The notes under the pieces were generated by a model that saw only the letters and a list, made by a program, of their open reading frames with translations, had not been told where the DNA came from and searched no databases. Below are positions 1 through 64,000 of a DNA stretch of 64,000 bases, one piece after another. The translations under genes and the position numbers were made by a program. The stretch is from Gracilibacillus lacisalsi DSM 19029 (lineage in GTDB: Bacteria; Bacillota; Bacilli; Bacillales; Amphibacillaceae). Numbering within the stretch: position 1 is the stretch's first letter; the number at the start of each line of letters is the position of its first letter. The DNA lies in assembly GCF_000377765.1 (NCBI RefSeq), contig NZ_KB898662.1, positions 310,001-374,000 on the forward strand, written 5' to 3'.

Positions 1-402
1 TAACAGCTCCATCACATTACACTTTACTAGTTTACTATGATAGGAAATGATGACATCCGTATTTTTTCCATAATCACTGATAAGTTCTCGACACATACCA
101 CAAGGAGAAACAACCCAACATTTCTCTATGTCTTCGTTTGGATGCGGATGAGCCACTGCTACAATCGTTTCAAATTCGTTCTCACCTTCAGAAATAGATT
201 TGCCGATTGCCATTGCTTCCCCACATACCGCTATTCTACCGACATTTGCTTCTAAATGGACAGCTGAGAAAACACGGCCAGATGTTGTTCTTACAGCTGA
301 ACCAATATGATGTCGACCATATCTATAATTTTTTTCAATTACTTTTTCAGCTTCTTTAATTAGTTGATAGTCTTTGTCTTCTAAAGGTCTTACTTTTAAC
401 AT
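1..402 (-). CDS. Cytidine deaminase-like protein (3' end outside window)
   Basis: Zinc-dependent deaminase of the cytidine/blasticidin-S deaminase fold, expected to hydrolyse cytidine (or a related nucleoside) to the uridine form in pyrimidine salvage. The frame starts with ATG at 402 and stays open to the window edge (134 codons), so the C-terminus is missing. The two zinc-site motifs are visible: CGEA at residues 60-63 (one Cys ligand plus the catalytic Glu) and PCGMC at 100-104 (two Cys ligands), with the family's usual spacing of about 40 residues. GrpB lies upstream on the same strand, about 45 bases away. The substrate could also be a nucleoside analogue, as in blasticidin deaminase; the motifs do not decide this. 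Confidence 0.85.
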   Translation of the reverse strand, partial: MLKVRPLEDKDYQLIKEAEKVIEKNYRYGRHHIGSAVRTTSGRVFSAVHLEANVGRIAVCGEAMAIGKSISEGENEFETIVAVAHPHPNEDIEKCWVVSPCGMCRELISDYGKNTDVIISYHSKLVKCNVMELL

Positions 403-448
403 AAGGGTGCACCTACTTTCTATTGCTTTCCTAACACTATTTTTAAAG

Positions 449-964
449 TTATCCTTGATACCAGTCTATTGCTTTTGCTTCTATTTCTTTTACAAGTTGT
501 TCTTTACCCTCAATATATGATCCAATATCATAGGGAAACTGTTGTGCTAATTCTTCTTTTAACTCTCCATAACTTTTCTTTGATTCTGGATGAAATCGTA
601 AGTAATCCCTAAAAGCTAAATGTCGCTTTATTTCATAACTACCAACCTGAAAAAAATGGACGTGATGAGTACGATTGTCACCACCCTTTTGAAAGTACCT
701 CCGTCCAGGTATACCATTTTCTCCTTTTTGTACATATCCAATCTTGTTCATTTCCGCATTAAATCTATCAATACTATTAATATCCGTAACAACTGGCATC
801 ATATCAATGATAGGTTTGGCTTTTAACCCTGGAACTGATGTGCTGCCTATATGGTAAATGTCTACAATATTACTCCCAAGAATGATTTTAAGTTGGTTTG
901 CTTCCTCCAAAAACATTTCCGGCCATTTTTCATTATACGGACAAACTTCCACCCTTCTCACCAT
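449..964 (-). CDS. GrpB family protein (UPF0157)
   Basis: 171-residue protein of the GrpB/UPF0157 family, which has a nucleotidyltransferase-like fold and no firmly established role. Visible family signature: VCPYNEKWPEMF near the N-terminus and YHIGSTSVPGLKAKPIIDMM around residues 37-56, the conserved HIGSTSVPG...KPIIDM core. ATG at 964 is preceded by an AAGGGGCGAT ribosome site. Length is normal for the single-domain form. The cytidine deaminase follows on the same strand, so the two may be co-transcribed. Function is not known; only family membership is claimed. Confidence 0.88.
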   Translation of the reverse strand: MVRRVEVCPYNEKWPEMFLEEANQLKIILGSNIVDIYHIGSTSVPGLKAKPIIDMMPVVTDINSIDRFNAEMNKIGYVQKGENGIPGRRYFQKGGDNRTHHVHFFQVGSYEIKRHLAFRDYLRFHPESKKSYGELKEELAQQFPYDIGSYIEGKEQLVKEIEAKAIDWYQG

Positions 965-1191
965 ATCGCCCCTTTTTATTACCTAAGCTCTTGATTGCAT
1001 CGTAACCATTACACCATTATTTTAACATTTAGTTCCATTAATTCCATCTTATTCTTCGTTCGGTTAGCTTGGCGAATCTCTGGCTAATTGTTTTCTCCCA
1101 CTATAAATGGTATTATTTAATTCTGAGGATTATCGTAAGTCTAATGCTTTAACGAACTTTTCAACATGAAGTTAATTTAAAAAGTGAGTAG

Positions 1192-1584
1192 GTGAACGAC
1201 ATAATAGAAATAAAAACATCCGCACTCAGTGATGGGGAATTCAATAGAGGAGTGTTCGCTAAAATTGATATCAAAAAAGGGGAGCTTATCCATGAAGCAC
1301 CTGTTATTGCTTATCCAAATGAAGAGCACAAACACATTGAAAAAACCTTGCTTGCTGATTACGCATTCGAGTATGGCATAAATCATTCTGCTATCCTTTT
1401 TGGTTACGGAATGCTATTTAATCATTCCTATCAACCAAATGCCAATTATGAGATTAACTTTGATAATCATACCTTTGACTTTTATGCATACACAGATATA
1501 ACTGCTGGTGATGAGATTGTCATTAATTATAATGGCGATGTAGATAATATGGATCCACTTTGGTTTAATGATGAAAAGAAATAA
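1192..1584 (+). CDS. SET domain-containing protein
   Basis: Short (130 aa) stand-alone SET-domain protein, the lysine-methyltransferase fold that uses S-adenosylmethionine. SET signatures visible: RGVFAKIDIKKGELI near residues 19-33, MLFNHSYQPNANY (the NHS.xPN pseudoknot motif) around 75-87, and GDEIVINY near 106-113 with the conserved tyrosine. Bacterial SET proteins of this size are mostly uncharacterised and often encoded alone. The start is GTG at 1192; the upstream ribosome site is weak (GTGAG), so the start is less sure than the domain. It runs opposite to the genes on both sides and ends in a hairpin terminator. Confidence 0.82.
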   Translation: MNDIIEIKTSALSDGEFNRGVFAKIDIKKGELIHEAPVIAYPNEEHKHIEKTLLADYAFEYGINHSAILFGYGMLFNHSYQPNANYEINFDNHTFDFYAYTDITAGDEIVINYNGDVDNMDPLWFNDEKK

Positions 1585-1591
1585 CAAAGAG

Positions 1592-1615
1592 AAAGACCTC
1601 GTACAAGAGGTCTTT
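1592..1615 (+). terminator. Rho-independent terminator shared by convergent genes
   Basis: Perfect 9-bp stem (AAAGACCTC/GAGGTCTTT) with a 6-base loop and T-run, just after the SET gene stop. The A-rich left arm makes it usable from both strands, also ending the convergent membrane-protein gene at 1632. Confidence 0.85.
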
Positions 1616-1631
1616 TTGCTGTTATAAATCT

Positions 1632-2351
1632 TTAAAATGTAGCGATATCAATTCCATTTAGTACATAGGTTGCAACGATTAATACTAATAGATATCCAGC
1701 AATTGTCCAGTACAAATCAAATTTCGCTTCCTTCATATGAACTAGGAATAGATAGATATGCAATACTCCATAGAGCATTAATGCAAACACATATGTAATC
1801 ACAAATAAATCTACCATTAAAAATCCAAAAAGTAGAATTACTAAACAAAAGACAATTGCAAAAGGAATATTGACGATCGCATATTTGGTCAGCAACTCCT
1901 TGTGATCCATCTTTCTATTACCGGTATAAAGCAATAACAGGTATAGGGAAAAATAGCCGACAGCAAACGTAATAACCCAAGAAAAAATACTTCTGATTGC
2001 AAACATAAATCCAATATCACTAAACATACTTAATAAGCCATCAAAACCAAACCTGTAAAAAAGGAAGGTACAAATACCTATCAATAATGACAAAGCTAGT
2101 AAAATTAGTCCACTTGTTTGGATACGAATCGTTCTACTTGAACTCACAATTGCATGTGGTCTTAGGATAGCATCTTTCAAAATACTTCTTGTTTCTTTTA
2201 CACTTTCTCCAAAATCAAAGTTTGTAGCTGAGCTGTCTTGCTTCTTTTTTTCCGTTGAGATTGCTACAGCCTCTCCAGTTTCCTGGTCTAATTTTACCTC
2301 TTCAATCTGATCTTTTTGTTCCGGTTCTTGCGTATTATTATTCTCCACCAC
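1632..2351 (-). CDS. Yip1-like polytopic membrane protein with acidic N-terminal tail
   Basis: 239-residue integral membrane protein. The first ~45 residues are hydrophilic and rich in Glu, Gln and Lys. They are followed by a short linker (ETRSILKDAILRPHAIV) and about five hydrophobic segments at roughly 80-100, 115-140, 155-180, 182-205 and 215-235. This layout, with the FxPxxxI-like segment before the first membrane span, resembles Yip1/DUF1282-type bacterial membrane proteins, whose role is unknown. GTG start at 2351 follows an AGAGGTGAC ribosome site. No partner gene is adjacent on the same strand apart from DUF4256 upstream. Confidence 0.6.
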   Translation of the reverse strand: MVENNNTQEPEQKDQIEEVKLDQETGEAVAISTEKKKQDSSATNFDFGESVKETRSILKDAILRPHAIVSSSRTIRIQTSGLILLALSLLIGICTFLFYRFGFDGLLSMFSDIGFMFAIRSIFSWVITFAVGYFSLYLLLLYTGNRKMDHKELLTKYAIVNIPFAIVFCLVILLFGFLMVDLFVITYVFALMLYGVLHIYLFLVHMKEAKFDLYWTIAGYLLVLIVATYVLNGIDIATF

Positions 2352-2521
2352 GTCACCTCTTCACTCAAGTTTAATTATCAATGTAAAAAATACCATTAAT
2401 ATGCAACAACTTCAATAGGTATTTTCCACTATTTAGTAGAACAGGTGATAATCATCCACTTGTGTAAAAAAAGAGAATATATCGATTACTAAAATGGTGA
2501 GAGGCTGTATGGAAAAACAAA

Positions 2522-3088
2522 CTAAACCCTTAACGAGCCACGAAACCCTCTGGCAGCATAATAAGACGACGCACCATTGTGATACAAGAAGACATGCCCG
2601 TAGCGATAATCACAAAAAAGGGCTCCACCGTGTTCTCTAATATCCGAAGGCGTTTGCACCCAACTCGAGGTTTTTAAATCGACACTTTCCATTTCCTGTA
2701 ACGCTCGATATTGCTCCTCCGTTAACATTTCAATGCCCATGTCGGTTGCCATATCGATAGCGCTATTTTCTGGTTGATGTTTCTTCCTTGCCTCCAGTGC
2801 TTCGCGGTCGTAACAAACACTTCTGCGACCTTTAGGGCTTTCCGCTGAACAATCATAAAAAATGTATTCATCCTTCTCTTTATCATAGTCCACAACATCC
2901 GGTTCACCACCCGTTCTTTCCATTTCATTGAGCGACCACAGTTTATCAGAACTAGCTTCTAACTTGGCTTGGACTTTAGCCCACTCAAGACCTTCATGAC
3001 GGGTCATGTTTTTCTCAAATCGTGCTTGCAATGTCTCAAGTAATTCTTCCTGTTGTTCTAGTGACAACTCCTTTTTATTGTTTGCCAT
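2522..3088 (-). CDS. DUF4256 domain-containing protein
   Basis: 188-residue protein of unknown function whose sequence fits DUF4256: it has the central blocks LWSLNEMERTGGEPDVV and CSAESPKGRRSVCYD and the C-terminal YRYGHVFLYHNGASSYYAAR. It has no signal peptide or membrane span, so it is cytoplasmic. The ATG at 3088 is chosen because a strong AGGAGG ribosome site lies 7 bases upstream. The reading frame is open further upstream into the remains of an acetyltransferase gene with no stop between them (see the next entry), which is unusual. The role is unknown; homologues are common as single genes in Bacillaceae. Confidence 0.8.
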   Translation of the reverse strand: MANNKKELSLEQQEELLETLQARFEKNMTRHEGLEWAKVQAKLEASSDKLWSLNEMERTGGEPDVVDYDKEKDEYIFYDCSAESPKGRRSVCYDREALEARKKHQPENSAIDMATDMGIEMLTEEQYRALQEMESVDLKTSSWVQTPSDIREHGGALFCDYRYGHVFLYHNGASSYYAARGFRGSLRV

Positions 3089-3102
3089 GTTTATTTCCTC
3101 CT

Positions 3103-3554
3103 TATTTATGATCCTTTTTTCAAAAAAGGTCAACGATAGTTGTTTATTTACTCGGACTTCTTTCATCTTTTGAAATCCATTCTTATTATAAAAATGAATG
3201 GCTGGCGTATTGTTAGATCCTGTTGCTACTTTTATTGTTTGCACCTTGAACTTGCTTTCGATGAAATGGAACAACATTTGTGCAATACCTCTCCTAAAAT
3301 GGTTTGGGTGAACGATTAACCTATGTATATCCATTGTTTCATCGTCTACTTTTATAGATAGCTCCACATAATGCTTCATTGTCATAATAACCAAAGAAAG
3401 TTTCTCCACAACTTTGCAACGTATCGACTGTATCCTTTAATGGTGGTATATCATATGAACCAATGATTTCTGCCTCTACCTGATATGATGGTATTTGAAG
3501 ATTCAATATATCTTCCGCGTTTTTTCTCATACTGATGTCTATTCTTTTTATCAA
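3103..3554 (-). pseudogene. Frameshifted GNAT acetyltransferase
   Basis: The two halves of one GNAT N-acetyltransferase lie in different frames. The N-terminal half (TTG start at 3554 after a GGAGGGAGG ribosome site) ends ...GYYDNEALCGAI, then hits a stop near 3339. The C-terminal half continues in the next frame from about 3352 with SIKVDDETMDIHRL, the acetyl-CoA loop RRGIAQM and the family ending AIHFYNKNGF. One extra base or two lost bases near 3350-3370 explains this. The distal half then lacks its own stop and runs in frame into DUF4256; a second one-base change in the T6/A6 runs near 3115-3126 would restore a stop overlapping the DUF4256 ribosome site. Either the gene is decayed or the assembly has indel errors. 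Confidence 0.75.
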
Positions 3555-3647
3555 ATTAGCCTCCCTCCACTTACTGTTAAATCATCCCCGTGCTTGAATT
3601 AAGTCTACGTGTCTTCATCATAACATGATTTACTCTTACAAAAGAAA

Positions 3648-3674
3648 AAGATGACCATTTTTTATGATCATCTT
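3648..3674 (-). terminator. Rho-independent terminator after the 3711-4163 membrane gene
   Basis: On the minus strand a 10-bp stem (AAGATGATCA with TGGTCATCTT, one wobble pair) is followed by TTTTCTTTT, 37 bases beyond the stop of the 150-aa membrane gene. Confidence 0.75.
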
Positions 3675-3710
3675 GTCTCCTTTAGTTCTTTGGAATAGAC
3701 GTTATTTCAT

Positions 3711-4163
3711 CTATAAATAGTTCATTCTAACGATTTCACCAATATTAAAACCTATCCATGGTCCGATAAGTGGAAAAACCGATATAGGAAAATCCAATTG
3801 TACAAAGGCAAAATCAAGAACGAACAAGCACACTGTTAAAATAATACTTAGAACACTGAGGATAAGAGCTTCTGTTAATGTTTTTCGCTTCCAGCGCTTC
3901 TCTCCCAGATGGTCTCTGTCAAAGGCCTGCACCCGTTGACTTGTTTTTGTGCCGATCGTCTTTCCTGTCATAATGGCATACAATATATAAGCTGTTATAA
4001 CCCAGCAAAACAGGCAACAAAAGCCAAAAAGGAGTGAAGGCGCCACATCGCTCAGCACTAAATACGTAAACAGAACGACAAACAAAAGCATTCCTAGATT
4101 GTATTGGACCAATTGCTTCTTTTTCAAACGCTTAACTTCCTGGATATCCCATTCTGCAGCCAC
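3711..4163 (-). CDS. Hypothetical membrane protein, four predicted spans
   Basis: 150-residue protein not recognised by family. It starts with a charged amphipathic segment (EVKRLKKKQLVQ), followed by hydrophobic segments at about 22-42, 44-66, 93-117 and 123-143. A hydrophilic basic loop (about 67-92) contains a run of Arg, Lys and Asp between spans 2 and 3. The GTG start at 4163 is chosen because a GGGGG ribosome site lies 8 bases upstream. It is followed by its own terminator, so it is probably a single-gene unit. No catalytic motif is visible and I assign no function. Confidence 0.6.
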   Translation of the reverse strand: MAAEWDIQEVKRLKKKQLVQYNLGMLLFVVLFTYLVLSDVAPSLLFGFCCLFCWVITAYILYAIMTGKTIGTKTSQRVQAFDRDHLGEKRWKRKTLTEALILSVLSIILTVCLFVLDFAFVQLDFPISVFPLIGPWIGFNIGEIVRMNYL

Positions 4164-4346
4164 CCTTTTGTCCCCCTTTCCATTTAACCTTGTTAACTTA
4201 AACTACCGCTTTAAATTAACTATATTTTCCCTCCATTCTAAAACTTATGTAATTATGAACACAAGCTCTTTGATCTTATAAACGGAAGAGCAATAGAAGT
4301 TATGGTATATTCCTCATTTTACCACTATCCAAAACCACTGGGTATT

Positions 4347-4838
4347 TTACAAGTATTCCTTTTGCTCTAACGTATGACGAATTTTCTTCCGTGCAAGTTT
4401 CCCCCAATTTTTCACCGCGTTTTCTGTAACTCCTTGTTGCTCCGCAATGGATCTGACGGAACGATCACGCAAGACAAATTCTACGAACCAACACCATTGC
4501 TTATCTGAAAGTTCTTCCTGTATATCCAACAACATCCGTCTATCTAAACTCAGGTCATCTTCTATCATCAAATCCTCAATGGTCACTTGATCCAGCCATT
4601 GTTGGTGTTTTTCTCTTTCGCGATTCTCTTTACGGATTTTATTAATAAAACGACGTGCAATACAGCTGTAAACGTAAGTAGATAATTTTGATTTTGTTTT
4701 ATCATAACTTTTAAAAGCCTCCCATACAGCGATTAATCCTTCTTGAAAAAATTCCCCTTCCACGTCTCGAATCTGATATTTATGAATTAAGTGGTGGATC
4801 ATACGCTCATAGTTTTTCAACACTTCTTCAAAATGCAT
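4347..4838 (-). CDS. Sigma-70 family RNA polymerase sigma factor (copy A)
   Basis: 163-residue alternative sigma factor with two domains. Region 2 spans about residues 8-75 (MIHHLIHKYQIRDVEGEFFQ, then EGLIAVWEAF, the -10 recognition helix area, and LSTYVYSCIARRFINKIRKE). Region 4 spans about 105-155 with a helix-turn-helix (VRSIAEQQGVTENAVKNWGK) for the -35 element. Size and layout fit the small SigH/ComX-like class. A close paralogue sits at 62.6-63.1 kb with the same architecture. It is divergent from uvsE and its upstream DNA carries an element shared with the paralogue. ATG at 4838 follows TAGGAG with good spacing. No anti-sigma gene is adjacent, which argues against a classical ECF pair. 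Confidence 0.88.
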   Translation of the reverse strand: MHFEEVLKNYERMIHHLIHKYQIRDVEGEFFQEGLIAVWEAFKSYDKTKSKLSTYVYSCIARRFINKIRKENREREKHQQWLDQVTIEDLMIEDDLSLDRRMLLDIQEELSDKQWCWFVEFVLRDRSVRSIAEQQGVTENAVKNWGKLARKKIRHTLEQKEYL

Positions 4839-4854
4839 TACTTATCTCCTAAAT

Positions 4855-4884
4855 GATAAGCGCTTATCTCGTATTACCGGTGAA
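4855..4884 (-). promoter_or_regulatory. Element upstream of sigma gene, shared with its paralogue
   Basis: About 30 bases just upstream of the ribosome site (read on plus: GATAAGCGCTTATCTC then GTATTACCGG) match, with a few substitutions, the DNA at 63100-63132 upstream of the paralogous sigma gene. The conserved core in the gene's direction is ACCG..AATACG..GA and AAG.GCTT. AAGCGCTT is palindromic. This may be a common promoter or regulator site; the role is inferred from conservation only. Confidence 0.45.
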
Positions 4885-5091
4885 GCAAGCGTATCGAAAT
4901 TCCAGCTTAATTTCATATCCCCGAACTTTCTTGGTGATCATAGAAAATTAAAAAACTTGGTGTGATTTTAGGATTTTCTATCTATGAAAATGATTAAAAT
5001 ATATGTTTTAAATAAATACAATACTTTTACATATACAAAGTATTTTCAGGAAAAACTACTATCACAAATTTTCGTAAAACTGGAGGTAAAC

Positions 5092-6057
5092 ATGACTATT
5101 GTCCGCCTTGGCTATGTTGCAATGAGCAAATATGTTCAAAATGCCTCACCGTCACAAACGATGACGTTTAAGCAATTTGATAAGATAGCTGATAGAGAGG
5201 CAGCCGTTCGTAAACTAGAGCGTATCGCCAACCATAATTTACATAATACATTAAGAATTTTAAAGCATAACGCAGCTTCAGATATATACTTTTATCGTTT
5301 AACATCAAGACTTATTCCATTAGCTAACCATGAAGAGCTTTTGGATTGGAATTATCTGAAACCACTCAAGGAGAATCTAAATGAAATTGGAGAATACGTA
5401 AAGAAGCATCAAATGCGAGTAGATTTCCATCCAGATCATTTTGTCCTACTAAATTCTTTAAGAAAGGAAGTATTGAGAAATTCAATTACAACATTAAAAA
5501 TGCACTATTTATTGTTAAAAGGAATGGGAATAGACCCTGAGCACCGATGTGTGATACATATCGGGGGAAAATATAAAGAAACAGAGAAATCATTGGAGCG
5601 ATTTGTAGACAATTGGATGGTTGTTCCCAGAGCTATTCAAAAAATGATCATGCTTGAGAATGATGATACTTCTTTTACTTTGGATGATACGCTTTTTTTA
5701 TGTGAAAAATTGGGGATTCCACTTGTTTTTGACTATCATCATCACATTGTCCATCATCAAACGGAGAATTGGGAGGACAACTGGGAGCGTATTATAAAAA
5801 CATGGAAACATTCACCTCTCCCGATCAAAATGCATATATCCAGCCCAAAAAGTAAAGAGAAGATCCGTCACCATGCTGATTATATAGATATCGATATGTT
5901 TTTTCATTTTTTAAAAGAAATAAATGGAACAGTACCACAAATTGATTGTATGATCGAAGCAAAGCAAAAAGATGCAGCTTTATTTAAACTAATCAAACAA
6001 GTCCAATTAAGAGATGATATCGATATGATCAATCGTTCTACTTTTCGATTAAAATAG
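5092..6057 (+). CDS. uvsE: UV DNA damage endonuclease UvsE (UVDE)
   Basis: TIM-barrel endonuclease that nicks DNA 5' of UV photoproducts, independent of the UvrABC route. The 321-residue protein begins MTIVRLGYVAMS and has the UVDE landmarks: NLHNTLRILKHNA, FYRLTSRLIPLANH, the metal-ligand stretches VDFHPDHF, HIGGKYKE, LENDD and DYHHHIVHH, and KMHISSPK. These supply the His, Glu and Asp ligands of the metal cluster. An upstream extension of the frame to 4984 exists, but ATG at 5092 has a TGGAGGT ribosome site at ideal spacing and matches the usual family start. It is divergent from a sigma factor gene. Length is normal and no defect is seen. Confidence 0.93.
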   Translation: MTIVRLGYVAMSKYVQNASPSQTMTFKQFDKIADREAAVRKLERIANHNLHNTLRILKHNAASDIYFYRLTSRLIPLANHEELLDWNYLKPLKENLNEIGEYVKKHQMRVDFHPDHFVLLNSLRKEVLRNSITTLKMHYLLLKGMGIDPEHRCVIHIGGKYKETEKSLERFVDNWMVVPRAIQKMIMLENDDTSFTLDDTLFLCEKLGIPLVFDYHHHIVHHQTENWEDNWERIIKTWKHSPLPIKMHISSPKSKEKIRHHADYIDIDMFFHFLKEINGTVPQIDCMIEAKQKDAALFKLIKQVQLRDDIDMINRSTFRLK

Positions 6058-6150
6058 CAGGTATAGTATGTTAAAAAACACCATGTCTCACTAGTGTAGA
6101 ATTTTTGTTCTTCATTACGTCTATGATGGACATCTCTTTTTTGTCCTCAT

Positions 6151-6181
6151 AAAAAAAAACGCCCAAATAGATTAGACGTTT
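6151..6181 (-). terminator. Terminator of the GAF-GGDEF gene
   Basis: Minus-strand hairpin AAACGTC/GGCGTTT (one G-U pair) with a loop of about 16 bases, followed by a run of eight or more T, 41 bases past the stop at 6222. Confidence 0.65.
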
Positions 6182-6221
6182 GTGTTAGATCAAAGGATTA
6201 GCCGAAGTGATGATCATTACT

Positions 6222-7127
6222 CTAAGTTAACCCAATAAAGGTACCTTTCCCATTTCTTTTCGCATCATACATCGCTGTGTCTGCCTCTTTTAATGCTATT
6301 TGAATATTGTTCGCATTATCTTCATCGACTATACAAATTCCGATACTAGCAGAAATCGAAACAGCGACAGGGTAGTTGCTCCATTCCGATAAAGCTTGAA
6401 TAATGTCATTTGCAATAGCTTCTAACGGTTTCTTATTTTCTTCCGTAATCACTATGGCAAACTCATCCCCACCAATTCGAGCTAATATATCATTATTTCC
6501 GATTTGTTGGTTAATTCGACTTGCAGCTTCTTTTAACACCAAGTCACCTACATCATGACCATACGTATCATTCACTTCTTTAAAATTATCCAGATCAAGT
6601 AACATGATCGCTTTTTTATTTTTGATATGCAAGAAATTTTCATACAAGTAATGTCTATTGTATAAGTTTGTTAAACTATCAATAGTTGCTAGTTTCTCAA
6701 GTTCTAGTACATAAGAAAATAGATGAGAGAATTTTTCCAGTATCTCTTCATCCCTCTCTGTAAAAGATCCTCTTTCTGTACCCACTACACAAAGAGTACC
6801 AAACATTTTCCCATCTTTATAAAAAACAGGTACACCCATGTATGCCCCTACATTTGCTTGAGTCGTAATAGCCAAATCTTTGGTAACAGGGTGTTTACTT
6901 GTATCGTTTATGATTAATGGTTTTTGTTCACCAAGATAGATAAGCTGACAAAAGGATTTTTTAAGATTCATAGTAAGGTTATTAAATTCTTCTAGTTCTT
7001 TACCATCTTCTCCTAACATTTTCACTACCGAAAAGGTTTCGTCTGTCGTTTTACCTAGAAATAGCTTTTTATTTTCGAATGATTGATTAACTAATTCCAG
7101 TAGATCCTGCACTACCCTTTGTTCCAA
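6222..7127 (-). CDS. GAF domain diguanylate cyclase
   Basis: 301-residue soluble sensor-cyclase that would make cyclic di-GMP from two GTP. Residues about 5-145 form a GAF domain (FCQLIYLGEQKPLIINDTS, GAYMGVPVFYKDGKMFGTLCVV are typical GAF strands). Residues about 148-300 form the GGDEF domain with LATIDSLTNLYNRHYL at its start, LDLDNFKEVNDTYGHDVGD for metal and GTP binding, and an intact RIGGDEFAI active-site loop. The EADTAMYDAKRNGKG ending is canonical. No membrane span is present, so the ligand is probably cytoplasmic. A monocistronic unit with its own terminator. A second c-di-GMP protein is encoded at 34.3-36.3 kb. Confidence 0.92.
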   Translation of the reverse strand: MEQRVVQDLLELVNQSFENKKLFLGKTTDETFSVVKMLGEDGKELEEFNNLTMNLKKSFCQLIYLGEQKPLIINDTSKHPVTKDLAITTQANVGAYMGVPVFYKDGKMFGTLCVVGTERGSFTERDEEILEKFSHLFSYVLELEKLATIDSLTNLYNRHYLYENFLHIKNKKAIMLLDLDNFKEVNDTYGHDVGDLVLKEAASRINQQIGNNDILARIGGDEFAIVITEENKKPLEAIANDIIQALSEWSNYPVAVSISASIGICIVDEDNANNIQIALKEADTAMYDAKRNGKGTFIGLT

Positions 7128-7624
7128 TTAAATCACCTGCTTCCGTACACTTTGTTCCTACCTTATTTACTTTTGTCTCTCTACATTACTAAACAGGTTA
7201 TTATTTCTTACTCACTCATTATAACAAATTAACAATAAGCTAGCAGGTTTAAAATTCTTCCTTTATAAGATGTCATTTACCAATTGGATTCTGCAAAGCC
7301 AGTAACGGTTTAAACTTCTCTACATTTTTATAATTCAGGAAAACATCATATTGGGCTTACAGAGCTTATCTCTACTTTCTAAATTTATTCTAGTAACACG
7401 CTCCTATTTTAAAAAAGACAGTTATCTTTTTAGATAACCGCCACCAATTAATTGATTTCTTCCTGAATAGTTTTTATTTTATTTAATTGACAACTAAAAT
7501 CTTGTAGATTTGCTTACCATCATGAGTTTTTGATTCTAAATAGTTCTTTCTCATTACACTTGCCCAAAACCTTGAATGGCTAACTTATCAGTCATTCAAG
7601 GTTTAGATGTAAATATCAAATATA
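7128..7624. other. 497-base intergenic region with a possible gene remnant
   Basis: No intact gene seen. On the minus strand 7273-7356 is an open stretch reading QYDVFLNYKNVEKFKPLLAL and ending ...NPIGK at a stop. It begins abruptly after an in-frame stop and looks like the end of a lost gene, but I cannot name the family. A 7-bp hairpin with a 4-base loop lies at 7421-7438 and a larger hairpin at 7567-7604 (separate entry). Confidence 0.3.
7567..7604 (-). terminator. Probable terminator of the LXG toxin operon
   Basis: Perfect 12-bp inverted repeat (AAACCTTGAATG/CATTCAAGGTTT) with a 14-base loop, 20 bases beyond the stop of the immunity-like gene. The T-tail is short (TTTT with the stem), so termination is likely but not certain. 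Confidence 0.6.
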
Positions 7625-7894
7625 TTATAATATTTCTTTTAGTAAGTTTTCAGCCTTGTGTAATTCTTTTAACAAGGGATTTTGATAGTCATTATAACTA
7701 TCCATATAAGCTCTAACACCACCAATAATATTTATTCCGTTAAGATCTTTATTATCTTCAATAATTTCCAGTGCATTCTTATATCTTTTATATATTAACT
7801 GAAAAATACCTTTTTTTATTTCACTAGAATATTCCTTTTCTAGAATATTTATTACCCTCTTCACTTGTCTAGTTAATTGCTCTATTTTATCCAT
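7625..7894 (-). CDS. Putative immunity protein for the LXG toxin
   Basis: 89-residue, highly charged, probably all-helical cytoplasmic protein (MDKIEQLTRQVKRVINILEK start) without a recognised family. It begins 9 bases after the toxin stop on the same strand with a GGAGGATTTT ribosome site. A small gene directly after an LXG toxin is the usual place for its cognate immunity protein, so the role is inferred from position and size only. It has no signal peptide or membrane span, which would suit protection against a toxin acting in the cytoplasm. Confidence 0.6.
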   Translation of the reverse strand: MDKIEQLTRQVKRVINILEKEYSSEIKKGIFQLIYKRYKNALEIIEDNKDLNGINIIGGVRAYMDSYNDYQNPLLKELHKAENLLKEIL

Positions 7895-7903
7895 AAAATC
7901 CTC

Positions 7904-9967
7904 CTATTTACTCGGAACTTTTCTTATATCTTTTATCCATTCAGATGGCCACCCTTGTGGTAGAAGTATTTGGTCAGCATCACCTTCTAGTAAAGCACCT
8001 GTTTTTGTATATTGCTTTTCAACTCTACCTATATTTAATATTTGTCCTTTAGGAACTTCTATTACTGCTTCAAACTCTCTAGTATTTTTCCAATCTGGAA
8101 CTAATGCCGTATCTATTTTCGCATTTATTCTATTACCAGATGGACTGGTAGTTACAAATGAACCATTTGCTTTTGCTCCTCCACCAAAAGTTCTGTAAAA
8201 AGTAATATTTTCTTCTGTAATTACAGTCCTATAATTACTATCAGTAAATGAATCCCTTATCCAATCAGGTAAATCTACTTTTTCAATTACTTTTACCTTA
8301 TCATCAATACTGGTTGAATATTTTCCAAAATTCACTCCATTACCCGTATCCTTATTACCACGCCCTTTAAACAACTGCAACTGCTCCTGCAACCTTTTCG
8401 TCTCCATCCGCAACATAGATAACGAACCAAATTCAGTTGCTAATTCTTCTTTCACGAGGACAGGAACTTTTACTTTTCCTATTTGTTCAAGCGCTTTGTC
8501 CATTTTCCCCTTGATATAATCCGTTCGAAAAGGGATAAGCTGTGTTTTTCTTGTCTTCTGGCTTTTCGGAATGGTTACTGCAGGTTTTGGTTGCGTCAAT
8601 GTAGGCTTGGTTAATATCTGATTAGAAGCGGCACTTAACCCACCACTAGCAATGAGCGTAGCTAAACCGAAGCTATTTAACCAGTGTTCTGGTGAATACG
8701 CCTCCTCAGGGTTAACAGCATTTACTGTCATTTCAGTTGTCCCCATCGTAGCATAGTTCAAAAAGGTGGAGACACTTGCGTCATCTTGTAATGCCTGATA
8801 ACGTTGATCGAAGCCTTCCTTTATACCTAGCATAGCATCTGGTATACCAAATGTTGCGTAGTTGGCAAAGTCATAGCCAGATTCATACTTCTTTTCATTT
8901 CTTTCTTGGGCGGAGTCTGCTATAGATTTACCAATTATTTTAGCACTGTCCCACGACTTGGTCACGGGCTCTACTATCGCCTCATTCAAAATGTCTTTTC
9001 CTGTTATTTTAAAGTTGCTTAGATAGTCCGTATACGCTATCCCACTCTGTAATAAATAGCGATTGGTTACATTTATTTGTTGCGTAACGGTCTCCTGCCA
9101 CCAACGATTTGCTTGAAGAAGATTCTGGCGAAGACGGGCCCGGAATAAGTTTTGGATCCGTTCCTCTAATTGCGAATCTGCGATTGTTGCTTTTTCATAT
9201 TTTCTCAAGCCTACCAGTTGTCTGCTCTCTCGTGAATGCCTGGAAGCTAAAATAGATTGCCTATCTCTGTCCTCTTGCGTCAAAAGCATTCGTTCAAATG
9301 GTGCTTGCTCGATTGCATCCGATACGAACGAAGCGATAAAAGGTAATGAGGCTTGAAAATCATTCGTAGTTGCATGCTTATTTGTTTGCTTGGCCACTTT
9401 ATCCATCAATACTTTGATTTCATGTAATGAACTTTCCAGCTGCTGATTGTCGCTGCTAAAAGAATGAGAATAGCTACTCAATTTACGTGATAGTTTGCTC
9501 ATCACACGAATACTATTTTCTTTGGATTCTAATGGATGAAAAGTCGATGGAGATTGGGCAGTAGTCAAGTCTGAAACACTATCTATTATCCGTTCCACAT
9601 CTCTTTGTACATGCTCTAGTTGTCGATATGTATCTAGTATATCATGTTCTTCTGATTCTAAGTAATTAGCTTGTATAATGGCATGGTTACTGCTATCTAC
9701 TTCATCTGAGAACGCTTGGAGATGCTTGGTTATGTTTGCTTCCAGCTGTTCAAATACACCGATAAGTGCTTGAAGCAATGTCTCATGTAAAACTTGAAAA
9801 TATTCTTTTGCTGCATCCGCTGCTTCTCCTTGAAATTGCTCCATATTAATGATCTCATCTATATTTCTTTGCACCTTATGTAATGTTTCTTTGATTGAGG
9901 TCGTTTCTCTTTTTATTTCTTGATCAAAGTCATTTACTTCCTTGATACTCACTTTCCAATTCGACAT
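7904..9967 (-). CDS. LXG domain polymorphic toxin, type VII secretion substrate
   Basis: 687-residue modular toxin. Residues 1 to about 210 form the LXG domain (helical, coiled-coil rich; WKVSIKEVNDFDQEIKRETT start and MEQFQGEAADAAKEYFQ with the WxG-like turn), which targets the protein to the Esx/type VII secretion system. A long middle part (about 210-500) holds a helical region and a short hydrophobic glycine-rich stretch. The C-terminal ~115 residues are the likely toxic domain: FYRTFGGGAKANGSFVTTSP, then AVIEVPKGQILNIG and DADQILLPQGWP. This order (Arg start, T/S-rich strand, glycine-rich turn, acidic-loop end) recalls ADP-ribosyltransferase-like toxins, but the catalytic Glu pair is not clear, so this is tentative. 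No LXG chaperone gene and no secretion apparatus are in the window. Confidence 0.88.
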   Translation of the reverse strand: MSNWKVSIKEVNDFDQEIKRETTSIKETLHKVQRNIDEIINMEQFQGEAADAAKEYFQVLHETLLQALIGVFEQLEANITKHLQAFSDEVDSSNHAIIQANYLESEEHDILDTYRQLEHVQRDVERIIDSVSDLTTAQSPSTFHPLESKENSIRVMSKLSRKLSSYSHSFSSDNQQLESSLHEIKVLMDKVAKQTNKHATTNDFQASLPFIASFVSDAIEQAPFERMLLTQEDRDRQSILASRHSRESRQLVGLRKYEKATIADSQLEERIQNLFRARLRQNLLQANRWWQETVTQQINVTNRYLLQSGIAYTDYLSNFKITGKDILNEAIVEPVTKSWDSAKIIGKSIADSAQERNEKKYESGYDFANYATFGIPDAMLGIKEGFDQRYQALQDDASVSTFLNYATMGTTEMTVNAVNPEEAYSPEHWLNSFGLATLIASGGLSAASNQILTKPTLTQPKPAVTIPKSQKTRKTQLIPFRTDYIKGKMDKALEQIGKVKVPVLVKEELATEFGSLSMLRMETKRLQEQLQLFKGRGNKDTGNGVNFGKYSTSIDDKVKVIEKVDLPDWIRDSFTDSNYRTVITEENITFYRTFGGGAKANGSFVTTSPSGNRINAKIDTALVPDWKNTREFEAVIEVPKGQILNIGRVEKQYTKTGALLEGDADQILLPQGWPSEWIKDIRKVPSK

Positions 9968-10111
9968 ATTCCACCCCTCTTATGTAAAGGAAATCATATC
10001 CATTACGAATTTTAACATATAAAGAAGTCACAATTACATAGGGTGAAATCACTATTTTGGAGCAGATGCAATTACTTAAGACCTATGGAGATCAATATCT
10101 GAGGTCTAAAT

Positions 10112-10158
10112 AAAAAATAAAGTACTTCCATTTTTTAAATGAAAATACTTTATTTTTT
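10112..10158. terminator. Bidirectional terminator between toxin and DUF3169 genes
   Basis: Perfect 13-bp AT-rich stem with A-run on the left and T-run on the right, so it can stop transcription from both sides. It lies 100 bases beyond the DUF3169 stop and insulates the LXG operon from it. Confidence 0.75.
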
Positions 10159-10258
10159 CCTTCAATTGCATTGGAATGGTAAGTCCGCTCTAATTTGTAT
10201 ACATCCTTGAGATTTTCTACAACTGTTGGTGGTAGTGGTCTTTCATATAGAATCCCTC

Positions 10259-10939
10259 TTACTTATTACGTATCTGTAAAATATACTGCGTGTTGATCGT
10301 AAGCAAGATGAGTCCAATAATAAAAATAGCAAATAGTTGTGATTGTTCAGAGCTAACAGAATAGACCGTCAAAATAATCATCGCACCAACAAGTAATATG
10401 TTCGTGCTATTAAAAGTATAATAAAGCCCTTCTAGCATCACATGTCGCTCTCCTTCATCAGAAGAAGCAAGTAGCTTTTTCGTATAATCTTTATCTGATG
10501 CTTCTGGGAGGTCGCGTTCTGGATACATCACTTTCAACAAATATGGCGATACAAATGAACTTGCTCCGGAAATCAATACTAGAATTAACGCACAGATAAT
10601 CAGGAATAATTCTTGTTTGGTTACTATGACTATGCTTAATGTAATAATGGAAAAAATTATACTGATATTCCCCACTAATGAAACATCATTAAACTTTTTA
10701 TATTGCCATTTATCACGATCATCTTCCTCTTCTCCTTCTAGAGGACTTGATGCCTTTCGTTTGATTTGCAGCATCCCTACGAGAGATAACACTAATAAAA
10801 TCAGGGAAATTGCCCCCAGAATCCATATCAATTCATATGCGATATCAAACATGGTTACTTCAAATTCTAAAGCTAAAAATGCATATATCATGAAAAATCC
10901 AAAAACCGCTCCAATAAAAAATTTCGCAAAACTTTTCAT
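10259..10939 (-). CDS. DUF3169 family membrane protein
   Basis: 226-residue membrane protein with about six hydrophobic spans arranged in three pairs (roughly 7-25 and 34-58, 88-106 and 112-130, 175-195 and 203-220). The acidic loop at about 64-82 and the motif MYPERDLP.ASDKDYTKKLLASSDEGER before the last pair fit the DUF3169 family, which is almost always paired with a small Cro/CI-type regulator. Here it overlaps such a gene by 4 bases. The function is unknown; the pairing suggests a membrane component whose expression is controlled by that regulator. Confidence 0.8.
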   Translation of the reverse strand: MKSFAKFFIGAVFGFFMIYAFLALEFEVTMFDIAYELIWILGAISLILLVLSLVGMLQIKRKASSPLEGEEEDDRDKWQYKKFNDVSLVGNISIIFSIITLSIVIVTKQELFLIICALILVLISGASSFVSPYLLKVMYPERDLPEASDKDYTKKLLASSDEGERHVMLEGLYYTFNSTNILLVGAMIILTVYSVSSEQSQLFAIFIIGLILLTINTQYILQIRNK

Positions 10940-11151
10940 ACTAATTCTTCCTCCTTAAATATAAAAATCTGATCAATCGGTTCATTAAAAATACGTGACA
11001 ATTTCATGGCTATGAGGAGAGAGGGCATTAATTCCTCACGTTCAATCAAACTAATCGTTTGGCGCGAAACTTTTGTTCGTTTAGCCAGCTCAGTCTGATT
11101 CAATCCATCTCTTGCACGTAATTCTTTCAGTCTTGTCTTCAATCTTGTCAC
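10936..11151 (-). CDS. Small XRE family HTH regulator
   Basis: 71-residue DNA-binding protein consisting of just one Cro/CI helix-turn-helix: RLKELRARDGLNQTELAKRT followed by recognition helix VSRQTISLIER and the typical ending MPSLLIAMKLSRIFNEPIDQIF. The stop overlaps the DUF3169 start in an ATGA arrangement, so the two are translationally coupled. It resembles the YozG/YgzD-type minimal regulators that accompany membrane proteins in Firmicutes. Probably autoregulatory, although no operator could be defined upstream. Confidence 0.88.
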   Translation of the reverse strand: MTRLKTRLKELRARDGLNQTELAKRTKVSRQTISLIEREELMPSLLIAMKLSRIFNEPIDQIFIFKEEELV

Positions 11152-11289
11152 CTCGCATGTTTTTCTATCTTATTCACAGTTACATGAACGAGAAATCCTA
11201 TACATATTCCCATTGTAAAGGATCCTTATTATTTTGACAACTATTTTTGTCATTATGAACACTTTTGTTGTCAAAAGGTCGTAAAACAT

Positions 11290-11347
11290 AAGCACCCCAA
11301 AAAGACTCGCGCATCATTTTAAGATGATCCAGTCTTTTGGGGTGCTT
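11290..11347 (-). terminator. Long hairpin after the glycosidase operon
   Basis: An 17-18 bp stem (AAGCACCCCAAAAAGACT with AGTCTTTTGGGGTGCTT) encloses a second small stem (ATCAT/ATGAT). It lies 220 bases past the GH2 stop and 140 bases before the HTH gene. The T-tail is weak on both strands. Confidence 0.6.
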
Positions 11348-11394
11348 CAATATTATGATTCATTCGTGATACTGGAAAGTTCCATGTGGTTTCT

Positions 11395-11478
11395 ATTTAT
11401 CAGTCACTTTTGAGTATTTACAAGTCACTTTCAAATACTTATCAGTCACTTTTAATCATTTATCAGTCACTTTTAAAT
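11395..11478. repeat. Four tandem 21-bp repeats
   Basis: Four contiguous units of exactly 21 bp (11395, 11416, 11437, 11458). Each contains the core ATCAGTCACTTTT (the second has ACAAGTCACTTTC). The period equals two helical turns, so all copies face the same side of the DNA. They lie in the probable 3' untranslated part of the GH2 operon, between a gene remnant and a long hairpin. Confidence 0.85.
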
Positions 11479-11487
11479 GCTACTTCA

Positions 11488-11569
11488 TTAAACAGAGTTT
11501 GCGCCTTGTCCGCCATCAATTCTGTAATATGCTCCAGAAACAAAGACATATCCAAGGAAGAGAATACAA
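11488..11569 (-). pseudogene. C-terminal remnant of a short-chain dehydrogenase (SDR)
   Basis: On the minus strand the DNA right after the GH2 stop reads VSGAYYRIDGGQGANSV and then TAA at 11488-11490. This is the typical last strand and tail of SDR-family oxidoreductases (SGxxYxIDGG). Upstream the frame is degraded and shifts near the end of the GH2 gene, and no catalytic YxxxK region exists. It is a leftover of a deleted gene, perhaps replaced when the GH2 gene arrived. Confidence 0.6.
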
Positions 11570-13942
11570 CTAATCCACCAAAATAGTTATACTTGCATCT
11601 TTTAACTTACTTGAGCTAGCATGTAGCGTTATCTTTCCTTGATCAACTCCTGCTCTAACAAATGCTAGCAGCTTACCATGATATACCTTTCTGCTAGATT
11701 CATAATACGGTTGTAAATCTTGAATATTACCGTTTTCCATTCCGATAAGTTCACCAGGTCCTTCTATCGATAAGTGGATTTCATTATCGGCAAGATAGAC
11801 AGGGTTACCATCGGAATCAGTGATTTGCATTTCAATATGAGCTATATCTTGCCCATCAGCCTTTAGATGATGACTATCTGTAACCATATCAATATAGTAA
11901 GGTGTGGATGGTGTCATTAATTGACAGTTATGTTCATTTCCTGATTCATCTTTTGCGATAACCTTTAATAACCCGCTTTCAAATGATACATCCCAGGATA
12001 AATAACTATCTTTTTCTCCTTTTCGCTTCACACCTAATGATTGCTCATTTAAGAATAATTCCGCTTCTTCACAATTGGTATAGCAAAACACTTCCAGTTT
12101 TTCATTCTCTTGCCATTCCCAATGTGGATCGCCTTTCCATCTAGAATGATGATCCCTTTCGTCTTTGGGTTTAGCTGCTAAATATACCATTGGCTTATCG
12201 CTCCAAAGACTCTTGCGATAGTAAAAACTAGATTTCTTATTTCCTGCCAAGTCTAAAAATCCAGCTGGGGAGGCTCTGACAGGCCAACCTTTAGCTTCAC
12301 CTAGGTAGTCAATACCAGTCCAAATAAATTGTCCACTTATTTCATCATTATCTCTAACAATCAACCAATCTTCCAATCCAGGACTATTTTCGCTACCATA
12401 AATCACATGGTTCGGATATTTAATGATGTCTTCTTTGTATAAGTGCTCTTTATAGTTATACCCTACTACATCGAGAGATTGCGCATAACCGGTTAAGTTA
12501 GACAATTCCGGATAGGCTAACGCAGAAGTAACTGGTCTTGTCGTATCACACTCTTTTACATAGTGAACTAACTGCTTGGAAATAGTCGCTAACCGCTCAG
12601 CATTCGGTTTATCAGGATCATAGATTCTTTCTTGCTTTGGTTTATTTGCGTCATTATTCCCTGTCATTGACTGAAAGGAAGGGTGACAATATGGATCATT
12701 GGGATAATCTATTTCATTACCAATACTCCACATGATAATGGATGGATGATTTCTGTCTCTTAAAACCATCTCTTTTAAATCCATCTCTCCCCATTGTGGA
12801 AAATCTTCATAATATCCATAATGCTCAGGGGGATATACATTATGTCCAACTGTCCATTTATTTTTCACACCTTCCCATTCATCAAAAGCCTCATCCATTA
12901 CTAAAAAGCCGATTTCATCACATAGATCTAATAAGTGAGGCGCAGGTGGATTATGTGCCGTTCGTATGGCATTACATCCCATCTCTTTTAAAGCCTTTAA
13001 TCTTCGGACCCATACTTTTTTTGGTACCGCTGCTCCCAAGCCACCAGCATCATGATGAATACATACACCTTTTATCTTCATATTCTCCTGATTTAGAAAA
13101 AAACCTTTCTTTGCATCAAAGGCAATAGAACGGATACCTGTTGTCGTAATCACTTCATCTTTCACTTCTTCATTTACTACAATCTCTGTTACTAATTGGT
13201 ATAATTGAGGATGATCGGGAGACCATAAAGCTGGATTTTCCAACTTTATCTGTTGTTCTACTTTTCCTGTAGAAAACGAATCGACCTTGATAGATTCTTG
13301 CGCTTTACCAACCTTTTCCCCTTCCTTGTTGACCAATGTCTGCTGAACAATCACTGTTTCAGCAGTAGTTTGTTCATTCACTACCTGTGTATCAGCTTGC
13401 ACAATTGCTTCTGTGTTAGAAAATTGTGGTGTGGTGACAAATACACCGTATTGATCAACGTGAACAGGATCAGTAATCGTTACATATACATCACGATATA
13501 TACCAGAGCCAGTAAACCAACGAGAGTCTGCAACTTCTTTATGATTAACTTTTACTGAGATTACATTAACATCATCCGCTTTCACAAATTCTGTGATGTC
13601 GTATGTAAACGTACTATAACCGAACGGCCTTTTTCCTAAATAGTTACTGTTGCACCATACCTGTGAATGATTATAAATCCCTTCAAACGTAATGAACACT
13701 TTCTTATTGTCCGCATTAGCTGGTAGCTTGAATGCTTTTCGATACCAGCCAACACCTCCCACTACATAACCTGTACCACTAGAATATTGTTGAGAGAAAG
13801 GCTCCTCGACGGACCAATCATGTGGCAGGCTGATATTGCGCCACTTAGAATCATCAAATCCTTTATACCATGCTTTCGGCTCATTACCTCGATAAAATCT
13901 CCAGTCTAAATTCAAATTTTGCTGTAATCTACTATTATTCAT
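11570..13942 (-). CDS. Glycoside hydrolase family 2 (beta-galactosidase-like)
   Basis: 790-residue intracellular GH2 retaining glycosidase. Domains in order: sugar-binding jelly roll (about 1-175, LDWRFYRGNEPKAWYKGFDD, ISLPHDWSVEEPF, GVGWYRKAF), immunoglobulin-like domain (about 180-275), TIM barrel (about 280-575), DUF4982-like domain, and a C-terminal Ig-like domain (about 675-790). The catalytic acid/base Glu is in MWSIGNEIDYP and the likely nucleophile Glu in YGSENSPG. CIHHDAGGLGAAVPKKVW is the GH2 barrel signature. ATG at 13942 is chosen over an in-frame GTG at 13951 because AAGGAG sits 8 bases upstream of it. No signal peptide. Last gene of the LacI-controlled importer operon, so it should hydrolyse the imported oligosaccharide; beta-galactoside specificity is only a family guess. 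Confidence 0.9.
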   Translation of the reverse strand: MNNSRLQQNLNLDWRFYRGNEPKAWYKGFDDSKWRNISLPHDWSVEEPFSQQYSSGTGYVVGGVGWYRKAFKLPANADNKKVFITFEGIYNHSQVWCNSNYLGKRPFGYSTFTYDITEFVKADDVNVISVKVNHKEVADSRWFTGSGIYRDVYVTITDPVHVDQYGVFVTTPQFSNTEAIVQADTQVVNEQTTAETVIVQQTLVNKEGEKVGKAQESIKVDSFSTGKVEQQIKLENPALWSPDHPQLYQLVTEIVVNEEVKDEVITTTGIRSIAFDAKKGFFLNQENMKIKGVCIHHDAGGLGAAVPKKVWVRRLKALKEMGCNAIRTAHNPPAPHLLDLCDEIGFLVMDEAFDEWEGVKNKWTVGHNVYPPEHYGYYEDFPQWGEMDLKEMVLRDRNHPSIIMWSIGNEIDYPNDPYCHPSFQSMTGNNDANKPKQERIYDPDKPNAERLATISKQLVHYVKECDTTRPVTSALAYPELSNLTGYAQSLDVVGYNYKEHLYKEDIIKYPNHVIYGSENSPGLEDWLIVRDNDEISGQFIWTGIDYLGEAKGWPVRASPAGFLDLAGNKKSSFYYRKSLWSDKPMVYLAAKPKDERDHHSRWKGDPHWEWQENEKLEVFCYTNCEEAELFLNEQSLGVKRKGEKDSYLSWDVSFESGLLKVIAKDESGNEHNCQLMTPSTPYYIDMVTDSHHLKADGQDIAHIEMQITDSDGNPVYLADNEIHLSIEGPGELIGMENGNIQDLQPYYESSRKVYHGKLLAFVRAGVDQGKITLHASSSKLKDASITILVD

Positions 13943-13978
13943 GCAGCACACTCCTTCTGATTTAGTATTCCTTTTATG

Positions 13979-14623
13979 CTATGCAGCTGATGTTAAGTTT
14001 CGATTCCTTTCTTCTGTCTTTTTAAAAGCTACATAAGCAAACCGCATCACTACTAAACTCATCACACTACCAGAGAAAAATAATAAAATAATAGGAAAAG
14101 ATGCTGTTAAATACCATACAACAAAGCCTACAAATAAAATGTAAATCGTTCTTAACGGATAGGAGGCACCGATAATAAAGGCATATTTAAAGCACTCCAT
14201 CAACTTAATGTCATAATGGACATAGACAGGAAAAACAAAGAACAACATCATCAAATAGTAGAAACTAACCGTTACAAGTAAAAGCAGCATCACCATATAT
14301 TGCATCCCTTCCATATTTCGAACCAGCAGGTAATCACCATATAGCACTAGACCACCTACTGAACTTATATAGCCTAAGAGATTCGCTTTCAAAAAACTGC
14401 CTTTGTAAGCATGGATAAAAGTCTTCATTACTGAAACATCGGTATTTCCTTTCATCCATTTTCTTACTACCGTATACATGGCTACTGTTGCAGGAAACAA
14501 ACCTAAGAATCCTAAGCCAAGGATAGAAAAACAAATCCATAACAAATTAACTAAGCTCAACTTCATGATCCAATCTGAAACTTTATAAATAAATGAAGAG
14601 GTATAAGTTGGCATTTTATTCAA
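13979..14623 (-). CDS. DUF624/YesL-like membrane protein
   Basis: 214-residue polytopic protein with about five membrane spans. It fits the YesL/DUF624 family, which is nearly always encoded with carbohydrate ABC importers and glycosidases in Firmicutes, with an unknown role in uptake. Landmarks: KLSLVNLLWICFSILGLGFLGLFPATVAMYTVVRKW at about 22-57, including the conserved G-x-F-P-A-T turn, and a late RFAYVAFKKTEER tail. It lies 10 bases after the MalG-type permease gene and 36 bases before the GH2 gene, so it is part of the same operon. Confidence 0.85.
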   Translation of the reverse strand: MNKMPTYTSSFIYKVSDWIMKLSLVNLLWICFSILGLGFLGLFPATVAMYTVVRKWMKGNTDVSVMKTFIHAYKGSFLKANLLGYISSVGGLVLYGDYLLVRNMEGMQYMVMLLLLVTVSFYYLMMLFFVFPVYVHYDIKLMECFKYAFIIGASYPLRTIYILFVGFVVWYLTASFPIILLFFSGSVMSLVVMRFAYVAFKKTEERNRNLTSAA

Positions 14624-14633
14624 CCCTTCCTAT

Positions 14634-15464
14634 CTAGCTTTTAACTGCCCCGGCAACACCTTCAATAAAGTATCTTTGCATGATAATAAAGATAATCATA
14701 ACTGGTAACAAGGATATCGTCGCACCTGCCGCCATACCCGAAAAGTCTACTGCATAGGTTTGAACGAAATTTTCCATTCCGACCGCTAATGTTCTTAGTT
14801 CCGGTTTACTAATCGTTAAGACTAGTGGTACTAGGAACGAACTCCAGGTCCAAATAAATTGCATGATGGCCGTAGTTGCAACAATAGGCATGCTTAAAGG
14901 GAGCATTACTTTTGTGAAAATCGTTAAAACGCCAGCTCCATCGATTTCTGCTGCTTCTTCAATTGATTTTGGTAAATTCGCAAAAAAGGAAGCAAACATT
15001 AAGATAAATAACACATGGGCCCCTGATGACTCCGCTACAATAATCCCTAATATGGAGTTATCCAATCCCATTGCATTGACTAACTTAAATAATGGGATAA
15101 TCGTATATCCTTTGGGAATAAACATAATTGCCACGACGCAGATCATAATCGTTTTCTTTCCAGGAAAATCAATTCTACCTAAGGCATAGCCTGTTAAGGA
15201 GGAAAGCACGATAACAATAATTACGGTAGAAACAGTAAATATAACGGTGTTCCAAAAATACCCAGAGAAATTAGCTGTGATCCATGCCTCTGAATAGTTT
15301 TGCCACTGAAAGTCTTCTGGTATTAACTTCGTACCACTTGTTAAAAACTCTTTATTGGTTTTTAAAGAAGAAAACACCATCCAAACGAAAGGATAGATCC
15401 ACACAATTCCGAACAGAAGTAAAAAAACGTGTATCATAACCCTAGCTGATTTGGTAGTAATCAT
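14634..15464 (-). CDS. Sugar ABC transporter permease, MalG type
   Basis: 276-residue inner-membrane subunit with six spans. The EAA loop that contacts the ATPase is visible as EEAAEIDGAGVLTIFTKVMLPLSMP (about 167-191). The N-terminus IYPFVWMVFSSLKTNKEF is typical of CUT1 MalG-type permeases. It overlaps the partner permease by 4 bases, so they are translationally coupled. It works with 15461-16462, the binding lipoprotein at 16548, and an ATPase that is not encoded here (Bacillaceae use a shared MsmX-type ATPase). Confidence 0.93.
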   Translation of the reverse strand: MITTKSARVMIHVFLLLFGIVWIYPFVWMVFSSLKTNKEFLTSGTKLIPEDFQWQNYSEAWITANFSGYFWNTVIFTVSTVIIVIVLSSLTGYALGRIDFPGKKTIMICVVAIMFIPKGYTIIPLFKLVNAMGLDNSILGIIVAESSGAHVLFILMFASFFANLPKSIEEAAEIDGAGVLTIFTKVMLPLSMPIVATTAIMQFIWTWSSFLVPLVLTISKPELRTLAVGMENFVQTYAVDFSGMAAGATISLLPVMIIFIIMQRYFIEGVAGAVKS

Positions 15465-16462
15465 AGTGCTTTCACACCACCTTTTTTCTTTTTATTTCCT
15501 TTCAGTTTAATGATTTGTTTACCAAAGGAAGCTGCACCAAAAACCATACTAATAGCAAAGGTAAACAATCCTAGTAATACGCCTGCTGCAGAAGCATATC
15601 CCATTCTGACTTGCCCTCCACCTAATTGGCTCGAAAAAGCGTAATTATAGATAAACAAATCCATCGTTTCCGTCGCAAAGTTAGGACCACCATTAGTAAG
15701 CGTCTTCACCAAATCAAACGCATTAATCCCACTTACTAAAGAAAGCAAGATAATAACTGCAGCTATTGGTTTCAAAAGTGGTAATGTGACATGTCTTAAT
15801 GTCGCCCAAAAACCTGCTCCATCAAGTTGAGCAGACTCATACAGTTCATTTGGTATGGATTGTAAACCGGCTAACCAATATACCATATTGATCCCTAACC
15901 CTTTCCAAGAACCAATCACAATTAAAATAATAACGGCAAGAACCGGATCAGTTAACCATGGAATCGGCTTATCGATGATATTAAAGTCAACAAGTAACTG
16001 ATTAAAGAAACCATTGATACCAAATATGCTTCCCATGATGATCCCTACAATGGCAGTAGTGGTAACAACAGGTAAGAAATAGATAGCGCGGTAAAAGCCT
16101 TTGCTTTTTAACTTTTGGTCATTTAATATAATCGCTAAAATTAATGCACCACCTACACCTAGTAACGTTGTACCTAAAATATAATAAATCGATACTAACG
16201 CAGAGTTCCAAAACCTTCCTGAAGTCAATAATTGCTGGTAGTTCGCTAACCCAATAAAATCATTTAACGGACCAATGCCACTCCATTCATAGAAGGAATA
16301 AACATAACTCATCACTATGGGATAAGCAGAAAAGATAAAGAAGACAATGATTTGTGGAGCAAGAAAGATATAAGCCCAAATTGTTTTTCGTTTCTGAAGC
16401 GTTTTTAAATTTGATGTATCTTTGCTAGTCGATTTCTGACTTAATTCCATATTGTTTGCCAA
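15461..16462 (-). CDS. Sugar ABC transporter permease, MalF type
   Basis: 333-residue CUT1-family permease with six or seven spans and a basic cytoplasmic N-terminus (about 1-30) and C-terminus (KLKGNKKKKGG). The EAA loop is YESAQLDGAGFWATLRHVTLPLLKP (about 215-239). It pairs with the MalG-type subunit with which it overlaps by 4 bases. An 86-base gap holding a hairpin separates it from the upstream binding-protein gene, a common way to make more binding protein than permease. Confidence 0.93.
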   Translation of the reverse strand: MANNMELSQKSTSKDTSNLKTLQKRKTIWAYIFLAPQIIVFFIFSAYPIVMSYVYSFYEWSGIGPLNDFIGLANYQQLLTSGRFWNSALVSIYYILGTTLLGVGGALILAIILNDQKLKSKGFYRAIYFLPVVTTTAIVGIIMGSIFGINGFFNQLLVDFNIIDKPIPWLTDPVLAVIILIVIGSWKGLGINMVYWLAGLQSIPNELYESAQLDGAGFWATLRHVTLPLLKPIAAVIILLSLVSGINAFDLVKTLTNGGPNFATETMDLFIYNYAFSSQLGGGQVRMGYASAAGVLLGLFTFAISMVFGAASFGKQIIKLKGNKKKKGGVKAL

Positions 16463-16500
16463 CTTCCATCACCCTTTCATATTTTAGTTAGGAAAAGGAT

Positions 16501-16540
16501 ACATTACTATAGTCTCGCTCGCACCAGACTATAGTAATGT
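16501..16540 (-). promoter_or_regulatory. Hairpin between binding protein and permease genes
   Basis: Perfect 15-bp inverted repeat (arms 16501-16515 and 16526-16540, ACATTACTATAGTCT) with a 10-base loop and no T-run. It is likely to protect the upstream lipoprotein message or reduce read-through into the permeases. Confidence 0.6.
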
Positions 16541-16547
16541 CAACTGC

Positions 16548-17981
16548 CTACCTTAATTCATCATACTTATCTACTGTATATGGCTCGAACGGCTCCCAGT
16601 TTGGATAAATATAATCATCTTGAGAAACTTCAGGAAATTCATCTAATGTTTCCATAAAGGCATCCTTCATATCTTGATCAATTTGCTCTATTTCGCTATC
16701 AATATCATCTATATTCCCTGTGATATAACCGACAACTGCATCACCAATCCCACCAACTTCGAGTTTATTTCGATATGCACGGTTGAATTCTACAATCTCT
16801 GGATTTAATTCTGCCGGTTTTGGAACTGGAATGGCTAATTGACTTTCTAATTCAAGGATATCGTTATATTGTTCAAAAGGTGGCTCTCCCCCAACATCTT
16901 CTTTGGCAGGTAAACCAGCACCCGTATTGACATAAACAGTCTCATGGAGATGCTCTAATGCGTATTCTAAGAAAATCTTAACTTCTTCCCAATGCTCTGT
17001 ATCATTACTAACTCTGATACTTGTAGCTTCAGAACCAGCATGATAGTAATAAGGATTTCCATCTTTCGTTGGTAGAGGTGCTACACCCCAATTTTCAAAT
17101 TCGCTTTCCACAACTAATTGTCTGCCAACCCAGTCACCACTCCACAAAAATGCACTTTGTCCAACAGAAAATAAAGCTTCTGCTTCACCTAATCCGATCT
17201 CAACACTTTCTGGTGACATTAACCCTTCGTCTAATAACTCTTTAATAAATTTAGCGCTTTCAATTTTACCGTCTGTATAAACTTGAGGTACTCCCTCTTT
17301 ATAGTTCTCTTGCCAAGGTACTTCAGGCGTAATAGCAGTACCCATCATAGAAACTAATTGTTCATTCGCCCATCCTGGATTATTCCAAACAATCGGATAA
17401 ACACTTCCGTTCGATTCATCCACAATCGTTTGACCTAACGCTTTGAACTCTTCCCATGATGTAGGAATATCATCCTCCGTTAACCCTAACATGTCAAAAA
17501 CGTCTTTATTATAGTACATAATCATTGCCTTACTTTGTGGTGCTGCTAAAGGGAACCCATAAACAGATCCATCTGCTGTTGTACCATTTTCATACCATGT
17601 TCCATCTTGGAATTGCCCTTTTACATCTTCCGTAAATATTTCATCTAGATTTTTGACAGCATCGACTTCCATTAATTCTGATAAATCTACGATATTGGTC
17701 CACATATCAGGCAAGCTGCCCTCGGAAAGTGCGGTTCTTAGTTGTGTCTCAGGTTCCGGTGTGTCTTGTGTTTCTATTCTTATCCCAGGATGCTCCGCCT
17801 CAAAATCTTCGATTAATTGAGCAAATCCTCCCCTTAATTCCGAATATCTATTCCAAAGTGAAAGAGTAACTACATCTTCATCTCCATTGTCAGAATCAAC
17901 ACTCTCATCATCACTACAAGCTCCTAAAATGAACACAACAGCCAGCATCAGAATGAATAAAAAACTAAATTTTTTCACCAT
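16548..17981 (-). CDS. Sugar ABC transporter substrate-binding lipoprotein
   Basis: 477-residue extracellular binding protein of the CUT1 family. It has a lipoprotein signal (MVKKFSFLFILMLAVVFILG then the lipobox Cys), an acidic linker (SDDESVDSDNGDEDV), and a solute-binding domain starting VTLSLWNRYSELRGGFAQLI. The start at 17981 is chosen over an in-frame ATG at 18005 because GGGGAGTG lies directly upstream of it. First gene of the five-gene importer/GH2 operon; a large oligosaccharide is the likely ligand, exact sugar unknown. Its promoter region carries three LacI operators and a cre-like site. Confidence 0.92.
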   Translation of the reverse strand: MVKKFSFLFILMLAVVFILGACSDDESVDSDNGDEDVVTLSLWNRYSELRGGFAQLIEDFEAEHPGIRIETQDTPEPETQLRTALSEGSLPDMWTNIVDLSELMEVDAVKNLDEIFTEDVKGQFQDGTWYENGTTADGSVYGFPLAAPQSKAMIMYYNKDVFDMLGLTEDDIPTSWEEFKALGQTIVDESNGSVYPIVWNNPGWANEQLVSMMGTAITPEVPWQENYKEGVPQVYTDGKIESAKFIKELLDEGLMSPESVEIGLGEAEALFSVGQSAFLWSGDWVGRQLVVESEFENWGVAPLPTKDGNPYYYHAGSEATSIRVSNDTEHWEEVKIFLEYALEHLHETVYVNTGAGLPAKEDVGGEPPFEQYNDILELESQLAIPVPKPAELNPEIVEFNRAYRNKLEVGGIGDAVVGYITGNIDDIDSEIEQIDQDMKDAFMETLDEFPEVSQDDYIYPNWEPFEPYTVDKYDELR

Positions 17982-18074
17982 TACACTCCCCTTTTTTCTT
18001 ATCATAATTTAGTTGCGCGATAGCATGTATGTAGCTATACACCACCTCCTTTATCATCATCCCTAACAAGCATT

Positions 18075-18088
18075 AGTAAGCGCTATCA
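18075..18088. promoter_or_regulatory. Candidate cre (CcpA) site
   Basis: AGTAAGCGCTATCA matches the catabolite-response consensus TGWNANCGNTNWCA at all fixed positions but the first. It lies about 95 bases upstream of the binding-protein start, where carbon-catabolite control of a sugar operon would be expected. Confidence 0.5.
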
Positions 18089-18147
18089 TTTCAAAAATTA
18101 ATACTAGCTAGGATGAGCATCTGTTATTTAGCTATAGTAACTAGTTA

Positions 18148-18230
18148 GTAACCGGTTACTTTAATGATCTAAATGATAGCAACCGGTTACTATTCCAGGT
18201 TAAAAATAAGTAATGATGGTAACCGGTTAC
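18148..18230. promoter_or_regulatory. Three LacI-family operators
   Basis: Three copies of the palindrome GTAACCGGTTAC: 18148-18159 and 18219-18230 exact, and 18179-18190 with GC in the first two positions. This is a typical LacI-family operator with a central CG. Between lacI and the sugar operon, it should bind the neighbouring repressor. The outer copies, with flanks, form a 21-bp perfect inverted repeat (18139-18159 and 18219-18239). Confidence 0.85.
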
Positions 18231-18259
18231 TAACTAGTTAAAAAAATAAAATACTATCA

Positions 18260-19279
18260 CTAAATCGTTGATTCTCTTATAACTAAATGAGGGTCAATGA
18301 AAAGATTTTCCGCTTTAACATCAGTAGTTTTCGATTTTATTAACATATCTACTGCTTTTTCTCCCAATTCTTTATAAGGGTGACTGACAGAGGTAATTTC
18401 AGGTATGGAATTCTGAGTTAATTCACTATCATCGAATCCTACAAAAGAGAAGTTATTCATTTTCTTTTGATGACACAGCTTTAATGCCCCGATAACAACT
18501 AGGTCATTAATACCTATGATCGCTGTTGGTAAATTATGTTTGTTTACCTTTAACATCTCCTCCATTGCTTCTTTACCACGTTTGACATCATATCCACTAT
18601 AAATTTGCCAACTGTTCACAGCAGCTAATTTGTGTTTCTCTAAGCTTTTTCTAAAAGCTTCTACTTTAATATCTGTAGTGGTAATACCTGTCATCCCACC
18701 GATCAAGCCAATCTTTGTATGGCCTTGTTTGACTAGGTGGTCGATAATTAATTCTATTCCCTTAGCCTCATTCGTAGAAATACTCGGACATTCAAGTGTT
18801 TCCATTCTGCCATTAACAAGTATGACTGGAATTTTTTCGATGACATACTTTAATTCGTTGATTTCTGACACTTCAGGGTAGGTCTTATTTATTCTTCCAC
18901 CCATAAAAATAATGCCTTCAACTTGTCGTTCAGATAATACTCTTAAATGCTTTGATTCCAATTCACTACTATTCATGGAGTTACATAAAATTAATGTATA
19001 TCCCTTAGTAAGTGCGTATTTTTCAGCTTCGATGAATACTTGAGCAAAGAAAGGATTAGTGATATCTGGAAGAATAACTCCTATCATCTTGGATTCTTTC
19101 TTTGTCAGACTTCTTGCAACCGCATTTGGTTGATAATCATATTTTTCAATCAGATCGAAGACCTTTTTCTTCGTTTTCTCACTTACAGGATAATTCCCTG
19201 CAATTACTCTAGAAACAGTAGCAGATGAGACGTTTGCTTCCCTTGCTATATCGTATATAGTTATTGATTTTTGTTTCAT
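18260..19279 (-). CDS. LacI family transcriptional regulator
   Basis: 339-residue repressor. N-terminal HTH (TIYDIAREANVSSATVSRVI, residues about 6-25), hinge helix PNAVARSLTKK, then a periplasmic-binding-like effector domain (IGVILPDITNPFFAQVF to the end, with NDLVVIGAL and the C-terminal FVGFDDSELT). ATG at 19279 follows AAGGAAG; an upstream in-frame start at 19321 has no ribosome site and overlaps an operator. It lies directly upstream of the sugar importer/GH2 operon on the same strand, with three operators between them and one before itself, so it is the likely sugar-responsive repressor of both. Confidence 0.93.
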   Translation of the reverse strand: MKQKSITIYDIAREANVSSATVSRVIAGNYPVSEKTKKKVFDLIEKYDYQPNAVARSLTKKESKMIGVILPDITNPFFAQVFIEAEKYALTKGYTLILCNSMNSSELESKHLRVLSERQVEGIIFMGGRINKTYPEVSEINELKYVIEKIPVILVNGRMETLECPSISTNEAKGIELIIDHLVKQGHTKIGLIGGMTGITTTDIKVEAFRKSLEKHKLAAVNSWQIYSGYDVKRGKEAMEEMLKVNKHNLPTAIIGINDLVVIGALKLCHQKKMNNFSFVGFDDSELTQNSIPEITSVSHPYKELGEKAVDMLIKSKTTDVKAENLFIDPHLVIRESTI

Positions 19280-19302
19280 TGTATGCTCTTCCTTCTTCGG
19301 AT

Positions 19303-19314
19303 GTAACCGGTTTC
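19303..19314. promoter_or_regulatory. LacI operator upstream of lacI (autoregulation)
   Basis: GTAACCGGTTTC, one base off the palindrome found three times downstream of lacI, lies 24 bases before the lacI start. It suggests negative autoregulation. Confidence 0.7.
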
Positions 19315-19321
19315 TATACAA

Positions 19322-19690
19322 TGTACACTACACTATAAGTATTGTCAATTCAATTTTCGTAATTTTCCAAAAATAGATCGATAGTATTATTTCTCACTTG
19401 ATATTGACTTACAGTTCCTATCTAATTAGCTATTCTTATTAGGATTTGCCCTTCACATTCATTGAAGATGAGGGTTTTTTCGCCTATGAATGAACAATGC
19501 GTATACAACGAGCGAAACTCATTATATCCCCACTCTTTTTCTCCAATTTCAAAGTAATTTTCCCTATCGATATCGATTAATCTTTATTTTATCTTTACAT
19601 TCTTTTGTTACTATTTATTTGTTAGAATTAAAATACTTAAAATACTTAAAATACGGATAAAACACAAATCATCTATAGGAGACATTTCGA
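19322..19690. other. Divergent intergenic region before the two-component operon
   Basis: 369 bases without a gene. A G+C-poor promoter region. Near 19445-19476 an imperfect hairpin (CCCT.CA/TGAGGG) is followed by TTTTTT. At 19628-19654 there are three exact tandem copies of TTAAAATAC (9-bp period), 37 bases before the response regulator start, which could be a regulator site. Confidence 0.5.
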
Positions 19691-20371
19691 ATGAAAAAAA
19701 CGGTTTTAATAGTAGAAGATGAACATATTTTACGGGAAATAAGTAAAGATTATTTCTTAGATGCTGGTTGTGATGTTTTGGAAGCAAGAGATGGTACGGA
19801 AGCAATAGATTTATTTGAGAATTTTACCATTGACCTAATTATTTTAGACATTATGATGCCCAAGTTAGATGGATGGTCAGTCTGTAAGAGAATCCGTGAA
19901 AAGTCTGTTGTCCCTATCATTATTTTGACAGCACGATCAGATGAAGAAGATACATTATTAGGTTTTGAATTAGGCGCAGATGACTATGTTACAAAACCTT
20001 ATAGTCCACGTGTATTATTGGCAAGGGCAAAACGTTTACTGACATCTCATTCCCCCAATCCAAACAAAAAGGACCATCTTCTGACTAGTCAACATATTGA
20101 AGTGAACCTTCAATCTCATTCAGTAAAAGTGGATGGAAAACACATAGCATTAACACATACTGAGTTTGAAATATTAACGTATTTAATGATGAATAAAAAT
20201 ATTGTTATAACTAGGGAACAATTAATCAATCAAGTATGGGGGTATGAGTATGCCGGAGATGATCGAACCATTAATACACATATGCGGAATTTAAGAAATA
20301 AACTTGGGACAAGTGCAAAGCAAATTAAAACAATGGTTCGAGCTGGCTATAAATTTGAGGAGAAATCATGA
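19691..20371 (+). CDS. OmpR family response regulator
   Basis: 226-residue two-component response regulator. Receiver domain (about 1-118) with acidic pocket E9/D10, phospho-acceptor Asp53 in LIILDIMMPKLDGW, the conserved Thr in ILTAR and Lys in DYVTKPYS. Winged-helix output domain (about 128-226) with LTHTEFEILTYLMMN and the recognition helix around DDRTINTHMRNLRNKL. An AGGAGAC site precedes the ATG. The gene overlaps the kinase start by 4 bases (ATGA). The targets are probably the cell-wall genes that follow, by position. Confidence 0.94.
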   Translation: MKKTVLIVEDEHILREISKDYFLDAGCDVLEARDGTEAIDLFENFTIDLIILDIMMPKLDGWSVCKRIREKSVVPIIILTARSDEEDTLLGFELGADDYVTKPYSPRVLLARAKRLLTSHSPNPNKKDHLLTSQHIEVNLQSHSVKVDGKHIALTHTEFEILTYLMMNKNIVITREQLINQVWGYEYAGDDRTINTHMRNLRNKLGTSAKQIKTMVRAGYKFEEKS

Positions 20372-22230
20372 AAAACCGGATAGTAATGAAGTTATTCCTT
20401 TTAACAACTGGATTATGTTTGTTTATTATACTAGCTATATTTGTCGGGCAAACTTTATTTTTTGAACGATTTTATGCCGAGAAAAAAGTCGATCAGTTAA
20501 CCGAAGCTATGGCAGCTTTTCGTCAAGAATATCTAAACATTGATGAGGAGGATAGGTTACGACAATTAGAACAAGACTTTTACCAAGAGCATAATGCTTG
20601 GATTGTCGTGTTAGATGAAAATGGCAACATAAAAGGAACAGAAGACTATTTTATTGAACTAGAAAAGACATTTATATTCGCAAATACAAGTACAAGAAAG
20701 ATCGAAAGAAAGTATGTTGAAAATGAACCAATCAAAATTCCTATATATTATTTAATCAATCAAGAAGAGCTTATAAATCAAGAGAATACCCTTAACAAAT
20801 ATCCAACTGTTGAAGTTCAAGGGATAAAGAAAGACAATACCATTTATCCGTATCAATTGTTTTGGAGATCTGATGATAATTTTGGTAGTGTAATTGATAG
20901 ATGGGAATCGATTCAGGAGGCACGGCCTCAGGATACGATTGACGGTGTGTTGGATAGACAAGGATCCTATTCCTATACACTATGGGAGAATAAGCTACTT
21001 TTGCAAGAAGCCGAAGAGTTTGACGATACTTCTCTTGCGATATTTGGTCACGTCAAAGATATTCATATACCAGATGTAACTCATAATATATTTACCAACC
21101 CCATATTTCTCGACAAATTAAAGGAGTTCCAGGTTGACCTGCTGCTAAATAAGAATGTGGATACAGAAATACAAGATTTTGAGCAAGATAGTATTCAATA
21201 TAAGCTACTCGTTAATGCAACAAAAAATAGCAATGGAGAAACAATTTATTTCTTTACGATGGCTTCCTTACAACCAGTGAATGAAGCCGTACAAATGATT
21301 AAAGAATATTATATATATATTGTTCTATTTGTTGTAGCGTTAGTTTTGTTAGCTGCTTTTTATTATTCAAAAGGAATCGCAAGACCTTTATTACGTATAA
21401 ATGATGCTACGAAAAGAATGACAAATTTGGACTTTCCTGAGAAAATTCCTGTTCAATCCAAAGATGAGATTGGCGAATTAGCAAACAATATTAATTTTCT
21501 TTCTACCACATTGCAGTCGTATATCGATCAACTGCAACAGGATGTCGAGAAGGAACGGCAACTAGAACAAACACGGAAAGATTTCATTGCAGGGGTATCC
21601 CATGAGCTGAAAACTCCGCTAAGTATTATGAAAAGCTGTATGGCGATTCTTCAAGACGGGGTTGCAGTTGAAAAGAAAGATCATTATTTTAGTGCGATGG
21701 AAAATGAGGTAAACCGCATGGATCGGTTGATTGCGGATATGCTAGAACTGGCTAAATATGAATCAGGGACATATAAAATCGAAATGGAATCCTTTTTCAT
21801 TGATGAATTAATTCGTTCGGTTTACAATCAACTGTCATTAAAAGTAATCGATCAAGAAATAGATGTGAATCTAAATCTTCAATCGATTGAAGTAATCGCT
21901 AACCATGATCGAATGGAACAAGTTATTACTAATTTTCTTTCTAATGCGATTCAGCATACACCAGACAAAGGGAAAATAGTCGTTTCTACGATCAGTGAGA
22001 AAGATAAGGTAAAGATTACTATAGAAAACGGAGGAATTCATATTGATGAGGAACAGCTAGATAAAATTTGGGATCGTTTTTATCAAGGAGAAAAAACTCA
22101 ACGCTCAAAACAGGGTACAGGTTTAGGACTTGCTATTTCTAAAAATATTTTAAAGCTTCATGATGTTCCATTCGGAGTATTTAATACTGAAATAGGAGTA
22201 TGTTTTTACTTTTATTTAAATAAAGTGTGA
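20368..22230 (+). CDS. Membrane sensor histidine kinase with large external domain
   Basis: 620-residue kinase. First membrane span about 8-30, an unusually long extracytoplasmic sensor region of about 280 residues (31-308) without recognised fold, second span about 311-332, HAMP domain (about 335-388, ARPLLRINDATKRM), HisKA with the phospho-acceptor His412 in GVSHELKTPLSIM, and a HATPase domain with the N-box NFLSNAIQHTP and GTGLGLAISKNIL. The G1 box reads ENGGIHI instead of the usual DxGxG start, a variation seen in some BceS/CssS-like kinases. Translationally coupled to the response regulator. It ends in a strong terminator, so the two genes are a unit. Confidence 0.93.
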   Translation: MKNRIVMKLFLLTTGLCLFIILAIFVGQTLFFERFYAEKKVDQLTEAMAAFRQEYLNIDEEDRLRQLEQDFYQEHNAWIVVLDENGNIKGTEDYFIELEKTFIFANTSTRKIERKYVENEPIKIPIYYLINQEELINQENTLNKYPTVEVQGIKKDNTIYPYQLFWRSDDNFGSVIDRWESIQEARPQDTIDGVLDRQGSYSYTLWENKLLLQEAEEFDDTSLAIFGHVKDIHIPDVTHNIFTNPIFLDKLKEFQVDLLLNKNVDTEIQDFEQDSIQYKLLVNATKNSNGETIYFFTMASLQPVNEAVQMIKEYYIYIVLFVVALVLLAAFYYSKGIARPLLRINDATKRMTNLDFPEKIPVQSKDEIGELANNINFLSTTLQSYIDQLQQDVEKERQLEQTRKDFIAGVSHELKTPLSIMKSCMAILQDGVAVEKKDHYFSAMENEVNRMDRLIADMLELAKYESGTYKIEMESFFIDELIRSVYNQLSLKVIDQEIDVNLNLQSIEVIANHDRMEQVITNFLSNAIQHTPDKGKIVVSTISEKDKVKITIENGGIHIDEEQLDKIWDRFYQGEKTQRSKQGTGLGLAISKNILKLHDVPFGVFNTEIGVCFYFYLNKV

Positions 22231-22243
22231 CATTAGCTTGATT

Positions 22244-22291
22244 AAACCATTCGTTTAATACCTCATACGGTATTAAACGAATGGTTTTTTT
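22244..22291 (+). terminator. Strong terminator of the two-component operon
   Basis: 19-bp perfect stem (22244-22262 with 22269-22287), 6-base loop TCATAC, followed by TTTTTTT. Confidence 0.93.
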
Positions 22292-22396
22292 ATGCAATTC
22301 AATCTTTAGCTTATATACACTTTATCTTTATCTGATCTTTATTTCCCTATACTAATCTATTAATTGAAGATAACAACATAGAATTGAGGTTTTCAT

Positions 22397-23212
22397 ATGA
22401 AGAAGATTAGTATAATTATCTACTTCGTCTTTCTTCTCACTATTTCTGCCTGTCAAAGTGAACAGACTACGTATCAAATGAACTCACCAGAAAAGGAGAT
22501 TGAACTAAATAATGTAAAGTCATTCAACGAGAATTCTAATAATGAAGATGCATCATCAGAGGGTGATCAGCCCCGAGATACAGGAAAAGTTGTTTATCTA
22601 ACTTTTGATGATGGACCCACTTCAGCAACAAAAAATATTTTAGATACGCTCAAGCAATTTAATGCTAAAGCGACATTTTTTATGTTAGAGCCTGCAATGA
22701 GAGAGTTTCCAGATATGGTAAGAAAAATGGTAGAAGACGGTCATGCCGTGGGAATGCATGGGGTTACCCATGACAAAGATCAGTTTTATGCTTCTGAGCA
22801 AACTGCTCTTGAAGAAATGATCAAATCTAAGGAAACCCTTCAAGACATTACTGGCGTTGATTCCAAGTTGATACGAACACCATATGGCAGTATTCCTTAT
22901 CTAACCGAATCTTATCGAGAGGCTTTGACTAGTAAAGGGTTTCAATTATGGGATTGGAATGTTGACAGTAGTGATTGGTCATTATCAAGTGACCAATATG
23001 TAGATTCTGTTGTAAATCAAATCGAAAACTTAGCTAGTGCAGGGGTTACATCTATTGTTCTGATGCATGATCAAACAGAGACTGCCAATCACCTGTCCAA
23101 CCTATTAACTTATTTATCTGAAAACGGGTTTCAAACAAAGAAAATCGATGATAACACCGAACCATATAACTTTAACTGTTATGACCGTTGTCATTCACTG
23201 AACTCAAATTAA
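22397..23212 (+). CDS. Polysaccharide deacetylase lipoprotein (NodB domain)
   Basis: 271-residue secreted enzyme that removes N-acetyl groups from peptidoglycan or another GlcNAc polymer. It has a lipoprotein signal (MKKISIIIYFVFLLTISAC), an acidic linker to about residue 58, and a NodB domain. Motif 1 is VYLTFDDGPTSATKN with the catalytic base Asp and metal Asp. Motif 2 is HGVTHDKDQF with HxxxH metal ligands. Motif 3 is RTPYGS, then LWDWNVDSSDW and IVLMHDQ. All catalytic motifs are intact. The next gene is a cell-wall amidase 30 bases on, so both probably remodel the wall under the two-component system just upstream. Confidence 0.93.
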   Translation: MKKISIIIYFVFLLTISACQSEQTTYQMNSPEKEIELNNVKSFNENSNNEDASSEGDQPRDTGKVVYLTFDDGPTSATKNILDTLKQFNAKATFFMLEPAMREFPDMVRKMVEDGHAVGMHGVTHDKDQFYASEQTALEEMIKSKETLQDITGVDSKLIRTPYGSIPYLTESYREALTSKGFQLWDWNVDSSDWSLSSDQYVDSVVNQIENLASAGVTSIVLMHDQTETANHLSNLLTYLSENGFQTKKIDDNTEPYNFNCYDRCHSLNSN

Positions 23213-23242
23213 CTTAAAATGCATTGAAGGAGAGAATATTAT

Positions 23243-23908
23243 ATGAAAAAATGGATGCGACTTCTACTATTATTATTATTTATTGGTTTATTGTATTTTA
23301 CCCTAACCGACAAACTAGAACCTGATACATCCAATCAGACAGATAGTACTTACACTTCCTCAAAAGAAGAAAAATATAAGGTTGTCATTGACCCAGGACA
23401 TGGCGGTGAAGACCCTGGCGCTATCGGTGCTAGTGGTTCATACGAAAAAGATTTTACATTAAGTCTAGCTAAAAAGATCTCCATTTTATTAGAAGATGAA
23501 CCAAAACTTGAGTTGCACATGACGAGAGAAGAAGATGTTTTTCTATCAGCAGAAACTCGAGAAAGGCCTAAATTTGCCAATGAGCTAGATGCCGATTTAT
23601 ATATATCATTACATGCTAATACATTTACGGACCCATCTGTTTCTGGTACAGAATCTTTCTATTATCATAAAAATTCAAAACGATTGGCGAATATTATACA
23701 CAGACATGTTTCTGAAACGACAGGTTTTCGAAATCGTGGTGTGAAGAAAGAAAATTATTTCGTGTTAAAGGATACTACTATGCCGGCAGTTTTACTTGAA
23801 ATCGGCTATATAACCAATCCAGAAGAAGAACAAACAATGCTAACAGACGATTTCCAACAATCTTTAGCAGAAGCTATTAAGAACGGAATTAATGAATACT
23901 TGAAATAA
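23243..23908 (+). CDS. N-acetylmuramoyl-L-alanine amidase (Amidase_3)
   Basis: 221-residue zinc amidase that cuts between MurNAc and the stem peptide. N-terminal signal-anchor (about 4-20, RLLLLLLFIGLLYF), short linker, Amidase_3 domain from VVIDPGHGGEDPGAIG (first zinc His, Glu at KDFTLSLA) through ADLYISLHANTF (zinc His) to the catalytic Glu in PAVLLEIGYITNPEE. CwlD-like in size and domain content, but not in a germination context; other Amidase_3 enzymes fit equally. The ribosome site AAGGAGAG precedes the ATG. It is in tandem with the deacetylase gene. Confidence 0.92.
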   Translation: MKKWMRLLLLLLFIGLLYFTLTDKLEPDTSNQTDSTYTSSKEEKYKVVIDPGHGGEDPGAIGASGSYEKDFTLSLAKKISILLEDEPKLELHMTREEDVFLSAETRERPKFANELDADLYISLHANTFTDPSVSGTESFYYHKNSKRLANIIHRHVSETTGFRNRGVKKENYFVLKDTTMPAVLLEIGYITNPEEEQTMLTDDFQQSLAEAIKNGINEYLK

Positions 23909-23937
23909 AGTTGAAAATCATATATTGGAGTGATAAG

Positions 23938-24042
23938 ATGAAGGTCACCTTTAATTATTCTATAACAGAAACGCAGAGATGGTTGTTGTATTTCGTTAAA
24001 TTAAGTTCTATAATTCTCTTAATACGACCTACCAGATTATAA
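23938..24042 (+). CDS. Possible small peptide (34 aa)
   Basis: Short frame starting MKVTFNYSITETQRWLLYF with a TTGGAGTG ribosome site 7 bases upstream, 29 bases after the amidase. The second half is hydrophobic (FVKLSSIILLI), so it could be a small membrane peptide. There is no homology evidence; a chance frame is quite possible. Confidence 0.25.
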   Translation: MKVTFNYSITETQRWLLYFVKLSSIILLIRPTRL

Positions 24043-24377
24043 GCGATCATTGACAAGCAATTCATTTAAAGATATCACCAAAAACTAAGAAAAGAAGCAG
24101 ACGGAATCTATCAATCGTCTGCTTTTTATACTATTAATATTTAATGAAAACTTAAACACATTTCAAGACTACGTAATTATGGATTTTAAGAGAATTTCCA
24201 ATGCTCTGCGAAACTCTAGTTAAAAAGAATAGCCAAGAAGATCTTGCTATTCTTTTTAATTTTTCGATGAAAATATGTGAGAAAAGAATGTCATTAAGGT
24301 CGATTTGTTTGAGAACGATAGCATATTTTTTCTAAAATGAGAAATATACCAATTAATAATGAATCGGGGTTTTAGTT
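24043..24377 (+). other. Intergenic region with two terminator hairpins
   Basis: 335 bases without a gene. At 24095-24124 a 9-bp stem (AAGCAGACG/CGTCTGCTT) runs into TTTTTAT, ending the amidase transcript. At 24222-24258 a second hairpin (AAAAAGAATAGC.../GCTATTCTTTTT with a one-base bulge) is again followed by T-rich DNA. The promoter of the EamA gene should lie in the last 100 bases. Confidence 0.75.
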
Positions 24378-25250
24378 GTGAAACATTACGCAGCTTTATT
24401 GACACTAAGTCTTATATGGGGAATGTCCTTTTTATTTATAAAACTACTACTCCCGTACACAGGACCGTGGGGAATTGTATTTCTACGTTGTTTTTTTGGC
24501 GTAATACCTTTATACATCATTTTACTATGGAAAAAAAGGACAGAAATTACGAAAAAGCTGCCATGGAAATCACTCATCTTCGTAGGTCTCTTAAACGTTA
24601 GCATTCCGTGGGCATTAATTGGATGGAGCGAAGAGAAAATTTCGAGTAGTACAGCCGCAATTCTTAATGCCACAACACCGATTATGACAAGCTTTATTGG
24701 ATTTTTGTTTTTTTTCATATTGTTGTCTAAAAAACAATGGCTTGGTATTCTTATTGGATTCGCTGGGGTTTTGACTTTGCTTGAATTTAATATTATTGGA
24801 CTATTTGGTAATGATTTTATTGGCATTGGCACAATGATTATGGCTACCATTTGCTATGGAGTTGCCTCCCAGCATGCAAAAAAACACTTAAATCAAGTTT
24901 CAATACTTGTGGTCGCAATAGCTACATTAACAATTGGTACAATTTCTGGTTTGATTGGGATGGTGATGACCTCCTCTTTTCCATCTGGCATATTTTCATC
25001 TTTTACGCCTATTATTGCAATTATCGGTCTCGGTATTTTTGGATCAGGCATCTCAAATTTATTATTTTTCTACATGGTTAAAGAAAAAAGTGCAGAGTTC
25101 GCCACATCTGTATATTACCTTATCCCATTAACAGCAATGCTCTGGGGCTATTGGATTCTAAATGAAACCTTATCGGCCAATTTATTTTTGGGATTATTAT
25201 TCATTTTAGTGGGCGTTTACTTATCTGGAAAGGTGAAGGGGAAGACTTAA
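24378..25250 (+). CDS. EamA/DMT family transporter
   Basis: 290-residue inner-membrane transporter of the drug/metabolite superfamily (RhaT/EamA type), with ten hydrophobic spans arranged as two five-span repeats. Repeat starts are seen at LLTLSLIWGMSFLFIKLLLP (about 6-25) and IGIGTMIMATICYGVASQHA (about 150-170). It ends in a basic tail. GTG start at 24378 with a weak ribosome site. EamA proteins export amino acids or other metabolites; the substrate cannot be told from sequence. It stands alone with a terminator upstream. Confidence 0.9.
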   Translation: MKHYAALLTLSLIWGMSFLFIKLLLPYTGPWGIVFLRCFFGVIPLYIILLWKKRTEITKKLPWKSLIFVGLLNVSIPWALIGWSEEKISSSTAAILNATTPIMTSFIGFLFFFILLSKKQWLGILIGFAGVLTLLEFNIIGLFGNDFIGIGTMIMATICYGVASQHAKKHLNQVSILVVAIATLTIGTISGLIGMVMTSSFPSGIFSSFTPIIAIIGLGIFGSGISNLLFFYMVKEKSAEFATSVYYLIPLTAMLWGYWILNETLSANLFLGLLFILVGVYLSGKVKGKT

Positions 25251-25307
25251 GTAGAGTGAACCAGCCATTGAAATATGAATTAAATTTCAAGAAAGGAGTA
25301 ACTGGGA

Positions 25308-25541
25308 ATGGAGCATAATGAAGTAAACATGATCCTCCAAGCTATTAGGGAATTGTCCGAGAAAGTTGATACAAATCATACCGAATTAACGAAGCGTATG
25401 GACAGAATGGAAGATAAAATGGACTTTATTCAACATAAATCATTGGACATGATGAAGAAATTTTCTAACTATATATTCCTTTATTTTAGATATACATTAA
25501 GAAAATCTAATGAACTCCTTTCTGTTCACGTATCATCTTAA
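25308..25541 (+). CDS. Truncated coiled-coil protein with foreign tail
   Basis: 77 codons with a strong GAAAGGAG ribosome site. The first ~48 residues (ILQAIRELSEKVDTNHTELT, MEDKMDFIQHKSLDM) are a charged coiled coil of a type common as small proteins of 80-120 aa in Bacillaceae. After about residue 52 the frame enters DNA (from 25486) that is a copy of the end of the EAL gene at 34.3 kb read on its non-coding strand, so the C-terminal ~20 residues are not native. The original gene appears cut by a recombination event. Confidence 0.55.
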   Translation: MEHNEVNMILQAIRELSEKVDTNHTELTKRMDRMEDKMDFIQHKSLDMMKKFSNYIFLYFRYTLRKSNELLSVHVSS

Positions 25542-25602
25542 TACGCCCACTGCATTTGTTGATTTGCTATAATAATAGCCTTGCACCAAATAGCCACCAA
25601 GA
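25486..25602. repeat. Copied 3' end of the MHYT-GGDEF-EAL gene
   Basis: About 117 bases that align with 34263-34386, in the same orientation, with only scattered substitutions and a few short indels. The source covers the last ~32 codons of the EAL domain (GGYLVQGYYYSKP...) and the sequence just beyond the stop. The copy is broken off abruptly at 25602. Confidence 0.85.
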
Positions 25603-25662
25603 TGAATGAATAGAGAGAACTATAAAAACATATAATTCACTTACACTTAAATGATCACCAGG

Positions 25663-25699
25663 AAAAAAAAGCGAAGCTAAATGCTACCGCTTTTTTTCT
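25663..25699 (-). terminator. Terminator overlapping the end of the HAD gene
   Basis: Minus-strand hairpin AAAAAAAGCG/CGCTTTTTTT with an inner GTAGC/AGCTT arm, ending in eight T. The left arm contains the last codons of the HAD gene. It closes the DeoR-controlled importer operon. Confidence 0.7.
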
Positions 25700-26439
25700 T
25701 CCCAGATAAACTTATTATTGTTATCTATCATTTCGCCAATTGTCGGAATGATTATATCTGCCATTCCTTGTAGATCTTTTTGGTTACTAGCACCTGATAA
25801 GACTCCTATTGCTAACCCAGCCGATGCATTCTTTGCTAATGCTAGATCTACTGGAGTATCACCCACCACCGCTACTTGTGATGGACGTAATTGATACAGT
25901 TCACAAAAATGATCAATGATTTTTGGATCAGGTTTCTGTACTGGAAACCGATCAGATGTCACTAATAATTCAAATGAATGTGAAAGATGCAATGCATCTA
26001 GACAAAGGTTAGTCGTTGTATAATCATCAGCAGTTGCGATTCCAATAATGATATTCCTTGCCTTCATTCGATCCAATAGTTGAGGTAATTGATCAGTTGT
26101 TGGTTGAACTTCATGGATATATTTTTGTGTCTGCTGGTTAATATAATTCGATACCCAGGAATAAACAACTTTTGGTGTCTCCATTGGCAGATATAACTGA
26201 ATGACTTGATTTAATGCATGTGTGATATCTTTTGTCGTCCCTCCAGCCAATATACCTGTGGCTTCTACCTGTCCACCATTAAAACCGATCGCCTTTGAAA
26301 AATGTCCATATAGTTCTTCACTATCTGTATATCGATTACTTATGTGTAAAAGTAGTTCATGTATCGACTTATTCCATATGTTATGAAATTTCATTAATGT
26401 ACCATCTTTATCAAAAATGATTGCTTTGATGTCATCCAA
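25684..26439 (-). CDS. HAD family hydrolase, phosphoglycolate-phosphatase-like
   Basis: 251-residue cytoplasmic haloacid dehalogenase-type phosphatase. Motif I IIFDKDGTL (nucleophile Asp and acid Asp), motif II GIATADD (Thr in place of the usual Ser/Thr), motif III Lys in PVQKPDPK, motif IV VAVVGDTPVDLALAKNA. The helical cap (about 17-95) is of the C1 type. It starts 3 bases after the PHP-hydrolase stop and is the last gene of the DeoR-controlled importer operon. A phosphorylated product of the imported compound is a reasonable substrate, but this is inference. Confidence 0.88.
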   Translation of the reverse strand: MDDIKAIIFDKDGTLMKFHNIWNKSIHELLLHISNRYTDSEELYGHFSKAIGFNGGQVEATGILAGGTTKDITHALNQVIQLYLPMETPKVVYSWVSNYINQQTQKYIHEVQPTTDQLPQLLDRMKARNIIIGIATADDYTTTNLCLDALHLSHSFELLVTSDRFPVQKPDPKIIDHFCELYQLRPSQVAVVGDTPVDLALAKNASAGLAIGVLSGASNQKDLQGMADIIIPTIGEMIDNNNKFIWEEKKR

Positions 26440-26442
26440 AGA

Positions 26443-27888
26443 TTATTTCCCTGCCTTTTGTAATAATTCTCCCCAATTGCTTAGGTTTTGCTCTTTCGTT
26501 CCTTTAAATATTGGGTTCGTAAATGCTAATAACTCTCCATCTTCTTTGCGAATTTCAGCTCGTACATAACTATATGAAGAGTCTAAATGAAATGTTTCCT
26601 CTATGATGCAGTTATCTGCCATTTGCTTAGATTCCACTACTTCTCCATTAACAATCCAATTCACTTTGGAACGTTCAGTGACATTGCGACAAATAATTTT
26701 GTAGTGAAGCTGCGTACCCGTACAAGTACTTCCTAATTTTACTGGTCCATTCTCATCCTCAATCTCGATATCTAATTCAGGACCTCTAGATACATAGATC
26801 TCACCTCTACCTAAAGCCTCTAATACGGATTCCGCAGTTAATTGCTCTACATACACATATGTTGCCGGATCGCCAATTAGCGATGGAGCACCGCCTTCTT
26901 GGTAACTTTCCGTTGGAAGCATATGAGAATCTGAACCACCAATGCCATAGATATGATAACCATCGAGAAGTAATTCGTCCCATAATGTCAATGCATCCTC
27001 GGTTGCTTGTGCATTATCTTGATAGGTTGGGTCATTCCATATTTCCACAACGTCGATTTCTGTTAGTTCCGTTTTCTGGAATTGCCAATCCCATGGTTTT
27101 AGCATCGGATGATTAATCGATCTAACGCCTTGCGCATCTTTCGTTTCACGCAATAACCGATTCATTCCTTCTTCACTTTCCATGCCACCATCACTGCATG
27201 TTGGTCTCCAATCTAACCACCTGTTAATACCTAATGCATTGTAATGACCTTTCGTTGCGGTAATTTCAACTCCTGGAATGACTAGTACATCGTCTTGAAC
27301 CCAATTAGTTGGGACTACGTTATGATCTGTAGCAACAAAGAAATCGAGATTTTGTAATTTTGCTTGATTCATACCTTGAAGTGGTGTTAATTTACCATCA
27401 GAGATTGTCGTATGTGTGTGGAAATCACCTTTATACCACCCTGCCTCTTTGTTAACAACTTTTTGATAATGGTAGTTATTTAAACGAAAGAACGAATCCT
27501 TCTGATTGATGGCTTTTACCCAACCATGTTTATGCTCAGAATGAACCACATGTTGACCTAACTCCACTTCTACTTGCAATGAGTATTGATCTACACTAGA
27601 AAAAATCTCTATTTCCCATTGCCCTATTGTCATTTCACCCGGTACTATACTATACGAGCATTCACTACCATCTGGAGAGAGAAACAGTTCAATGTTTTCT
27701 TCATTTACTTTTAAATATTGTCCTCTTAAATGATTATGAGGGTCCCATACAAGTAGCATCATCCAATTTGGCACAGAAAAGGATAAGTTCAATCGAAGTG
27801 TAGCACCCCTTTCATTAACAAAAAACGAGTGCTTTACATAGTTTGTATTTACTTCCACTCGATTTCCCTGACTAATTTGATTTGACAT
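26443..27888 (-). CDS. CehA/McbA-like PHP-domain metallohydrolase
   Basis: 481-residue protein with a beta-rich N-terminal part (about 1-160) and a PHP metal-dependent hydrolase domain (about 165-400). PHP motifs: GDFHTHTTISDG (HxH), VATDHN, PGVEIT, SINHP and GIGGSDSH, giving a three-metal site. A C-terminal beta domain follows. It carries no signal peptide and is cytoplasmic. The start at 27888 has an AAAGGAGG site; the longer frame from 27951 does not. CehA/McbA enzymes hydrolyse carbamates or phosphoesters. Encoded between an Ugp-like importer and a HAD phosphatase, it probably cleaves the imported compound, which I cannot name. Confidence 0.85.
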   Translation of the reverse strand: MSNQISQGNRVEVNTNYVKHSFFVNERGATLRLNLSFSVPNWMMLLVWDPHNHLRGQYLKVNEENIELFLSPDGSECSYSIVPGEMTIGQWEIEIFSSVDQYSLQVEVELGQHVVHSEHKHGWVKAINQKDSFFRLNNYHYQKVVNKEAGWYKGDFHTHTTISDGKLTPLQGMNQAKLQNLDFFVATDHNVVPTNWVQDDVLVIPGVEITATKGHYNALGINRWLDWRPTCSDGGMESEEGMNRLLRETKDAQGVRSINHPMLKPWDWQFQKTELTEIDVVEIWNDPTYQDNAQATEDALTLWDELLLDGYHIYGIGGSDSHMLPTESYQEGGAPSLIGDPATYVYVEQLTAESVLEALGRGEIYVSRGPELDIEIEDENGPVKLGSTCTGTQLHYKIICRNVTERSKVNWIVNGEVVESKQMADNCIIEETFHLDSSYSYVRAEIRKEDGELLAFTNPIFKGTKEQNLSNWGELLQKAGK

Positions 27889-27901
27889 GCAGTGTCCTCC
27901 T

Positions 27902-29218
27902 TTAATTATCCAATACTTCATCAAGTGCTTGTTGCGCTTCTTCTTTAGCATCTTTTAGTGCTTCTTCTGCCGGAACATTCTCAATTTCCACAAGATCGAC
28001 TGCTTTACTAATAGCATCTGTTATGTTCCCACCAGTTTGATCAACAAAAGCATGGGACGTTGTTTTTTCTGCCTGCTCTAAAGGTACTAGAATTTGAGGA
28101 TTCTCCTCTGAAAATTCTTTATATGTGTCTACTTCTCTAGCAGATTTACGAACGGCAATATATCCAGTATTCATCGACCAATCCGCTGTCACTTCTGAGC
28201 TTGTAAAGTAAGATAGAAAGTCAAATGCTGCTTTTTGTTCCTCTTCAGAGGCGAGCTCCGTAATCGAACCTAATAACGCATCTGCTACTGGAGCTGGATC
28301 ATGACCTTCCCAGCCAGGCTGCATATGCGCAGAAACAATCGCGAAGTCTAAGTCACCTTGATCACCGCTTGAGCCAGTGTAACCAGCAGCACGATTTTGA
28401 AGAACATCATCGATGGTTTTATACCAATATTCCCATCCTTGTCCGCCATGTTGAATAGCCATTACTTCGTCCTCATGAATCGCTTCTCTAAAAAACTCCC
28501 AAGTATCAATCCATTCTTTACTGTCGATCATTACTTCTGTTCCCTCTTCATTAAGGATGGTGCCGCCACGGCTTAACGAAGCATCTATTAGATTTCCAGC
28601 TCCCCACATCGGCATCCATCCATAGATATCCTTTTCTTGTTTAATCGTTTCGGCTGCCTCAAGTAATGTTTCCCAGTTATTCAAAGCATCTAGCGAAATA
28701 CCTAGTTCACTGAAGACATCATCACGGTAATACAATACTTGTGTTGTCCCATATAATGGGAGTGCATATTGTGAGCCACCCACTTGACCTTGACTATAAA
28801 AAGACTCGACATAATCAGTTTCATTAAATTCCGTTGCTTGTGCGATAAAATCATCCATTGGCGCTAAGGCTTCTTTTTGTGCTAATGCATTCATTGTGTC
28901 TACACCTAACAGTACTGCTGCAGGAACCTCTTGCGCAGCAATTGCAGCCTGTAATTTTTGATAGGTTTCTGTATAGTCTCCCTGTGCAACACCGTTTACG
29001 ATAACTTCATCTTGACTATTATTATACTCGTCGATAATCCGTTCCATATTGTCACCCAAATTACCTCCAAGTCCATACCAAAACTCTATCTCCGTCACTT
29101 CCTGATTTTCTTCTTCTGCATTTGCCTCTTGTTGATCATTGGAACAACCAGCTACTACTAATAAAAGAACCAATCCCCACAGCACGATTTTTAATTGATG
29201 TTGTACTTGATTTATCAT
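27902..29218 (-). CDS. ABC transporter substrate-binding lipoprotein (UgpB-like)
   Basis: 438-residue lipoprotein: signal MINQVQHQLKIVLWGLVLLL, lipobox VAGC, acidic linker (QQEANAEEENQEV), then a family-1 solute-binding fold starting TEIEFWYGLGG. The YTETYQKLQAAIAAQEVPA segment resembles UgpB-type (glycerol-3-phosphate/glycerophosphodiester) binding proteins, though sugar binders share it. ATG at 29218 follows AAAGGAGG; the extended frame to 29323 overlaps the permease gene and has no ribosome site. Third gene of the operon; order permease-permease-binding protein, unlike the operon at 16 kb. Confidence 0.92.
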   Translation of the reverse strand: MINQVQHQLKIVLWGLVLLLVVAGCSNDQQEANAEEENQEVTEIEFWYGLGGNLGDNMERIIDEYNNSQDEVIVNGVAQGDYTETYQKLQAAIAAQEVPAAVLLGVDTMNALAQKEALAPMDDFIAQATEFNETDYVESFYSQGQVGGSQYALPLYGTTQVLYYRDDVFSELGISLDALNNWETLLEAAETIKQEKDIYGWMPMWGAGNLIDASLSRGGTILNEEGTEVMIDSKEWIDTWEFFREAIHEDEVMAIQHGGQGWEYWYKTIDDVLQNRAAGYTGSSGDQGDLDFAIVSAHMQPGWEGHDPAPVADALLGSITELASEEEQKAAFDFLSYFTSSEVTADWSMNTGYIAVRKSAREVDTYKEFSEENPQILVPLEQAEKTTSHAFVDQTGGNITDAISKAVDLVEIENVPAEEALKDAKEEAQQALDEVLDN

Positions 29219-29237
29219 TCTATTTTCCTCCTTTGTA

Positions 29238-30074
29238 TTATCCTTTAACACCTTGATCACTAATTCCTGAAATAAACCACTTTTGGGCAAACAAGAAAAG
29301 AAGCAGTAATGGTAAAATAACAAATGTACTTGCTGCCATTATGAGCGGCCATTGCATTCCATACCCACCCTCTTGCATGAAAAATTGTTGAATACCTTGC
29401 GTAATCAGCATTTTATCCTCACTTTTTATAATCAGTGATGGCCATAAGTAATTGTTGTAGTTCTGCACAAACGTTATCAATCCGAATGCGACAAAAGATG
29501 GTAATGTCAATGGGAAGAAAATTCGCCATAAGATTCGCCAATGATTGGCCCCATCAATTTTCGCAGCATCTACTACATCTTTTGGTACTTGTAAAAATCC
29601 TTGACGCAAGAGAAAGATTCCAAAAACACTAACAGCATTGGAAATAATAATTCCTTCATAACTATCAAGTAGGTGAAAATCCGCCAAGATTACATAACTT
29701 GGCACATAGGTGGCTGCTACCGGCAACATGTAGGATGCTAGAATTAACCCGAACAGGATATTTCTACCCTTAAAACGAAACTGAGTAAAAGCATAAGCAA
29801 TCATCGCAGAGTTAATTAGTTGTATTAATACAATGGCAACCGCCGTTACTACACTATTTAATATGTATTGTCCAAATGGTGCCATGTTCCATGCTTCCAC
29901 GAAATTTCCCCATTGCGGTTCACTTGGCCACCAAACAGGGGGAAATTGCCAAATTTCCTCCTTCGTCTTAATAGAACTTACAACCATCCATAAAAACGGA
30001 AAGAACATCATAAAACTGAATATCGTTAATAACACATATTTGGATGTTGTGGTTAGTAGTTGCCTTATGGTCAT
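29238..30074 (-). CDS. ABC transporter permease, MalG/UgpE type
   Basis: 278-residue permease with six spans. FFPFLWMVVSSIKTKEEIW is the typical start of a CUT1 MalG/UgpE subunit and the EAA loop is VDAAKIDGANHWRILWRIFF (about 168-187). It lies 19 bases after the partner permease and 20 bases before the binding protein. The ATPase is not encoded in the operon, so a shared MsmX/UgpC-type ATPase is expected elsewhere. Confidence 0.93.
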   Translation of the reverse strand: MTIRQLLTTTSKYVLLTIFSFMMFFPFLWMVVSSIKTKEEIWQFPPVWWPSEPQWGNFVEAWNMAPFGQYILNSVVTAVAIVLIQLINSAMIAYAFTQFRFKGRNILFGLILASYMLPVAATYVPSYVILADFHLLDSYEGIIISNAVSVFGIFLLRQGFLQVPKDVVDAAKIDGANHWRILWRIFFPLTLPSFVAFGLITFVQNYNNYLWPSLIIKSEDKMLITQGIQQFFMQEGGYGMQWPLIMAASTFVILPLLLLFLFAQKWFISGISDQGVKG

Positions 30075-30092
30075 TGTAATCTCCTTCTCAAT

Positions 30093-31046
30093 TTATTGGT
30101 AATGTACCCATTTTTTCGATACAACAAATTGTATGAGGGACAAAAACACGGTAATGATGATTAATATCGTTGCAAGGGCTGTTGCTCTACCCATGTTAAA
30201 CTCTTCAAATGCAAATTGATAATACATATACAGCAACGTTCTTGTGCTTCCGGCAGGACCGCCTTGAGTCATTACCTGTATCTGGTCATATGCTTGTATC
30301 GCCTCAACTGTAGATACAATCACTAGAAAGAATGTAGTGGGCGAAACAAGTGGTAGTGAAATATGAATAAACTTCCTTAAACCTGAAGCACCATCAACAG
30401 AGGCTGCTTCATATAGGTCAGTCGGGACCTTCTTTAATGCATTCAAATAAAAGATCATCGACCATCCTAACCCTTTCCATATCGTAACAATAATAATAGC
30501 TGGCATTGCCCATCTTTGACTGCTTGTCCATGCTAATCCTTCAATTTGAAAAAGGGATAATAGCCAATTAGCTAACCCTGTTTCAGGTTCAAATATCCAT
30601 GACCAAACAATAGCAACAGCAACTGTTGGGGTAACCCATGGTGAAAATAAAATAGTACGAAATATGCCGAAGCCTTTACTGTTTTTAACGAGAAGCATCG
30701 CAAGTAACAGTCCACCAAAAACTGTCGGGATCACTGTTCCAAGCGAAAAATATAATGTATTCCACAAGACTTGATAAAAACTACTGCTTTGAAATAAATG
30801 AATATAATTTTCTAACCCTACTATCTCGTAGCTTGGACTAATATAATCCCAATCGGTTAAACTGATCCAAAACGATCTAATCATTGGATAAATCCAAAAA
30901 ATAACGAGAGGAATCATTGCCGGTAACGCAAAGAGCCAGGGGGTTAACATGTACCATTTAAAACGATTCTTTTTCAACTTGGGTTTATCCACATTTTTTT
31001 CTTCTATCGATACTTCCAACTCCTGATCACTCCTTTCTCGTATCAT
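30093..31046 (-). CDS. ABC transporter permease, MalF/UgpA type
   Basis: 317-residue permease with a charged N-terminal tail (about 1-30), six spans and EAA loop YEAASVDGASGLRKFIHISL (about 218-237). First gene of the DeoR-controlled operon; its promoter region (31047-31155) shares two sequence blocks with the deoR promoter. No terminator lies between it and the next genes, so permease, permease, binding protein, PHP hydrolase and HAD phosphatase are one transcript. Confidence 0.93.
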   Translation of the reverse strand: MIRERSDQELEVSIEEKNVDKPKLKKNRFKWYMLTPWLFALPAMIPLVIFWIYPMIRSFWISLTDWDYISPSYEIVGLENYIHLFQSSSFYQVLWNTLYFSLGTVIPTVFGGLLLAMLLVKNSKGFGIFRTILFSPWVTPTVAVAIVWSWIFEPETGLANWLLSLFQIEGLAWTSSQRWAMPAIIIVTIWKGLGWSMIFYLNALKKVPTDLYEAASVDGASGLRKFIHISLPLVSPTTFFLVIVSTVEAIQAYDQIQVMTQGGPAGSTRTLLYMYYQFAFEEFNMGRATALATILIIITVFLSLIQFVVSKKWVHYQ

Positions 31047-31079
31047 TTACATCCTCATTCTACCGAATAAATGTGGAAT

Positions 31080-31141
31080 AAGTGTTAACACTTGTTTAAA
31101 TTTGTGTAAAAAACAACACTTTTACAACATAAATCCACATT
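31080..31141. promoter_or_regulatory. Operator region of the importer operon
   Basis: Holds the perfect 14-bp palindrome AAGTGTTAACACTT (31080-31093), then TTTGTGTAAAAAACAAC (31101-31117) and AAATCCACATT (31131-31141). The last two blocks recur, more closely spaced, upstream of deoR at 31960-31991, so they are the best candidates for binding of the DeoR-type repressor. Confidence 0.65.
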
Positions 31142-31156
31142 CCTGTTTTTATGCAT

Positions 31157-31200
31157 AAAAAAACAGGCGTACTGATTAAGAATTTATAATCTCTACGCCT
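31157..31200 (-). terminator. Terminator at the end of deoR
   Basis: On the minus strand AGGCGTA (inside the last codons of deoR) pairs with TACGCCT, followed by GTTTTTTT. The stop codon lies in the loop. It separates deoR from the importer operon, which therefore needs its own promoter. Confidence 0.7.
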
Positions 31201-31940
31201 GCTTTTTCATAATTTTCTTTTATATTTTCTGATAAAGAACTGTCTGTAACAATTCCATCCACTTCATTAAATGAACAAACTTTCAATAGCGATACAGCAT
31301 CAAATTTACTACTATCTGCTAATACATAGCATTTATTAGATGATTCCACTAACTTCCGCTTCACATTCCATTCCATGACACCGTAGTCGGTAAGCCCTGA
31401 ATGCAAGGAGATACCACTCATACTTAAAAATAAGGTATCAATATGAAATTGTGTAATAAATGATTCCGTCATATCACCAACTACACACAATTCTTCATTA
31501 CGCAAAATCCCGCCTACCATGATAATGGTGTAATGTGGCATACTGGACAGTTCATATGCTATTGGCAATGAATTTGTCAATATCGTTAGCCGTGTAAATT
31601 TCTTTTTCAGAGCTTTGGCAAATTCCGTGTTGGTTGTACTTACATCCATTGCAATGGATTGACCTTCCTTAACAAACCTTGTTGCTATTTCAGAAAGTTC
31701 TTGCTTCTCTTTCACATTTATATTGCCTCTAGCGATAAAAGATTTCTCTTCCTTGTTTTCTTTTTCTAAGATAGCCCCACCATGTACTCGTTTCAGTTTT
31801 CCAATGGATTCTAAATATTCTAAGTCTCTTCGAATTGTTTCAACTGATACCTTATATTCCTTTACTAAATCTGCAACGCGAATCGAATGAAATTGATTTA
31901 GTTTCTCTAAAATATTTGATTGGCGATCTTTCATCAGCAT
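31176..31940 (-). CDS. DeoR family transcriptional regulator
   Basis: 254-residue repressor. N-terminal HTH (ILEKLNQFHSIRVADLVKEY, then VSVETIRRDLEYLESIGKL and the family-typical RVHGGAI). The C-terminal DeoR effector domain is related to phosphosugar isomerases (IAMDVSTTNTEFAKAL, then VVGDMTESFI, and KCYVLADSSKFD). DeoR proteins usually sense a phosphorylated sugar intermediate. Upstream of the Ugp-like importer on the same strand, with shared motifs in both promoters, it is the likely regulator of that operon and of itself. Normal length, no defect. Confidence 0.93.
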   Translation of the reverse strand: MLMKDRQSNILEKLNQFHSIRVADLVKEYKVSVETIRRDLEYLESIGKLKRVHGGAILEKENKEEKSFIARGNINVKEKQELSEIATRFVKEGQSIAMDVSTTNTEFAKALKKKFTRLTILTNSLPIAYELSSMPHYTIIMVGGILRNEELCVVGDMTESFITQFHIDTLFLSMSGISLHSGLTDYGVMEWNVKRKLVESSNKCYVLADSSKFDAVSLLKVCSFNEVDGIVTDSSLSENIKENYEKAGVEIINS

Positions 31941-31959
31941 AATCGATCTCCTCCTACAA

Positions 31960-31991
31960 TTTGTGTAATTACAACTAAATCCACATTGATT
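31960..31991. promoter_or_regulatory. Probable deoR autoregulatory operator
   Basis: TTTGTGTAATTACAAC (31960-31975, near-palindromic TTGTGTAATTACAA) followed by AAATCCACATT (31977-31987). Both blocks recur upstream of the importer operon. The site is 20 bases before the deoR start. Confidence 0.6.
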
Positions 31992-32299
31992 ATATCACGA
32001 TTACATGCTGAGTTGTAGTAGGAATATTTTTTCAAAAGACATGGATACTATCTAATTAAAAGGTCTTCCTAATACTTAAAAAATAGTGATTTAAGATAAC
32101 CTATAATATTCGTATCACAGTGGACAAATACCGGACAATATATGTTATGAATGCAAATTTAAACCATTATTAGTATGAACAATATAATAATTAACAATTG
32201 ATTTAACATGCTTAGATCTAGCTGATTCAATACATTATAAGAATACCTTGTCTAATCCGACATAATGTGATAAATTACATGAATAAACAAAAAACTATA
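31992..32299. other. Intergenic region between deoR and the purine riboswitch
   Basis: About 308 bases of AT-rich DNA without a gene. The riboswitch transcript must start in its last part: TTGTCT and TAAATT, 17 bases apart within 32250-32280, are a possible but weak sigma-A pair. Confidence 0.4.
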
Positions 32300-32467
32300 T
32301 CATATAATCCTAGTAATATGGTCTGGGAGTTTCTACGGAGCAACCGATAATTGCTCTACTATGGACGTTGGATGTTAGAACACTTTATCTAAAATTATTG
32401 TGCTATCATTCTTTAGTTCTGTATATTTTAAGATACAAACGTCTATGGAAACCATAGGCGTTTTTTT
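32300..32467 (+). ncRNA. Purine riboswitch (guanine-type) with terminator
   Basis: The aptamer spans about 32300-32366. CATATAATCC is the P1/J1-2 side, TAATATGG with CTGGGA forms P2/L2, GAGTTTCTAC is the invariant J2-3, GAGCAA/TTGCTC is P3 with loop CCGATAA, and TACTATG is J3-1. The C in ACTATG is the ligand-reading position expected for guanine-type (T in adenine-type). P1 is short: only CATA/TATG plus a G-T pair. The platform is a terminator at 32439-32467 (ACGTCTATGG/CCATAGGCGT plus T7). GACGTT right after the aptamer can pair with AACGTC of the terminator, giving an antiterminator. So guanine or hypoxanthine should switch off the permease and phosphoribosyltransferase genes. Confidence 0.9.
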
Positions 32468-32540
32468 ATATTTAGTCTCCTAATTTCTGTAGCAGTGCAT
32501 ATAAGGCAAGCTCCGTAGAAAACAGAAAGGTAGGAGAACA

Positions 32541-33614
32541 GTGGAAATATTAAAAGACATTTTAGCTGCACTTAGTGGTGTGCTGAACGGTTTACCGCAA
32601 GGGCTTCTAGCATTAGCATTTGGCTTTGCTTCCGTTCCAACCGCAATGGCCTTTATTGTAGGTGCATTAGGAAATAGTGTAACAGGATCCGTCGCAGTCA
32701 TCTCATTCCAAGCAGAAACCATTACGGTTGCAGGATCGATGGGGAAAAATATGCGTGAACGATTATCGATGATCTTTTTTGGTGCCTTCATCATGTTTGT
32801 GATTGGTGCATTTGGCGCACTAGAAATGATCATTGAATGGATTGGGCCAGTCATTACCAATGGAATGATGGCGGGCGTTGGTATTATGCTTACCAAAGTT
32901 GCATGGGATATGGCAAAGGGTGATAAAATTCCTGGAATGGTTTCTTTTGCTACAGGGTTAATCACTTATTTAGCTACACAAGACTTGGTATATACGATCA
33001 CCATTTCAGTTGTCTTATCTAGTATCGTCGCTTTTTTTACTAGTAGAGATGAAGATAAGAATGTCAATAAACCATTTGTAGACGATCGATTCCACCGAAC
33101 ACGCTTCATCCTTAATCCGATGGTCATACGTGGTGCATTAGCTATGGTATGTTTGAATATCGGTGCAAACATTGCATTTGGAAACATTAATAGTGATATA
33201 GCAAATCGCGATGTGAATATTGATACACTAGCTATGATTAGTAGTTTAGCAGATATGGCATCTTCATTCTTTGGTGGTGGACCTGTCGAAGTTGTTATTT
33301 CTGCTACTGCAAGTGCACCACATCCGGTTTGGGCTGGGGTATTAATGATGGCGATCATGGCAGTCATTTTATTATGGAAACTATTACCTAAAATCGGAAA
33401 GTATATTCCAACCGCTTCGATTGCAGGCTTTCTATTCGTATTAGGTGCAATAGTTACACTACCAGGAAATGCAACGGCGGCACTTACAGCCGGAGAAGGC
33501 ACACAAGGTATAGTTGGGGCTATTACAATGGTTGTTACAGCGATAACAGATCCATTTATCGGCATGTTATCAGGTGTAGTGGTTGAGTTTTTAATGAACA
33601 TACTTGGATTTTAA
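32541..33614 (+). CDS. NCS2-like purine permease
   Basis: 357-residue polytopic membrane protein with about ten spans, shorter than classical xanthine/uracil permeases (430-450 aa). The VGALGNSVTGSVAVISFQAE segment at about 43-62 and the second glycine-rich half-helix region (SFFGGGPVEVVISATASAP, about 239-257) have the look of the NCS2 transport core. The guanine-type riboswitch ahead of it and the phosphoribosyltransferase behind it point to a purine base as substrate. The start is uncertain by a few codons (GTG near 32541 after AGGTAGGAGAAC). Translation of the next gene begins 15 bases downstream. Confidence 0.8.
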   Translation: MEILKDILAALSGVLNGLPQGLLALAFGFASVPTAMAFIVGALGNSVTGSVAVISFQAETITVAGSMGKNMRERLSMIFFGAFIMFVIGAFGALEMIIEWIGPVITNGMMAGVGIMLTKVAWDMAKGDKIPGMVSFATGLITYLATQDLVYTITISVVLSSIVAFFTSRDEDKNVNKPFVDDRFHRTRFILNPMVIRGALAMVCLNIGANIAFGNINSDIANRDVNIDTLAMISSLADMASSFFGGGPVEVVISATASAPHPVWAGVLMMAIMAVILLWKLLPKIGKYIPTASIAGFLFVLGAIVTLPGNATAALTAGEGTQGIVGAITMVVTAITDPFIGMLSGVVVEFLMNILGF

Positions 33615-33629
33615 TCGAGGAGGAGAACA

Positions 33630-34172
33630 ATGACCGAAACCTATAAACTTACTATTAGCGGATTGGAAAGAGAATTGCCAATTGTAGAAGTTGATGATCA
33701 CCTTAGCATTGCAAGTTTCGTAATTTTAGGAGATACAGAACTTGTCTGCCATGTCGCTCCTTTACTAGCGAAGAAATTACCTCCTGTGGACTACATTGTT
33801 ACAGCAGAAGCAAAAGGGATCCCATTGATTCATGAATTAACTAAAGTAATGGGCAAAAAGGAGTATATCATTGCACGTAAAAGTGTGAAAGCATACATGG
33901 AGGATCCTGTCATTAATAGAGTAAATTCAATCACGACTAGCGATGAGCAACTGCTTTGCTTAGATGGGAAAGATGCTAAATTGTTAAAAGGTAAAAAGGT
34001 GGCAATTATCGATGATGTCATCAGTACAGGAGAATCTATTCGCGCACTGGAGGAACTTGTACACCAAGCTGGCGCAATCGTTGAGGCAAAAGCTGCAATC
34101 CTTGCAGAGGGGGATGCTGCTGATCGTGATGATTTGATTTTTCTTGGGAAACTACCAGTTTTTACGAATTAG
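33630..34172 (+). CDS. Purine phosphoribosyltransferase family protein
   Basis: 180-residue type I phosphoribosyltransferase. The PRPP-binding signature VAIIDDVISTGES (about 126-138) is intact, as is the ribose-phosphate side loop VTAEAKGIPL near residues 55-64, which resembles adenine and xanthine phosphoribosyltransferases. It would convert the imported purine base plus PRPP to the nucleotide. GAGGAGGAG ribosome site. In the same transcript as the purine permease, under the riboswitch. Apt- or Xpt-like specificity cannot be settled here; the guanine-type riboswitch favours guanine/xanthine. Confidence 0.88.
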   Translation: MTETYKLTISGLERELPIVEVDDHLSIASFVILGDTELVCHVAPLLAKKLPPVDYIVTAEAKGIPLIHELTKVMGKKEYIIARKSVKAYMEDPVINRVNSITTSDEQLLCLDGKDAKLLKGKKVAIIDDVISTGESIRALEELVHQAGAIVEAKAAILAEGDAADRDDLIFLGKLPVFTN

Positions 34173-34209
34173 TAAACAATTACTGATGAAAGGTAATAAA
34201 AGTATTAAT

Positions 34210-34238
34210 CTTCCTTGGATAAAGCATATCCAAGGAAG
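34210..34238. terminator. Hairpin after the purine operon
   Basis: Perfect 12-bp inverted repeat (CTTCCTTGGATA/TATCCAAGGAAG) with a 5-base loop, 38 bases after the phosphoribosyltransferase stop and between convergent genes. No clear T-run, so its strength as a terminator is uncertain. Confidence 0.55.
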
Positions 34239-34286
34239 AGAACGTGTTAAAAATCCTCTCCTTTAGATTTAATACATTAAGAAAAA

Positions 34287-36287
34287 CTATAAATGAACTC
34301 CTTTCTGTTCACGTATCATCTTTAATACACCCGCTGCATTTGTTGGTTTGCTATAATAATAGCCTTGCACCAAATAGCCACCAAGACATGTTAAGATTTC
34401 TTCCTCGTCTTTTGTTTCGATCCCTTCTGTCACGACACTAAGGTTTAGCTGTTCCGCCATTGACAGAATTCCACCGATTATGACTTGTTTATTTTTATCA
34501 TCAATGTTATCAATAAAGGTTTTATCTAGTTTGATTGTGTCTAATGGTAATGTGTTTAATAGAGATATCGACGAATAACCTGTACCGAAATCGTCCATCG
34601 ACACCCTTATCCCCAACTGTCGTAATTGATTCATTTGCTGAATGATCTGTTCCATATTTGAGTACATCACCGTTTCCGTAATTTCCACTTCTAAGTACGA
34701 GGGATCTAACTTATATTTGCTAAGCATTTCTTCGAAGATGCCTTTTACATTTTTATTTTCTATGAATTTAATTGATAGATTGATAGCAATAGGTAAACTT
34801 ATCCCCATTCGGCTCCATTCTGTGGCTTGTACAAAAGCTTTTTCAAGGGTCCACTCGGTCAATTCCATAATATAATTCGTTTCCTCTGCCATCGTAATAA
34901 ATTCCATGGGTGATACATAACCATACTTCGGGTGTTGCCATCTAGTTAATGCTTCTACTCCAACAATAGAGGAAGTTTTGATATTAAACTTTGGTTGATA
35001 TAGAATAAATAATTGTTCATTTTCAATTGCTCTTCGTAAATCATGTTCTAAAATAATTCGTCTAATTCTTTCTTCTCCCATTGCCTCTGTGAAGAAAGCA
35101 TACTGATTCTTTCCTGATTCCTTCGCCTTGTACATAGCTATGTCTGCTTCTTCTAGGATTTTCATTCCTTTTTTCTGATGTGGTATTCCTAAACTGATCC
35201 CAATGCTTGCTGAGATATAGAGTGGTTTATTGTCTACTTCAAAAGGCTGATTGATTTCCTCTAGGATTTCGGCTGCTAGTTGTTCAATACGCTCTTTGTC
35301 ACTATGATTGATTAATAAAATAAATTCATCCCCACCAATTCGATAGCCTTGTATGCCCTCATGAGAATGGCGATGAAGAATCAAACCGACCGTTTCTAAT
35401 AATTCATCCCCTACTTGATGTCCTAACGTATCATTAACCGATTTAAACGAGTCTAGATCCAAAAAAAGCACACTAACGTGCCCGGAATCCTGGTTGGTAT
35501 TAAAATATTTGTTCAAGGCATTACGGTTTGATAATTGCGTAACGGTATCTTGGTAGGCTATTTTATTCAATACATGCCGATCAAATATCATCGTTCCCCA
35601 CGAAACTAGTAAAATAACTATTACAATGATGGTAACTCCGTATAATAGAAAATGGTTCGTCGGTATATTTGTAGGATCGGAAACAGAATGATCGAATTCT
35701 ATACTAACAGCTGCCATCCCAGTATAATGCATACCTGCAATAGCAACTCCCATTACAATAGCAGAAAGAGATTTTAACCACTTAGAACCTGCTTGGTTGC
35801 GAAAACGGATAAATAAAATGACTGCAACATAAGAGGCAATGAATGCAATAAGAACCGACAAAACCACTAGCGTGCTATTATAGTTGATTTGTGCGTCCAT
35901 CTCCATTGCTGCCATTCCTAAGTAATGCATGATGACAATACCAGATCCCATCATCACTCCACCAACAACAATCCGATACCTCGGAATTATTTTGGGCATT
36001 GTAACGTAAAAGGCAATAAAGGAGGAGAGTATACTTACCACCAACGAGAGAGACGTAATCCAAACATTGTATGAAACTTGTATATGTGGGTGGTATGCAA
36101 TCATCCCAATAAAATGCATGGACCAAATTCCTAATCCCATTACAATGGAACCAGACACAAGCCAAAATAATTTACTTTTCCCTTTCGCATTTGAAAGATT
36201 GGAAGCATTCGTTAATGATAGTAAGGAAGCTATGATTGCAATGATAATTGATAATACAACGATATAAAGGTTATATTGTTCCACCAT
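34287..36287 (-). CDS. MHYT-GGDEF-EAL bifunctional c-di-GMP protein
   Basis: 666-residue membrane protein. Residues 1 to about 245 form a seven-span MHYT sensor with three motif copies (MHFIGM, MHYLGM, MHYTGM), thought to bind a metal and sense O2, CO or NO. The GGDEF domain (about 255-410) has LDLDSFKSVNDTLGHQVGD and an intact RIGGDEFILL. The EAL domain (about 425-666) has VGVEALTRW, the metal-ligand stretches INLSIKF and EITETVMYS, MDDFGTGYSS and the ending VTEGIETKDEE...GYYYSKP, all intact, so both c-di-GMP synthesis and hydrolysis are possible. Its last ~32 codons plus the following DNA are duplicated at 25.5 kb. Confidence 0.95.
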   Translation of the reverse strand: MVEQYNLYIVVLSIIIAIIASLLSLTNASNLSNAKGKSKLFWLVSGSIVMGLGIWSMHFIGMIAYHPHIQVSYNVWITSLSLVVSILSSFIAFYVTMPKIIPRYRIVVGGVMMGSGIVIMHYLGMAAMEMDAQINYNSTLVVLSVLIAFIASYVAVILFIRFRNQAGSKWLKSLSAIVMGVAIAGMHYTGMAAVSIEFDHSVSDPTNIPTNHFLLYGVTIIVIVILLVSWGTMIFDRHVLNKIAYQDTVTQLSNRNALNKYFNTNQDSGHVSVLFLDLDSFKSVNDTLGHQVGDELLETVGLILHRHSHEGIQGYRIGGDEFILLINHSDKERIEQLAAEILEEINQPFEVDNKPLYISASIGISLGIPHQKKGMKILEEADIAMYKAKESGKNQYAFFTEAMGEERIRRIILEHDLRRAIENEQLFILYQPKFNIKTSSIVGVEALTRWQHPKYGYVSPMEFITMAEETNYIMELTEWTLEKAFVQATEWSRMGISLPIAINLSIKFIENKNVKGIFEEMLSKYKLDPSYLEVEITETVMYSNMEQIIQQMNQLRQLGIRVSMDDFGTGYSSISLLNTLPLDTIKLDKTFIDNIDDKNKQVIIGGILSMAEQLNLSVVTEGIETKDEEEILTCLGGYLVQGYYYSKPTNAAGVLKMIREQKGVHL

Positions 36288-36913
36288 GAATTTATATCCT
36301 CTCTTTTAATTGTGGATGTCAGCGATATTCCTTTTTGACTAGTTAAAATAGATCATTTTATTATACTATACCCGAAATGTGTTCTGTCTAACACTCATTG
36401 AAAAAGGTTAAAGTATAGATATTTGAAATTTATCAACTACATCGTTAATTTCCAAACAAATGATTGATTAAGTACCAAATTAAACTTTGATAGAAGAAAA
36501 ATGGTACTAAAGCTGAATTTAAGTACCAAATACATAGAATGTCGAGGCTATTTTGGTACTAAAAAAATGAAGTTGAAAGGATAGATGGAAACAGATCGAT
36601 TCAGAAGATTTTATAGTGGAGGGATCGAAAATACGAATAGAAGGCTTTGGAACAGATTTAAAAGTTAGAAGTATGGTGGTGATTACCCTCTCATATTGCT
36701 AAATACCATTTGCAATAAACAGGTTAAAATTGTTAACAGTACCATTAATCAAGATAACTATTAAATGCAACTACAAGATTTCCCTACAAAAGCGATTTAA
36801 CTGGGAAATCTAACTAATTTAAAGAAAGGTTTTCTCCTTGATCAATTAATTCTCTATTATTTTTGTTTCAAATGCTAGTAGATGGAATGTCATATGAGTA
36901 GATTTTCCCCTTT
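36288..36913. other. 626-base non-coding region with a dispersed repeat
   Basis: No gene supported. The promoter of the MHYT-GGDEF-EAL gene occupies the start. A repeat unit also found at 54.4 kb lies at 36470-36567 (separate entry). The remaining DNA, up to 36913, is AT-rich without recognisable coding or hairpins. Confidence 0.6.
36470..36567. repeat. Dispersed ~95-bp repeat built of AAGTACCAAA / TTTGGTACT arms, copy 1
   Basis: Contains AAGTACCAAAT, then ATGGTACTAAAGCTG, AAGTACCAAAT again, and TTTTGGTACTAAA, so it can fold into two successive hairpins. A diverged copy in the same orientation is at 54403-54489. No transposase is near either. Confidence 0.75.
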
Positions 36914-37237
36914 TCACTTTATATAGTTTAAAAACCATATAAATATAGCTACACCAAAAACAAAGATGGTAGATATAACGAGTAATGTAAAATGTTTTCT
37001 TTTTCCACTAACTATCATTTCCACAATATGAACAGCATTCATTAAGCCAAGTGAAAAGAGCATACCTATCTTTAAAAACTCGGACGAATCATTTGACGGA
37101 TCGGAGGATAACAATCCTGAAACAGAGTAAAATATTAATTGAACAGCAAAGTAAAGAGTGGCGATTCTGAACGTAATATCTAATGTCAAAAATAACTTAT
37201 TTCTTTCCCTATATCTTTTTTTAAGGCTTTCAATCAT
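36914..37237 (-). CDS. Hypothetical membrane protein (107 aa)
   Basis: Small protein with a basic N-terminus (MIESLKKRYRERNKL) and three hydrophobic segments at about 20-42, 56-76 and 86-105, with an acidic serine-rich loop (SDPSNDSSE) between the first two. Not recognised. The start at 37237 is preferred over ATG at 37243 because AGGGGAG is 9 bases upstream of the former and only 3 from the latter. Next to a nonsense-interrupted membrane gene on the same strand. Confidence 0.55.
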   Translation of the reverse strand: MIESLKKRYRERNKLFLTLDITFRIATLYFAVQLIFYSVSGLLSSDPSNDSSEFLKIGMLFSLGLMNAVHIVEMIVSGKRKHFTLLVISTIFVFGVAIFIWFLNYIK

Positions 37238-37302
37238 GCTCATACACTCCCCTATAACGTTTAAGTAATAATTCATGACTAAACAGAAAGCTATAATCTC
37301 AG

Positions 37303-37917
37303 TTATTGTTCATAGACTGATCCATTCTCTATTTCTTCCTTTTTAGAAGTTAGCTTCTGTTTATAGGGAACATAAGAAGCAAGAAACGTAGCTATCTGTT
37401 CTTTAGTTTCATCCGATGTTATAATACAGCTTGCGCTAGTAAAACCTAGCTTTACCTTCAATTCGTAACAATCATTTACCTCTTTGGTATGACCATAGAA
37501 TTTATGATTTACATCAATACGGACAAATTGATAATACTTGATCTTCTGCCAACGGATGAACTGGGTACCTATCATTAACCCCTCTTCTTTTATAGCAAAC
37601 GTATTTAACACCTGGTAAGAAAACAAAGTGAACGGAATGATGAACAAATAAATTGGGAACAATTCCTCTGTAAATAAAGCATAGAAAAACGCACTCCAAA
37701 TCAGCACAAGAAGACACCCGTAAATAACAAGACGCTTTTTGTGATATGTTATTTCTGGATAATCAATGGTTCAAAGGGGCTCCAATCTTATATTGCGATA
37801 ATCCATCTCCGAACTTGGGAAAATACTTCGCCTCTTTAATTCCCTCAAAGTTCGCCCCACTCGGTATATATGATATATCACAATACCTATAAACAACAGA
37901 TTAACCCATAAATACAT
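37303..37917 (-). pseudogene. Membrane protein gene with in-frame TGA
   Basis: Reading from an ATG at 37917, preceded by GAGGCGGTG, one frame runs 205 codons to 37303, broken by a single TGA at 37771-37773 (codon 49). Before the stop: MYLWVNLLFIGIVIYHIYRV, a membrane span then a basic stretch. After it: TIDYPEITYHKKRLVIYGCL, two further spans, and a hydrophilic C-terminal half with KEEGLMIGTQFIRWQKIKYY, like a small PH-like membrane domain. The downstream part could be translated alone from GTG at 37707, but that start has no ribosome site. A TGG to TGA change is the simplest explanation. Family not recognised. Confidence 0.6.
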
Positions 37918-38020
37918 ATTTTCACCGCCTCTTCTATCTCTTACATTATATACGTATTAGAGCCGTTTCAAGTTTCAGGTTTCTATCCCTATCCAACTCC
38001 ATGTCGAATTCACGTAAATT

Positions 38021-38053
38021 AAAAGGCATCTACCATTTTGGTACATGCCTTTT
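38021..38053 (-). terminator. Terminator of the sulfatase/FGE operon
   Basis: Hairpin AAAAGGCAT.TACC/GGTA.ATGCCTTTT with a 5-base loop; on the minus strand it is followed by TTTTAATTT. It lies 134 bases beyond the FGE stop. Confidence 0.7.
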
Positions 38054-38186
38054 GGTTAATTTTACTGTAAAACGCAAGTTGTTACTATATTCGACAAGGA
38101 AACACAAACCCTTTCTTTTTTCAATGCCAGCCATACATCGCTCATTAAATATTGGCACTCATCCTTTAGGGATGTCCATTCTATGA

Positions 38187-39137
38187 TTAAATATCCGCCA
38201 CACAACGAAAGCCCAAATTACCTGTTGAACTGTCCATTGTATTCGCGCTACGTGCTGCTACTCGGTATCGATTACAGTAGGAATGGTGACACAAGTAGGA
38301 ACCACCTCGCATCACTCGTGGTATTTGGTTTCCTGGGTACTTTAATTGTTTGGTGTTATCATTTTCAAACGGATCAGCACACCATTCCCAAACATTTCCT
38401 GAGACGTTGTATAAGCCATAACCATTTGGTGGAAACGAGACAGCTGGTGCAGTACCTATGTAGCCATCATGCGTCGTATTATTCACCGGAAATTCTCCCT
38501 GCCAAATATTGCAGTAATGTTCACCATTCGGGTGTAACTCATCTCCCCATGCATATTTCTTTTGTACTAATCCACCACGAGCAGCATACTCCCATTCTTT
38601 CTCAGTCGGAAGTCGCTTCCCTGCCCAGTCACAGAAAGCAACTGCATCATTCCAGGAGACATGGATAACCGGGTGGTCCATCCGCTCGTCAATCGAGGAG
38701 CCGGGACCTTCTGGTTGATACCAGAATGCCTCATCTACTGCTAACCACCATGGTGTTCCTGGAACCCTCCGTTCTTCTATCACCTGTTCCTTTTGAAGAA
38801 ACAAATGAAAAACGAATGACCAACCAAACACTTCTGCTTCGGTTTTGTAGCCCGTCTCATCTACGAATGCCTTGAATTCAGCATTAGTCACCGTGTGGCT
38901 ATCGATATAAAAAGGCTGCACCTCTTCTTTTCTTACCGGACCTTCCTGATCAGCTGGAAAACCGTCATCATCCTCTGTCCCCATTAAAAATGCTCCACCA
39001 TCAAGTAATACCATTTTATCTTTAAATTTGATGACTTGCTGTTTTTGATTTGTCACAGGTGACGTTTCTGTTTTTGCATCTGTAATGCTTGCTCTGTTGA
39101 CTGAACAACAAGAAGCTTGCTGATTCTCCTTTTCCAT
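38187..39137 (-). CDS. Formylglycine-generating enzyme (sulfatase-modifying factor)
   Basis: 316-residue FGE/SUMF1-family protein that oxidises the active-site Cys of sulfatases to C-alpha-formylglycine. FGE-sulfatase domain from about residue 40 (VLLDGGAFLMGTEDDDGFPADQEGP). The catalytic pair lies in GGSYLCHHSYCNRYRVAARS near the C-terminus (two Cys five residues apart, as in the copper-dependent aerobic enzymes), and NLGFRCV closes the domain. ATG at 39137 has AAAGGAG at ideal spacing; the longer frame does not. Directly downstream of a Cys-type sulfatase gene, and a second such sulfatase is at 50 kb. No signal peptide, so modification occurs in the cytoplasm. Confidence 0.94.
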   Translation of the reverse strand: MEKENQQASCCSVNRASITDAKTETSPVTNQKQQVIKFKDKMVLLDGGAFLMGTEDDDGFPADQEGPVRKEEVQPFYIDSHTVTNAEFKAFVDETGYKTEAEVFGWSFVFHLFLQKEQVIEERRVPGTPWWLAVDEAFWYQPEGPGSSIDERMDHPVIHVSWNDAVAFCDWAGKRLPTEKEWEYAARGGLVQKKYAWGDELHPNGEHYCNIWQGEFPVNNTTHDGYIGTAPAVSFPPNGYGLYNVSGNVWEWCADPFENDNTKQLKYPGNQIPRVMRGGSYLCHHSYCNRYRVAARSANTMDSSTGNLGFRCVADI

Positions 39138-39197
39138 TTCAAAAACTCCTTTTTCCATGCTATATGTTCATTATAGCATGGGGGTACAAGTGTATAA

Positions 39198-40973
39198 TTA
39201 GTCCACACGTAAGGTCATATCTATTTGATAGAAAAGACGTGCCTGTTCCTCTTTATCCACATTGTCTTTGATCCAATTTCTGATGTCATCCTCTGTTACA
39301 GCGGCATTTGTTTCTTGCACGTACTGTTTCATGGCTTGTGCCTTCGTTTTATCTTTGAGTGCATTGATCAACGTGAGATAGCCATCCTTTACATGATAGT
39401 TTACAAATGTTACCTCTTCCGTCACTGCTTCTTGCTCACGATCTAATACTTCATGTTCCTTCCTTACATCTTCAACTGAATGGATTTGATCTAATCCATA
39501 GTACGTATATAGTGTTTCTGGTGCCTCATTCTCTTCCATTAAACACTTCAGCTTCTCAATCATTTCGAATTCTTTTTCTGCATTTGTTAATGGTGATTTT
39601 TGGGCAGGGTCTTCTTTGTAGTTGAATAATTTATTGCCAAAGCGCTGATAGTTCTTGCCCATAAAGTCCGACGTTTGCATTTTCAGTGTGCTAACTCCCT
39701 TTGTAAAGGCAAAAGAGTTATCTAGCTCTGCACCTTGTAATTCCTCTGGTGTAAAACGGCGGTTCATACGCATTGGTGACAATGTATATTCATACAGATA
39801 ATCTTCCTTACCAGGCATTGGAGCTCTCATATAAATGTATTCTTGATCAGCAACGTTCATATTGCTTCCAAAGTAGCCAAATAAAATAGCTTCATGATTC
39901 ACTTCATCAGGCGATTCTACCACCTTACGTAATGATTTGCCCTTCATAAATTCTGGGATCTCAATATCAAAGAATTCCAAAATGGTAGCTGGAACATCAA
40001 TATTTTGTGCCAATTGATTTCGAGATTCATTCTGAATGCCTAAATCTGGATACCAGATAAAGAATGGAATATTAGCAATCTCATTATAGACTGGCATTAT
40101 GTTTTTCCCCCACCAGTCATGTTCACCTAAGAGTAAGCCATGATCCGTGTTCACTATCAACATCGTATCTTCCCACATATTATGTTCATCCATAAAGTCT
40201 AAAACTTTTCCTAAGTAGGCGTCACACATCGTAACAAGCGCTTTATAGAAGTTTTTCAGCAGGTCTGCTTTTTCGCTTGTATAATCATCGTGCGAGTACA
40301 TGAGCCAGCCATTAAATTCCTCTTGCGAAACACCATACATGTTTAAATATTTTTCTGGTACAAAAAACGGTTCATGCGGATCAAAGCATTCAATTTGCAA
40401 GAACCAATTGTCCGCATCCTTATTCTCTCTTAAAAACTCCATACCCGCTTCCACTGTGCGGTAAAGCATATGGTCTTCTTCTTTCGGCATATGTTCTCGA
40501 TTATATAAATCTTGAGCAATACTACCAATTTTTCTTTGCTTAAATTCATCTGGAATATTATCTAACCCATCAATATTCATATCCTTGTCCACTTTTGCCT
40601 TCCAACTATCCCCTTCTTGTCCGCGAATCAACTCATAAGAAGAATAACGTGGGTGGTAAGTGGCTCCTCCATCTCGCCAATAATGCTTATGATCTGTTAC
40701 AAGATGTGTATATATACCATTCTGTTTCAATAATTCTGGCATCGAATCATCAAATGGCTCCATAGGCCCCCAACCGCGATGTAAGAAATTGTAACGACCT
40801 GTTTGCATGTCTCGTCTTGCTGGCATACATGGTAAACTGCCAGCAAAAAATTGATTAAATTGCACTGTTTTTTGTTGTAGTCGGTCAAAATTTGGTGTTT
40901 GAATATCTGAAGCCTCATATGCATTCAATGCATTTCTTTTTAACGTATCAAACATGACTTGAATTACTTTCAT
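39198..40973 (-). CDS. Cytoplasmic Cys-type sulfatase (copy A)
   Basis: 591-residue sulfatase of the alkaline-phosphatase fold that removes sulfate esters. The FGly motif is intact: LPCMPARRDMQTGR (C-x-P-x-R) at about residues 49-62. Metal-site stretches: MFDTLKRN at the start and VNTDHGLLLGEHDWWGKN at about 269-286, including the late Asp-His pair and Lys. FDPHEPFFVPEKY also fits. No signal peptide, so it acts in the cytoplasm on a substrate already imported. Its paralogue at 50126 shares long identical blocks. It lies between the EIIBCA permease gene upstream and FGE downstream, on the same strand. An in-frame ATG at 40979 is an alternative start. Confidence 0.93.
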   Translation of the reverse strand: MKVIQVMFDTLKRNALNAYEASDIQTPNFDRLQQKTVQFNQFFAGSLPCMPARRDMQTGRYNFLHRGWGPMEPFDDSMPELLKQNGIYTHLVTDHKHYWRDGGATYHPRYSSYELIRGQEGDSWKAKVDKDMNIDGLDNIPDEFKQRKIGSIAQDLYNREHMPKEEDHMLYRTVEAGMEFLRENKDADNWFLQIECFDPHEPFFVPEKYLNMYGVSQEEFNGWLMYSHDDYTSEKADLLKNFYKALVTMCDAYLGKVLDFMDEHNMWEDTMLIVNTDHGLLLGEHDWWGKNIMPVYNEIANIPFFIWYPDLGIQNESRNQLAQNIDVPATILEFFDIEIPEFMKGKSLRKVVESPDEVNHEAILFGYFGSNMNVADQEYIYMRAPMPGKEDYLYEYTLSPMRMNRRFTPEELQGAELDNSFAFTKGVSTLKMQTSDFMGKNYQRFGNKLFNYKEDPAQKSPLTNAEKEFEMIEKLKCLMEENEAPETLYTYYGLDQIHSVEDVRKEHEVLDREQEAVTEEVTFVNYHVKDGYLTLINALKDKTKAQAMKQYVQETNAAVTEDDIRNWIKDNVDKEEQARLFYQIDMTLRVD

Positions 40974-40979
40974 TGTCAT

Positions 40980-41301
40980 TCATCCTCTCTATATTAATCC
41001 ACTGGATCGGAACATTACTTATGAGAAAAGCGCAGAGCGCCCCCTTAAAAACGTAGCGGCTGGAGCGCATCAACTGAGATAAAGGAATCACGGTGAGTTT
41101 ACGAACCGATGATGACTTTCACCTAAAGGCATAAGTGCGACTAAGCCTCTGGTTTCACCAATCGACAAGTCTTCTTTATCGTAGCGCGATTCGTGAAGTC
41201 GCCTAGTTTTTGGGCACTCAGAGCTAGACATCTGTGCTTTCCTTACTTATAAGAAAGGGAAGAAAGAAAGTATAGAATACTTCCTTCCTCCATTACAATC
41301 T
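40980..41301. other. Intergenic region between sulfatase and PTS genes
   Basis: 322 bases without a gene, occupied mostly by the dispersed repeat at 41023-41252. A promoter within or beside this repeat may drive the sulfatase and FGE separately; none could be defined. Confidence 0.5.
41023..41252. repeat. Dispersed intergenic repeat, copy 1 (about 230 bp)
   Basis: Begins GAAAAGCGCAGAGCGCCC and ends GAGCTAGACATCTGTGC then TTTCCTTAC. The second copy, at 43283-43438, has the same ends and orientation but lacks about 80 internal bases. The type (AAAAGCGC..GAGCGCC...GAGCTAGAC) resembles intergenic repeats I recall as common in Bacillaceae. The copies flank the EIIBCA gene. Confidence 0.85.
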
Positions 41302-43438
<2,137 letters not shown>

Positions 43439-43440
43439 TA

Positions 43441-43528
43441 AAAAAACCTGAGATAACCCTTACCACGTAACAAATTGATGTCGTATGGTAGAATCAACTC
43501 AGGTAATGCCCACTAAGGTAACATTCCC
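43441..43528 (-). promoter_or_regulatory. RAT-like antiterminator and terminator in the EIIBCA leader
   Basis: In the gene's direction, GGGAATGTTACC, TTAG, TGGGCATTACC (43501-43528) resembles the RAT consensus GGATTGTTACT...GGCAAAACC. Its end overlaps the 5' arm (ACCTGAG) of a long hairpin closing with CTCAGGT and seven T (to 43441). LicT binding would therefore prevent termination and allow transcription of the permease gene. Confidence 0.7.
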
Positions 43529-43562
43529 TACTATTTAGTTGTTTTAATTGTGTTCAACTCGT

Positions 43563-44420
43563 TTAACTAGATGTCTCCTTTTGCTGTCGGTCAGTCACAC
43601 GGTTAATATGAACAGTTAAATAAATTTCCTCATCCTTTGTTAAATCCAAATCAAAATTATTCTTTAAGTAGGTAGCAATTTTTTCTGTACACTGATAACT
43701 TTCCGTATACGTTTCTTTAATCTGGTTATATAAAAATGGATCAGCTGTATCTTCTAATTTTTCGTTTCGGATAAAACGAATAGCGAAAAAGCGAAGGTGT
43801 GTTAAAAACCTTTCATAGTTAACCGATTCTTCATCTAATTCCACTTTAAAATGAAACTTTACAATACTCAAAATAGTATCGACCATTTCCGTGATCTGAA
43901 CGGCATTGGTAACATTCTGACCAGAAAGCTGACTATTAACTAAGTGCAATGCAATAGATGCGGCCTCATCTTCCCCGAGGCGTACACCTGTCTTTTTTTC
44001 AATAACCTCTAAACACTTGAGTGCTAGCTGAAATTCAAGTTTGTAGTATTTGCGAATTTCCCATGAAAGTGGATTTTTTAGTTCTACACCTTTTTTGTAT
44101 CTGCTTACAGCAAAGCTTATATGATCCGTCAAAGCGATATAAAGGTACTCATCTAATTTATAAGAGAGCTTTGATTGGGCATATTCGTAAAACTGTGCCG
44201 CAATATTTAAATATATCTCTGAAGTATTCATCAATACTTTGGCAAGCTTTTCTGAAATGCCTTTGGTTTGTAAGACAAAGGTTTTTTTGATCTTGGATTT
44301 ATCAATTTCATCGCCAACTTTTTTTTGGAAGGCTAATCCATTCCCCATTACAATCACTTGCTGGTTAAGTTCATTATGGGAAATAACGACATTGTTATTT
44401 AAGATTTTACTAACTCGCAT
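43563..44420 (-). CDS. BglG/LicT family transcription antiterminator
   Basis: 285-residue RNA-binding antiterminator. N-terminal CAT domain (1 to about 56: RVSKILNNNVVISHNELNQQ, then VMGNGLAFQKKVGDEID) and two PRD domains (about 70-168 and 175-280) with the phosphorylatable His in TDHISFAV, ALHLVNSQ, LTHLRFF and LTVHINR. PTS-dependent phosphorylation of these His residues sets activity according to sugar supply. RAT-like sites are present both before its own start (44530-44559) and before the EIIBCA gene. So it should control itself and the permease-sulfatase-FGE transcript. Confidence 0.94.
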   Translation of the reverse strand: MRVSKILNNNVVISHNELNQQVIVMGNGLAFQKKVGDEIDKSKIKKTFVLQTKGISEKLAKVLMNTSEIYLNIAAQFYEYAQSKLSYKLDEYLYIALTDHISFAVSRYKKGVELKNPLSWEIRKYYKLEFQLALKCLEVIEKKTGVRLGEDEAASIALHLVNSQLSGQNVTNAVQITEMVDTILSIVKFHFKVELDEESVNYERFLTHLRFFAIRFIRNEKLEDTADPFLYNQIKETYTESYQCTEKIATYLKNNFDLDLTKDEEIYLTVHINRVTDRQQKETSS

Positions 44421-44470
44421 CTATCCTCCCCCCTCGCGAGAAACTATAGCAATAATATTGCAGCTAAAAA

Positions 44471-44559
44471 CGAAAAAAAACCTAAATTTGAATATAATTC
44501 GCTCCTTATAGAAGCATTCATTCAAATTTAGGTTTTGCCTATTACTATAGTAACAATCC
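44471..44559 (-). promoter_or_regulatory. RAT antiterminator and terminator in the licT leader
   Basis: RAT at 44530-44559 in the gene's direction: GGATTGTTACTATAG then TAATAGGCAAAACCT, very close to the known LicT/SacY target. Its last six bases overlap the 5' arm of a terminator with 15-bp arms (44520-44534 and 44479-44493, AACCTAAATTTGAAT) and eight T. Classical autoregulation by antitermination. Confidence 0.9.
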
Positions 44560-44758
44560 TAAAATATTAATTTGTTATTGAAATAATAGTAGCATATTCG
44601 ATACAAACTTGTAAACCCTTTCTTTAATTCTTTTTTCCTACACCTATAGCTTTTGGTTATAGGCTATTAAACAACGGTATTATCGCAATGTGAAAACCTC
44701 TGCTAATATTAACTTCGGCAAAACAACAAAAGAAATAGAACATCGGAGTTGAAAATTT

Positions 44759-45547
44759 ATGTTCATTATATATTTTATCGTTGGACTCTTTGCCTCTACT
44801 CTTGGTGCAATTGCTGGCCTTGGAGGCGGAGTCATTATTAAGCCTACTCTAGATTTACTTGGACATTTTGACTTAGCAACCATAGGAATTTTATCCGCTG
44901 CAACCGTCTTATCGATGGCGTGTGTTTCATTAATGAAATGCAGAAAAAACAAAGCAATGAAAGTTGATAAAACAACTAGTTCGATAATCGCTGTAGGTTC
45001 GATTATTGGTGGGGGCTCCGGAAAAGCATTATTTAATCTGCTCACTATATCATTAAATATCCCAACTATCACAGCTATTATCCAATCAGCAGTATTAGCT
45101 AGTCTTCTCTTGTTAATCTATATTTATTTTAAGAGGAAACACAGATTAAATACCTTTGTATTAGAAAACAAGTTGATTATACTTGGAGTAGGCTTTACTC
45201 TTGGACTGTTTTCCGCATTCCTTGGAATTGGTGGAGGACCAATTAATGTAGCAATTTTATCATTGTTTTTCTCGATGAACACCAAAAATGCAGGAATTAA
45301 TTCTATTTTTATCATCTTCTTCTCCCAGTTGGCAGCCCTAGTATTAATTGCATTCACAACAGGTTATGGAAATTCTGATTTATCTATGCTTTATTATATG
45401 ATTCCAGGCGGAGTTCTTGGCGGTATACTTGGCTCCACTATTGTCACCAGACTGACAAATAGGCACGTGGAAAAAATATTTAATATTAGTATTCTATTTA
45501 TTATTGCTATGAATGTATACAATATTGTTAAGGTCACCCTTACTTAA
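44759..45547 (+). CDS. TauE/SafE family anion exporter
   Basis: 262-residue membrane protein with eight spans in two halves. The family's glycine-rich motifs are at the first span (GLFASTLGAIAGLGGGVIIKPTL, about 9-31) and in the second half (LGLFSAFLGIGGGPINVAIL, about 149-168). TauE/SafE proteins export sulfite, sulfoacetate or related organo-sulfur anions. It is divergent from licT and lies between the two sulfatase/PTS units, followed by a LysR gene, so export of sulfate or sulfite released by the sulfatases is the natural inference. A hairpin (TGCTACTTT/AAAGTAGCA) follows at 45577-45599. Confidence 0.9.
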   Translation: MFIIYFIVGLFASTLGAIAGLGGGVIIKPTLDLLGHFDLATIGILSAATVLSMACVSLMKCRKNKAMKVDKTTSSIIAVGSIIGGGSGKALFNLLTISLNIPTITAIIQSAVLASLLLLIYIYFKRKHRLNTFVLENKLIILGVGFTLGLFSAFLGIGGGPINVAILSLFFSMNTKNAGINSIFIIFFSQLAALVLIAFTTGYGNSDLSMLYYMIPGGVLGGILGSTIVTRLTNRHVEKIFNISILFIIAMNVYNIVKVTLT

Positions 45548-45659
45548 TAGCGATAACTATCCACCCGTTCTGACCTGCTACTTTTATATAAAGTAGCACT
45601 TATTGTTTAACCTTTTCATTTGGTTTATAATTATCTACATCCTTAAGGAGGAAATACCA

Positions 45660-46541
45660 ATGAATATCACTACCCTACAGATGTTCTGTTTGGTTGTAGA
45701 TGTTGGTAGCATTAGCCAGGCTGCCAAACTTTCTTATGTGTCACAGCCAGCAGTGACAAAACAAATACACCAATTGGAAACTACGTATAACACCTTACTT
45801 TTTGATCGAAAAGACGGCAGACTAACACTAACGGAAAACGGTAAAATCTTGTATCCTTTTGCTAAATCCATTGTGGAAGATTTCAAACGATCGAAGGATG
45901 CTATAGAAGTAAACAATAAAAATTACCATGAATCCTTGAAGGTCGGTGCCAGTCTTACGATAGGAGAGTATTTATTACCAGGGTTTCTAGGAAAATTCAA
46001 TAAGAAAAAACCCAACATAAATATATCACTCTTAGTAGAGAACACACCACGTGTACTAGAAGCTTTGTCTAATGGCATTATCGACCTTGCTTTGGTAGAA
46101 GGGATTATCACAGATAAAAACTTACAAGTAGAAAGTATTGCCGAAGATGAATTAATCCTCATCCATTCTCCTGATCATGCTTGGAAAGATCGTGAATCCA
46201 TTAGTCTTCAAGAGCTAGTAAACGAAAAAATGCTTTGGCGTGAACCTACATCTGGTACACGGCTTATCATCGAGAACTTTTTAAGAGAGTATGACATATT
46301 AGATAGCATCGAAAGCTACATGGATTTAGGAAGTACACAGGCAATCAAAAGTGCGGTGGAGGCTAATCTAGGAATAAGCATTGTCTCTAGTTTAACCGTT
46401 AAGCGTGAGTTAGAGTTAGGGCTATTATGCGAAACCAAAATCAAAGACGTTGCATTTAAACGGAACCTTTGGCTTGTTACTAGAAAACAACGCTTCAGTA
46501 AGAATAGTGCGAGGGCATTTGTTGAGTTTATTAAAAAGTGA
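45660..46541 (+). CDS. LysR family transcriptional regulator
   Basis: 293-residue regulator. N-terminal winged HTH (TLQMFCLVVDVGSISQAAKL, SYVSQPAVTKQIHQLE, residues about 4-40) and a LysR substrate-binding domain from about residue 90 (LKVGASLTIGEYLLPGFLGKF). It resembles the CysL/YwfK group of sulfur-related LysR proteins, whose domain starts the same way. ATG at 45660 has AAGGAGG; the longer frame from 45603 has none. Directly after the TauE/SafE gene on the same strand, it may sense a sulfur compound and control export. The role is inferred from context. Confidence 0.9.
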   Translation: MNITTLQMFCLVVDVGSISQAAKLSYVSQPAVTKQIHQLETTYNTLLFDRKDGRLTLTENGKILYPFAKSIVEDFKRSKDAIEVNNKNYHESLKVGASLTIGEYLLPGFLGKFNKKKPNINISLLVENTPRVLEALSNGIIDLALVEGIITDKNLQVESIAEDELILIHSPDHAWKDRESISLQELVNEKMLWREPTSGTRLIIENFLREYDILDSIESYMDLGSTQAIKSAVEANLGISIVSSLTVKRELELGLLCETKIKDVAFKRNLWLVTRKQRFSKNSARAFVEFIKK

Positions 46542-46828
46542 TTCCATCATAATTAAAGTAAAGTGACACGGTTAATAACATACAAACTCTCTATTAACTA
46601 ATTCTACTTCATCCATCGTTCCAATACTCTGGGCATTTCCTGTCCTTTGACTATTTTGGACCGGTGCATTAAAAGAATTAGCTATCCCTAGATATTATCA
46701 ATCAAGAGTTATAGGGTATAAATATATTGAATAACCCATCTTCTTTAACTTGTTGTAAAATTTAATTACATTAATAATAAAATTAATGTTATATAACATA
46801 GAACAAAAAAAGAGAGGATGCATGTTAC

Positions 46829-47326
46829 ATGTTAGGTAATTTGTTTTCAAAACGAAAAAAGCTAGATGAGGTATGGCTAGCACCATTAACAGGCGAGCTT
46901 GTCAACATAGAAGAAGTACCAGATCCTACATTTTCAGAAAAAATGATGGGAGAAGGATTAGCCATTAAACCAACGGAAGGCAAGCTTTTCTCCCCTGTTG
47001 ATGGCGAAATTATTCAAGTTTTTCCCACTAAACACGCAATCGGGATCAGATCTGTTACTGGAGCTGAAATTTTAATACACATAGGCTTGGAAACGGTGTC
47101 TCTAGATGGAGAGCCTTTTGAATTACATGTAAGCGATGCTGACAAAGTACAAGCAGGACAGTTGTTAGTATCATTTGACTTAGAAAAAATTAGAAATGTT
47201 GCTGCAAATACCATTACCCCAATTGTTCTTACAAACGGCGACAGCATAGAAAACCTAGTAAAAAAAGAAAACAGTGATGTACAAGCAGGAAAAACGGAAA
47301 TTGCAAACTATCAAGTAAACAATTAG
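46829..47326 (+). CDS. Stand-alone PTS EIIA, glucose family
   Basis: 165-residue cytosolic EIIA (Crr/YpqE-like). Phospho-His is in [16 protein letters not shown] (about 82-97), second His in TKHAIGIRS (about 68-76), and DKVQAGQLLVSFDLEKI is the family's C-terminal block. It passes phosphate from HPr to an EIIB. The EIIBC permease at 48673 lacks an EIIA domain, so this protein probably serves it; the EIIBCA at 41302 has its own. GAGAGGATG ribosome site, own terminator downstream. Confidence 0.93.
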   Translation: MLGNLFSKRKKLDEVWLAPLTGELVNIEEVPDPTFSEKMMGEGLAIKPTEGKLFSPVDGEIIQVFPTKHAIGIRSVTGAEILIHIGLETVSLDGEPFELHVSDADKVQAGQLLVSFDLEKIRNVAANTITPIVLTNGDSIENLVKKENSDVQAGKTEIANYQVNN

Positions 47327-47375
47327 CAGTTCAGCTCACTGCTAAGAAATATATCATTTTTAACAAATAATTCAT

Positions 47376-47418
47376 AAAAAAAGTGTTGAGAAATAGCAGT
47401 TTCTTAACACTTTTTTTC
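47376..47418 (+). terminator. Terminator of the EIIA gene
   Basis: Stem AAAAAAAGTGTT.AGAAA/TTTCT.AACACTTTTTTT with a 6-base loop and T-run, 50 bases after the stop; so the EIIA gene is transcribed alone. Confidence 0.88.
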
Positions 47419-47575
47419 TTGATCAAAAACTCTCATCTCCATTTTTAAATTAACAAATATATTTGGTCAAAAGAACTTTTAAGGATATAATTATGATGGG
47501 TGTACTTTCGATTCTTTTACCATCATCAAAATTTAGTATTTTATTTAAAAATATGATATACAGAAGGTGTTTTCA

Positions 47576-48355
47576 GTGAAAATTGAGGAATTAATTAATA
47601 AAAACTACTCTGCTTTTAGTGAAGGTGAAAAAGAACTGGCAAAATTTATGTTAAGTCATAAAGAAGACATCTATGACCTAAGTATTAATGAGTTCGCCTC
47701 TCAAAGCTTGAGCTCTAAATCGTCTGTTTTACGATTTGCTCAGAAATTAGGATTCACAGGCTATACAGAAATGAAAAATTTAATGAAATGGGAAAGCCAT
47801 TTGTCTGAAGGTAATATATCACAGGTAGATTTCGGCGAAATAGTGATCCAAAATGTAAAGAGGACCATCAGCCATTTAAATAATATCAATCTTTCCGAAG
47901 TATGTGAACTAATGGAACAAAGTGCTAACATTTATCTCATGGGAACAGGTCTCCTACAGCAAAACTTAGCCATGGAAATGCAGCGAATGTTCTTAGGTAT
48001 TGGGGAAAATATGCAAATTATTCCCATGGATATCAATACTGAAATTTATCAATTGGTGACAGAGAGAATGTCAGAGGATGATCTACTCATCATTTTTTCA
48101 AGGTCCGGCAATAACCCCACACTTAAAGATGCGCTTAGCATTCCGTTGATAAAGAATGTTAAAATCCTAGCCATCACGGCTTCTGAGAATAACTGGTTAA
48201 CCAACCACTCCACTTTCTTCATCCCGGTATATGTGGACCAACACTCTAAACTGATTAGTGACTGGTTTTACTCGTCAAGTGCCTTTCATAGTATTGTCGA
48301 AACACTAGCTTATCATTACTTTGAATATAAAAACAGATCACTGACAGATAAATAA
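47576..48355 (+). CDS. RpiR/MurR family transcriptional regulator
   Basis: 259-residue regulator: N-terminal RpiR-type HTH (about 1-75, with FSEGEKELAKFMLSHKEDIY and SKSSVLRFAQKLGFTGYTEM) and a SIS phosphosugar-binding domain (about 100-240, with YLMGTGLLQQNLAMEM and LLIIFSRSGNNPTL). GTG at 47576 is chosen because AGAAGG is 8 bases upstream; a GTG at 47567 overlaps that site. It precedes the EIIBC/sulfatase unit and should sense the phosphorylated sugar made by it. A perfect palindrome upstream of the EIIBC gene is a candidate target. Confidence 0.91.
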   Translation: MKIEELINKNYSAFSEGEKELAKFMLSHKEDIYDLSINEFASQSLSSKSSVLRFAQKLGFTGYTEMKNLMKWESHLSEGNISQVDFGEIVIQNVKRTISHLNNINLSEVCELMEQSANIYLMGTGLLQQNLAMEMQRMFLGIGENMQIIPMDINTEIYQLVTERMSEDDLLIIFSRSGNNPTLKDALSIPLIKNVKILAITASENNWLTNHSTFFIPVYVDQHSKLISDWFYSSSAFHSIVETLAYHYFEYKNRSLTDK

Positions 48356-48672
48356 TTATTTCATTCACACCAAAAAAACAGTGTATTGTAAAGCAAAGCG
48401 CCGAACAACAAGTCGAATGATATCAGATAACTTTCGCCCTTGTTCAGTTACTTTTCTTTGGAGTTATTTATCGATACTGCGAATATCTTGTTGTTACCAC
48501 CTAAGCTTATTTCATCTAAATTCAGGTGAGATTGAATCACTTCACTGTTTTTATTCCCATCCTATGAAACCTTTTCCCGATATCCGTGTAAGCCCTTCAT
48601 TTAAACAAGCACATCCACTATAATCTCATTATGGTAACGTTACCTTAACAGCTTTAGAAAGGGGATTGGACA
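48356..48672. promoter_or_regulatory. Regulatory region before the EIIBC gene, with palindrome GGTAACGTTACC
   Basis: 317 bases without a gene. At 48633-48644 lies the perfect 12-bp palindrome GGTAACGTTACC, 28 bases before the GTG start and just ahead of the ribosome site GAAAGGGG. It is the best operator candidate for the RpiR-type regulator. No terminator is obvious after the rpiR gene, so read-through is possible. Confidence 0.55.
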
Positions 48673-50040
48673 GTGAATGATAAACAGCTCGCACAGAAAA
48701 TAATTGAATTATCTGACGGCGCATCGAACTTTTCAAGTATAACAAACTGTATGACAAGAGTAAGAATCAATTATAAAGATGAATCAAAAGTAGATGTAGA
48801 AAAGATTAAAGAACTTAAAGGGGTCATGGGGGTTAATCAGGAAGAAACGACCCAGATTATTGTTGGACCTGGTCGTAGTACAAAAGTAAGAGAGGAAATT
48901 GAAAATCTCCTAAGCTCTTCATCAGATGCCGAAGTAACAGGTTCTGAAGAAAACAAGGAAAAGAAACAAGGATTTTTGAAAACACTAGCAAGTATATTCG
49001 TTCCTGCGATACCAGCGATTATCGCTTCCGGTGTTGCCATGGGGATTAACAACATTATTAAAAACCTTGCGACTGCCGAAGTTGCTGAACAAGGCGTAAG
49101 TGCTACAGATAGTTTAACAGCACAACAAGTAGTGTTGGAGTCTTGGAATATGCTAGAGATCAGTACACTTCTTGCCATTATTGGAGATGCTACTTTCGCA
49201 TTTTTAGCCATTTTTATTGGAATAACATCCGCTAGAGTATTTAAAACAGATATGATCCTTGGTGGTGCGCTTGGTGCAATTACGATTGCAAGTCAACTCG
49301 AAATGCTCGGCTTGACAAGTGGACAAGGGGGACTCTTCGGTGTCATCTTAGGGGTCTATATCCTAGCCAAGGTTCAAAAACTTTTAAGAAAAGTAATACC
49401 TAATATTCTAGACGTAGTATTAACACCTACTTTTACACTCTTGATAACAGCTAGTATTTTTGTGTTTGCTATAATGCCAATTGCTGGATTTGTATCTGAT
49501 TGGTTAATTGAAGGAATTATGTATGTCATTGATAAAAGTGGTATTTTTGGTGGTTTCTTATTATCAGCCTTATTCCCATCATTAATTGCTACAGGGTTAC
49601 ATCACGGTTTAGTGCCCATTCACTTGGAGCTAATTAATGCAACAGGAACAACTCCGATTTTTCCTGTGCAGATCATGAGTAATTCAGGTCTAGTTGGCGC
49701 AGGTCTGGCGATTTATTTACTTTCTAAAAGTGAAAAAGTAAAAGAAATTGCCAAAGGTGCTGTCCCAACAACCTTCTTATCCGTTGGGGAACCGACAATG
49801 TATGGTGTTGTTTTACCTTCTGGTTTTGGTTTTATTACGGCATCCATTGGTGCTGGCTTTGGTGGTATGATGATTCGCCTACTGGATGTACAAGCATCCG
49901 CTTACGGTGCAGCCGGCATGTCTGCAATTCCATTAATCGCAGATGGTAAGTATTTACAATATCTATTATCCTATGCAGTTGGTTTTACCGCCTCCTTTAT
50001 CCTTACTTATATTGTAGGAAAATTGCGAAATTACAGTTAA
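48673..50040 (+). CDS. PTS EIIBC permease (MurP/sucrose-like)
   Basis: 455-residue permease. EIIB (1 to about 85) with phospho-Cys26 in SITNCMTRVRI and GVNQEETTQIIVGPG. EIIC (about 105-455) with ten hydrophobic segments and the signature SVGEPTMYGVVLPSGFGF. No EIIA domain follows. Its pairing with an RpiR regulator recalls MurP (N-acetylmuramic acid) or sucrose permeases. However, the next gene is a sulfatase rather than a MurNAc-6-P etherase, which points to a sulfated amino sugar or similar. A GC-rich hairpin (AAGGGGGA/TCCCCCTT, 50051-50085) separates it from the sulfatase gene. Confidence 0.93.
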   Translation: MNDKQLAQKIIELSDGASNFSSITNCMTRVRINYKDESKVDVEKIKELKGVMGVNQEETTQIIVGPGRSTKVREEIENLLSSSSDAEVTGSEENKEKKQGFLKTLASIFVPAIPAIIASGVAMGINNIIKNLATAEVAEQGVSATDSLTAQQVVLESWNMLEISTLLAIIGDATFAFLAIFIGITSARVFKTDMILGGALGAITIASQLEMLGLTSGQGGLFGVILGVYILAKVQKLLRKVIPNILDVVLTPTFTLLITASIFVFAIMPIAGFVSDWLIEGIMYVIDKSGIFGGFLLSALFPSLIATGLHHGLVPIHLELINATGTTPIFPVQIMSNSGLVGAGLAIYLLSKSEKVKEIAKGAVPTTFLSVGEPTMYGVVLPSGFGFITASIGAGFGGMMIRLLDVQASAYGAAGMSAIPLIADGKYLQYLLSYAVGFTASFILTYIVGKLRNYS

Positions 50041-50125
50041 CTGCCTCAGCAAGGGGGATTGCTTTATAAGAGAATGGTCCCCCTTACATTTTATTAAACA
50101 CTTTGTAATAATGGAGTTGAAAAGA

Positions 50126-51904
50126 ATGAAAGTAATCCAAGTAATGTTTGATACGTTAAAAAGAAATTACCTAAGTCCTTATGACAGCTCAGATGTTCGT
50201 ACACCAAATTTCACACGACTCGCTAACAAGACGGTTCGTTTTGATAACTTTTTTGCGGGAAGTTTGCCCTGTATGCCGGCAAGACGTGATATGCAAACGG
50301 GACGTTATAACTTTTTACATCGAGGTTGGGGGCCGTTAGAACCGTTTGATGATTCGATGCCAGAGTTATTAAAGAACAATGGTATTTACACACACCTTGT
50401 CACAGATCATAAGCATTATTGGCGAGATGGAGGCTCCACCTATCACCCACGTTATTCCTCCTATGAGTTGATTAGAGGGCAAGAAGGTGATAATTGGAAG
50501 CCAAAAGTAAATAAAAATACAAACATTGACGGATTAGAAAAGTTAGACTCGGAAGGTCAAAAACGAAAAATGGTGAGTATGTCCCAGGATGCCGTCAACC
50601 GTTCACACATGCCAAATGAGGAAGATCATCCCCTCTTTCGAACAGTAGAAGCAGGACTAGAGTTTTTAAGAGAAAACCAAGATGCAGATAATTGGTTTTT
50701 ACAGATTGAAAGCTTTGATCCGCATGAACCATTTTTTGTTCCTGAAAAATATTTAGAGATGTATGGTGTTTCTCAAGAGGATTACAATGGTTGGTTACTC
50801 TATTCATATGATGATTATTCAGATGAACATAGAAGAATTGTACAAGGCTACTACAAAGCACTCGTAACCATGTGTGATGCGTATTTAGGCAAAGTGTTAG
50901 ATTATATGGACGAGAAGGACCTTTGGCATGACACGATGCTCATTGTCAATACAGATCATGGCTTCATGCTAGGGGAACATGAATGGTGGGGAAAAAACAT
51001 TATGCCTGTTTACAATGAGATTGCCCAACTGCCATTCTTTATTTGGAACCCAAGCATACGACGTCAGAATGAAAGTACGGATGAATTAGCACAAACGATT
51101 GATATTCCTGCTACCATTCTCGATTTCTTTAATATTGAAAAACCTAAGGATATGAAAGGCAAATCTTTAAGCAATGTCCTAGAACACGACCAAGCAAATC
51201 ATAATGGTCTGTTATTCGGTTATTTTGGCAGTAACATTAATATTACCAATGGCGAATATGTGTACATGAGGGCGCCAATGCCAAATGTCGAGGATCTTTT
51301 ACATGAATATACATTGTCACCTATGCGAATTAACCGACGCTTTACTATCGATGAACTACAAGGTGCGACACTAACTGAACCATTTGATTTTACAAAAGGA
51401 TTAAATGTGCTAAAAATCAAATCCAATGATATCATGGCGAAGAATTACCAAAGATTTGGCCATAAATTATTTAACTATAAACAGGACCCGAATCAGGAAC
51501 ATCCAATTGATGATATCTCCACCGAGTATGACATGATCGTACAGTTAAAAGAATTAATGAAAGACCATGATGCTCCAGAAGAATTGTATGCTTATTATGG
51601 TTTAGACAAGATCCATTCGGAAGAAGATGTGCGTAGAGAACATGAACAAACTAAAAAGAGAAATGAAGCATTACTCCATGACATAAAATTTGAAGAAAGT
51701 TCGGTGAAAGAAGGGTACCTTACACTACAATCGGCAGTAAAGGATGCTGATCTCGTAGAGTCTTTGAAGCAATATTTACAGGAGGAAAGCAAAGAAAACC
51801 CCGTGACCAAAGCCCAATTAAGAACATGGGTAAAAGAAATGATACCAGCAGAAAAACAATCATTTATAAACTATCAATTGAATTTATCAATGAGAGTTCA
51901 TTAA
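50126..51904 (+). CDS. Cytoplasmic Cys-type sulfatase (copy B)
   Basis: 592-residue paralogue of the sulfatase at 39198, with identical blocks such as FAGSLPCMPARRDMQTGRYN (FGly motif intact), NFLHRGWGP and EPFDDSMPELLK. The metal and catalytic stretches MFDTLKRN and VNTDHGFMLGEHEWWGKN are also present. No signal peptide. ATG at 50126 has TGGAG 9 bases upstream and aligns with the paralogue's start; the upstream ATG at 50111 overlaps that site. Follows the EIIBC permease gene and is on the opposite strand to FGE, which should activate it too. The two copies are probably specialised for different sulfated sugars, since each sits with its own permease. Confidence 0.93.
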   Translation: MKVIQVMFDTLKRNYLSPYDSSDVRTPNFTRLANKTVRFDNFFAGSLPCMPARRDMQTGRYNFLHRGWGPLEPFDDSMPELLKNNGIYTHLVTDHKHYWRDGGSTYHPRYSSYELIRGQEGDNWKPKVNKNTNIDGLEKLDSEGQKRKMVSMSQDAVNRSHMPNEEDHPLFRTVEAGLEFLRENQDADNWFLQIESFDPHEPFFVPEKYLEMYGVSQEDYNGWLLYSYDDYSDEHRRIVQGYYKALVTMCDAYLGKVLDYMDEKDLWHDTMLIVNTDHGFMLGEHEWWGKNIMPVYNEIAQLPFFIWNPSIRRQNESTDELAQTIDIPATILDFFNIEKPKDMKGKSLSNVLEHDQANHNGLLFGYFGSNINITNGEYVYMRAPMPNVEDLLHEYTLSPMRINRRFTIDELQGATLTEPFDFTKGLNVLKIKSNDIMAKNYQRFGHKLFNYKQDPNQEHPIDDISTEYDMIVQLKELMKDHDAPEELYAYYGLDKIHSEEDVRREHEQTKKRNEALLHDIKFEESSVKEGYLTLQSAVKDADLVESLKQYLQEESKENPVTKAQLRTWVKEMIPAEKQSFINYQLNLSMRVH

Positions 51905-52193
51905 GAGCAAAGATAAGAAGGAAGTTTTGTACAATCTTCTTACCGAAACACAAAAAAGCTCCACATTCAAACTTTAAAATGTACCCCTATAGAGTAGACA
52001 CTTTTAAAAAGCCTACCTATAGGGTGCTTTTATGTATATTGGAAAATAAACAACTTATGCTTTGGTGTGTTATGGGAATTGGTGTTTGTTGTTGCCCCAT
52101 GACAACAACAAACATCTCGTGCGCCAGCATTAGATAGGATGGGGAAACTGAAATGAGAAAGAAAACATTTACAAATAAGTATTTGTCAGTATG
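51905..52193. other. Intergenic region with inverted repeat
   Basis: 289 bases without a gene. An inverted repeat (ACCCCTATAG at 51983-51992 with CTATAGGGT at 52017-52025) surrounds GTAGACACTTTTAAAAAGCC. The pattern is reminiscent of an IS3-type element end, but no transposase or second end is visible; it may simply terminate the convergent transcripts. Confidence 0.35.
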
Positions 52194-53135
52194 TTAGTTA
52201 GTACCTGTTTCACCAATCATATCATGAGCTTTAGCTAATTCTTCATCTGGCACAATATAATAGTAAGTACCATCAATCCTTTTACCACTTCCTTGTAACA
52301 TATATTCTTCCGTGTTATGACGAACATTTGCATAGTTGGATAATAAATCTTGCATATCATCAAAATCCATATTAGTCTCCATATTATTACCTAATATGTC
52401 TATGAAACTATTAATTTTACCTACGGAAGCAATATTTGCTCCTTTATCGATGGCTGCTTCAATTACTTGACGTTGTCTACCAGTTCTACCGAAATCTCCG
52501 CTCGAATCTTGTTTACGCATTCTTACATATCCTAATGTCTGCTTTCCATCTAGATTTAGTTCACCTTCTGCATAGTGGAATCCTTTATCTACCCAGTCTA
52601 GATCATTTTGAACTGTTATTCCACCTAGCTCATCAATAAATTCAACCAAGCCGTCCATATTCATTTCCACATAATAATCAAGTTCAATATCTAGTAAGTT
52701 TTCTACGGTATTAATCGACATATCAACACCGCCGAATGCATAAGCGTGATTAATCTTATCTTCTGTTCCACGACCAATAATAGTAGTTCGTGTGTCACGA
52801 GGAATACTAAGAATTTGCATTTGATCCTGCTTTGGATTCAAAGTTAATACCATTAAAGAATCAGAACGACCACGTTCACCAGGTCGCTTATCAACACCCA
52901 ATAATAAAATATTCAATGGATCAAGATCACTTACTTTCTCTTTGGTCACTTTACGATCAATGCTCTCTACATCAATGTGCATTTGATCATTTACTGTTTT
53001 CTTAGCATTGTCATAAACAGAATAAGCATAAATAGCAAATCCAACCAGCACGACGAAAATGGCGATTAATACGCCGAAAAGAACTTTTAGCCATAACGGC
53101 TTTCTTTTTTTAGATTGTTTGATTTCCGCTGACAT
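52194..53135 (-). CDS. LytR-CpsA-Psr (LCP) family cell-wall ligase
   Basis: 313-residue membrane-anchored protein of the LCP family, which transfers teichoic acid or other wall glycopolymers from lipid carrier to peptidoglycan. Basic cytoplasmic N-terminus (KQSKKRKPLW), one span (about 15-38), then the LCP domain from about 75: NILLLGVDKRPGERGRSDSL, LSIPRDTRTTI, DKINHAYAFGG, LDYYVEMNMDG, and the Arg-rich GYVRMRKQDSSGDFGRTGRQ that binds the pyrophosphate head group. All conserved Asp and Arg positions are present. A single gene, not linked here to a wall-polymer cluster, though uronic-acid sugar genes lie 3.6 kb away. Confidence 0.94.
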   Translation of the reverse strand: MSAEIKQSKKRKPLWLKVLFGVLIAIFVVLVGFAIYAYSVYDNAKKTVNDQMHIDVESIDRKVTKEKVSDLDPLNILLLGVDKRPGERGRSDSLMVLTLNPKQDQMQILSIPRDTRTTIIGRGTEDKINHAYAFGGVDMSINTVENLLDIELDYYVEMNMDGLVEFIDELGGITVQNDLDWVDKGFHYAEGELNLDGKQTLGYVRMRKQDSSGDFGRTGRQRQVIEAAIDKGANIASVGKINSFIDILGNNMETNMDFDDMQDLLSNYANVRHNTEEYMLQGSGKRIDGTYYYIVPDEELAKAHDMIGETGTN

Positions 53136-53307
53136 GTTATCGCTTCTTTCCTATTAAATTTGATCCCTATGCATTATATCATATTTTGGTATTTTGATAC
53201 TAAAAGCTACCTATTTCATTGATAATTAGCTTCAAGCAAATTAATACTTTTCTATAACAGTTATTGTTACGATAGAATGGTAAGTTATTGAAGAAAGGAA
53301 ATGAAGT

Positions 53308-54309
53308 ATGACAAATATAAATATACCTGTTTCTGTCCTTAACTTAGTTCCGATTCGTAAAGGAAATGGACCAAAAGAAGCAATTGACCAAATGGTAGAA
53401 CTCGCACAAGCTGTTGATCAAATGGGCTATGAACGATATTGGATAGCTGAACATCATAATACAACGACATTAGTTAGTTCAGCGACAACCATTTTAATGA
53501 AACATACACTCGAGAATACGAAGAAGATTCGAGTTGGATCAGGTGGTGTCATGCTGCCAAATCACGCTCCATTAGCAGTAGCCGAGCAATTTGGTACAAT
53601 GGCAACAATATATCCTGACCGATTAGATCTAGGATTAGGTAGAGCGCCAGGAACAGATCAGTTAACAGCAAGCGCCTTAAGAAGATCAAAAGATGACCCA
53701 GTTTATACATTTCCACAAGATGTACAATCATTGTTAACCTATTTTGGACCAGAAGAAGAACAAGGATATGTCAAAGCATTTCCTGGCTTTGGCACAAATA
53801 TTCCGATTTATATTCTTGGTTCATCACCTGATTCTGCTCATTTAGCTGCAAAACTGGGCTTACCTTATGTGTTTGCTTCTCACTTTGCACCAAGACATAT
53901 GGAAGAGGCTATTTCAATTTATCGGAAAGAGTTTCAAGCATCTCCATATTTAGATAAACCATATATGGTAGTTTGTTTGAACGTGATTGCAGCAGAAACG
54001 GATGAAGAAGCGAAATTTGAATCAACCACCATGCAACAATTTTTCTTAAATGTTGTTCGAGGATCGAAAAATCCTTTAAGTCCTCCTGTAGAAGATATGG
54101 ATGAGTTATGGACCATGCAAGAGAAACAAGTCGCTTCATCTATGTCTAGCGCTACACTGCTAGGTAGTAAAGAATCGATACGCGAACAATTAACGAATTT
54201 CCAAGAGAAATACCAAGTAGATGAACTAATGGCCGTTTCTTATATATTTGATACAGAGAAACAAAAAAGATCTTATCAAATATTAAAAGAAGTGGTGGAT
54301 GGTGAATAA
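53308..54309 (+). CDS. LLM class flavin-dependent oxidoreductase
   Basis: 333-residue luciferase-like monooxygenase fold (TIM barrel) that uses FMNH2 and O2. Landmarks: PVSVLNLVPIRKGNGPKEAI at the start, YWIAEHHN (about 49-56), VGSGGVMLPNHAPLAVAEQF (about 77-96), RLDLGLGRAPGTD, and ILGSSPDSAHLAAKLGLPY. This is the MsnO8-like subgroup, with unknown substrate. AGAAAGGAAATG ribosome site, own strong terminator. Monocistronic. Confidence 0.92.
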   Translation: MTNINIPVSVLNLVPIRKGNGPKEAIDQMVELAQAVDQMGYERYWIAEHHNTTTLVSSATTILMKHTLENTKKIRVGSGGVMLPNHAPLAVAEQFGTMATIYPDRLDLGLGRAPGTDQLTASALRRSKDDPVYTFPQDVQSLLTYFGPEEEQGYVKAFPGFGTNIPIYILGSSPDSAHLAAKLGLPYVFASHFAPRHMEEAISIYRKEFQASPYLDKPYMVVCLNVIAAETDEEAKFESTTMQQFFLNVVRGSKNPLSPPVEDMDELWTMQEKQVASSMSSATLLGSKESIREQLTNFQEKYQVDELMAVSYIFDTEKQKRSYQILKEVVDGE

Positions 54310-54327
54310 TCAATGCATGTAAAAAAT

Positions 54328-54369
54328 CAGGGGGAGGGAATGATCATTCCCTCCCCCCCTGCGTTTTTT
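54328..54369 (+). terminator. Strong GC-rich terminator
   Basis: CAGGGGGAGGGAATG/CATTCCCTCCCCCCTG stem around a tiny loop (54328-54361), then GCGTTTTTT. Belongs to the LLM oxidoreductase gene. Confidence 0.93.
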
Positions 54370-54402
54370 AAAACTATAACTTTTAACATTCCATTTCCCA
54401 AA

Positions 54403-54489
54403 TAAGTACCAAATTCAACGATTGAAGAAAACTGGTACTTAAAGCTATTTTAAGTACAAGAAATAGAAATGAATAGGCATTTTTGGTCC
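54403..54489. repeat. Dispersed AAGTACCAAA repeat, copy 2
   Basis: AAGTACCAAATTCAACGATT, then CTGGTACTTAAAGCT, TTTAAGTAC and TTTTTGGTCC. It parallels the element at 36470-36567 in order and spacing, with more decay at its right end (GGTCC for GGTACT). Confidence 0.7.
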
Positions 54490-54586
54490 ATCACCTTTAA
54501 TAATTGGTTACAGTTGACACTAGGATAGATATAAATAAAGCAATTATCTCAACGATAAATATATATAATAACATATGATGAGATTA

Positions 54587-54778
54587 CTAAAATAAAGATT
54601 TTAATAAAAACACTTTAAACTCTCTGCCACGATAAGACGTTATGCTGTCTATCAATATTGCAGCAAGAATTCCAAGAAAAAAATAAGTAGCAACCTTATC
54701 GTTAGTTCTGAAAACTGCATAAAAGTCTCCTATTCTAAAATGTATTGTATAATAACCGGGAAGTGACAGGCACCCCAT
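54587..54778 (-). CDS. Possible small membrane protein (63 aa)
   Basis: Frame MGCLSLPGYYTIHFRIGDFY... with one hydrophobic span (ATYFFLGILAAILIDSI, about 30-46) and a basic tail. An AGAAGGA ribosome site lies 4 bases before the ATG. The first codons coincide with GGTGCCTGTCACTTCCCGG, a type of short palindromic repeat frequent in Bacillaceae, so the frame may be fortuitous. Could be a remnant of a larger gene. Low confidence. Confidence 0.3.
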   Translation of the reverse strand: MGCLSLPGYYTIHFRIGDFYAVFRTNDKVATYFFLGILAAILIDSITSYRGREFKVFLLKSLF

Positions 54779-54948
54779 AATTCCTTCTCATAGAATATCG
54801 GCCTTACGAAATGGATCGATGCTTGGTAAAGTCCCCTCAACTACTTCTGAAAGGGACTTATTTTGAGACTACAGTAATCGTTAAAGCCTTATGACCTGTA
54901 ATTTTACTTGCCACAATAGAGGTTTTGACCGAATATTTCCAATATATA

Positions 54949-55086
54949 TTATACTCCAACATCGGCAACTGTATCTTTTACTTCCAAGCAGAATGCCTCT
55001 CTATTGGTCAATTGGTGATAAGGCCATTCATGCCATTCATCCACTAGCTTCTTAGCCTTGCCAACAAATTTCCGCTCATCTTTCAT
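54949..55086 (-). CDS. Possible small protein (45 aa) after membrane genes
   Basis: Frame MKDERKFVGKAKKLVDEWHE...TNREAFCLEVKDTVADVGV, 3 bases after the stop of the 65-aa gene. Charged and Trp-containing, with codon use like a real protein, but the ribosome site is weak. Not recognised; it might be the third gene of a small operon or the tail of a decayed gene. Confidence 0.4.
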   Translation of the reverse strand: MKDERKFVGKAKKLVDEWHEWPYHQLTNREAFCLEVKDTVADVGV

Positions 55087-55089
55087 AAC

Positions 55090-55287
55090 TTATGATAACA
55101 CCTTGTTCAACTCCAATAATAGATTCTTCCGTTCTAAAAAAACTGAATGAAGTAAGCGTAAATAACCCAACAACTGAGCACATGTTCCTGCATACACCAG
55201 TAATACCTCCACGGACATGCTATTCAACCAACTCAAGAAAATAACAAAACAAATGATATTTTTAATTACCATTAATCCTTGATTCAT
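55090..55287 (-). CDS. Small hypothetical membrane protein (65 aa)
   Basis: Frame with two hydrophobic segments (IICFVIFLSWL, about 10-20, and VEVLLVYAGTCAQLLGYLRL, about 26-45) and a charged tail. It overlaps the end of the 307-aa membrane gene by 26 bases when started at 55287; an alternative ATG five codons later reduces the overlap. No family recognised. Confidence 0.45.
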   Translation of the reverse strand: MNQGLMVIKNIICFVIFLSWLNSMSVEVLLVYAGTCAQLLGYLRLLHSVFLERKNLLLELNKVLS

Positions 55288-56185
55288 TATTAGTAGTCCA
55301 CATTTTAATCACTGATGCTAATATCGTAACATCAATTAGTCTGATTATTAGTGCATGAATAATAAACAAAGCTTTACCTAAATAAGTTCCTAACAAATAT
55401 TCTTGTATTACTTTCCCTGTTTCACTAATAGGTGTTAAAAAATGTATAGAAAAACCATAATAATACAAGTCAAACCAATTATAATCACTAAAACCTATTA
55501 AATTCAGATAAAAATCATACCCCAAATACAAAATAATTATGTCTGGTGATATCAATCCTATGATTATCCCTAAGAATAATAAGCTAGTATATAATTTAGA
55601 TTTTATACCAGTTGCATTTCTTTTTACTTTTTTATTTATTTTAGAAATTGTCTTATAGAAACCGGATAATAGAAGATATACATAAACAGCAACTATAAAT
55701 ACAAAAATCAAGAAAATAATGGAAACAACTATTTCCTCTGATAAATTGAAATACTTTGTAATTCTCTCCATAATAACTGTCAAAAGCATCATAAAAAGAA
55801 GGAAGGCGATAGGAAAGAAAAGATAAACATATAATTTAAGCAAACTTTCGATATCTTTGTTCTTATTCCACTTTTTCATATAAACAACTACAAAAATTGG
55901 AGATGACATTATGATAAACAAGGAAAAAATCATTTTAAATTCATACAAACCTATAAAATAAATAGTTGAAATTAATACAACTATAATTATAGCTAATATC
56001 CAACTAAGTAAGTAATTTCTTTCCTTGATTATATAGTAAATTAATAAAAGTGTTATAATAGACAATATTATGAAAAAACGCATAGGATCTTGTATTTTGA
56101 AAAGTGGCAAACAAATATATATTATCAATCCATATGGTAAAATAAAGTTAATAAACTTAAGTATAATTCTAATCACTCCATTCAT
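55262..56185 (-). CDS. Hypothetical polytopic membrane protein (307 aa)
   Basis: 307 residues, strongly AT-rich and dominated by Ile, Leu, Phe and Tyr, with about eight hydrophobic spans. A charged loop with KKWNKNKD (about 104-111) and a basic loop with KINKKVKRNATGIKSK (about 183-198) break the hydrophobic run. No motif of a known transporter or enzyme is visible. Lower G+C than its neighbours, suggesting acquisition by transfer. The ribosome site is poor. It appears to head a small operon with 55090 and 54949; the region 56186-56722 upstream contains a broken HTH gene that may have belonged to it. Confidence 0.6.
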   Translation of the reverse strand: MNGVIRIILKFINFILPYGLIIYICLPLFKIQDPMRFFIILSIITLLLIYYIIKERNYLLSWILAIIIVVLISTIYFIGLYEFKMIFSLFIIMSSPIFVVVYMKKWNKNKDIESLLKLYVYLFFPIAFLLFMMLLTVIMERITKYFNLSEEIVVSIIFLIFVFIVAVYVYLLLSGFYKTISKINKKVKRNATGIKSKLYTSLLFLGIIIGLISPDIIILYLGYDFYLNLIGFSDYNWFDLYYYGFSIHFLTPISETGKVIQEYLLGTYLGKALFIIHALIIRLIDVTILASVIKMWTTNNESRINGN

Positions 56186-56350
56186 AAATTTATAATCAAA
56201 TTATAAATCTATAAATATCGAAAATCATGATATCTATGCTTAATATCGGTATAGGCCAAGTATTTTTTAAGTTTTTTTGTTAGTAGTGTTTTAATTATCC
56301 ATATAAAGAAGTTATTATTAATGGCATCTTATTTGAATAGTAAATAATGA

Positions 56351-56470
56351 CGAAGTGATTATTTGCAATTAACTGAAATATTCGACGTAACAGCTGATTA
56401 TTTACTGAGTTTAATTGATACAAAGCCCCCCATATACTTATTTGAAGACTTAGTTTTAACAGAAGATTAG
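56351..56470 (+). pseudogene. C-terminal remnant of an XRE-type regulator
   Basis: The plus strand reads DYLQLTEIFDVTADYLLSL followed by IDTKPPIYLFEDLVLTED and a stop. The first part is the typical end of a Cro/CI helix-turn-helix domain (LxxLxxIFxVSxDYLLxL). In-frame stops directly precede it and no HTH is upstream, so the DNA-binding part has been lost. Confidence 0.6.
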
Positions 56471-56625
56471 ATTAAAACATTCACCTTATGAAAAAAGGAA
56501 ATCTTTTTGAGAAAATTAATACCAGTCTAGACAATAACATTCGAAGAATCCTACAAATTTGGAACATTATAAGAAATGAATTCAATCAGAATAAAAAGAA
56601 TGTTTCTGATGAGTGAACAACTAAC

Positions 56626-56668
56626 AAAAAAGTCTCCACCTTCAACCCTCGAAGATGGAGATTTTTTT
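56626..56668. terminator. Bidirectional terminator after ugd
   Basis: AAAAAAGTCTCCACCTTC/GAAGATGGAGATTTTTTT with a 7-base loop. It ends the nucleotide-sugar operon on the minus strand, 55 bases after the stop at 56723. Confidence 0.85.
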
Positions 56669-56722
56669 ATAGTTAGATAATCTAGATCAATTTCATTGAG
56701 CAATGTGCCATCAGTTTCAAAA

Positions 56723-57889
56723 TCAATCCCTACTAAACAAATCCCGCGTATAAACCTTCTCACTTACATCTTTCAAATCATCCGTCAATCGATTAGCCAC
56801 AATAACATCGGAAACCTCTTTAAACTCAGCAAAATCCTTCACAACGCGTGAACCATCAAACTCTGCTTCTTCCAATACTGGTTCATAAATGACAAGTTCC
56901 ACGCCTTTTGCTCTAATCCGCTTCATCACACCTTGGATGGCAGACTGTCTGAAGTTATCCGAATTAGTCTTCATCGTTAAACGATAGATACCAACAACTT
57001 TCGGATTCTTCGCCAGAATACTATCAGCAACGTGATCTTTACGTGTACTGTTCGCATCTACAATGGCTTTCATAAGGTTGTTTGGCACATCTTGATAGTT
57101 CGCCAGCAATTGTTTGGTATCCTTCGGCAAGCAGTAACCACCATAACCAAAGGAAGGATTATTATAATGATCACCAATACGAGGATCAAGCCCGATCCCT
57201 TCCACAATCTGCTTCGTATTCAGACCACGAATCTCTGCATAAGTATCCAACTCATTGAAAAAGGAAACTCGCATCGCTAAATACGTATTCGCAAATAACT
57301 TAATCGCCTCAGCCTCTGTTGAATCGGTAAAAAGAATATCAATATCCTCTTTAATAGCTCCCTCAGCCAACAAATTCGCAAATACCTTGGCACGTTCTGA
57401 TCTTTCCCCTACTACAATTCGTGATGGATACAAGTTATCATATAATGCTTGTCCTTCACGTAAAAATTCAGGAGAGAAAATAATATTGTCTGTATTGTAT
57501 TTCTCACGTACTTCCAATGTATATCCAACCGGAATCGTTGATTTAATCACCATGACAGCATCTGGATTAATGTCTAATACCGTCTCAATTACATTTTCTA
57601 CTGTGCTTGTATCAAAATAATTCTGATCTGGATCATAGTTTGTTGGTGTAGAAATAATCACATAATCCGCATTTTCATATGCTTTATGTACATCTGTAGT
57701 AGCCAACAAATTCAATTCTTTCGTTTCTAAATAGGTTTGGATTTGTTCATCAACAATAGGTGACTTCTTATTGTTAATCATATCCACTTTTTCTTCCATA
57801 ATGTCCAAGGCTACTACTTCATTATGCTGTGCTAATAAAACAGCATTTGATAATCCGACATAGCCTGTCCCCGCTACTGTTATTTTCAT
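56723..57889 (-). CDS. ugd: UDP-glucose 6-dehydrogenase family protein
   Basis: 388-residue NAD-dependent dehydrogenase oxidising UDP-glucose (or a similar nucleotide sugar) to the uronic acid in two steps. Rossmann start [20 protein letters not shown], substrate-binding middle domain with [17 protein letters not shown], catalytic Cys in [15 protein letters not shown] (about 256-270), and a C-terminal domain with [20 protein letters not shown]. Length and motifs fit the shorter Ugd class found with capsule genes. Last gene of a four-gene operon with a nucleotidyltransferase, a sugar kinase and a uronate epimerase. Confidence 0.93.
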
Positions 57890-57904
57890 TTTCTCTGTTC
57901 ACCT

Positions 57905-58633
57905 CTAAAATAATTCTTGTACTTTATGATAACTTTCAATCGTTCCAATATCATATCTTAAGCCTTCAAATGTAAAGGCATATACTGGCTTGTGCTGAAT
58001 TAGCCATGGGATAAAATTCCCCGGTGCATCAGGATTATTCCCTTCTGCTAAATATTGCTTAAACAAAGGTAATGTCTCTGCCTTATATACATAAAAAGGT
58101 GGTACAGCTAATTTTGATTTTGGGTCTTGCGGCTTTTCTTCAAATGAAGTAACCACTCCATCTGCATCTACTTCGACAATACCAGTTCGTTTCATTTCTT
58201 CTGGGTCATCTAACTCATGAGCCGTAATACTATCTGCATTCACCTCTTGATAAAAGTGAACAAAATCAACCAATTCAAAATCAAACAGGTTATCTCCAGC
58301 TAATACCATGATGTCTTCTTCAATCTCATGCTGATCCAATACATACTGGATATCAGCAATCGCTCCTAATCGATTATCATTGGTTGTCGTATGATCATTA
58401 ACGACGATTATCTGCTTATTGCCTTGATAGCTTCGAGCCCAATCTTGAAAACTTGGCGTGAATTTCTCATTGGTGACAATATATACTTCGTCAATGGAAT
58501 CGACTTTTTCGACCTTCTCGATAATATGATTCAAGATCGGCTTCCCTGCAACTTCTAATAAAGGTTTCGCTTTATTCTTCGTTAAGGGATATAACCTTGT
58601 CGCATAGCCAGCAGCTAGGATTATACATTTCAT
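57905..58633 (-). CDS. Sugar-phosphate nucleotidyltransferase
   Basis: 242-residue nucleotidyltransferase that joins a sugar-1-phosphate to a nucleoside triphosphate. NTP-binding loop MKCIILAAGYATRLYPLTKN with Lys in KAKPLLEVAGKPILNHI, metal Asp in VLAGDNLF, and FEEKPQDPKSKLAVPPFYVY with DIGTIESY near the end. Resembles RmlA/GlmU-N-type enzymes. It sits between a GHMP kinase making a sugar-1-phosphate and ugd, so it would provide the UDP-sugar of the kinase product. The donor nucleotide is not decided by sequence. Confidence 0.9.
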   Translation of the reverse strand: MKCIILAAGYATRLYPLTKNKAKPLLEVAGKPILNHIIEKVEKVDSIDEVYIVTNEKFTPSFQDWARSYQGNKQIIVVNDHTTTNDNRLGAIADIQYVLDQHEIEEDIMVLAGDNLFDFELVDFVHFYQEVNADSITAHELDDPEEMKRTGIVEVDADGVVTSFEEKPQDPKSKLAVPPFYVYKAETLPLFKQYLAEGNNPDAPGNFIPWLIQHKPVYAFTFEGLRYDIGTIESYHKVQELF

Positions 58634-58656
58634 CTTTTTCCCTCCAGGCTAACATC

Positions 58657-59865
58657 CTATTTTAGAACAGTTCCGATATCCTCTTCACCTACAAGACGGG
58701 CTCCATTGTTGGTTCTACAAAAATGGACTTTGTATACATCTTGGTATGCTGGGTGTTGGTTTGGATAAACAGCGTCAATGTTTGCTTTGATTTGTTCTTT
58801 GTATGCTGGATCAATCAATCCAATACAACAACCTCGATACCCTGCCCCACTAAAACGAGCGCCATATACACCTTCCGTCTCTTTCAACACTTGATAAATA
58901 GTGATCAACTCTGGGCAGCCTGACTCATATTGATAAATCGAGCTTTCACCAGATTCAAACATGAGTTTACCAAACTGAACAAGATCTCCTTGTTCCCATG
59001 CTTCAATCCCACTACGTACACGTTCTTGTTCGGTAAAAAAGTGATCCAGTCGCTTACGGAATTTACCTGGAACTTGGTCACGATACCTGAGATAATGCTC
59101 TTCTGAGATATTCCGAAGTTTCACATCTTGTAAGGCAGTTCGCTTGAGACCTGCTAATTCTTCTACAATCCAGCCTGCAACTTTACATTCGTCTACTCTG
59201 TTGTTGTAGTCTGTACCAATTAACGCTTTACTTACACCTGAGTAGACAACTACTACTTCAAACTCAGGCATATCTGGTGACTTGTTTACTAAATAATGCT
59301 CACTTGTCTTGCAGTCCATCACCAATAATCGGTTATCTTCACTCAAAATATTAGCCGATTGATCGAGAATGCCATTCTTTAAGCCGATAAATTCTGTTTC
59401 TACCCAGTGACTGTAAGAAACTAACTCTTCCTTGGAGATGTTTAAATCGCTCACTTCTGCTAAGGCCATCAAATAGGCAGTTGTTACAGCTGCCGATGAG
59501 CTTAACCCACCAATCGGTAATTTCCCACTGATCACCGCTTGAAGTCCATATTGTAATTTTTGATCCTGTTGTAGGGAAAGTACTGCACCACGAATATAGT
59601 TACCCCAAAATCCAGGTAACATCTCAGGTACACTATCAATATGGAAATACTCTTCATCAGGAAAGTCCATACTACTTATACGAATATAACCGGCTTCAGA
59701 AGGTGCGAAAACTATTTCTACATTTGAATCTAGTGCCATCCCTGTAACTAGTCCATCTTGATGGTCAACATGTGCACCTAAAGGACATATTCTAAGAGGA
59801 GATCGAACTATTTGAAAAGCTTTCTTCCCATACAATTGTTTAAATGTATTAACGAGTTCCTGCAT
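58657..59865 (-). CDS. GHMP kinase, galacturonokinase-like
   Basis: 402-residue sugar-1-kinase of the galactokinase branch of GHMP kinases. The substrate signature reads SPLRICPLGAHVDHQDG (about residues 21-37). In galactokinase it is GRVNLIGEHTDYNDG, so the Glu and Tyr that read galactose are replaced. The ATP loop is GKLPIGGLSSSAAVTTA (about 113-129) and the C-terminal GHMP block is ARFSGAGYRGCCIGL. I recall plant galacturonokinase having the same CPLGAH(I)DHQ signature, which with the uronate epimerase neighbour suggests galacturonate or glucuronate as substrate. ATG at 59865 is preferred over the longer frame, which has no ribosome site. Glucurono- or other sugar kinase activity remains possible. 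Confidence 0.85.
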   Translation of the reverse strand: MQELVNTFKQLYGKKAFQIVRSPLRICPLGAHVDHQDGLVTGMALDSNVEIVFAPSEAGYIRISSMDFPDEEYFHIDSVPEMLPGFWGNYIRGAVLSLQQDQKLQYGLQAVISGKLPIGGLSSSAAVTTAYLMALAEVSDLNISKEELVSYSHWVETEFIGLKNGILDQSANILSEDNRLLVMDCKTSEHYLVNKSPDMPEFEVVVVYSGVSKALIGTDYNNRVDECKVAGWIVEELAGLKRTALQDVKLRNISEEHYLRYRDQVPGKFRKRLDHFFTEQERVRSGIEAWEQGDLVQFGKLMFESGESSIYQYESGCPELITIYQVLKETEGVYGARFSGAGYRGCCIGLIDPAYKEQIKANIDAVYPNQHPAYQDVYKVHFCRTNNGARLVGEEDIGTVLK

Positions 59866-59949
59866 GATTAGACAACTCCATTTTATTACGAACGTTAACT
59901 TTCCCGAACCAACAGTAGAAGCCAATCCTCCACTGATGAAAGTTTCACT

Positions 59950-61008
59950 TTAAGAGTTCGTTACTTGCTCTTGCTTCGTTCCCTCATTTAACTTGTAATA
60001 CTGGACATACCAATCAGCAAATTTCTGCAAGCCTTCTTCAATCGAGGTTTCTGGCTTGAACCCTACTGCCTCATGCAAGCGGTCAGTAGATGCATATGTT
60101 CTTGGTACATCACCTGGTTTAATTGGTTCGAATTCTTTCTTGAATTCTACCTCACGTCCTAGAGCATTGCTTAGTGCTTTCTCTAAAGAGTGAATAAAAT
60201 GCATCAATTTCTCCGGACTATTATTACCAATGTTGAATATTTCATGTTGCACTTCGCCTTCCGGTGTACGTGGAATCAATTTCTCAATTCCCTCTACAAT
60301 ATCGTCAATGTACGTAAAGTCACGATATAAGTCATTGTCAAAATCACCATTATTAAAGATTTTAATCGATTCACCAGCAAAATATTTATCTGTGAAACCA
60401 TAGTATGCCATATCAGGTCTACCCATCGGGCCATAAACAGTAAAAAAACGTAACCCAGTTGTTGGGATCTTATAAAGGTGACTGTATGTATGTGCCATTA
60501 GTTCATTGGATTTCTTGGTGGACGCGTATAATGATACAGGATGATCCACAAAATCTGTTTCTTCAAATGGTACCTTCTTGTTTGCACCATATACCGAACT
60601 AGATGAAGCGTAAATCAGATGATCGACTGGATAATGACGACACGCTTCTAATATATTATAGAACCCAGTCACATTACTTTGCATATATACATCCGGATTC
60701 TCTAGAGAATAGCGAACCCCTGCTTGTGCCGCTAAGTTGACGACAACATTCGGACGATATTGCGCAAAAAGATCATCTATTACATCCTTATCAGAAATAT
60801 CTTCTTTTACAAAGGTAAAGTTTTCATAAGACTCCAAACCTTCCAAGCGTGCATATTTTAAATTCACATCATAATAGTCATTTAGATTATCAATACCTAT
60901 CACTGTACAGCCTTGATCTAATAGTTTTTTAGAAAGATAGTAGCCGATAAAGCCAGCTGAGCCTGTAACTAAATAAGTCTGATTTGTTTGTAATTCTAGT
61001 CCACCCAA
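59950..61008 (-). CDS. UDP-glucuronate 4-epimerase
   Basis: 352-residue short-chain NAD-dependent epimerase interconverting UDP-glucuronate and UDP-galacturonate. NAD-binding TYLVTGSAGFIGYYLSKKLL, DNLNDYYDVNLKYARL (typical of uronate epimerases, where galactose epimerases differ), catalytic SSSSVYG and YxxxK in YASTKKSNE, and YGPMGRPDMAYYGFTDKYF, the hallmark of the LpsL/Cap1J-type enzymes. First gene of the operon epimerase, GHMP kinase, nucleotidyltransferase, ugd. Together these can make UDP-GlcA and UDP-GalA both from UDP-glucose and by salvage, for capsule or wall polymers. Confidence 0.93.
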   Translation of the reverse strand: MGGLELQTNQTYLVTGSAGFIGYYLSKKLLDQGCTVIGIDNLNDYYDVNLKYARLEGLESYENFTFVKEDISDKDVIDDLFAQYRPNVVVNLAAQAGVRYSLENPDVYMQSNVTGFYNILEACRHYPVDHLIYASSSSVYGANKKVPFEETDFVDHPVSLYASTKKSNELMAHTYSHLYKIPTTGLRFFTVYGPMGRPDMAYYGFTDKYFAGESIKIFNNGDFDNDLYRDFTYIDDIVEGIEKLIPRTPEGEVQHEIFNIGNNSPEKLMHFIHSLEKALSNALGREVEFKKEFEPIKPGDVPRTYASTDRLHEAVGFKPETSIEEGLQKFADWYVQYYKLNEGTKQEQVTNS

Positions 61009-61491
61009 TGTTCTTAACTCCTTCTATTTCTTAATCTTTTACAATAAGAAAATTATAACATACTTATGTATGACCTTCCTATCAAAAATTGTAAATTTAG
61101 TTTGTACTTCACAACAGATATTGACGAATAGACTTTTGATATTAATATTTACTTTTGAGTGAGGAGAAACCTTTCATTAAAAAACAAATAAACAGTATCA
61201 GGTTGTTGTGGTTAATAGTTATAAAGATATCTTTCCCGGCACCACTTCTTTTCTTGATCGTCGATGCTATTTAAAAAGTTGTTAGTAAACTCCTTAAAGT
61301 TGATAATAAATGCGCAATACTTGATAGTATTCACCCTAAAGTTGATAATAAGGGCATATGGTGGTTGCAAATTCGTTCTATTGTTGAAAATATGTTAACC
61401 ATCGTTGAATCGTAAGTTCAAAATGAATACGCTGTTCGCGAGCATGGTGGAAGAAAATGTTTATAAAACGGCAAATAAAGGGGAGATCTCA
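61009..61491. other. Intergenic region before the SEC-C gene
   Basis: About 480 bases with no supported gene. TAAAGTTGATAATAA occurs twice (61294-61308 and 61336-61350) with AATACTTGATAGTATT, a short palindrome, between them. The promoters of the divergent epimerase operon and SEC-C gene must lie here. Confidence 0.5.
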
Positions 61492-61863
61492 GTGGTTAAT
61501 TATAGGTTACAGGCACAATTGTTGGGAGTCGTGGATAATCAATTACGTGAAAACAACCCAAAATGTACGAAAACAGCATTTAATCTTTTAATAGATCTTG
61601 GCTATACTGAGGATGAAGCAAAGAAAATGATTGCAGCAATATTAGTAGAAGAAATGTTTGATGTTATGAAAAACGAAAAAGAATTTAATGAAAAACGCTA
61701 TTGTAAAAAGTTAGACAAACTGCCAGAATACTACTTACAGAAGTATGCAGAAACTGAATCAGATGAGGAAATCCAAGTACCTGTCGTTAATGAACAGAAA
61801 ATTGGTAGAAACGATCCTTGTCCATATGGTAGTGGGAAAAAGTTCAAGAAATGTTGTGGTTGA
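61492..61863 (+). CDS. SEC-C motif protein (DUF1841-like)
   Basis: 123-residue cytoplasmic protein: a helical domain ([20 protein letters not shown], then [20 protein letters not shown] and [15 protein letters not shown]), an acidic linker and a C-terminal SEC-C zinc motif, [19 protein letters not shown]. In the consensus GRNDPCPCGSGKK(Y)KxCHG the second Cys of the pair is present; here it is Tyr, so one zinc ligand is missing. GTG at 61492 is chosen because AAGGGGAG lies 6 bases upstream and the frame's homologous part begins there; in-frame starts further up lack a ribosome site. The role is unknown (SEC-C tails bind zinc and often contact ribosome or SecB). Confidence 0.82.
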
Positions 61864-62581
61864 AATAAGTCAAAAAAAGTTTGGCATGCTGATAGCGTTT
61901 ATCATGTCTGACAAAAACAACAACAAATAAACTCTCATGTGCTTTGCCAGGCGCTAAGGTAAGGGGTTATTTTCCTTTAAGTGTACCTAGCCCCTCTTGA
62001 TGGGCTTCATTGTAACCGTAGAATTGGGAAGGGACAGACTCTCTCTCCTATTGAGTCCCCTTCGGTTACCTAACCAAATTGAAACCCAGCCTTGTTTTTC
62101 TATTACCCCTCTTGTTGCACGGTAGAGATCATTGGTTCCTATGAATTCACTACCTAGATTTGCTCATCTTGGTCGGTAAAGGGATCTTTTGGCATCATGG
62201 TACGATTGTATGGCTGGATTTCACGGATCATTTGGGTAAAAGATATAAAAATTGTGAGGAACGTCAACTATGATTTCCCCCACGTTTTTATATTTTACTA
62301 GGTTTTGTTCCTACCTCGCTATTCTTATGTCTTTCCTTTGTGGATAAAATCACTATAGTGTCCTTTCGTGGTCACTGACACCAAGTTCATCAAGAAAACC
62401 AAAAAATTATCACCTGAACAGAGTAAAACTAATCGAATTCTTAAAATTATTTAAAAACAATAGTCCCAGGATGAACACAATTTCATCGTGGGACTATTAT
62501 GGGGCTAGCCTCTACTACCTACCCATTCAACAACATCAAGCGCTAGTGACAGTACCTCTTAAGATTCGAGTCACTTCTTCT
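61864..62581. other. 718-base region without an intact gene
   Basis: Nothing coding is supported. Base composition is less AT-rich around 61930-62200 than in the neighbouring spacers and many short frames are broken, as in decayed coding or mobile DNA, but I cannot name a source. A minus-strand snippet reads MIREIQPYNRTMMPKDPFTD. At 62459-62499 a hairpin with AATAGTCCCA/TGGGACTATT arms and an inner GATGAA/TTCATC stem may terminate the sigma gene. Confidence 0.4.
62459..62499 (-). terminator. Hairpin downstream of the second sigma gene
   Basis: 10-bp outer stem and 6-bp inner stem, 83 bases beyond the stop of the sigma gene; T-tail is modest (TTGTTTTTAAA on the minus strand). Confidence 0.6.
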
Positions 62582-63079
62582 TCACCATTCAATATATTCC
62601 TTCTCTACCATAACCTTCTGAATCTTCTTCCTAGCTAGCTTCCCCCAATTCTTCACAGCATTTTCTGTCACTCCTTCTTCTTCCGCTATCTTTCTAACAG
62701 ACTGATCTTTCAACACGAATTTATCAAACCAACACCACTGCTTATCAGTCAGCGCTTGTTGAATATCTAATAAAAATGGCGTATCTACTTCCAACTCATC
62801 CACCACTACCAAATCTTCTATTGTAATTTGATTAAACCATTGCTGAAATTGATCACGCTCGCGATTATCTTTACGAATCTTGTTAATGAATGTTCTTGTA
62901 ATACCATAATAAGCATAGGTAGAAAACTTTGATTTTGATGGATCATAGTTTTGAAAAGCATTCCATAAAGCAATTAATCCTTCTTGATAAAACTCCCCAT
63001 CGACATCTCGAATTTGGTATTTGTGCATAATGTGATAAATCATTTTTTCACAATCCTTTAAAATATCCTCAAATCTCAT
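62582..63079 (-). CDS. Sigma-70 family RNA polymerase sigma factor (copy B)
   Basis: 165-residue paralogue of the sigma factor at 4347-4838. The two share the order and most residues of region 2 (MIYHIMHKYQIRDVDGEFYQ, EGLIALWNAF, FSTYAYYGITRTFINKIRKD) and region 4 (SVRKIAEEEGVTENAVKNWG), with KQWCWF between. Size and architecture resemble SigH/ComX-type competence sigma factors. Start: ATG at 63079 matches the paralogue; an adjacent TTG at 63082 is closer to the AGGAG site and may be used. The upstream element is shared with copy A. An HTH gene and a comK-like start lie 0.55-0.85 kb upstream in the opposite direction. Confidence 0.88.
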   Translation of the reverse strand: MRFEDILKDCEKMIYHIMHKYQIRDVDGEFYQEGLIALWNAFQNYDPSKSKFSTYAYYGITRTFINKIRKDNRERDQFQQWFNQITIEDLVVVDELEVDTPFLLDIQQALTDKQWCWFDKFVLKDQSVRKIAEEEGVTENAVKNWGKLARKKIQKVMVEKEYIEW

Positions 63080-63082
63080 CAA

Positions 63083-63627
63083 TTGGTGAACTCCTACATG
63101 ACAAGCACTTGCCTCACGTATTCCGCGGTAAAGTGATCATATAAAAGTTCCTCGTCTATGTCATATGGTGATATTTGTATGGCTTCCTTTGAAAATAGCT
63201 CCAATTACCATTATTTTTGGGATTTTCATCTGAGAAAATGGGATTATTGCATAAATCTATCATAGTTCATCGCTATTTATAGATTTTCTTTTACAGCACC
63301 ATAAATAATAACCAAAATGTGACTTACCCAAGAATACCTTTGAGTTATCAAAAGCTCTCTTTGATAATATCTAATCGTTTTTCTTTTTTTTGGTGACGGT
63401 TTGATGAGACTCCAGTATAAAAGATTGATAAACAGAATAGGTTGTAAAATCTGAATGTTCATTTCCCCATACTTGAACACAAGTAATCGCAATCTAATTA
63501 ACTTTTGTCTATCTTTTATTCACTAGATGATGCTGTTTATTGTTTTCCATATTTTGCTTAAAAGCGAATTATATTTCGTTCCAACCCCTTACTTATTTTA
63601 AGAGAATGGCTAAGAGGTTGGATTTTT
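63083..63627. promoter_or_regulatory. Divergent promoter region with shared sigma-gene element
   Basis: 545 bases without a supported gene. At 63100-63132, GACAAGCACTTGCCTCACGT then ATTCCGCGGTAAA matches the element at 4855-4884 before the paralogous sigma gene. The rest, AT-rich, must hold the promoter for the HTH gene at 63628. A minus-strand frame at 63277-63492 has no ribosome site and is not counted as a gene. Confidence 0.45.
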
Positions 63628-63927
63628 ATGAATGATTTCGAAAAAGATAATTTTCTATACGTATTAGGAGAATATTATAAGAAACAGCGTATTGCCAAAG
63701 GCTGGACCCAAAGTGAAGTGGCCGAAGCTTTAAATATGAGTGTTCGTTCCATTCAACAATTTGAAAAGGGGGAGCTTAATCTAGCCATATCCCGCTTTGT
63801 AGAATTAACAGAGTTATTAAATGTACCTTATTCGATTGTAGAAGAACAATTCAAAGCATATAGCTACCATTCCTTTCAAGAACAAGTAAGAGAAGTAACG
63901 AATCGAAAGGAAAAGAAAAAGAGATGA
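63628..63927 (+). CDS. XRE family HTH regulator
   Basis: 99-residue cytoplasmic DNA-binding protein. Cro/CI HTH at about residues 12-65 (GEYYKKQRIAKGWTQSEVAE, LNMSVRSIQQFEKGELN, ELTELLNVPYSIVEEQF), then a charged tail ending KEKKKR. Ribosome site AGAGG. Its TGA overlaps the next ATG by one frame (ATGA), so it is translationally coupled to the comK-like gene, an unusual partner. It may control competence-type expression, but this is inferred from position only. Confidence 0.88.
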   Translation: MNDFEKDNFLYVLGEYYKKQRIAKGWTQSEVAEALNMSVRSIQQFEKGELNLAISRFVELTELLNVPYSIVEEQFKAYSYHSFQEQVREVTNRKEKKKR

Positions 63928-64000
63928 TAAAAGATTATAGGATAACTAGAAAAACGTTAGCCATTGTACCAAACAAAGATATATTCAATCAGTCCAAAAT
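63924..64000 (+). CDS. Start of a ComK-like protein (cut by window edge)
   Basis: Only 25 codons are inside the window: MIKDYRITRKTLAIVPNKDI and FNQSK. The pattern Y-x-I-x-x-x-T-x-A-(I/L)-x-P is like the N-terminus of ComK, the competence transcription factor of Bacillaceae, but so short a piece cannot prove it. It overlaps the HTH gene in an ATGA arrangement, and a SigH/ComX-like sigma gene is nearby, which fits a competence theme. Confidence 0.45.
   Translation, partial: MIKDYRITRKTLAIVPNKDIFNQSK

Follow-up and report, generated by a model that had tools for sequence, protein, structure and literature searches.

A Gracilibacillus locus pairing two glucose-superfamily PTS permeases with predicted cytoplasmic sulfatases

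Most well-studied carbohydrate sulfatases, many of which belong to Bacteroidota, act outside the cytoplasm. In Gracilibacillus lacisalsi DSM 19029, two sulfatase genes stand beside PTS permease genes, which raises the question of whether a sulfated sugar could be taken up and phosphorylated first and desulfated only inside the cell. The DNA read was a stretch of 64,000 nucleotides (contig NZ_KB898662.1, positions 310,001-374,000), referred to below as the window; the locus occupies window positions 38187-51904.

Gene content of the locus

Profile searches of the window's open reading frames found two glucose-superfamily PTS permeases with one sulfatase gene after each, and confirmed the PTS-coupled sulfatase gene cluster with all of its named genes. 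The features are as follows.

38187-39158, minus strand: FGE/SUMF1, presumed shared maturase (PF03781, 275.7 bits)
39198-40979, minus strand: sulfatase 1, 593 aa, CMPAR, partner of EIIBCA (PF00884, 106.5 bits, cut-off 25)
41008-41245, minus strand: dispersed intergenic repeat in the gap between EIIBCA and sulfatase 1 (71 matching pieces in its own genome)
41302-43251, minus strand: PTS beta-glucoside-type EIIBCA (TIGR01995, 755.7 bits, cut-off 614.7)
43502-43527, minus strand: RAT-like element GGAATGTTACCTTAGTGGGCATTACC, upstream of EIIBCA (0 mismatches to the RAT pattern used)
43563-44420, minus strand: LicT-type BglG-family antiterminator, CAT_RBD and PRD domains (NF046042, 356.3 bits, cut-off 300)
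44759-45547, plus strand: TauE/SafE family membrane protein (PF01925, 102.6 bits, cut-off 32.6)
45654-46541, plus strand: LysR-family regulator, paired with TauE (PF03466/PF00126)
46829-47326, plus strand: stand-alone EIIA, Glc type (TIGR00830, 149.4 bits, cut-off 97.5)
47567-48355, plus strand: RpiR/MurR-type regulator, HTH_6 and SIS domains (PF01418, PF01380)
48673-50040, plus strand: PTS EIIBC, glucose superfamily (PF02378, PF00367)
50126-51904, plus strand: sulfatase 2, 592 aa, CMPAR, partner of EIIBC (PF00884, 114.6 bits, cut-off 25)

The first-pass annotation had paired each permease with its own sulfatase (41302 with 39198, 48673 with 50126) and had placed the TauE/SafE, LysR and stand-alone EIIA genes between the pairs, all of which were found there (44759, 45654 and 46829). 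It had overlooked the LicT gene with the RAT-like site before EIIBCA and the RpiR-type regulator before EIIBC. The intergenic repeat is not thought to be part of the function.

Sulfatases 1 and 2 are 66% identical. Both keep an intact C-x-P-x-R site, as had been claimed (56 of the 57 related sulfatases described below also keep it), and both match PF16347, the N-sulphoglucosamine sulphohydrolase C-terminal domain. The sulfatases were compared in a 31-row alignment (A2, 31 of 59 rows; A3 has 11). Domain and site, together with the predicted fold of sulfatase 2, assign both proteins to the type-I (FGly-dependent) S1 sulfatases, with their activity predicted. The AlphaFold model of sulfatase 2 (mean pLDDT 82, pTM 0.88) has a loop at residues 51-64, adjoining the active Cys, with pLDDT below 50. 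The 50 structures listed as matching this model are mostly S1 sulfatases (Z 25.9-29.1), with 305-383 residues aligned and few alignments extending beyond model residue 502; the best 50 Foldseek matches are likewise sulfatases. The best 12-residue Kyte-Doolittle means within the first 45 residues are 0.92 and 0.65, and secretion was ruled out by the absence of a hydrophobic N-terminus on this measure, which is hydropathy and not a signal-peptide predictor. Both enzymes are probably cytoplasmic, in agreement with the earlier statement that they lack signal peptides. A third sulfatase, encoded elsewhere in the genome, is found with an ABC importer and with a protein resembling GH106.

The FGE gene adjoins sulfatase 1 and is the sole PF03781 match in the whole genome, which bears out the earlier claim of a single FGE with its cysteine pair. 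Against the solved FGE 5nxl (377.8 bits), its CHHSYC motif falls in register with CHESYC, and the two cysteines are presumably the catalytic ones; by domain and cysteine pair, the product is predicted to be an FGE (SUMF1). A query search of the genome at E<=1e-30 returned no anSME homologue.

LicT and the RAT-like site probably constitute a LicT antiterminator system. The element is followed by a hairpin and a T run (within 43430-43545; fold z = -2.84), and a search allowing three mismatches gave two matches to the RAT pattern against 0.52 expected. The pattern also occurs between LicT and EIIBCA in a second Gracilibacillus locus (L024). Within window positions 30000-60000, a purine riboswitch was the sole Rfam match at the gathering threshold.

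Pairing of sulfatases and permeases across genomes

The original proposal depended on the neighbours being conserved with the sulfatases in related genomes. Relatives were collected by searching for two peptide patterns taken from sulfatases 1 and 2 and are, by design, close ones; 59 loci were found, two of them (L070 and L080) were dropped for lack of an anchor sulfatase, and 36 of the remaining 57 belong to Enterobacterales. Of the 57 sulfatases, 53 have an EIIC gene no more than 6 kb away; these loci cover 31 named genera and two phyla, and in 51 of them the EIIC gene is on the same strand and less than 600 bp away. The rough chance figure for a nearby EIIC is about 4% if some 15 EIIC genes per genome are assumed. 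The loci without EIIC are L064, L066, L067 and L074, with L067 and L074 situated on contigs shorter than 9 kb; an MFS gene is found near the sulfatase in L066 and on a Streptomyces plasmid. On the sulfatase tree (58 rows, L067 omitted), the permease labels require 7 changes compared with a shuffled mean of 27.4. The presence of EIIC near 53 of the 57 sulfatases, together with a permease type that tracks the sulfatase tree, places the pairing beyond chance, and among close relatives it bears out the conservation on which the proposal depended.

The maturases are present as well. FGE and/or the unrelated maturase anSME are encoded within 10 kb of the sulfatase in 47 of the 57 loci. Among the ten others, the genome-wide search covered seven (L064, L067 and L074 fell outside it), and all seven genomes carry an FGE and/or anSME homologue elsewhere.

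The locus had been regarded as one self-contained module; it is better described as two separable ones, since either half occurs alone. The Gracilibacillus loci L022 and L024 read LysR-TauE-LicT-EIIBCA-sulfatase-FGE and lack the second half, while L023, L025, L030 and L031 carry RpiR-EIIBC-sulfatase, with the RpiR-type gene likewise preceding EIIBC, and no sulfatase-linked EIIBCA. The data do not support a recent tandem origin of the two pairs from one: sulfatase 2 branches apart from the nine rows that include sulfatase 1 (96/86), and the score of EIIBC is far under the BglP cut-off. The TauE/SafE protein, probably a sulfate or sulfite exporter, had been counted as part of the module. It is indeed present here, but because it lies near the sulfatase in only 4 of the 57 loci, it was dropped as a core part and is considered accessory or optional. 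The absence of a phospho-glycosidase is true of the locus itself, but not of all its relatives: a GH1 gene is immediately 3' of EIIBCA in L027, L028 and L029 (by Pfam for two, while that of L027 exceeds a 6-phospho-beta-glucosidase cut-off) and a GH4 gene is downstream of the sulfatase in L023. The Gracilibacillus genome encodes three GH1 genes above 6-phospho-beta-glucosidase cut-offs, all outside the locus.

More distant sulfatases from related genomes have other neighbours. An EIIC is present in one (L093) of the eight stretches examined (L088-L095). Long-form homologues about 45% identical to sulfatase 2 occur with MFS (L089) or ABC genes (L090), and the transporters seen beside other distant homologues are ABC or MFS. 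Such importers fit a sulfatase acting after import, and their occurrence means that the PTS is not obligatory for this kind of sulfatase. Of 87 plasmid records, five were examined: a PTS IIC gene adjoins the sulfatase or lies next but one to it in two (H1 and H12), an MFS gene is found in one (H3), ABC genes on the opposite strand in one (H9), and one (H6) is unannotated. In E. coli, none of 5,426 genomes matched a Klebsiella oxytoca module in a near search; when a Salmonella arizonae EIICB-sulfatase pair was used in a distant search, 1,536 genomes matched, in no case over more than 80% of the query, and the ten matches listed are PTS genes.

Permease specificity and the proposed pathway

By the curated TIGR01995 cut-off, EIIBCA is predicted to be a beta-glucoside PTS permease (BglP/BglF). 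EIIBC scores under every NCBIfam equivalog cut-off, including those of the sucrose (TIGR01996, 294.6 bits vs 559.3), trehalose (216.3 vs 591.95) and MurNAc (200 vs 516) models. It has no EIIA domain, and the stand-alone EIIA, judging from its position, is the probable phosphate donor.

An EIIBCA homologue search gave 33 matches, 30 of them with loci; four are sulfatase-linked (L101-L104) and 22 were taken as unlinked, with L112 (which begins at residue 29) and L122, L124 and L126 (internal stop codons) dropped. The second EIIBCA of L025 brought the unlinked set to 23, and the linked set of eight comprised the window, L022, L024, L026-L029 and L077. Residue 430 is Lys in all eight linked members and in none of the 23 unlinked paralogues, where it is F, Y or M. 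The sulfatase-linked EIIBCAs form one clade (support 100/100) nested in the BglP-type family, and because Lys430 is confined to it, the change counts as a single event. Linked and unlinked members differ at 19 group-specific positions, which is, as expected, no more than any clade would show; only position 430 gains charge by the rule used. Position 214 is Thr in 8/8 linked and acidic in 16/23 unlinked members, and Thr is already present in the sister row L105. A search for a solved EIIC on which to place Lys430 gave no PDB sequence match to the EIIC profile at E<=1, and a single-sequence PDB search with EIIBCA returned EIIA and EIIB structures only. Among the EIIBC partners compared (20 linked vs 5 unlinked), no counterpart of Lys430 was found; at residue 452, three from the C-terminus, every linked member has K/R and every unlinked one E, and H317 is present in 20/20 and 2/5, respectively.

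The locus quite probably consists of two side-by-side PTS-sulfatase modules, by which sulfated sugars or (beta-)glucosides would be imported, phosphorylated, and then desulfated in the cytoplasm by an FGE-activated sulfatase. Each glucose-superfamily EII would import and phosphorylate its sulfated substrate, probably at O6; the sulfate would then be stripped off by a type-I sulfatase in the cytoplasm, which would owe its activation to the single FGE of the genome. Pair 1 (LicT-RAT-EIIBCA-sulfatase-FGE) would most likely serve sulfated beta-glucosides, and its desulfated 6-phospho-glucoside product could be split by the GH1 6-phospho-beta-glucosidases encoded elsewhere in the genome. Pair 2 (EIIA-RpiR-EIIBC-sulfatase) would handle a second sulfated sugar. 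The freed sulfate might be assimilated, or exported via the TauE protein.

A more far-reaching reading can be advanced only tentatively: the sulfatases might form a clade of cytoplasmic enzymes specialized for PTS products and split from a larger family partnered by ABC or MFS transporters. Their substrate would be a sugar or glucoside of the 6-phospho-sulfo type, with two anionic groups; BglP-derived permeases would have been adapted by the exchange of an aromatic residue or Met for Lys430, admitting the sulfate-bearing ligand; and the clade would have reached both Bacillota and Pseudomonadota, its permeases (BglP-like, EIIBC, GlcB-like) and maturases (FGE/anSME) being interchangeable. To our knowledge, no sulfatase for a 6-phospho-sulfo sugar or glucoside has been characterized. 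This specialization is rated lower because the distant members mostly have no PTS partner.

Alternative readings

FGly is used by sulfatases and by phosphonate and phosphodiester hydrolases alike, and the two enzymes also resemble the latter: PehA (phosphoric/sulfuric ester hydrolase) is the best NCBIfam model for both (110 and 116.8 bits), and the phosphonate monoester hydrolases 2w8s and 4uph are structural neighbours (Z 27.4 each). Cleavage of a phosphodiester or phosphonate ester on a PTS-delivered 6-phospho-glycoside, instead of a sulfate ester, is nevertheless unlikely. The PehA cut-off of 900 bits is far off, and the carbohydrate sulfatases 6hr5 (S1_25, Z 29.1) and 6hhm (S1_7, Z 28.9) score slightly higher, within a spread of 3.2 Z units for all 50 listed matches. 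The PF16347 matches also favour a sulfate ester, as does TauE, present here, in 4/57 other loci, and in a pneumococcal island.

Desulfation could also be separate from the PTS substrate, with the sulfatase involved in general sulfur scavenging and the PTS importing a different, unsulfated sugar. The ABC or MFS partners of the same kind of sulfatase would suit such a role, as would the importer and GH106-like protein beside the genome's third sulfatase and the weak likeness of the TauE-adjoining LysR protein to the YeiE model (200 bits, cut-off 480); LysR adjoins TauE in L022 and L024 too. This separation is improbable in view of the EIIC genes near 53 of the 57 sulfatases, the clustering of permease types on the sulfatase tree, and the order EIIBCA-sulfatase-FGE, which recurs in L022 and L024. 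Moreover, the regulators adjoining the pairs are mostly of sugar type (LicT, RpiR and GntR). An accidental neighbourhood of unrelated sulfatases and permeases, to which the missing second half in L022 and L024 (the halves are not one unit) and the single EIIC among eight distant stretches might point, is barely credible given the same conserved pairing in two phyla and the same clustering.

Comparison with known systems

Import and phosphorylation first, with desulfation inside the cell, would represent a second strategy of sulfated-sugar use in Bacillota and enterobacteria. The locus offers testable partners for it, namely a permease, a sulfatase, a maturase and sometimes a phospho-glycosidase, as well as one permease residue.

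The combination, called perhaps undescribed at first, has been in print since 2012: the Streptococcus pneumoniae island SPH1922-1930 unites PTS, sulfatase, sulfatase-modifying factor and TauE genes in one cluster, and the accessible parts of the two reports propose import of a sulfated sugar and export of a sulfur product (PMC3283741, PMC3302838). As described there, sulfatase activity was undetected and deletion left growth unchanged in the media tested (PMC3283741), while a phenotype microarray of the PTS mutant gave no phenotype (PMC3302838). Compared by gene content, the two loci share this four-part set; the pneumococcal one, according to the same parts, is built around a Lac-family PTS whose EIIA, EIIB and two EIICs are separate, and it includes a ROK regulator, whereas the present one has glucose-superfamily EIIBCA and EIIBC, LicT, RpiR and LysR regulators, and two sulfatases. 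In the open-access literature searched, sulfatase, TauE and PTS are mentioned together in three papers, the two on the pneumococcal cluster and PMC7117923. No description of the Glc-PTS version was found in these searches, which suggests that it is new. A term search in the available text of PMC10154612, which reviews the carbohydrate sulfatases of bacteria, gave no hit for "phosphotransferase", "cytoplasm" or "intracellular".

The streptococcal glycosaminoglycan disaccharide PTS is similar in that a disaccharide from host glycans is taken up and phosphorylated, and a figure legend of the same source names PTS and sulfatase genes in loci of gut Firmicutes (PMC9067506). Judging from the portion available, a polysaccharide lyase and an unsaturated glucuronyl hydrolase are central to those systems; neither was seen in the Gracilibacillus locus. 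The canonical BglP-LicT-GH1 operon shares with pair 1 an EIIBCA above the TIGR01995 cut-off, LicT, and a RAT-like element; here, a sulfatase and FGE follow EIIBCA, and Lys430 replaces F/Y/M. The Bifidobacterium breve UCC2003 clusters for GlcNAc-6-sulfate reportedly rely on non-PTS transport and on anSME as the maturase. Their likeness to the present locus, as far as the consulted part of the source goes, lies in intracellular sulfatases for sulfated monosaccharides (PMC7326374).

What sulfatases do in glucosinolate metabolism is called unclear, with the enzymes awaiting identification, in the available part of a review (PMC6767122), and the PTS-sulfatase locus may touch this gap. In Companilactobacillus farciminis, a beta-glucoside PTS EII and GH1 metabolize sinigrin, a sulfated thioglucoside; according to the sections accessible, that pathway has no sulfatase, and sulfate leaves after cleavage by a non-enzymatic rearrangement (PMC8660893). 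Both systems combine a beta-glucoside-type EII for a sulfate-bearing beta-glucoside, as predicted here, with a GH1 6-phospho-beta-glucosidase, and the sinigrin pathway, as portrayed there, provides a precedent for PTS uptake of sulfated glucosides.

Gene content and regulation of the locus

The locus lies on contig 1 of a 4.41-Mb genome and contains every gene listed by the first-pass annotation, together with genes for LicT and RpiR, which that list lacked. Its closest named counterpart is in G. suaedae (sulfatase 93% identical), followed on the sulfatase tree by G. halophilus.

Features of the PTS-sulfatase locus
44420-43563, - strand, LicT (profile matches)
43251-41302, - strand, EIIBCA (profile matches)
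40979-39198, - strand, sulfatase 1 (profile matches)
39158-38187, - strand, FGE (profile matches)
start 44759, + strand, TauE
start 45654, + strand, LysR
start 46829, + strand, EIIA
start 47567, + strand, RpiR
start 48673, + strand, EIIBC
start 50126, + strand, sulfatase 2
41008-41245, - strand, dispersed intergenic repeat, in the EIIBCA-sulfatase gap
43280-43433, - strand, second copy of the repeat in the operon region, in the LicT-EIIBCA gap

The repeat has 71 matching pieces in the genome, several of about full length. Elsewhere in the window, an ordinary purine riboswitch (RF00167, 75.7 bits, 32280-32381, + strand) precedes ORFs that read as permease-like and phosphoribosyltransferase-like.

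LicT scores 356.3 bits against a cut-off of 300, and the gap before EIIBCA contains an element that fits the RAT pattern without a mismatch (43502-43527, - strand), followed by a hairpin and a T run (z -2.84). Its identity as a RAT is partly assumed. With up to three mismatches, two matches occur in 64 kb (0.52 expected), and 7 of 100 shuffles reach at least two; the informative part is thus the zero-mismatch match beside LicT. Among 95 loci, a zero-mismatch match was found only in L024, a relative's locus, again between LicT and EIIBCA; none was found in L022, another such locus.

Sulfatases and FGE

The two sulfatases are 66% identical (393/592). As had been claimed, each carries the C-x-P-x-R site (C-M-P-A-R) and neither has a signal-peptide-like run at its N-terminus. 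Of 57 close relatives, all but L067 have the site close to the N-terminus (56 of 57). A 31-row alignment shows no variation at D9, C49, P51, R53, H97, H200, D277, H278 and K290 (numbered as in sulfatase 2); by the S1 pattern, we take these to be catalytic or metal residues. Also as claimed, the FGE retains its cysteine pair: over its domain it can be aligned to FGEs of solved structure, and the two cysteines of CHHSYC, presumably the catalytic ones, are both present. It is the only PF03781 match in the whole genome, in which an anSME query found no match at E<=1e-30.

A third Cys-type sulfatase (CAPAR) is encoded on contig 1 (180.4-181.8 kb), and a fourth PF00884 match lies in a 642-aa frame on contig 16. 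The third lies near a GH106 rhamnosidase-like protein, an AraC-type regulator and an ABC importer (stretch L087 of the same genome, 8427-19000, - strand; contig 1, 180.4-191 kb); possibly this is a sulfated-rhamnose glycan locus, which would then depend on the window's FGE.

PTS linkage among close relatives

The search for conserved neighbourhoods proposed in the first-pass annotation was carried out as one scan of genome contigs, with one genome per species and enterobacteria over-represented. It gave 59 loci, in 57 of which the sulfatase could be used. In 53 of the 57, from 31 named genera, the sulfatase has a PTS EIIC gene no more than 6 kb away, and in 51 this gene is on its strand at less than 600 bp; since the search patterns were taken from the window's own proteins, the 53/57 is a property of a clade rather than of the whole sulfatase family. 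The 57 loci comprise 36 from Enterobacterales, 11 from Caryophanales (Bacillales), two each from Erysipelotrichales and Vibrionales, one from each of two more orders, and four for which no order is named.

On the sulfatase tree, permeases are BglP-like EIIBCA (8 rows), EIIBC (20), GlcB-like EIICB (25), single EIICs (2) or none (3). The labels require 7 changes (minimum 5; shuffled mean 27.4), and the GlcB-like group forms one side of a branch; its typical companions are RpiR and, in 21 loci, an aldose-1-epimerase-like protein, and those of the enteric EIIBC type are GntR and anSME. TauE is found near the sulfatase in 4 of 57 loci. DUF202 membrane-protein genes recur beside gammaproteobacterial modules (L035, L037, L038, L041, L043, L045 and others); a DUF202 match is present in 29 of 57 loci, the genes being paired at least sometimes.

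In Gracilibacillus dipsosauri (L026 1717-7770), a second kind of PTS-sulfatase pair adjoins the first. It comprises FGE, EIIA, an antiterminator, EIICB and a sulfatase of 446 aa unlike that of the first pair; therefore, PTS coupling is not confined to one sulfatase subfamily.

The EIIBCAs neighbouring a sulfatase form one clade (8 rows, support 100/100) within the BglP-type family. Across residues 1-470, only position 430 has gained a positive charge by the rule applied (positive in at least 85% of linked and at most 30% of unlinked sequences): it is Lys in 8/8 linked EIIBCAs and Phe, Tyr or Met in 23/23 unlinked ones, a pattern unchanged in a wider alignment. Lys430 is one evolutionary event. 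The locus L077 has a permease of this clade, yet its sulfatase comes from another subclade, a mismatch which suggests that permease and sulfatase may be exchangeable.

Distant relatives and plasmids

Eight stretches of related genomes (L088-L095) contain more distant sulfatases (38-53% identical). An EIIC is labelled in one of the eight (L093, from the same genome as locus L023). In the Pfam results for neighbours, which cover the stretches other than L091 and L095, ABC permease genes adjoin the sulfatase, or a second sulfatase beside it, in L088, L090 and L092 (in L092 with two genes between sulfatase and permease genes), and an MFS gene lies beside it in L089 and L094. Transporter type thus varies (ABC or MFS in the stretches covered by Pfam) while the kind of sulfatase remains constant. 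Length is no marker of PTS linkage, because L089 and L090 encode long-form sulfatases (593-594 aa). The distant sulfatases of L088, L089, L090, L091, L092 and L094 are clustered, several clusters having more than one sulfatase. The sulfatase homologues of L010 and L018, from two related genomes, each have one stop codon within the match; even so, the L018 copy, contained in L093, has EIIC and an antiterminator as neighbours.

Plasmids also carry such genes. In Enterobacter hormaechei (L099 1-7485), PTS IIC and IIB genes stand just before a shorter sulfatase, with an aryl-sulfate sulfotransferase nearby. In Serratia entomophila, a plasmid typed as conjugative (L096) has EIIC beside a long sulfatase, and this carriage indicates that the module may be mobile. 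In region 1720-10642 of L096, EIIC and sulfatase occur together with GntR, anSME and two DUF202 proteins, and a short gene of the TauE family lies farther along.

Maturases, substrate and mechanism

Within 10 kb of the sulfatase, 7 loci have FGE and 42 have anSME; L030 and L077 have both, so that one maturase or more is present in 47 of 57. Ten loci lack one nearby; in 7/7 genomes searched, FGE and/or anSME homologues are present elsewhere, some of the anSME matches being only 41% identical. The exchange of two unrelated maturases is good evidence that the sulfatases require formylglycine.

Shouchella and Salibacterium (L027, L028, L029; Pfam for L027 and L029) have a GH1 gene after EIIBCA, that of L027 exceeding two 6-phospho-beta-glucosidase cut-offs, and GH4 follows the sulfatase in Amphibacillus (L023). 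In the window's genome, three of five GH1 matches exceed 6-phospho-beta-glucosidase cut-offs, and two GH1 genes form a tandem adjoining an EIIBCA paralogue (contig 4).

The putative substrates of pair 1 (EIIBCA and sulfatase 1) are beta-glucosides, a class suggested by the LicT-RAT control, the BglP ancestry and the GH1 genes of relatives; for pair 2 (EIIBC and sulfatase 2), no class is favoured. Most likely, the EII would take up and phosphorylate a sulfated glucoside or sugar, from which the sulfatase would then cleave the sulfate in the cytoplasm. A monosaccharide product would enter glycolysis directly, any other via 6-phospho-glucosidase. Phosphorylation at O6 would place the sulfate elsewhere on the residue or on the aglycone, as argued previously.

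Comparison with known systems

In the available text of PMC8660893, a beta-glucoside-type EII is reported to handle a sulfated thioglucoside. The literature searched gave no account of a Glc-superfamily version, of recurrence in two phyla, of the two-maturase pattern or of Lys430. The suggestion that the module was perhaps undescribed does not hold for the general idea: the available text of PMC3283741 and PMC3302838 describes a pneumococcal cluster of PTS, sulfatase, sulfatase-modifying factor and TauE, and that of PMC3302838 proposes sulfated-carbohydrate uptake and export, the substrate not having been found there. The PTS of the pneumococcal cluster is Lac-type, whereas those of the window belong to the Glc superfamily.
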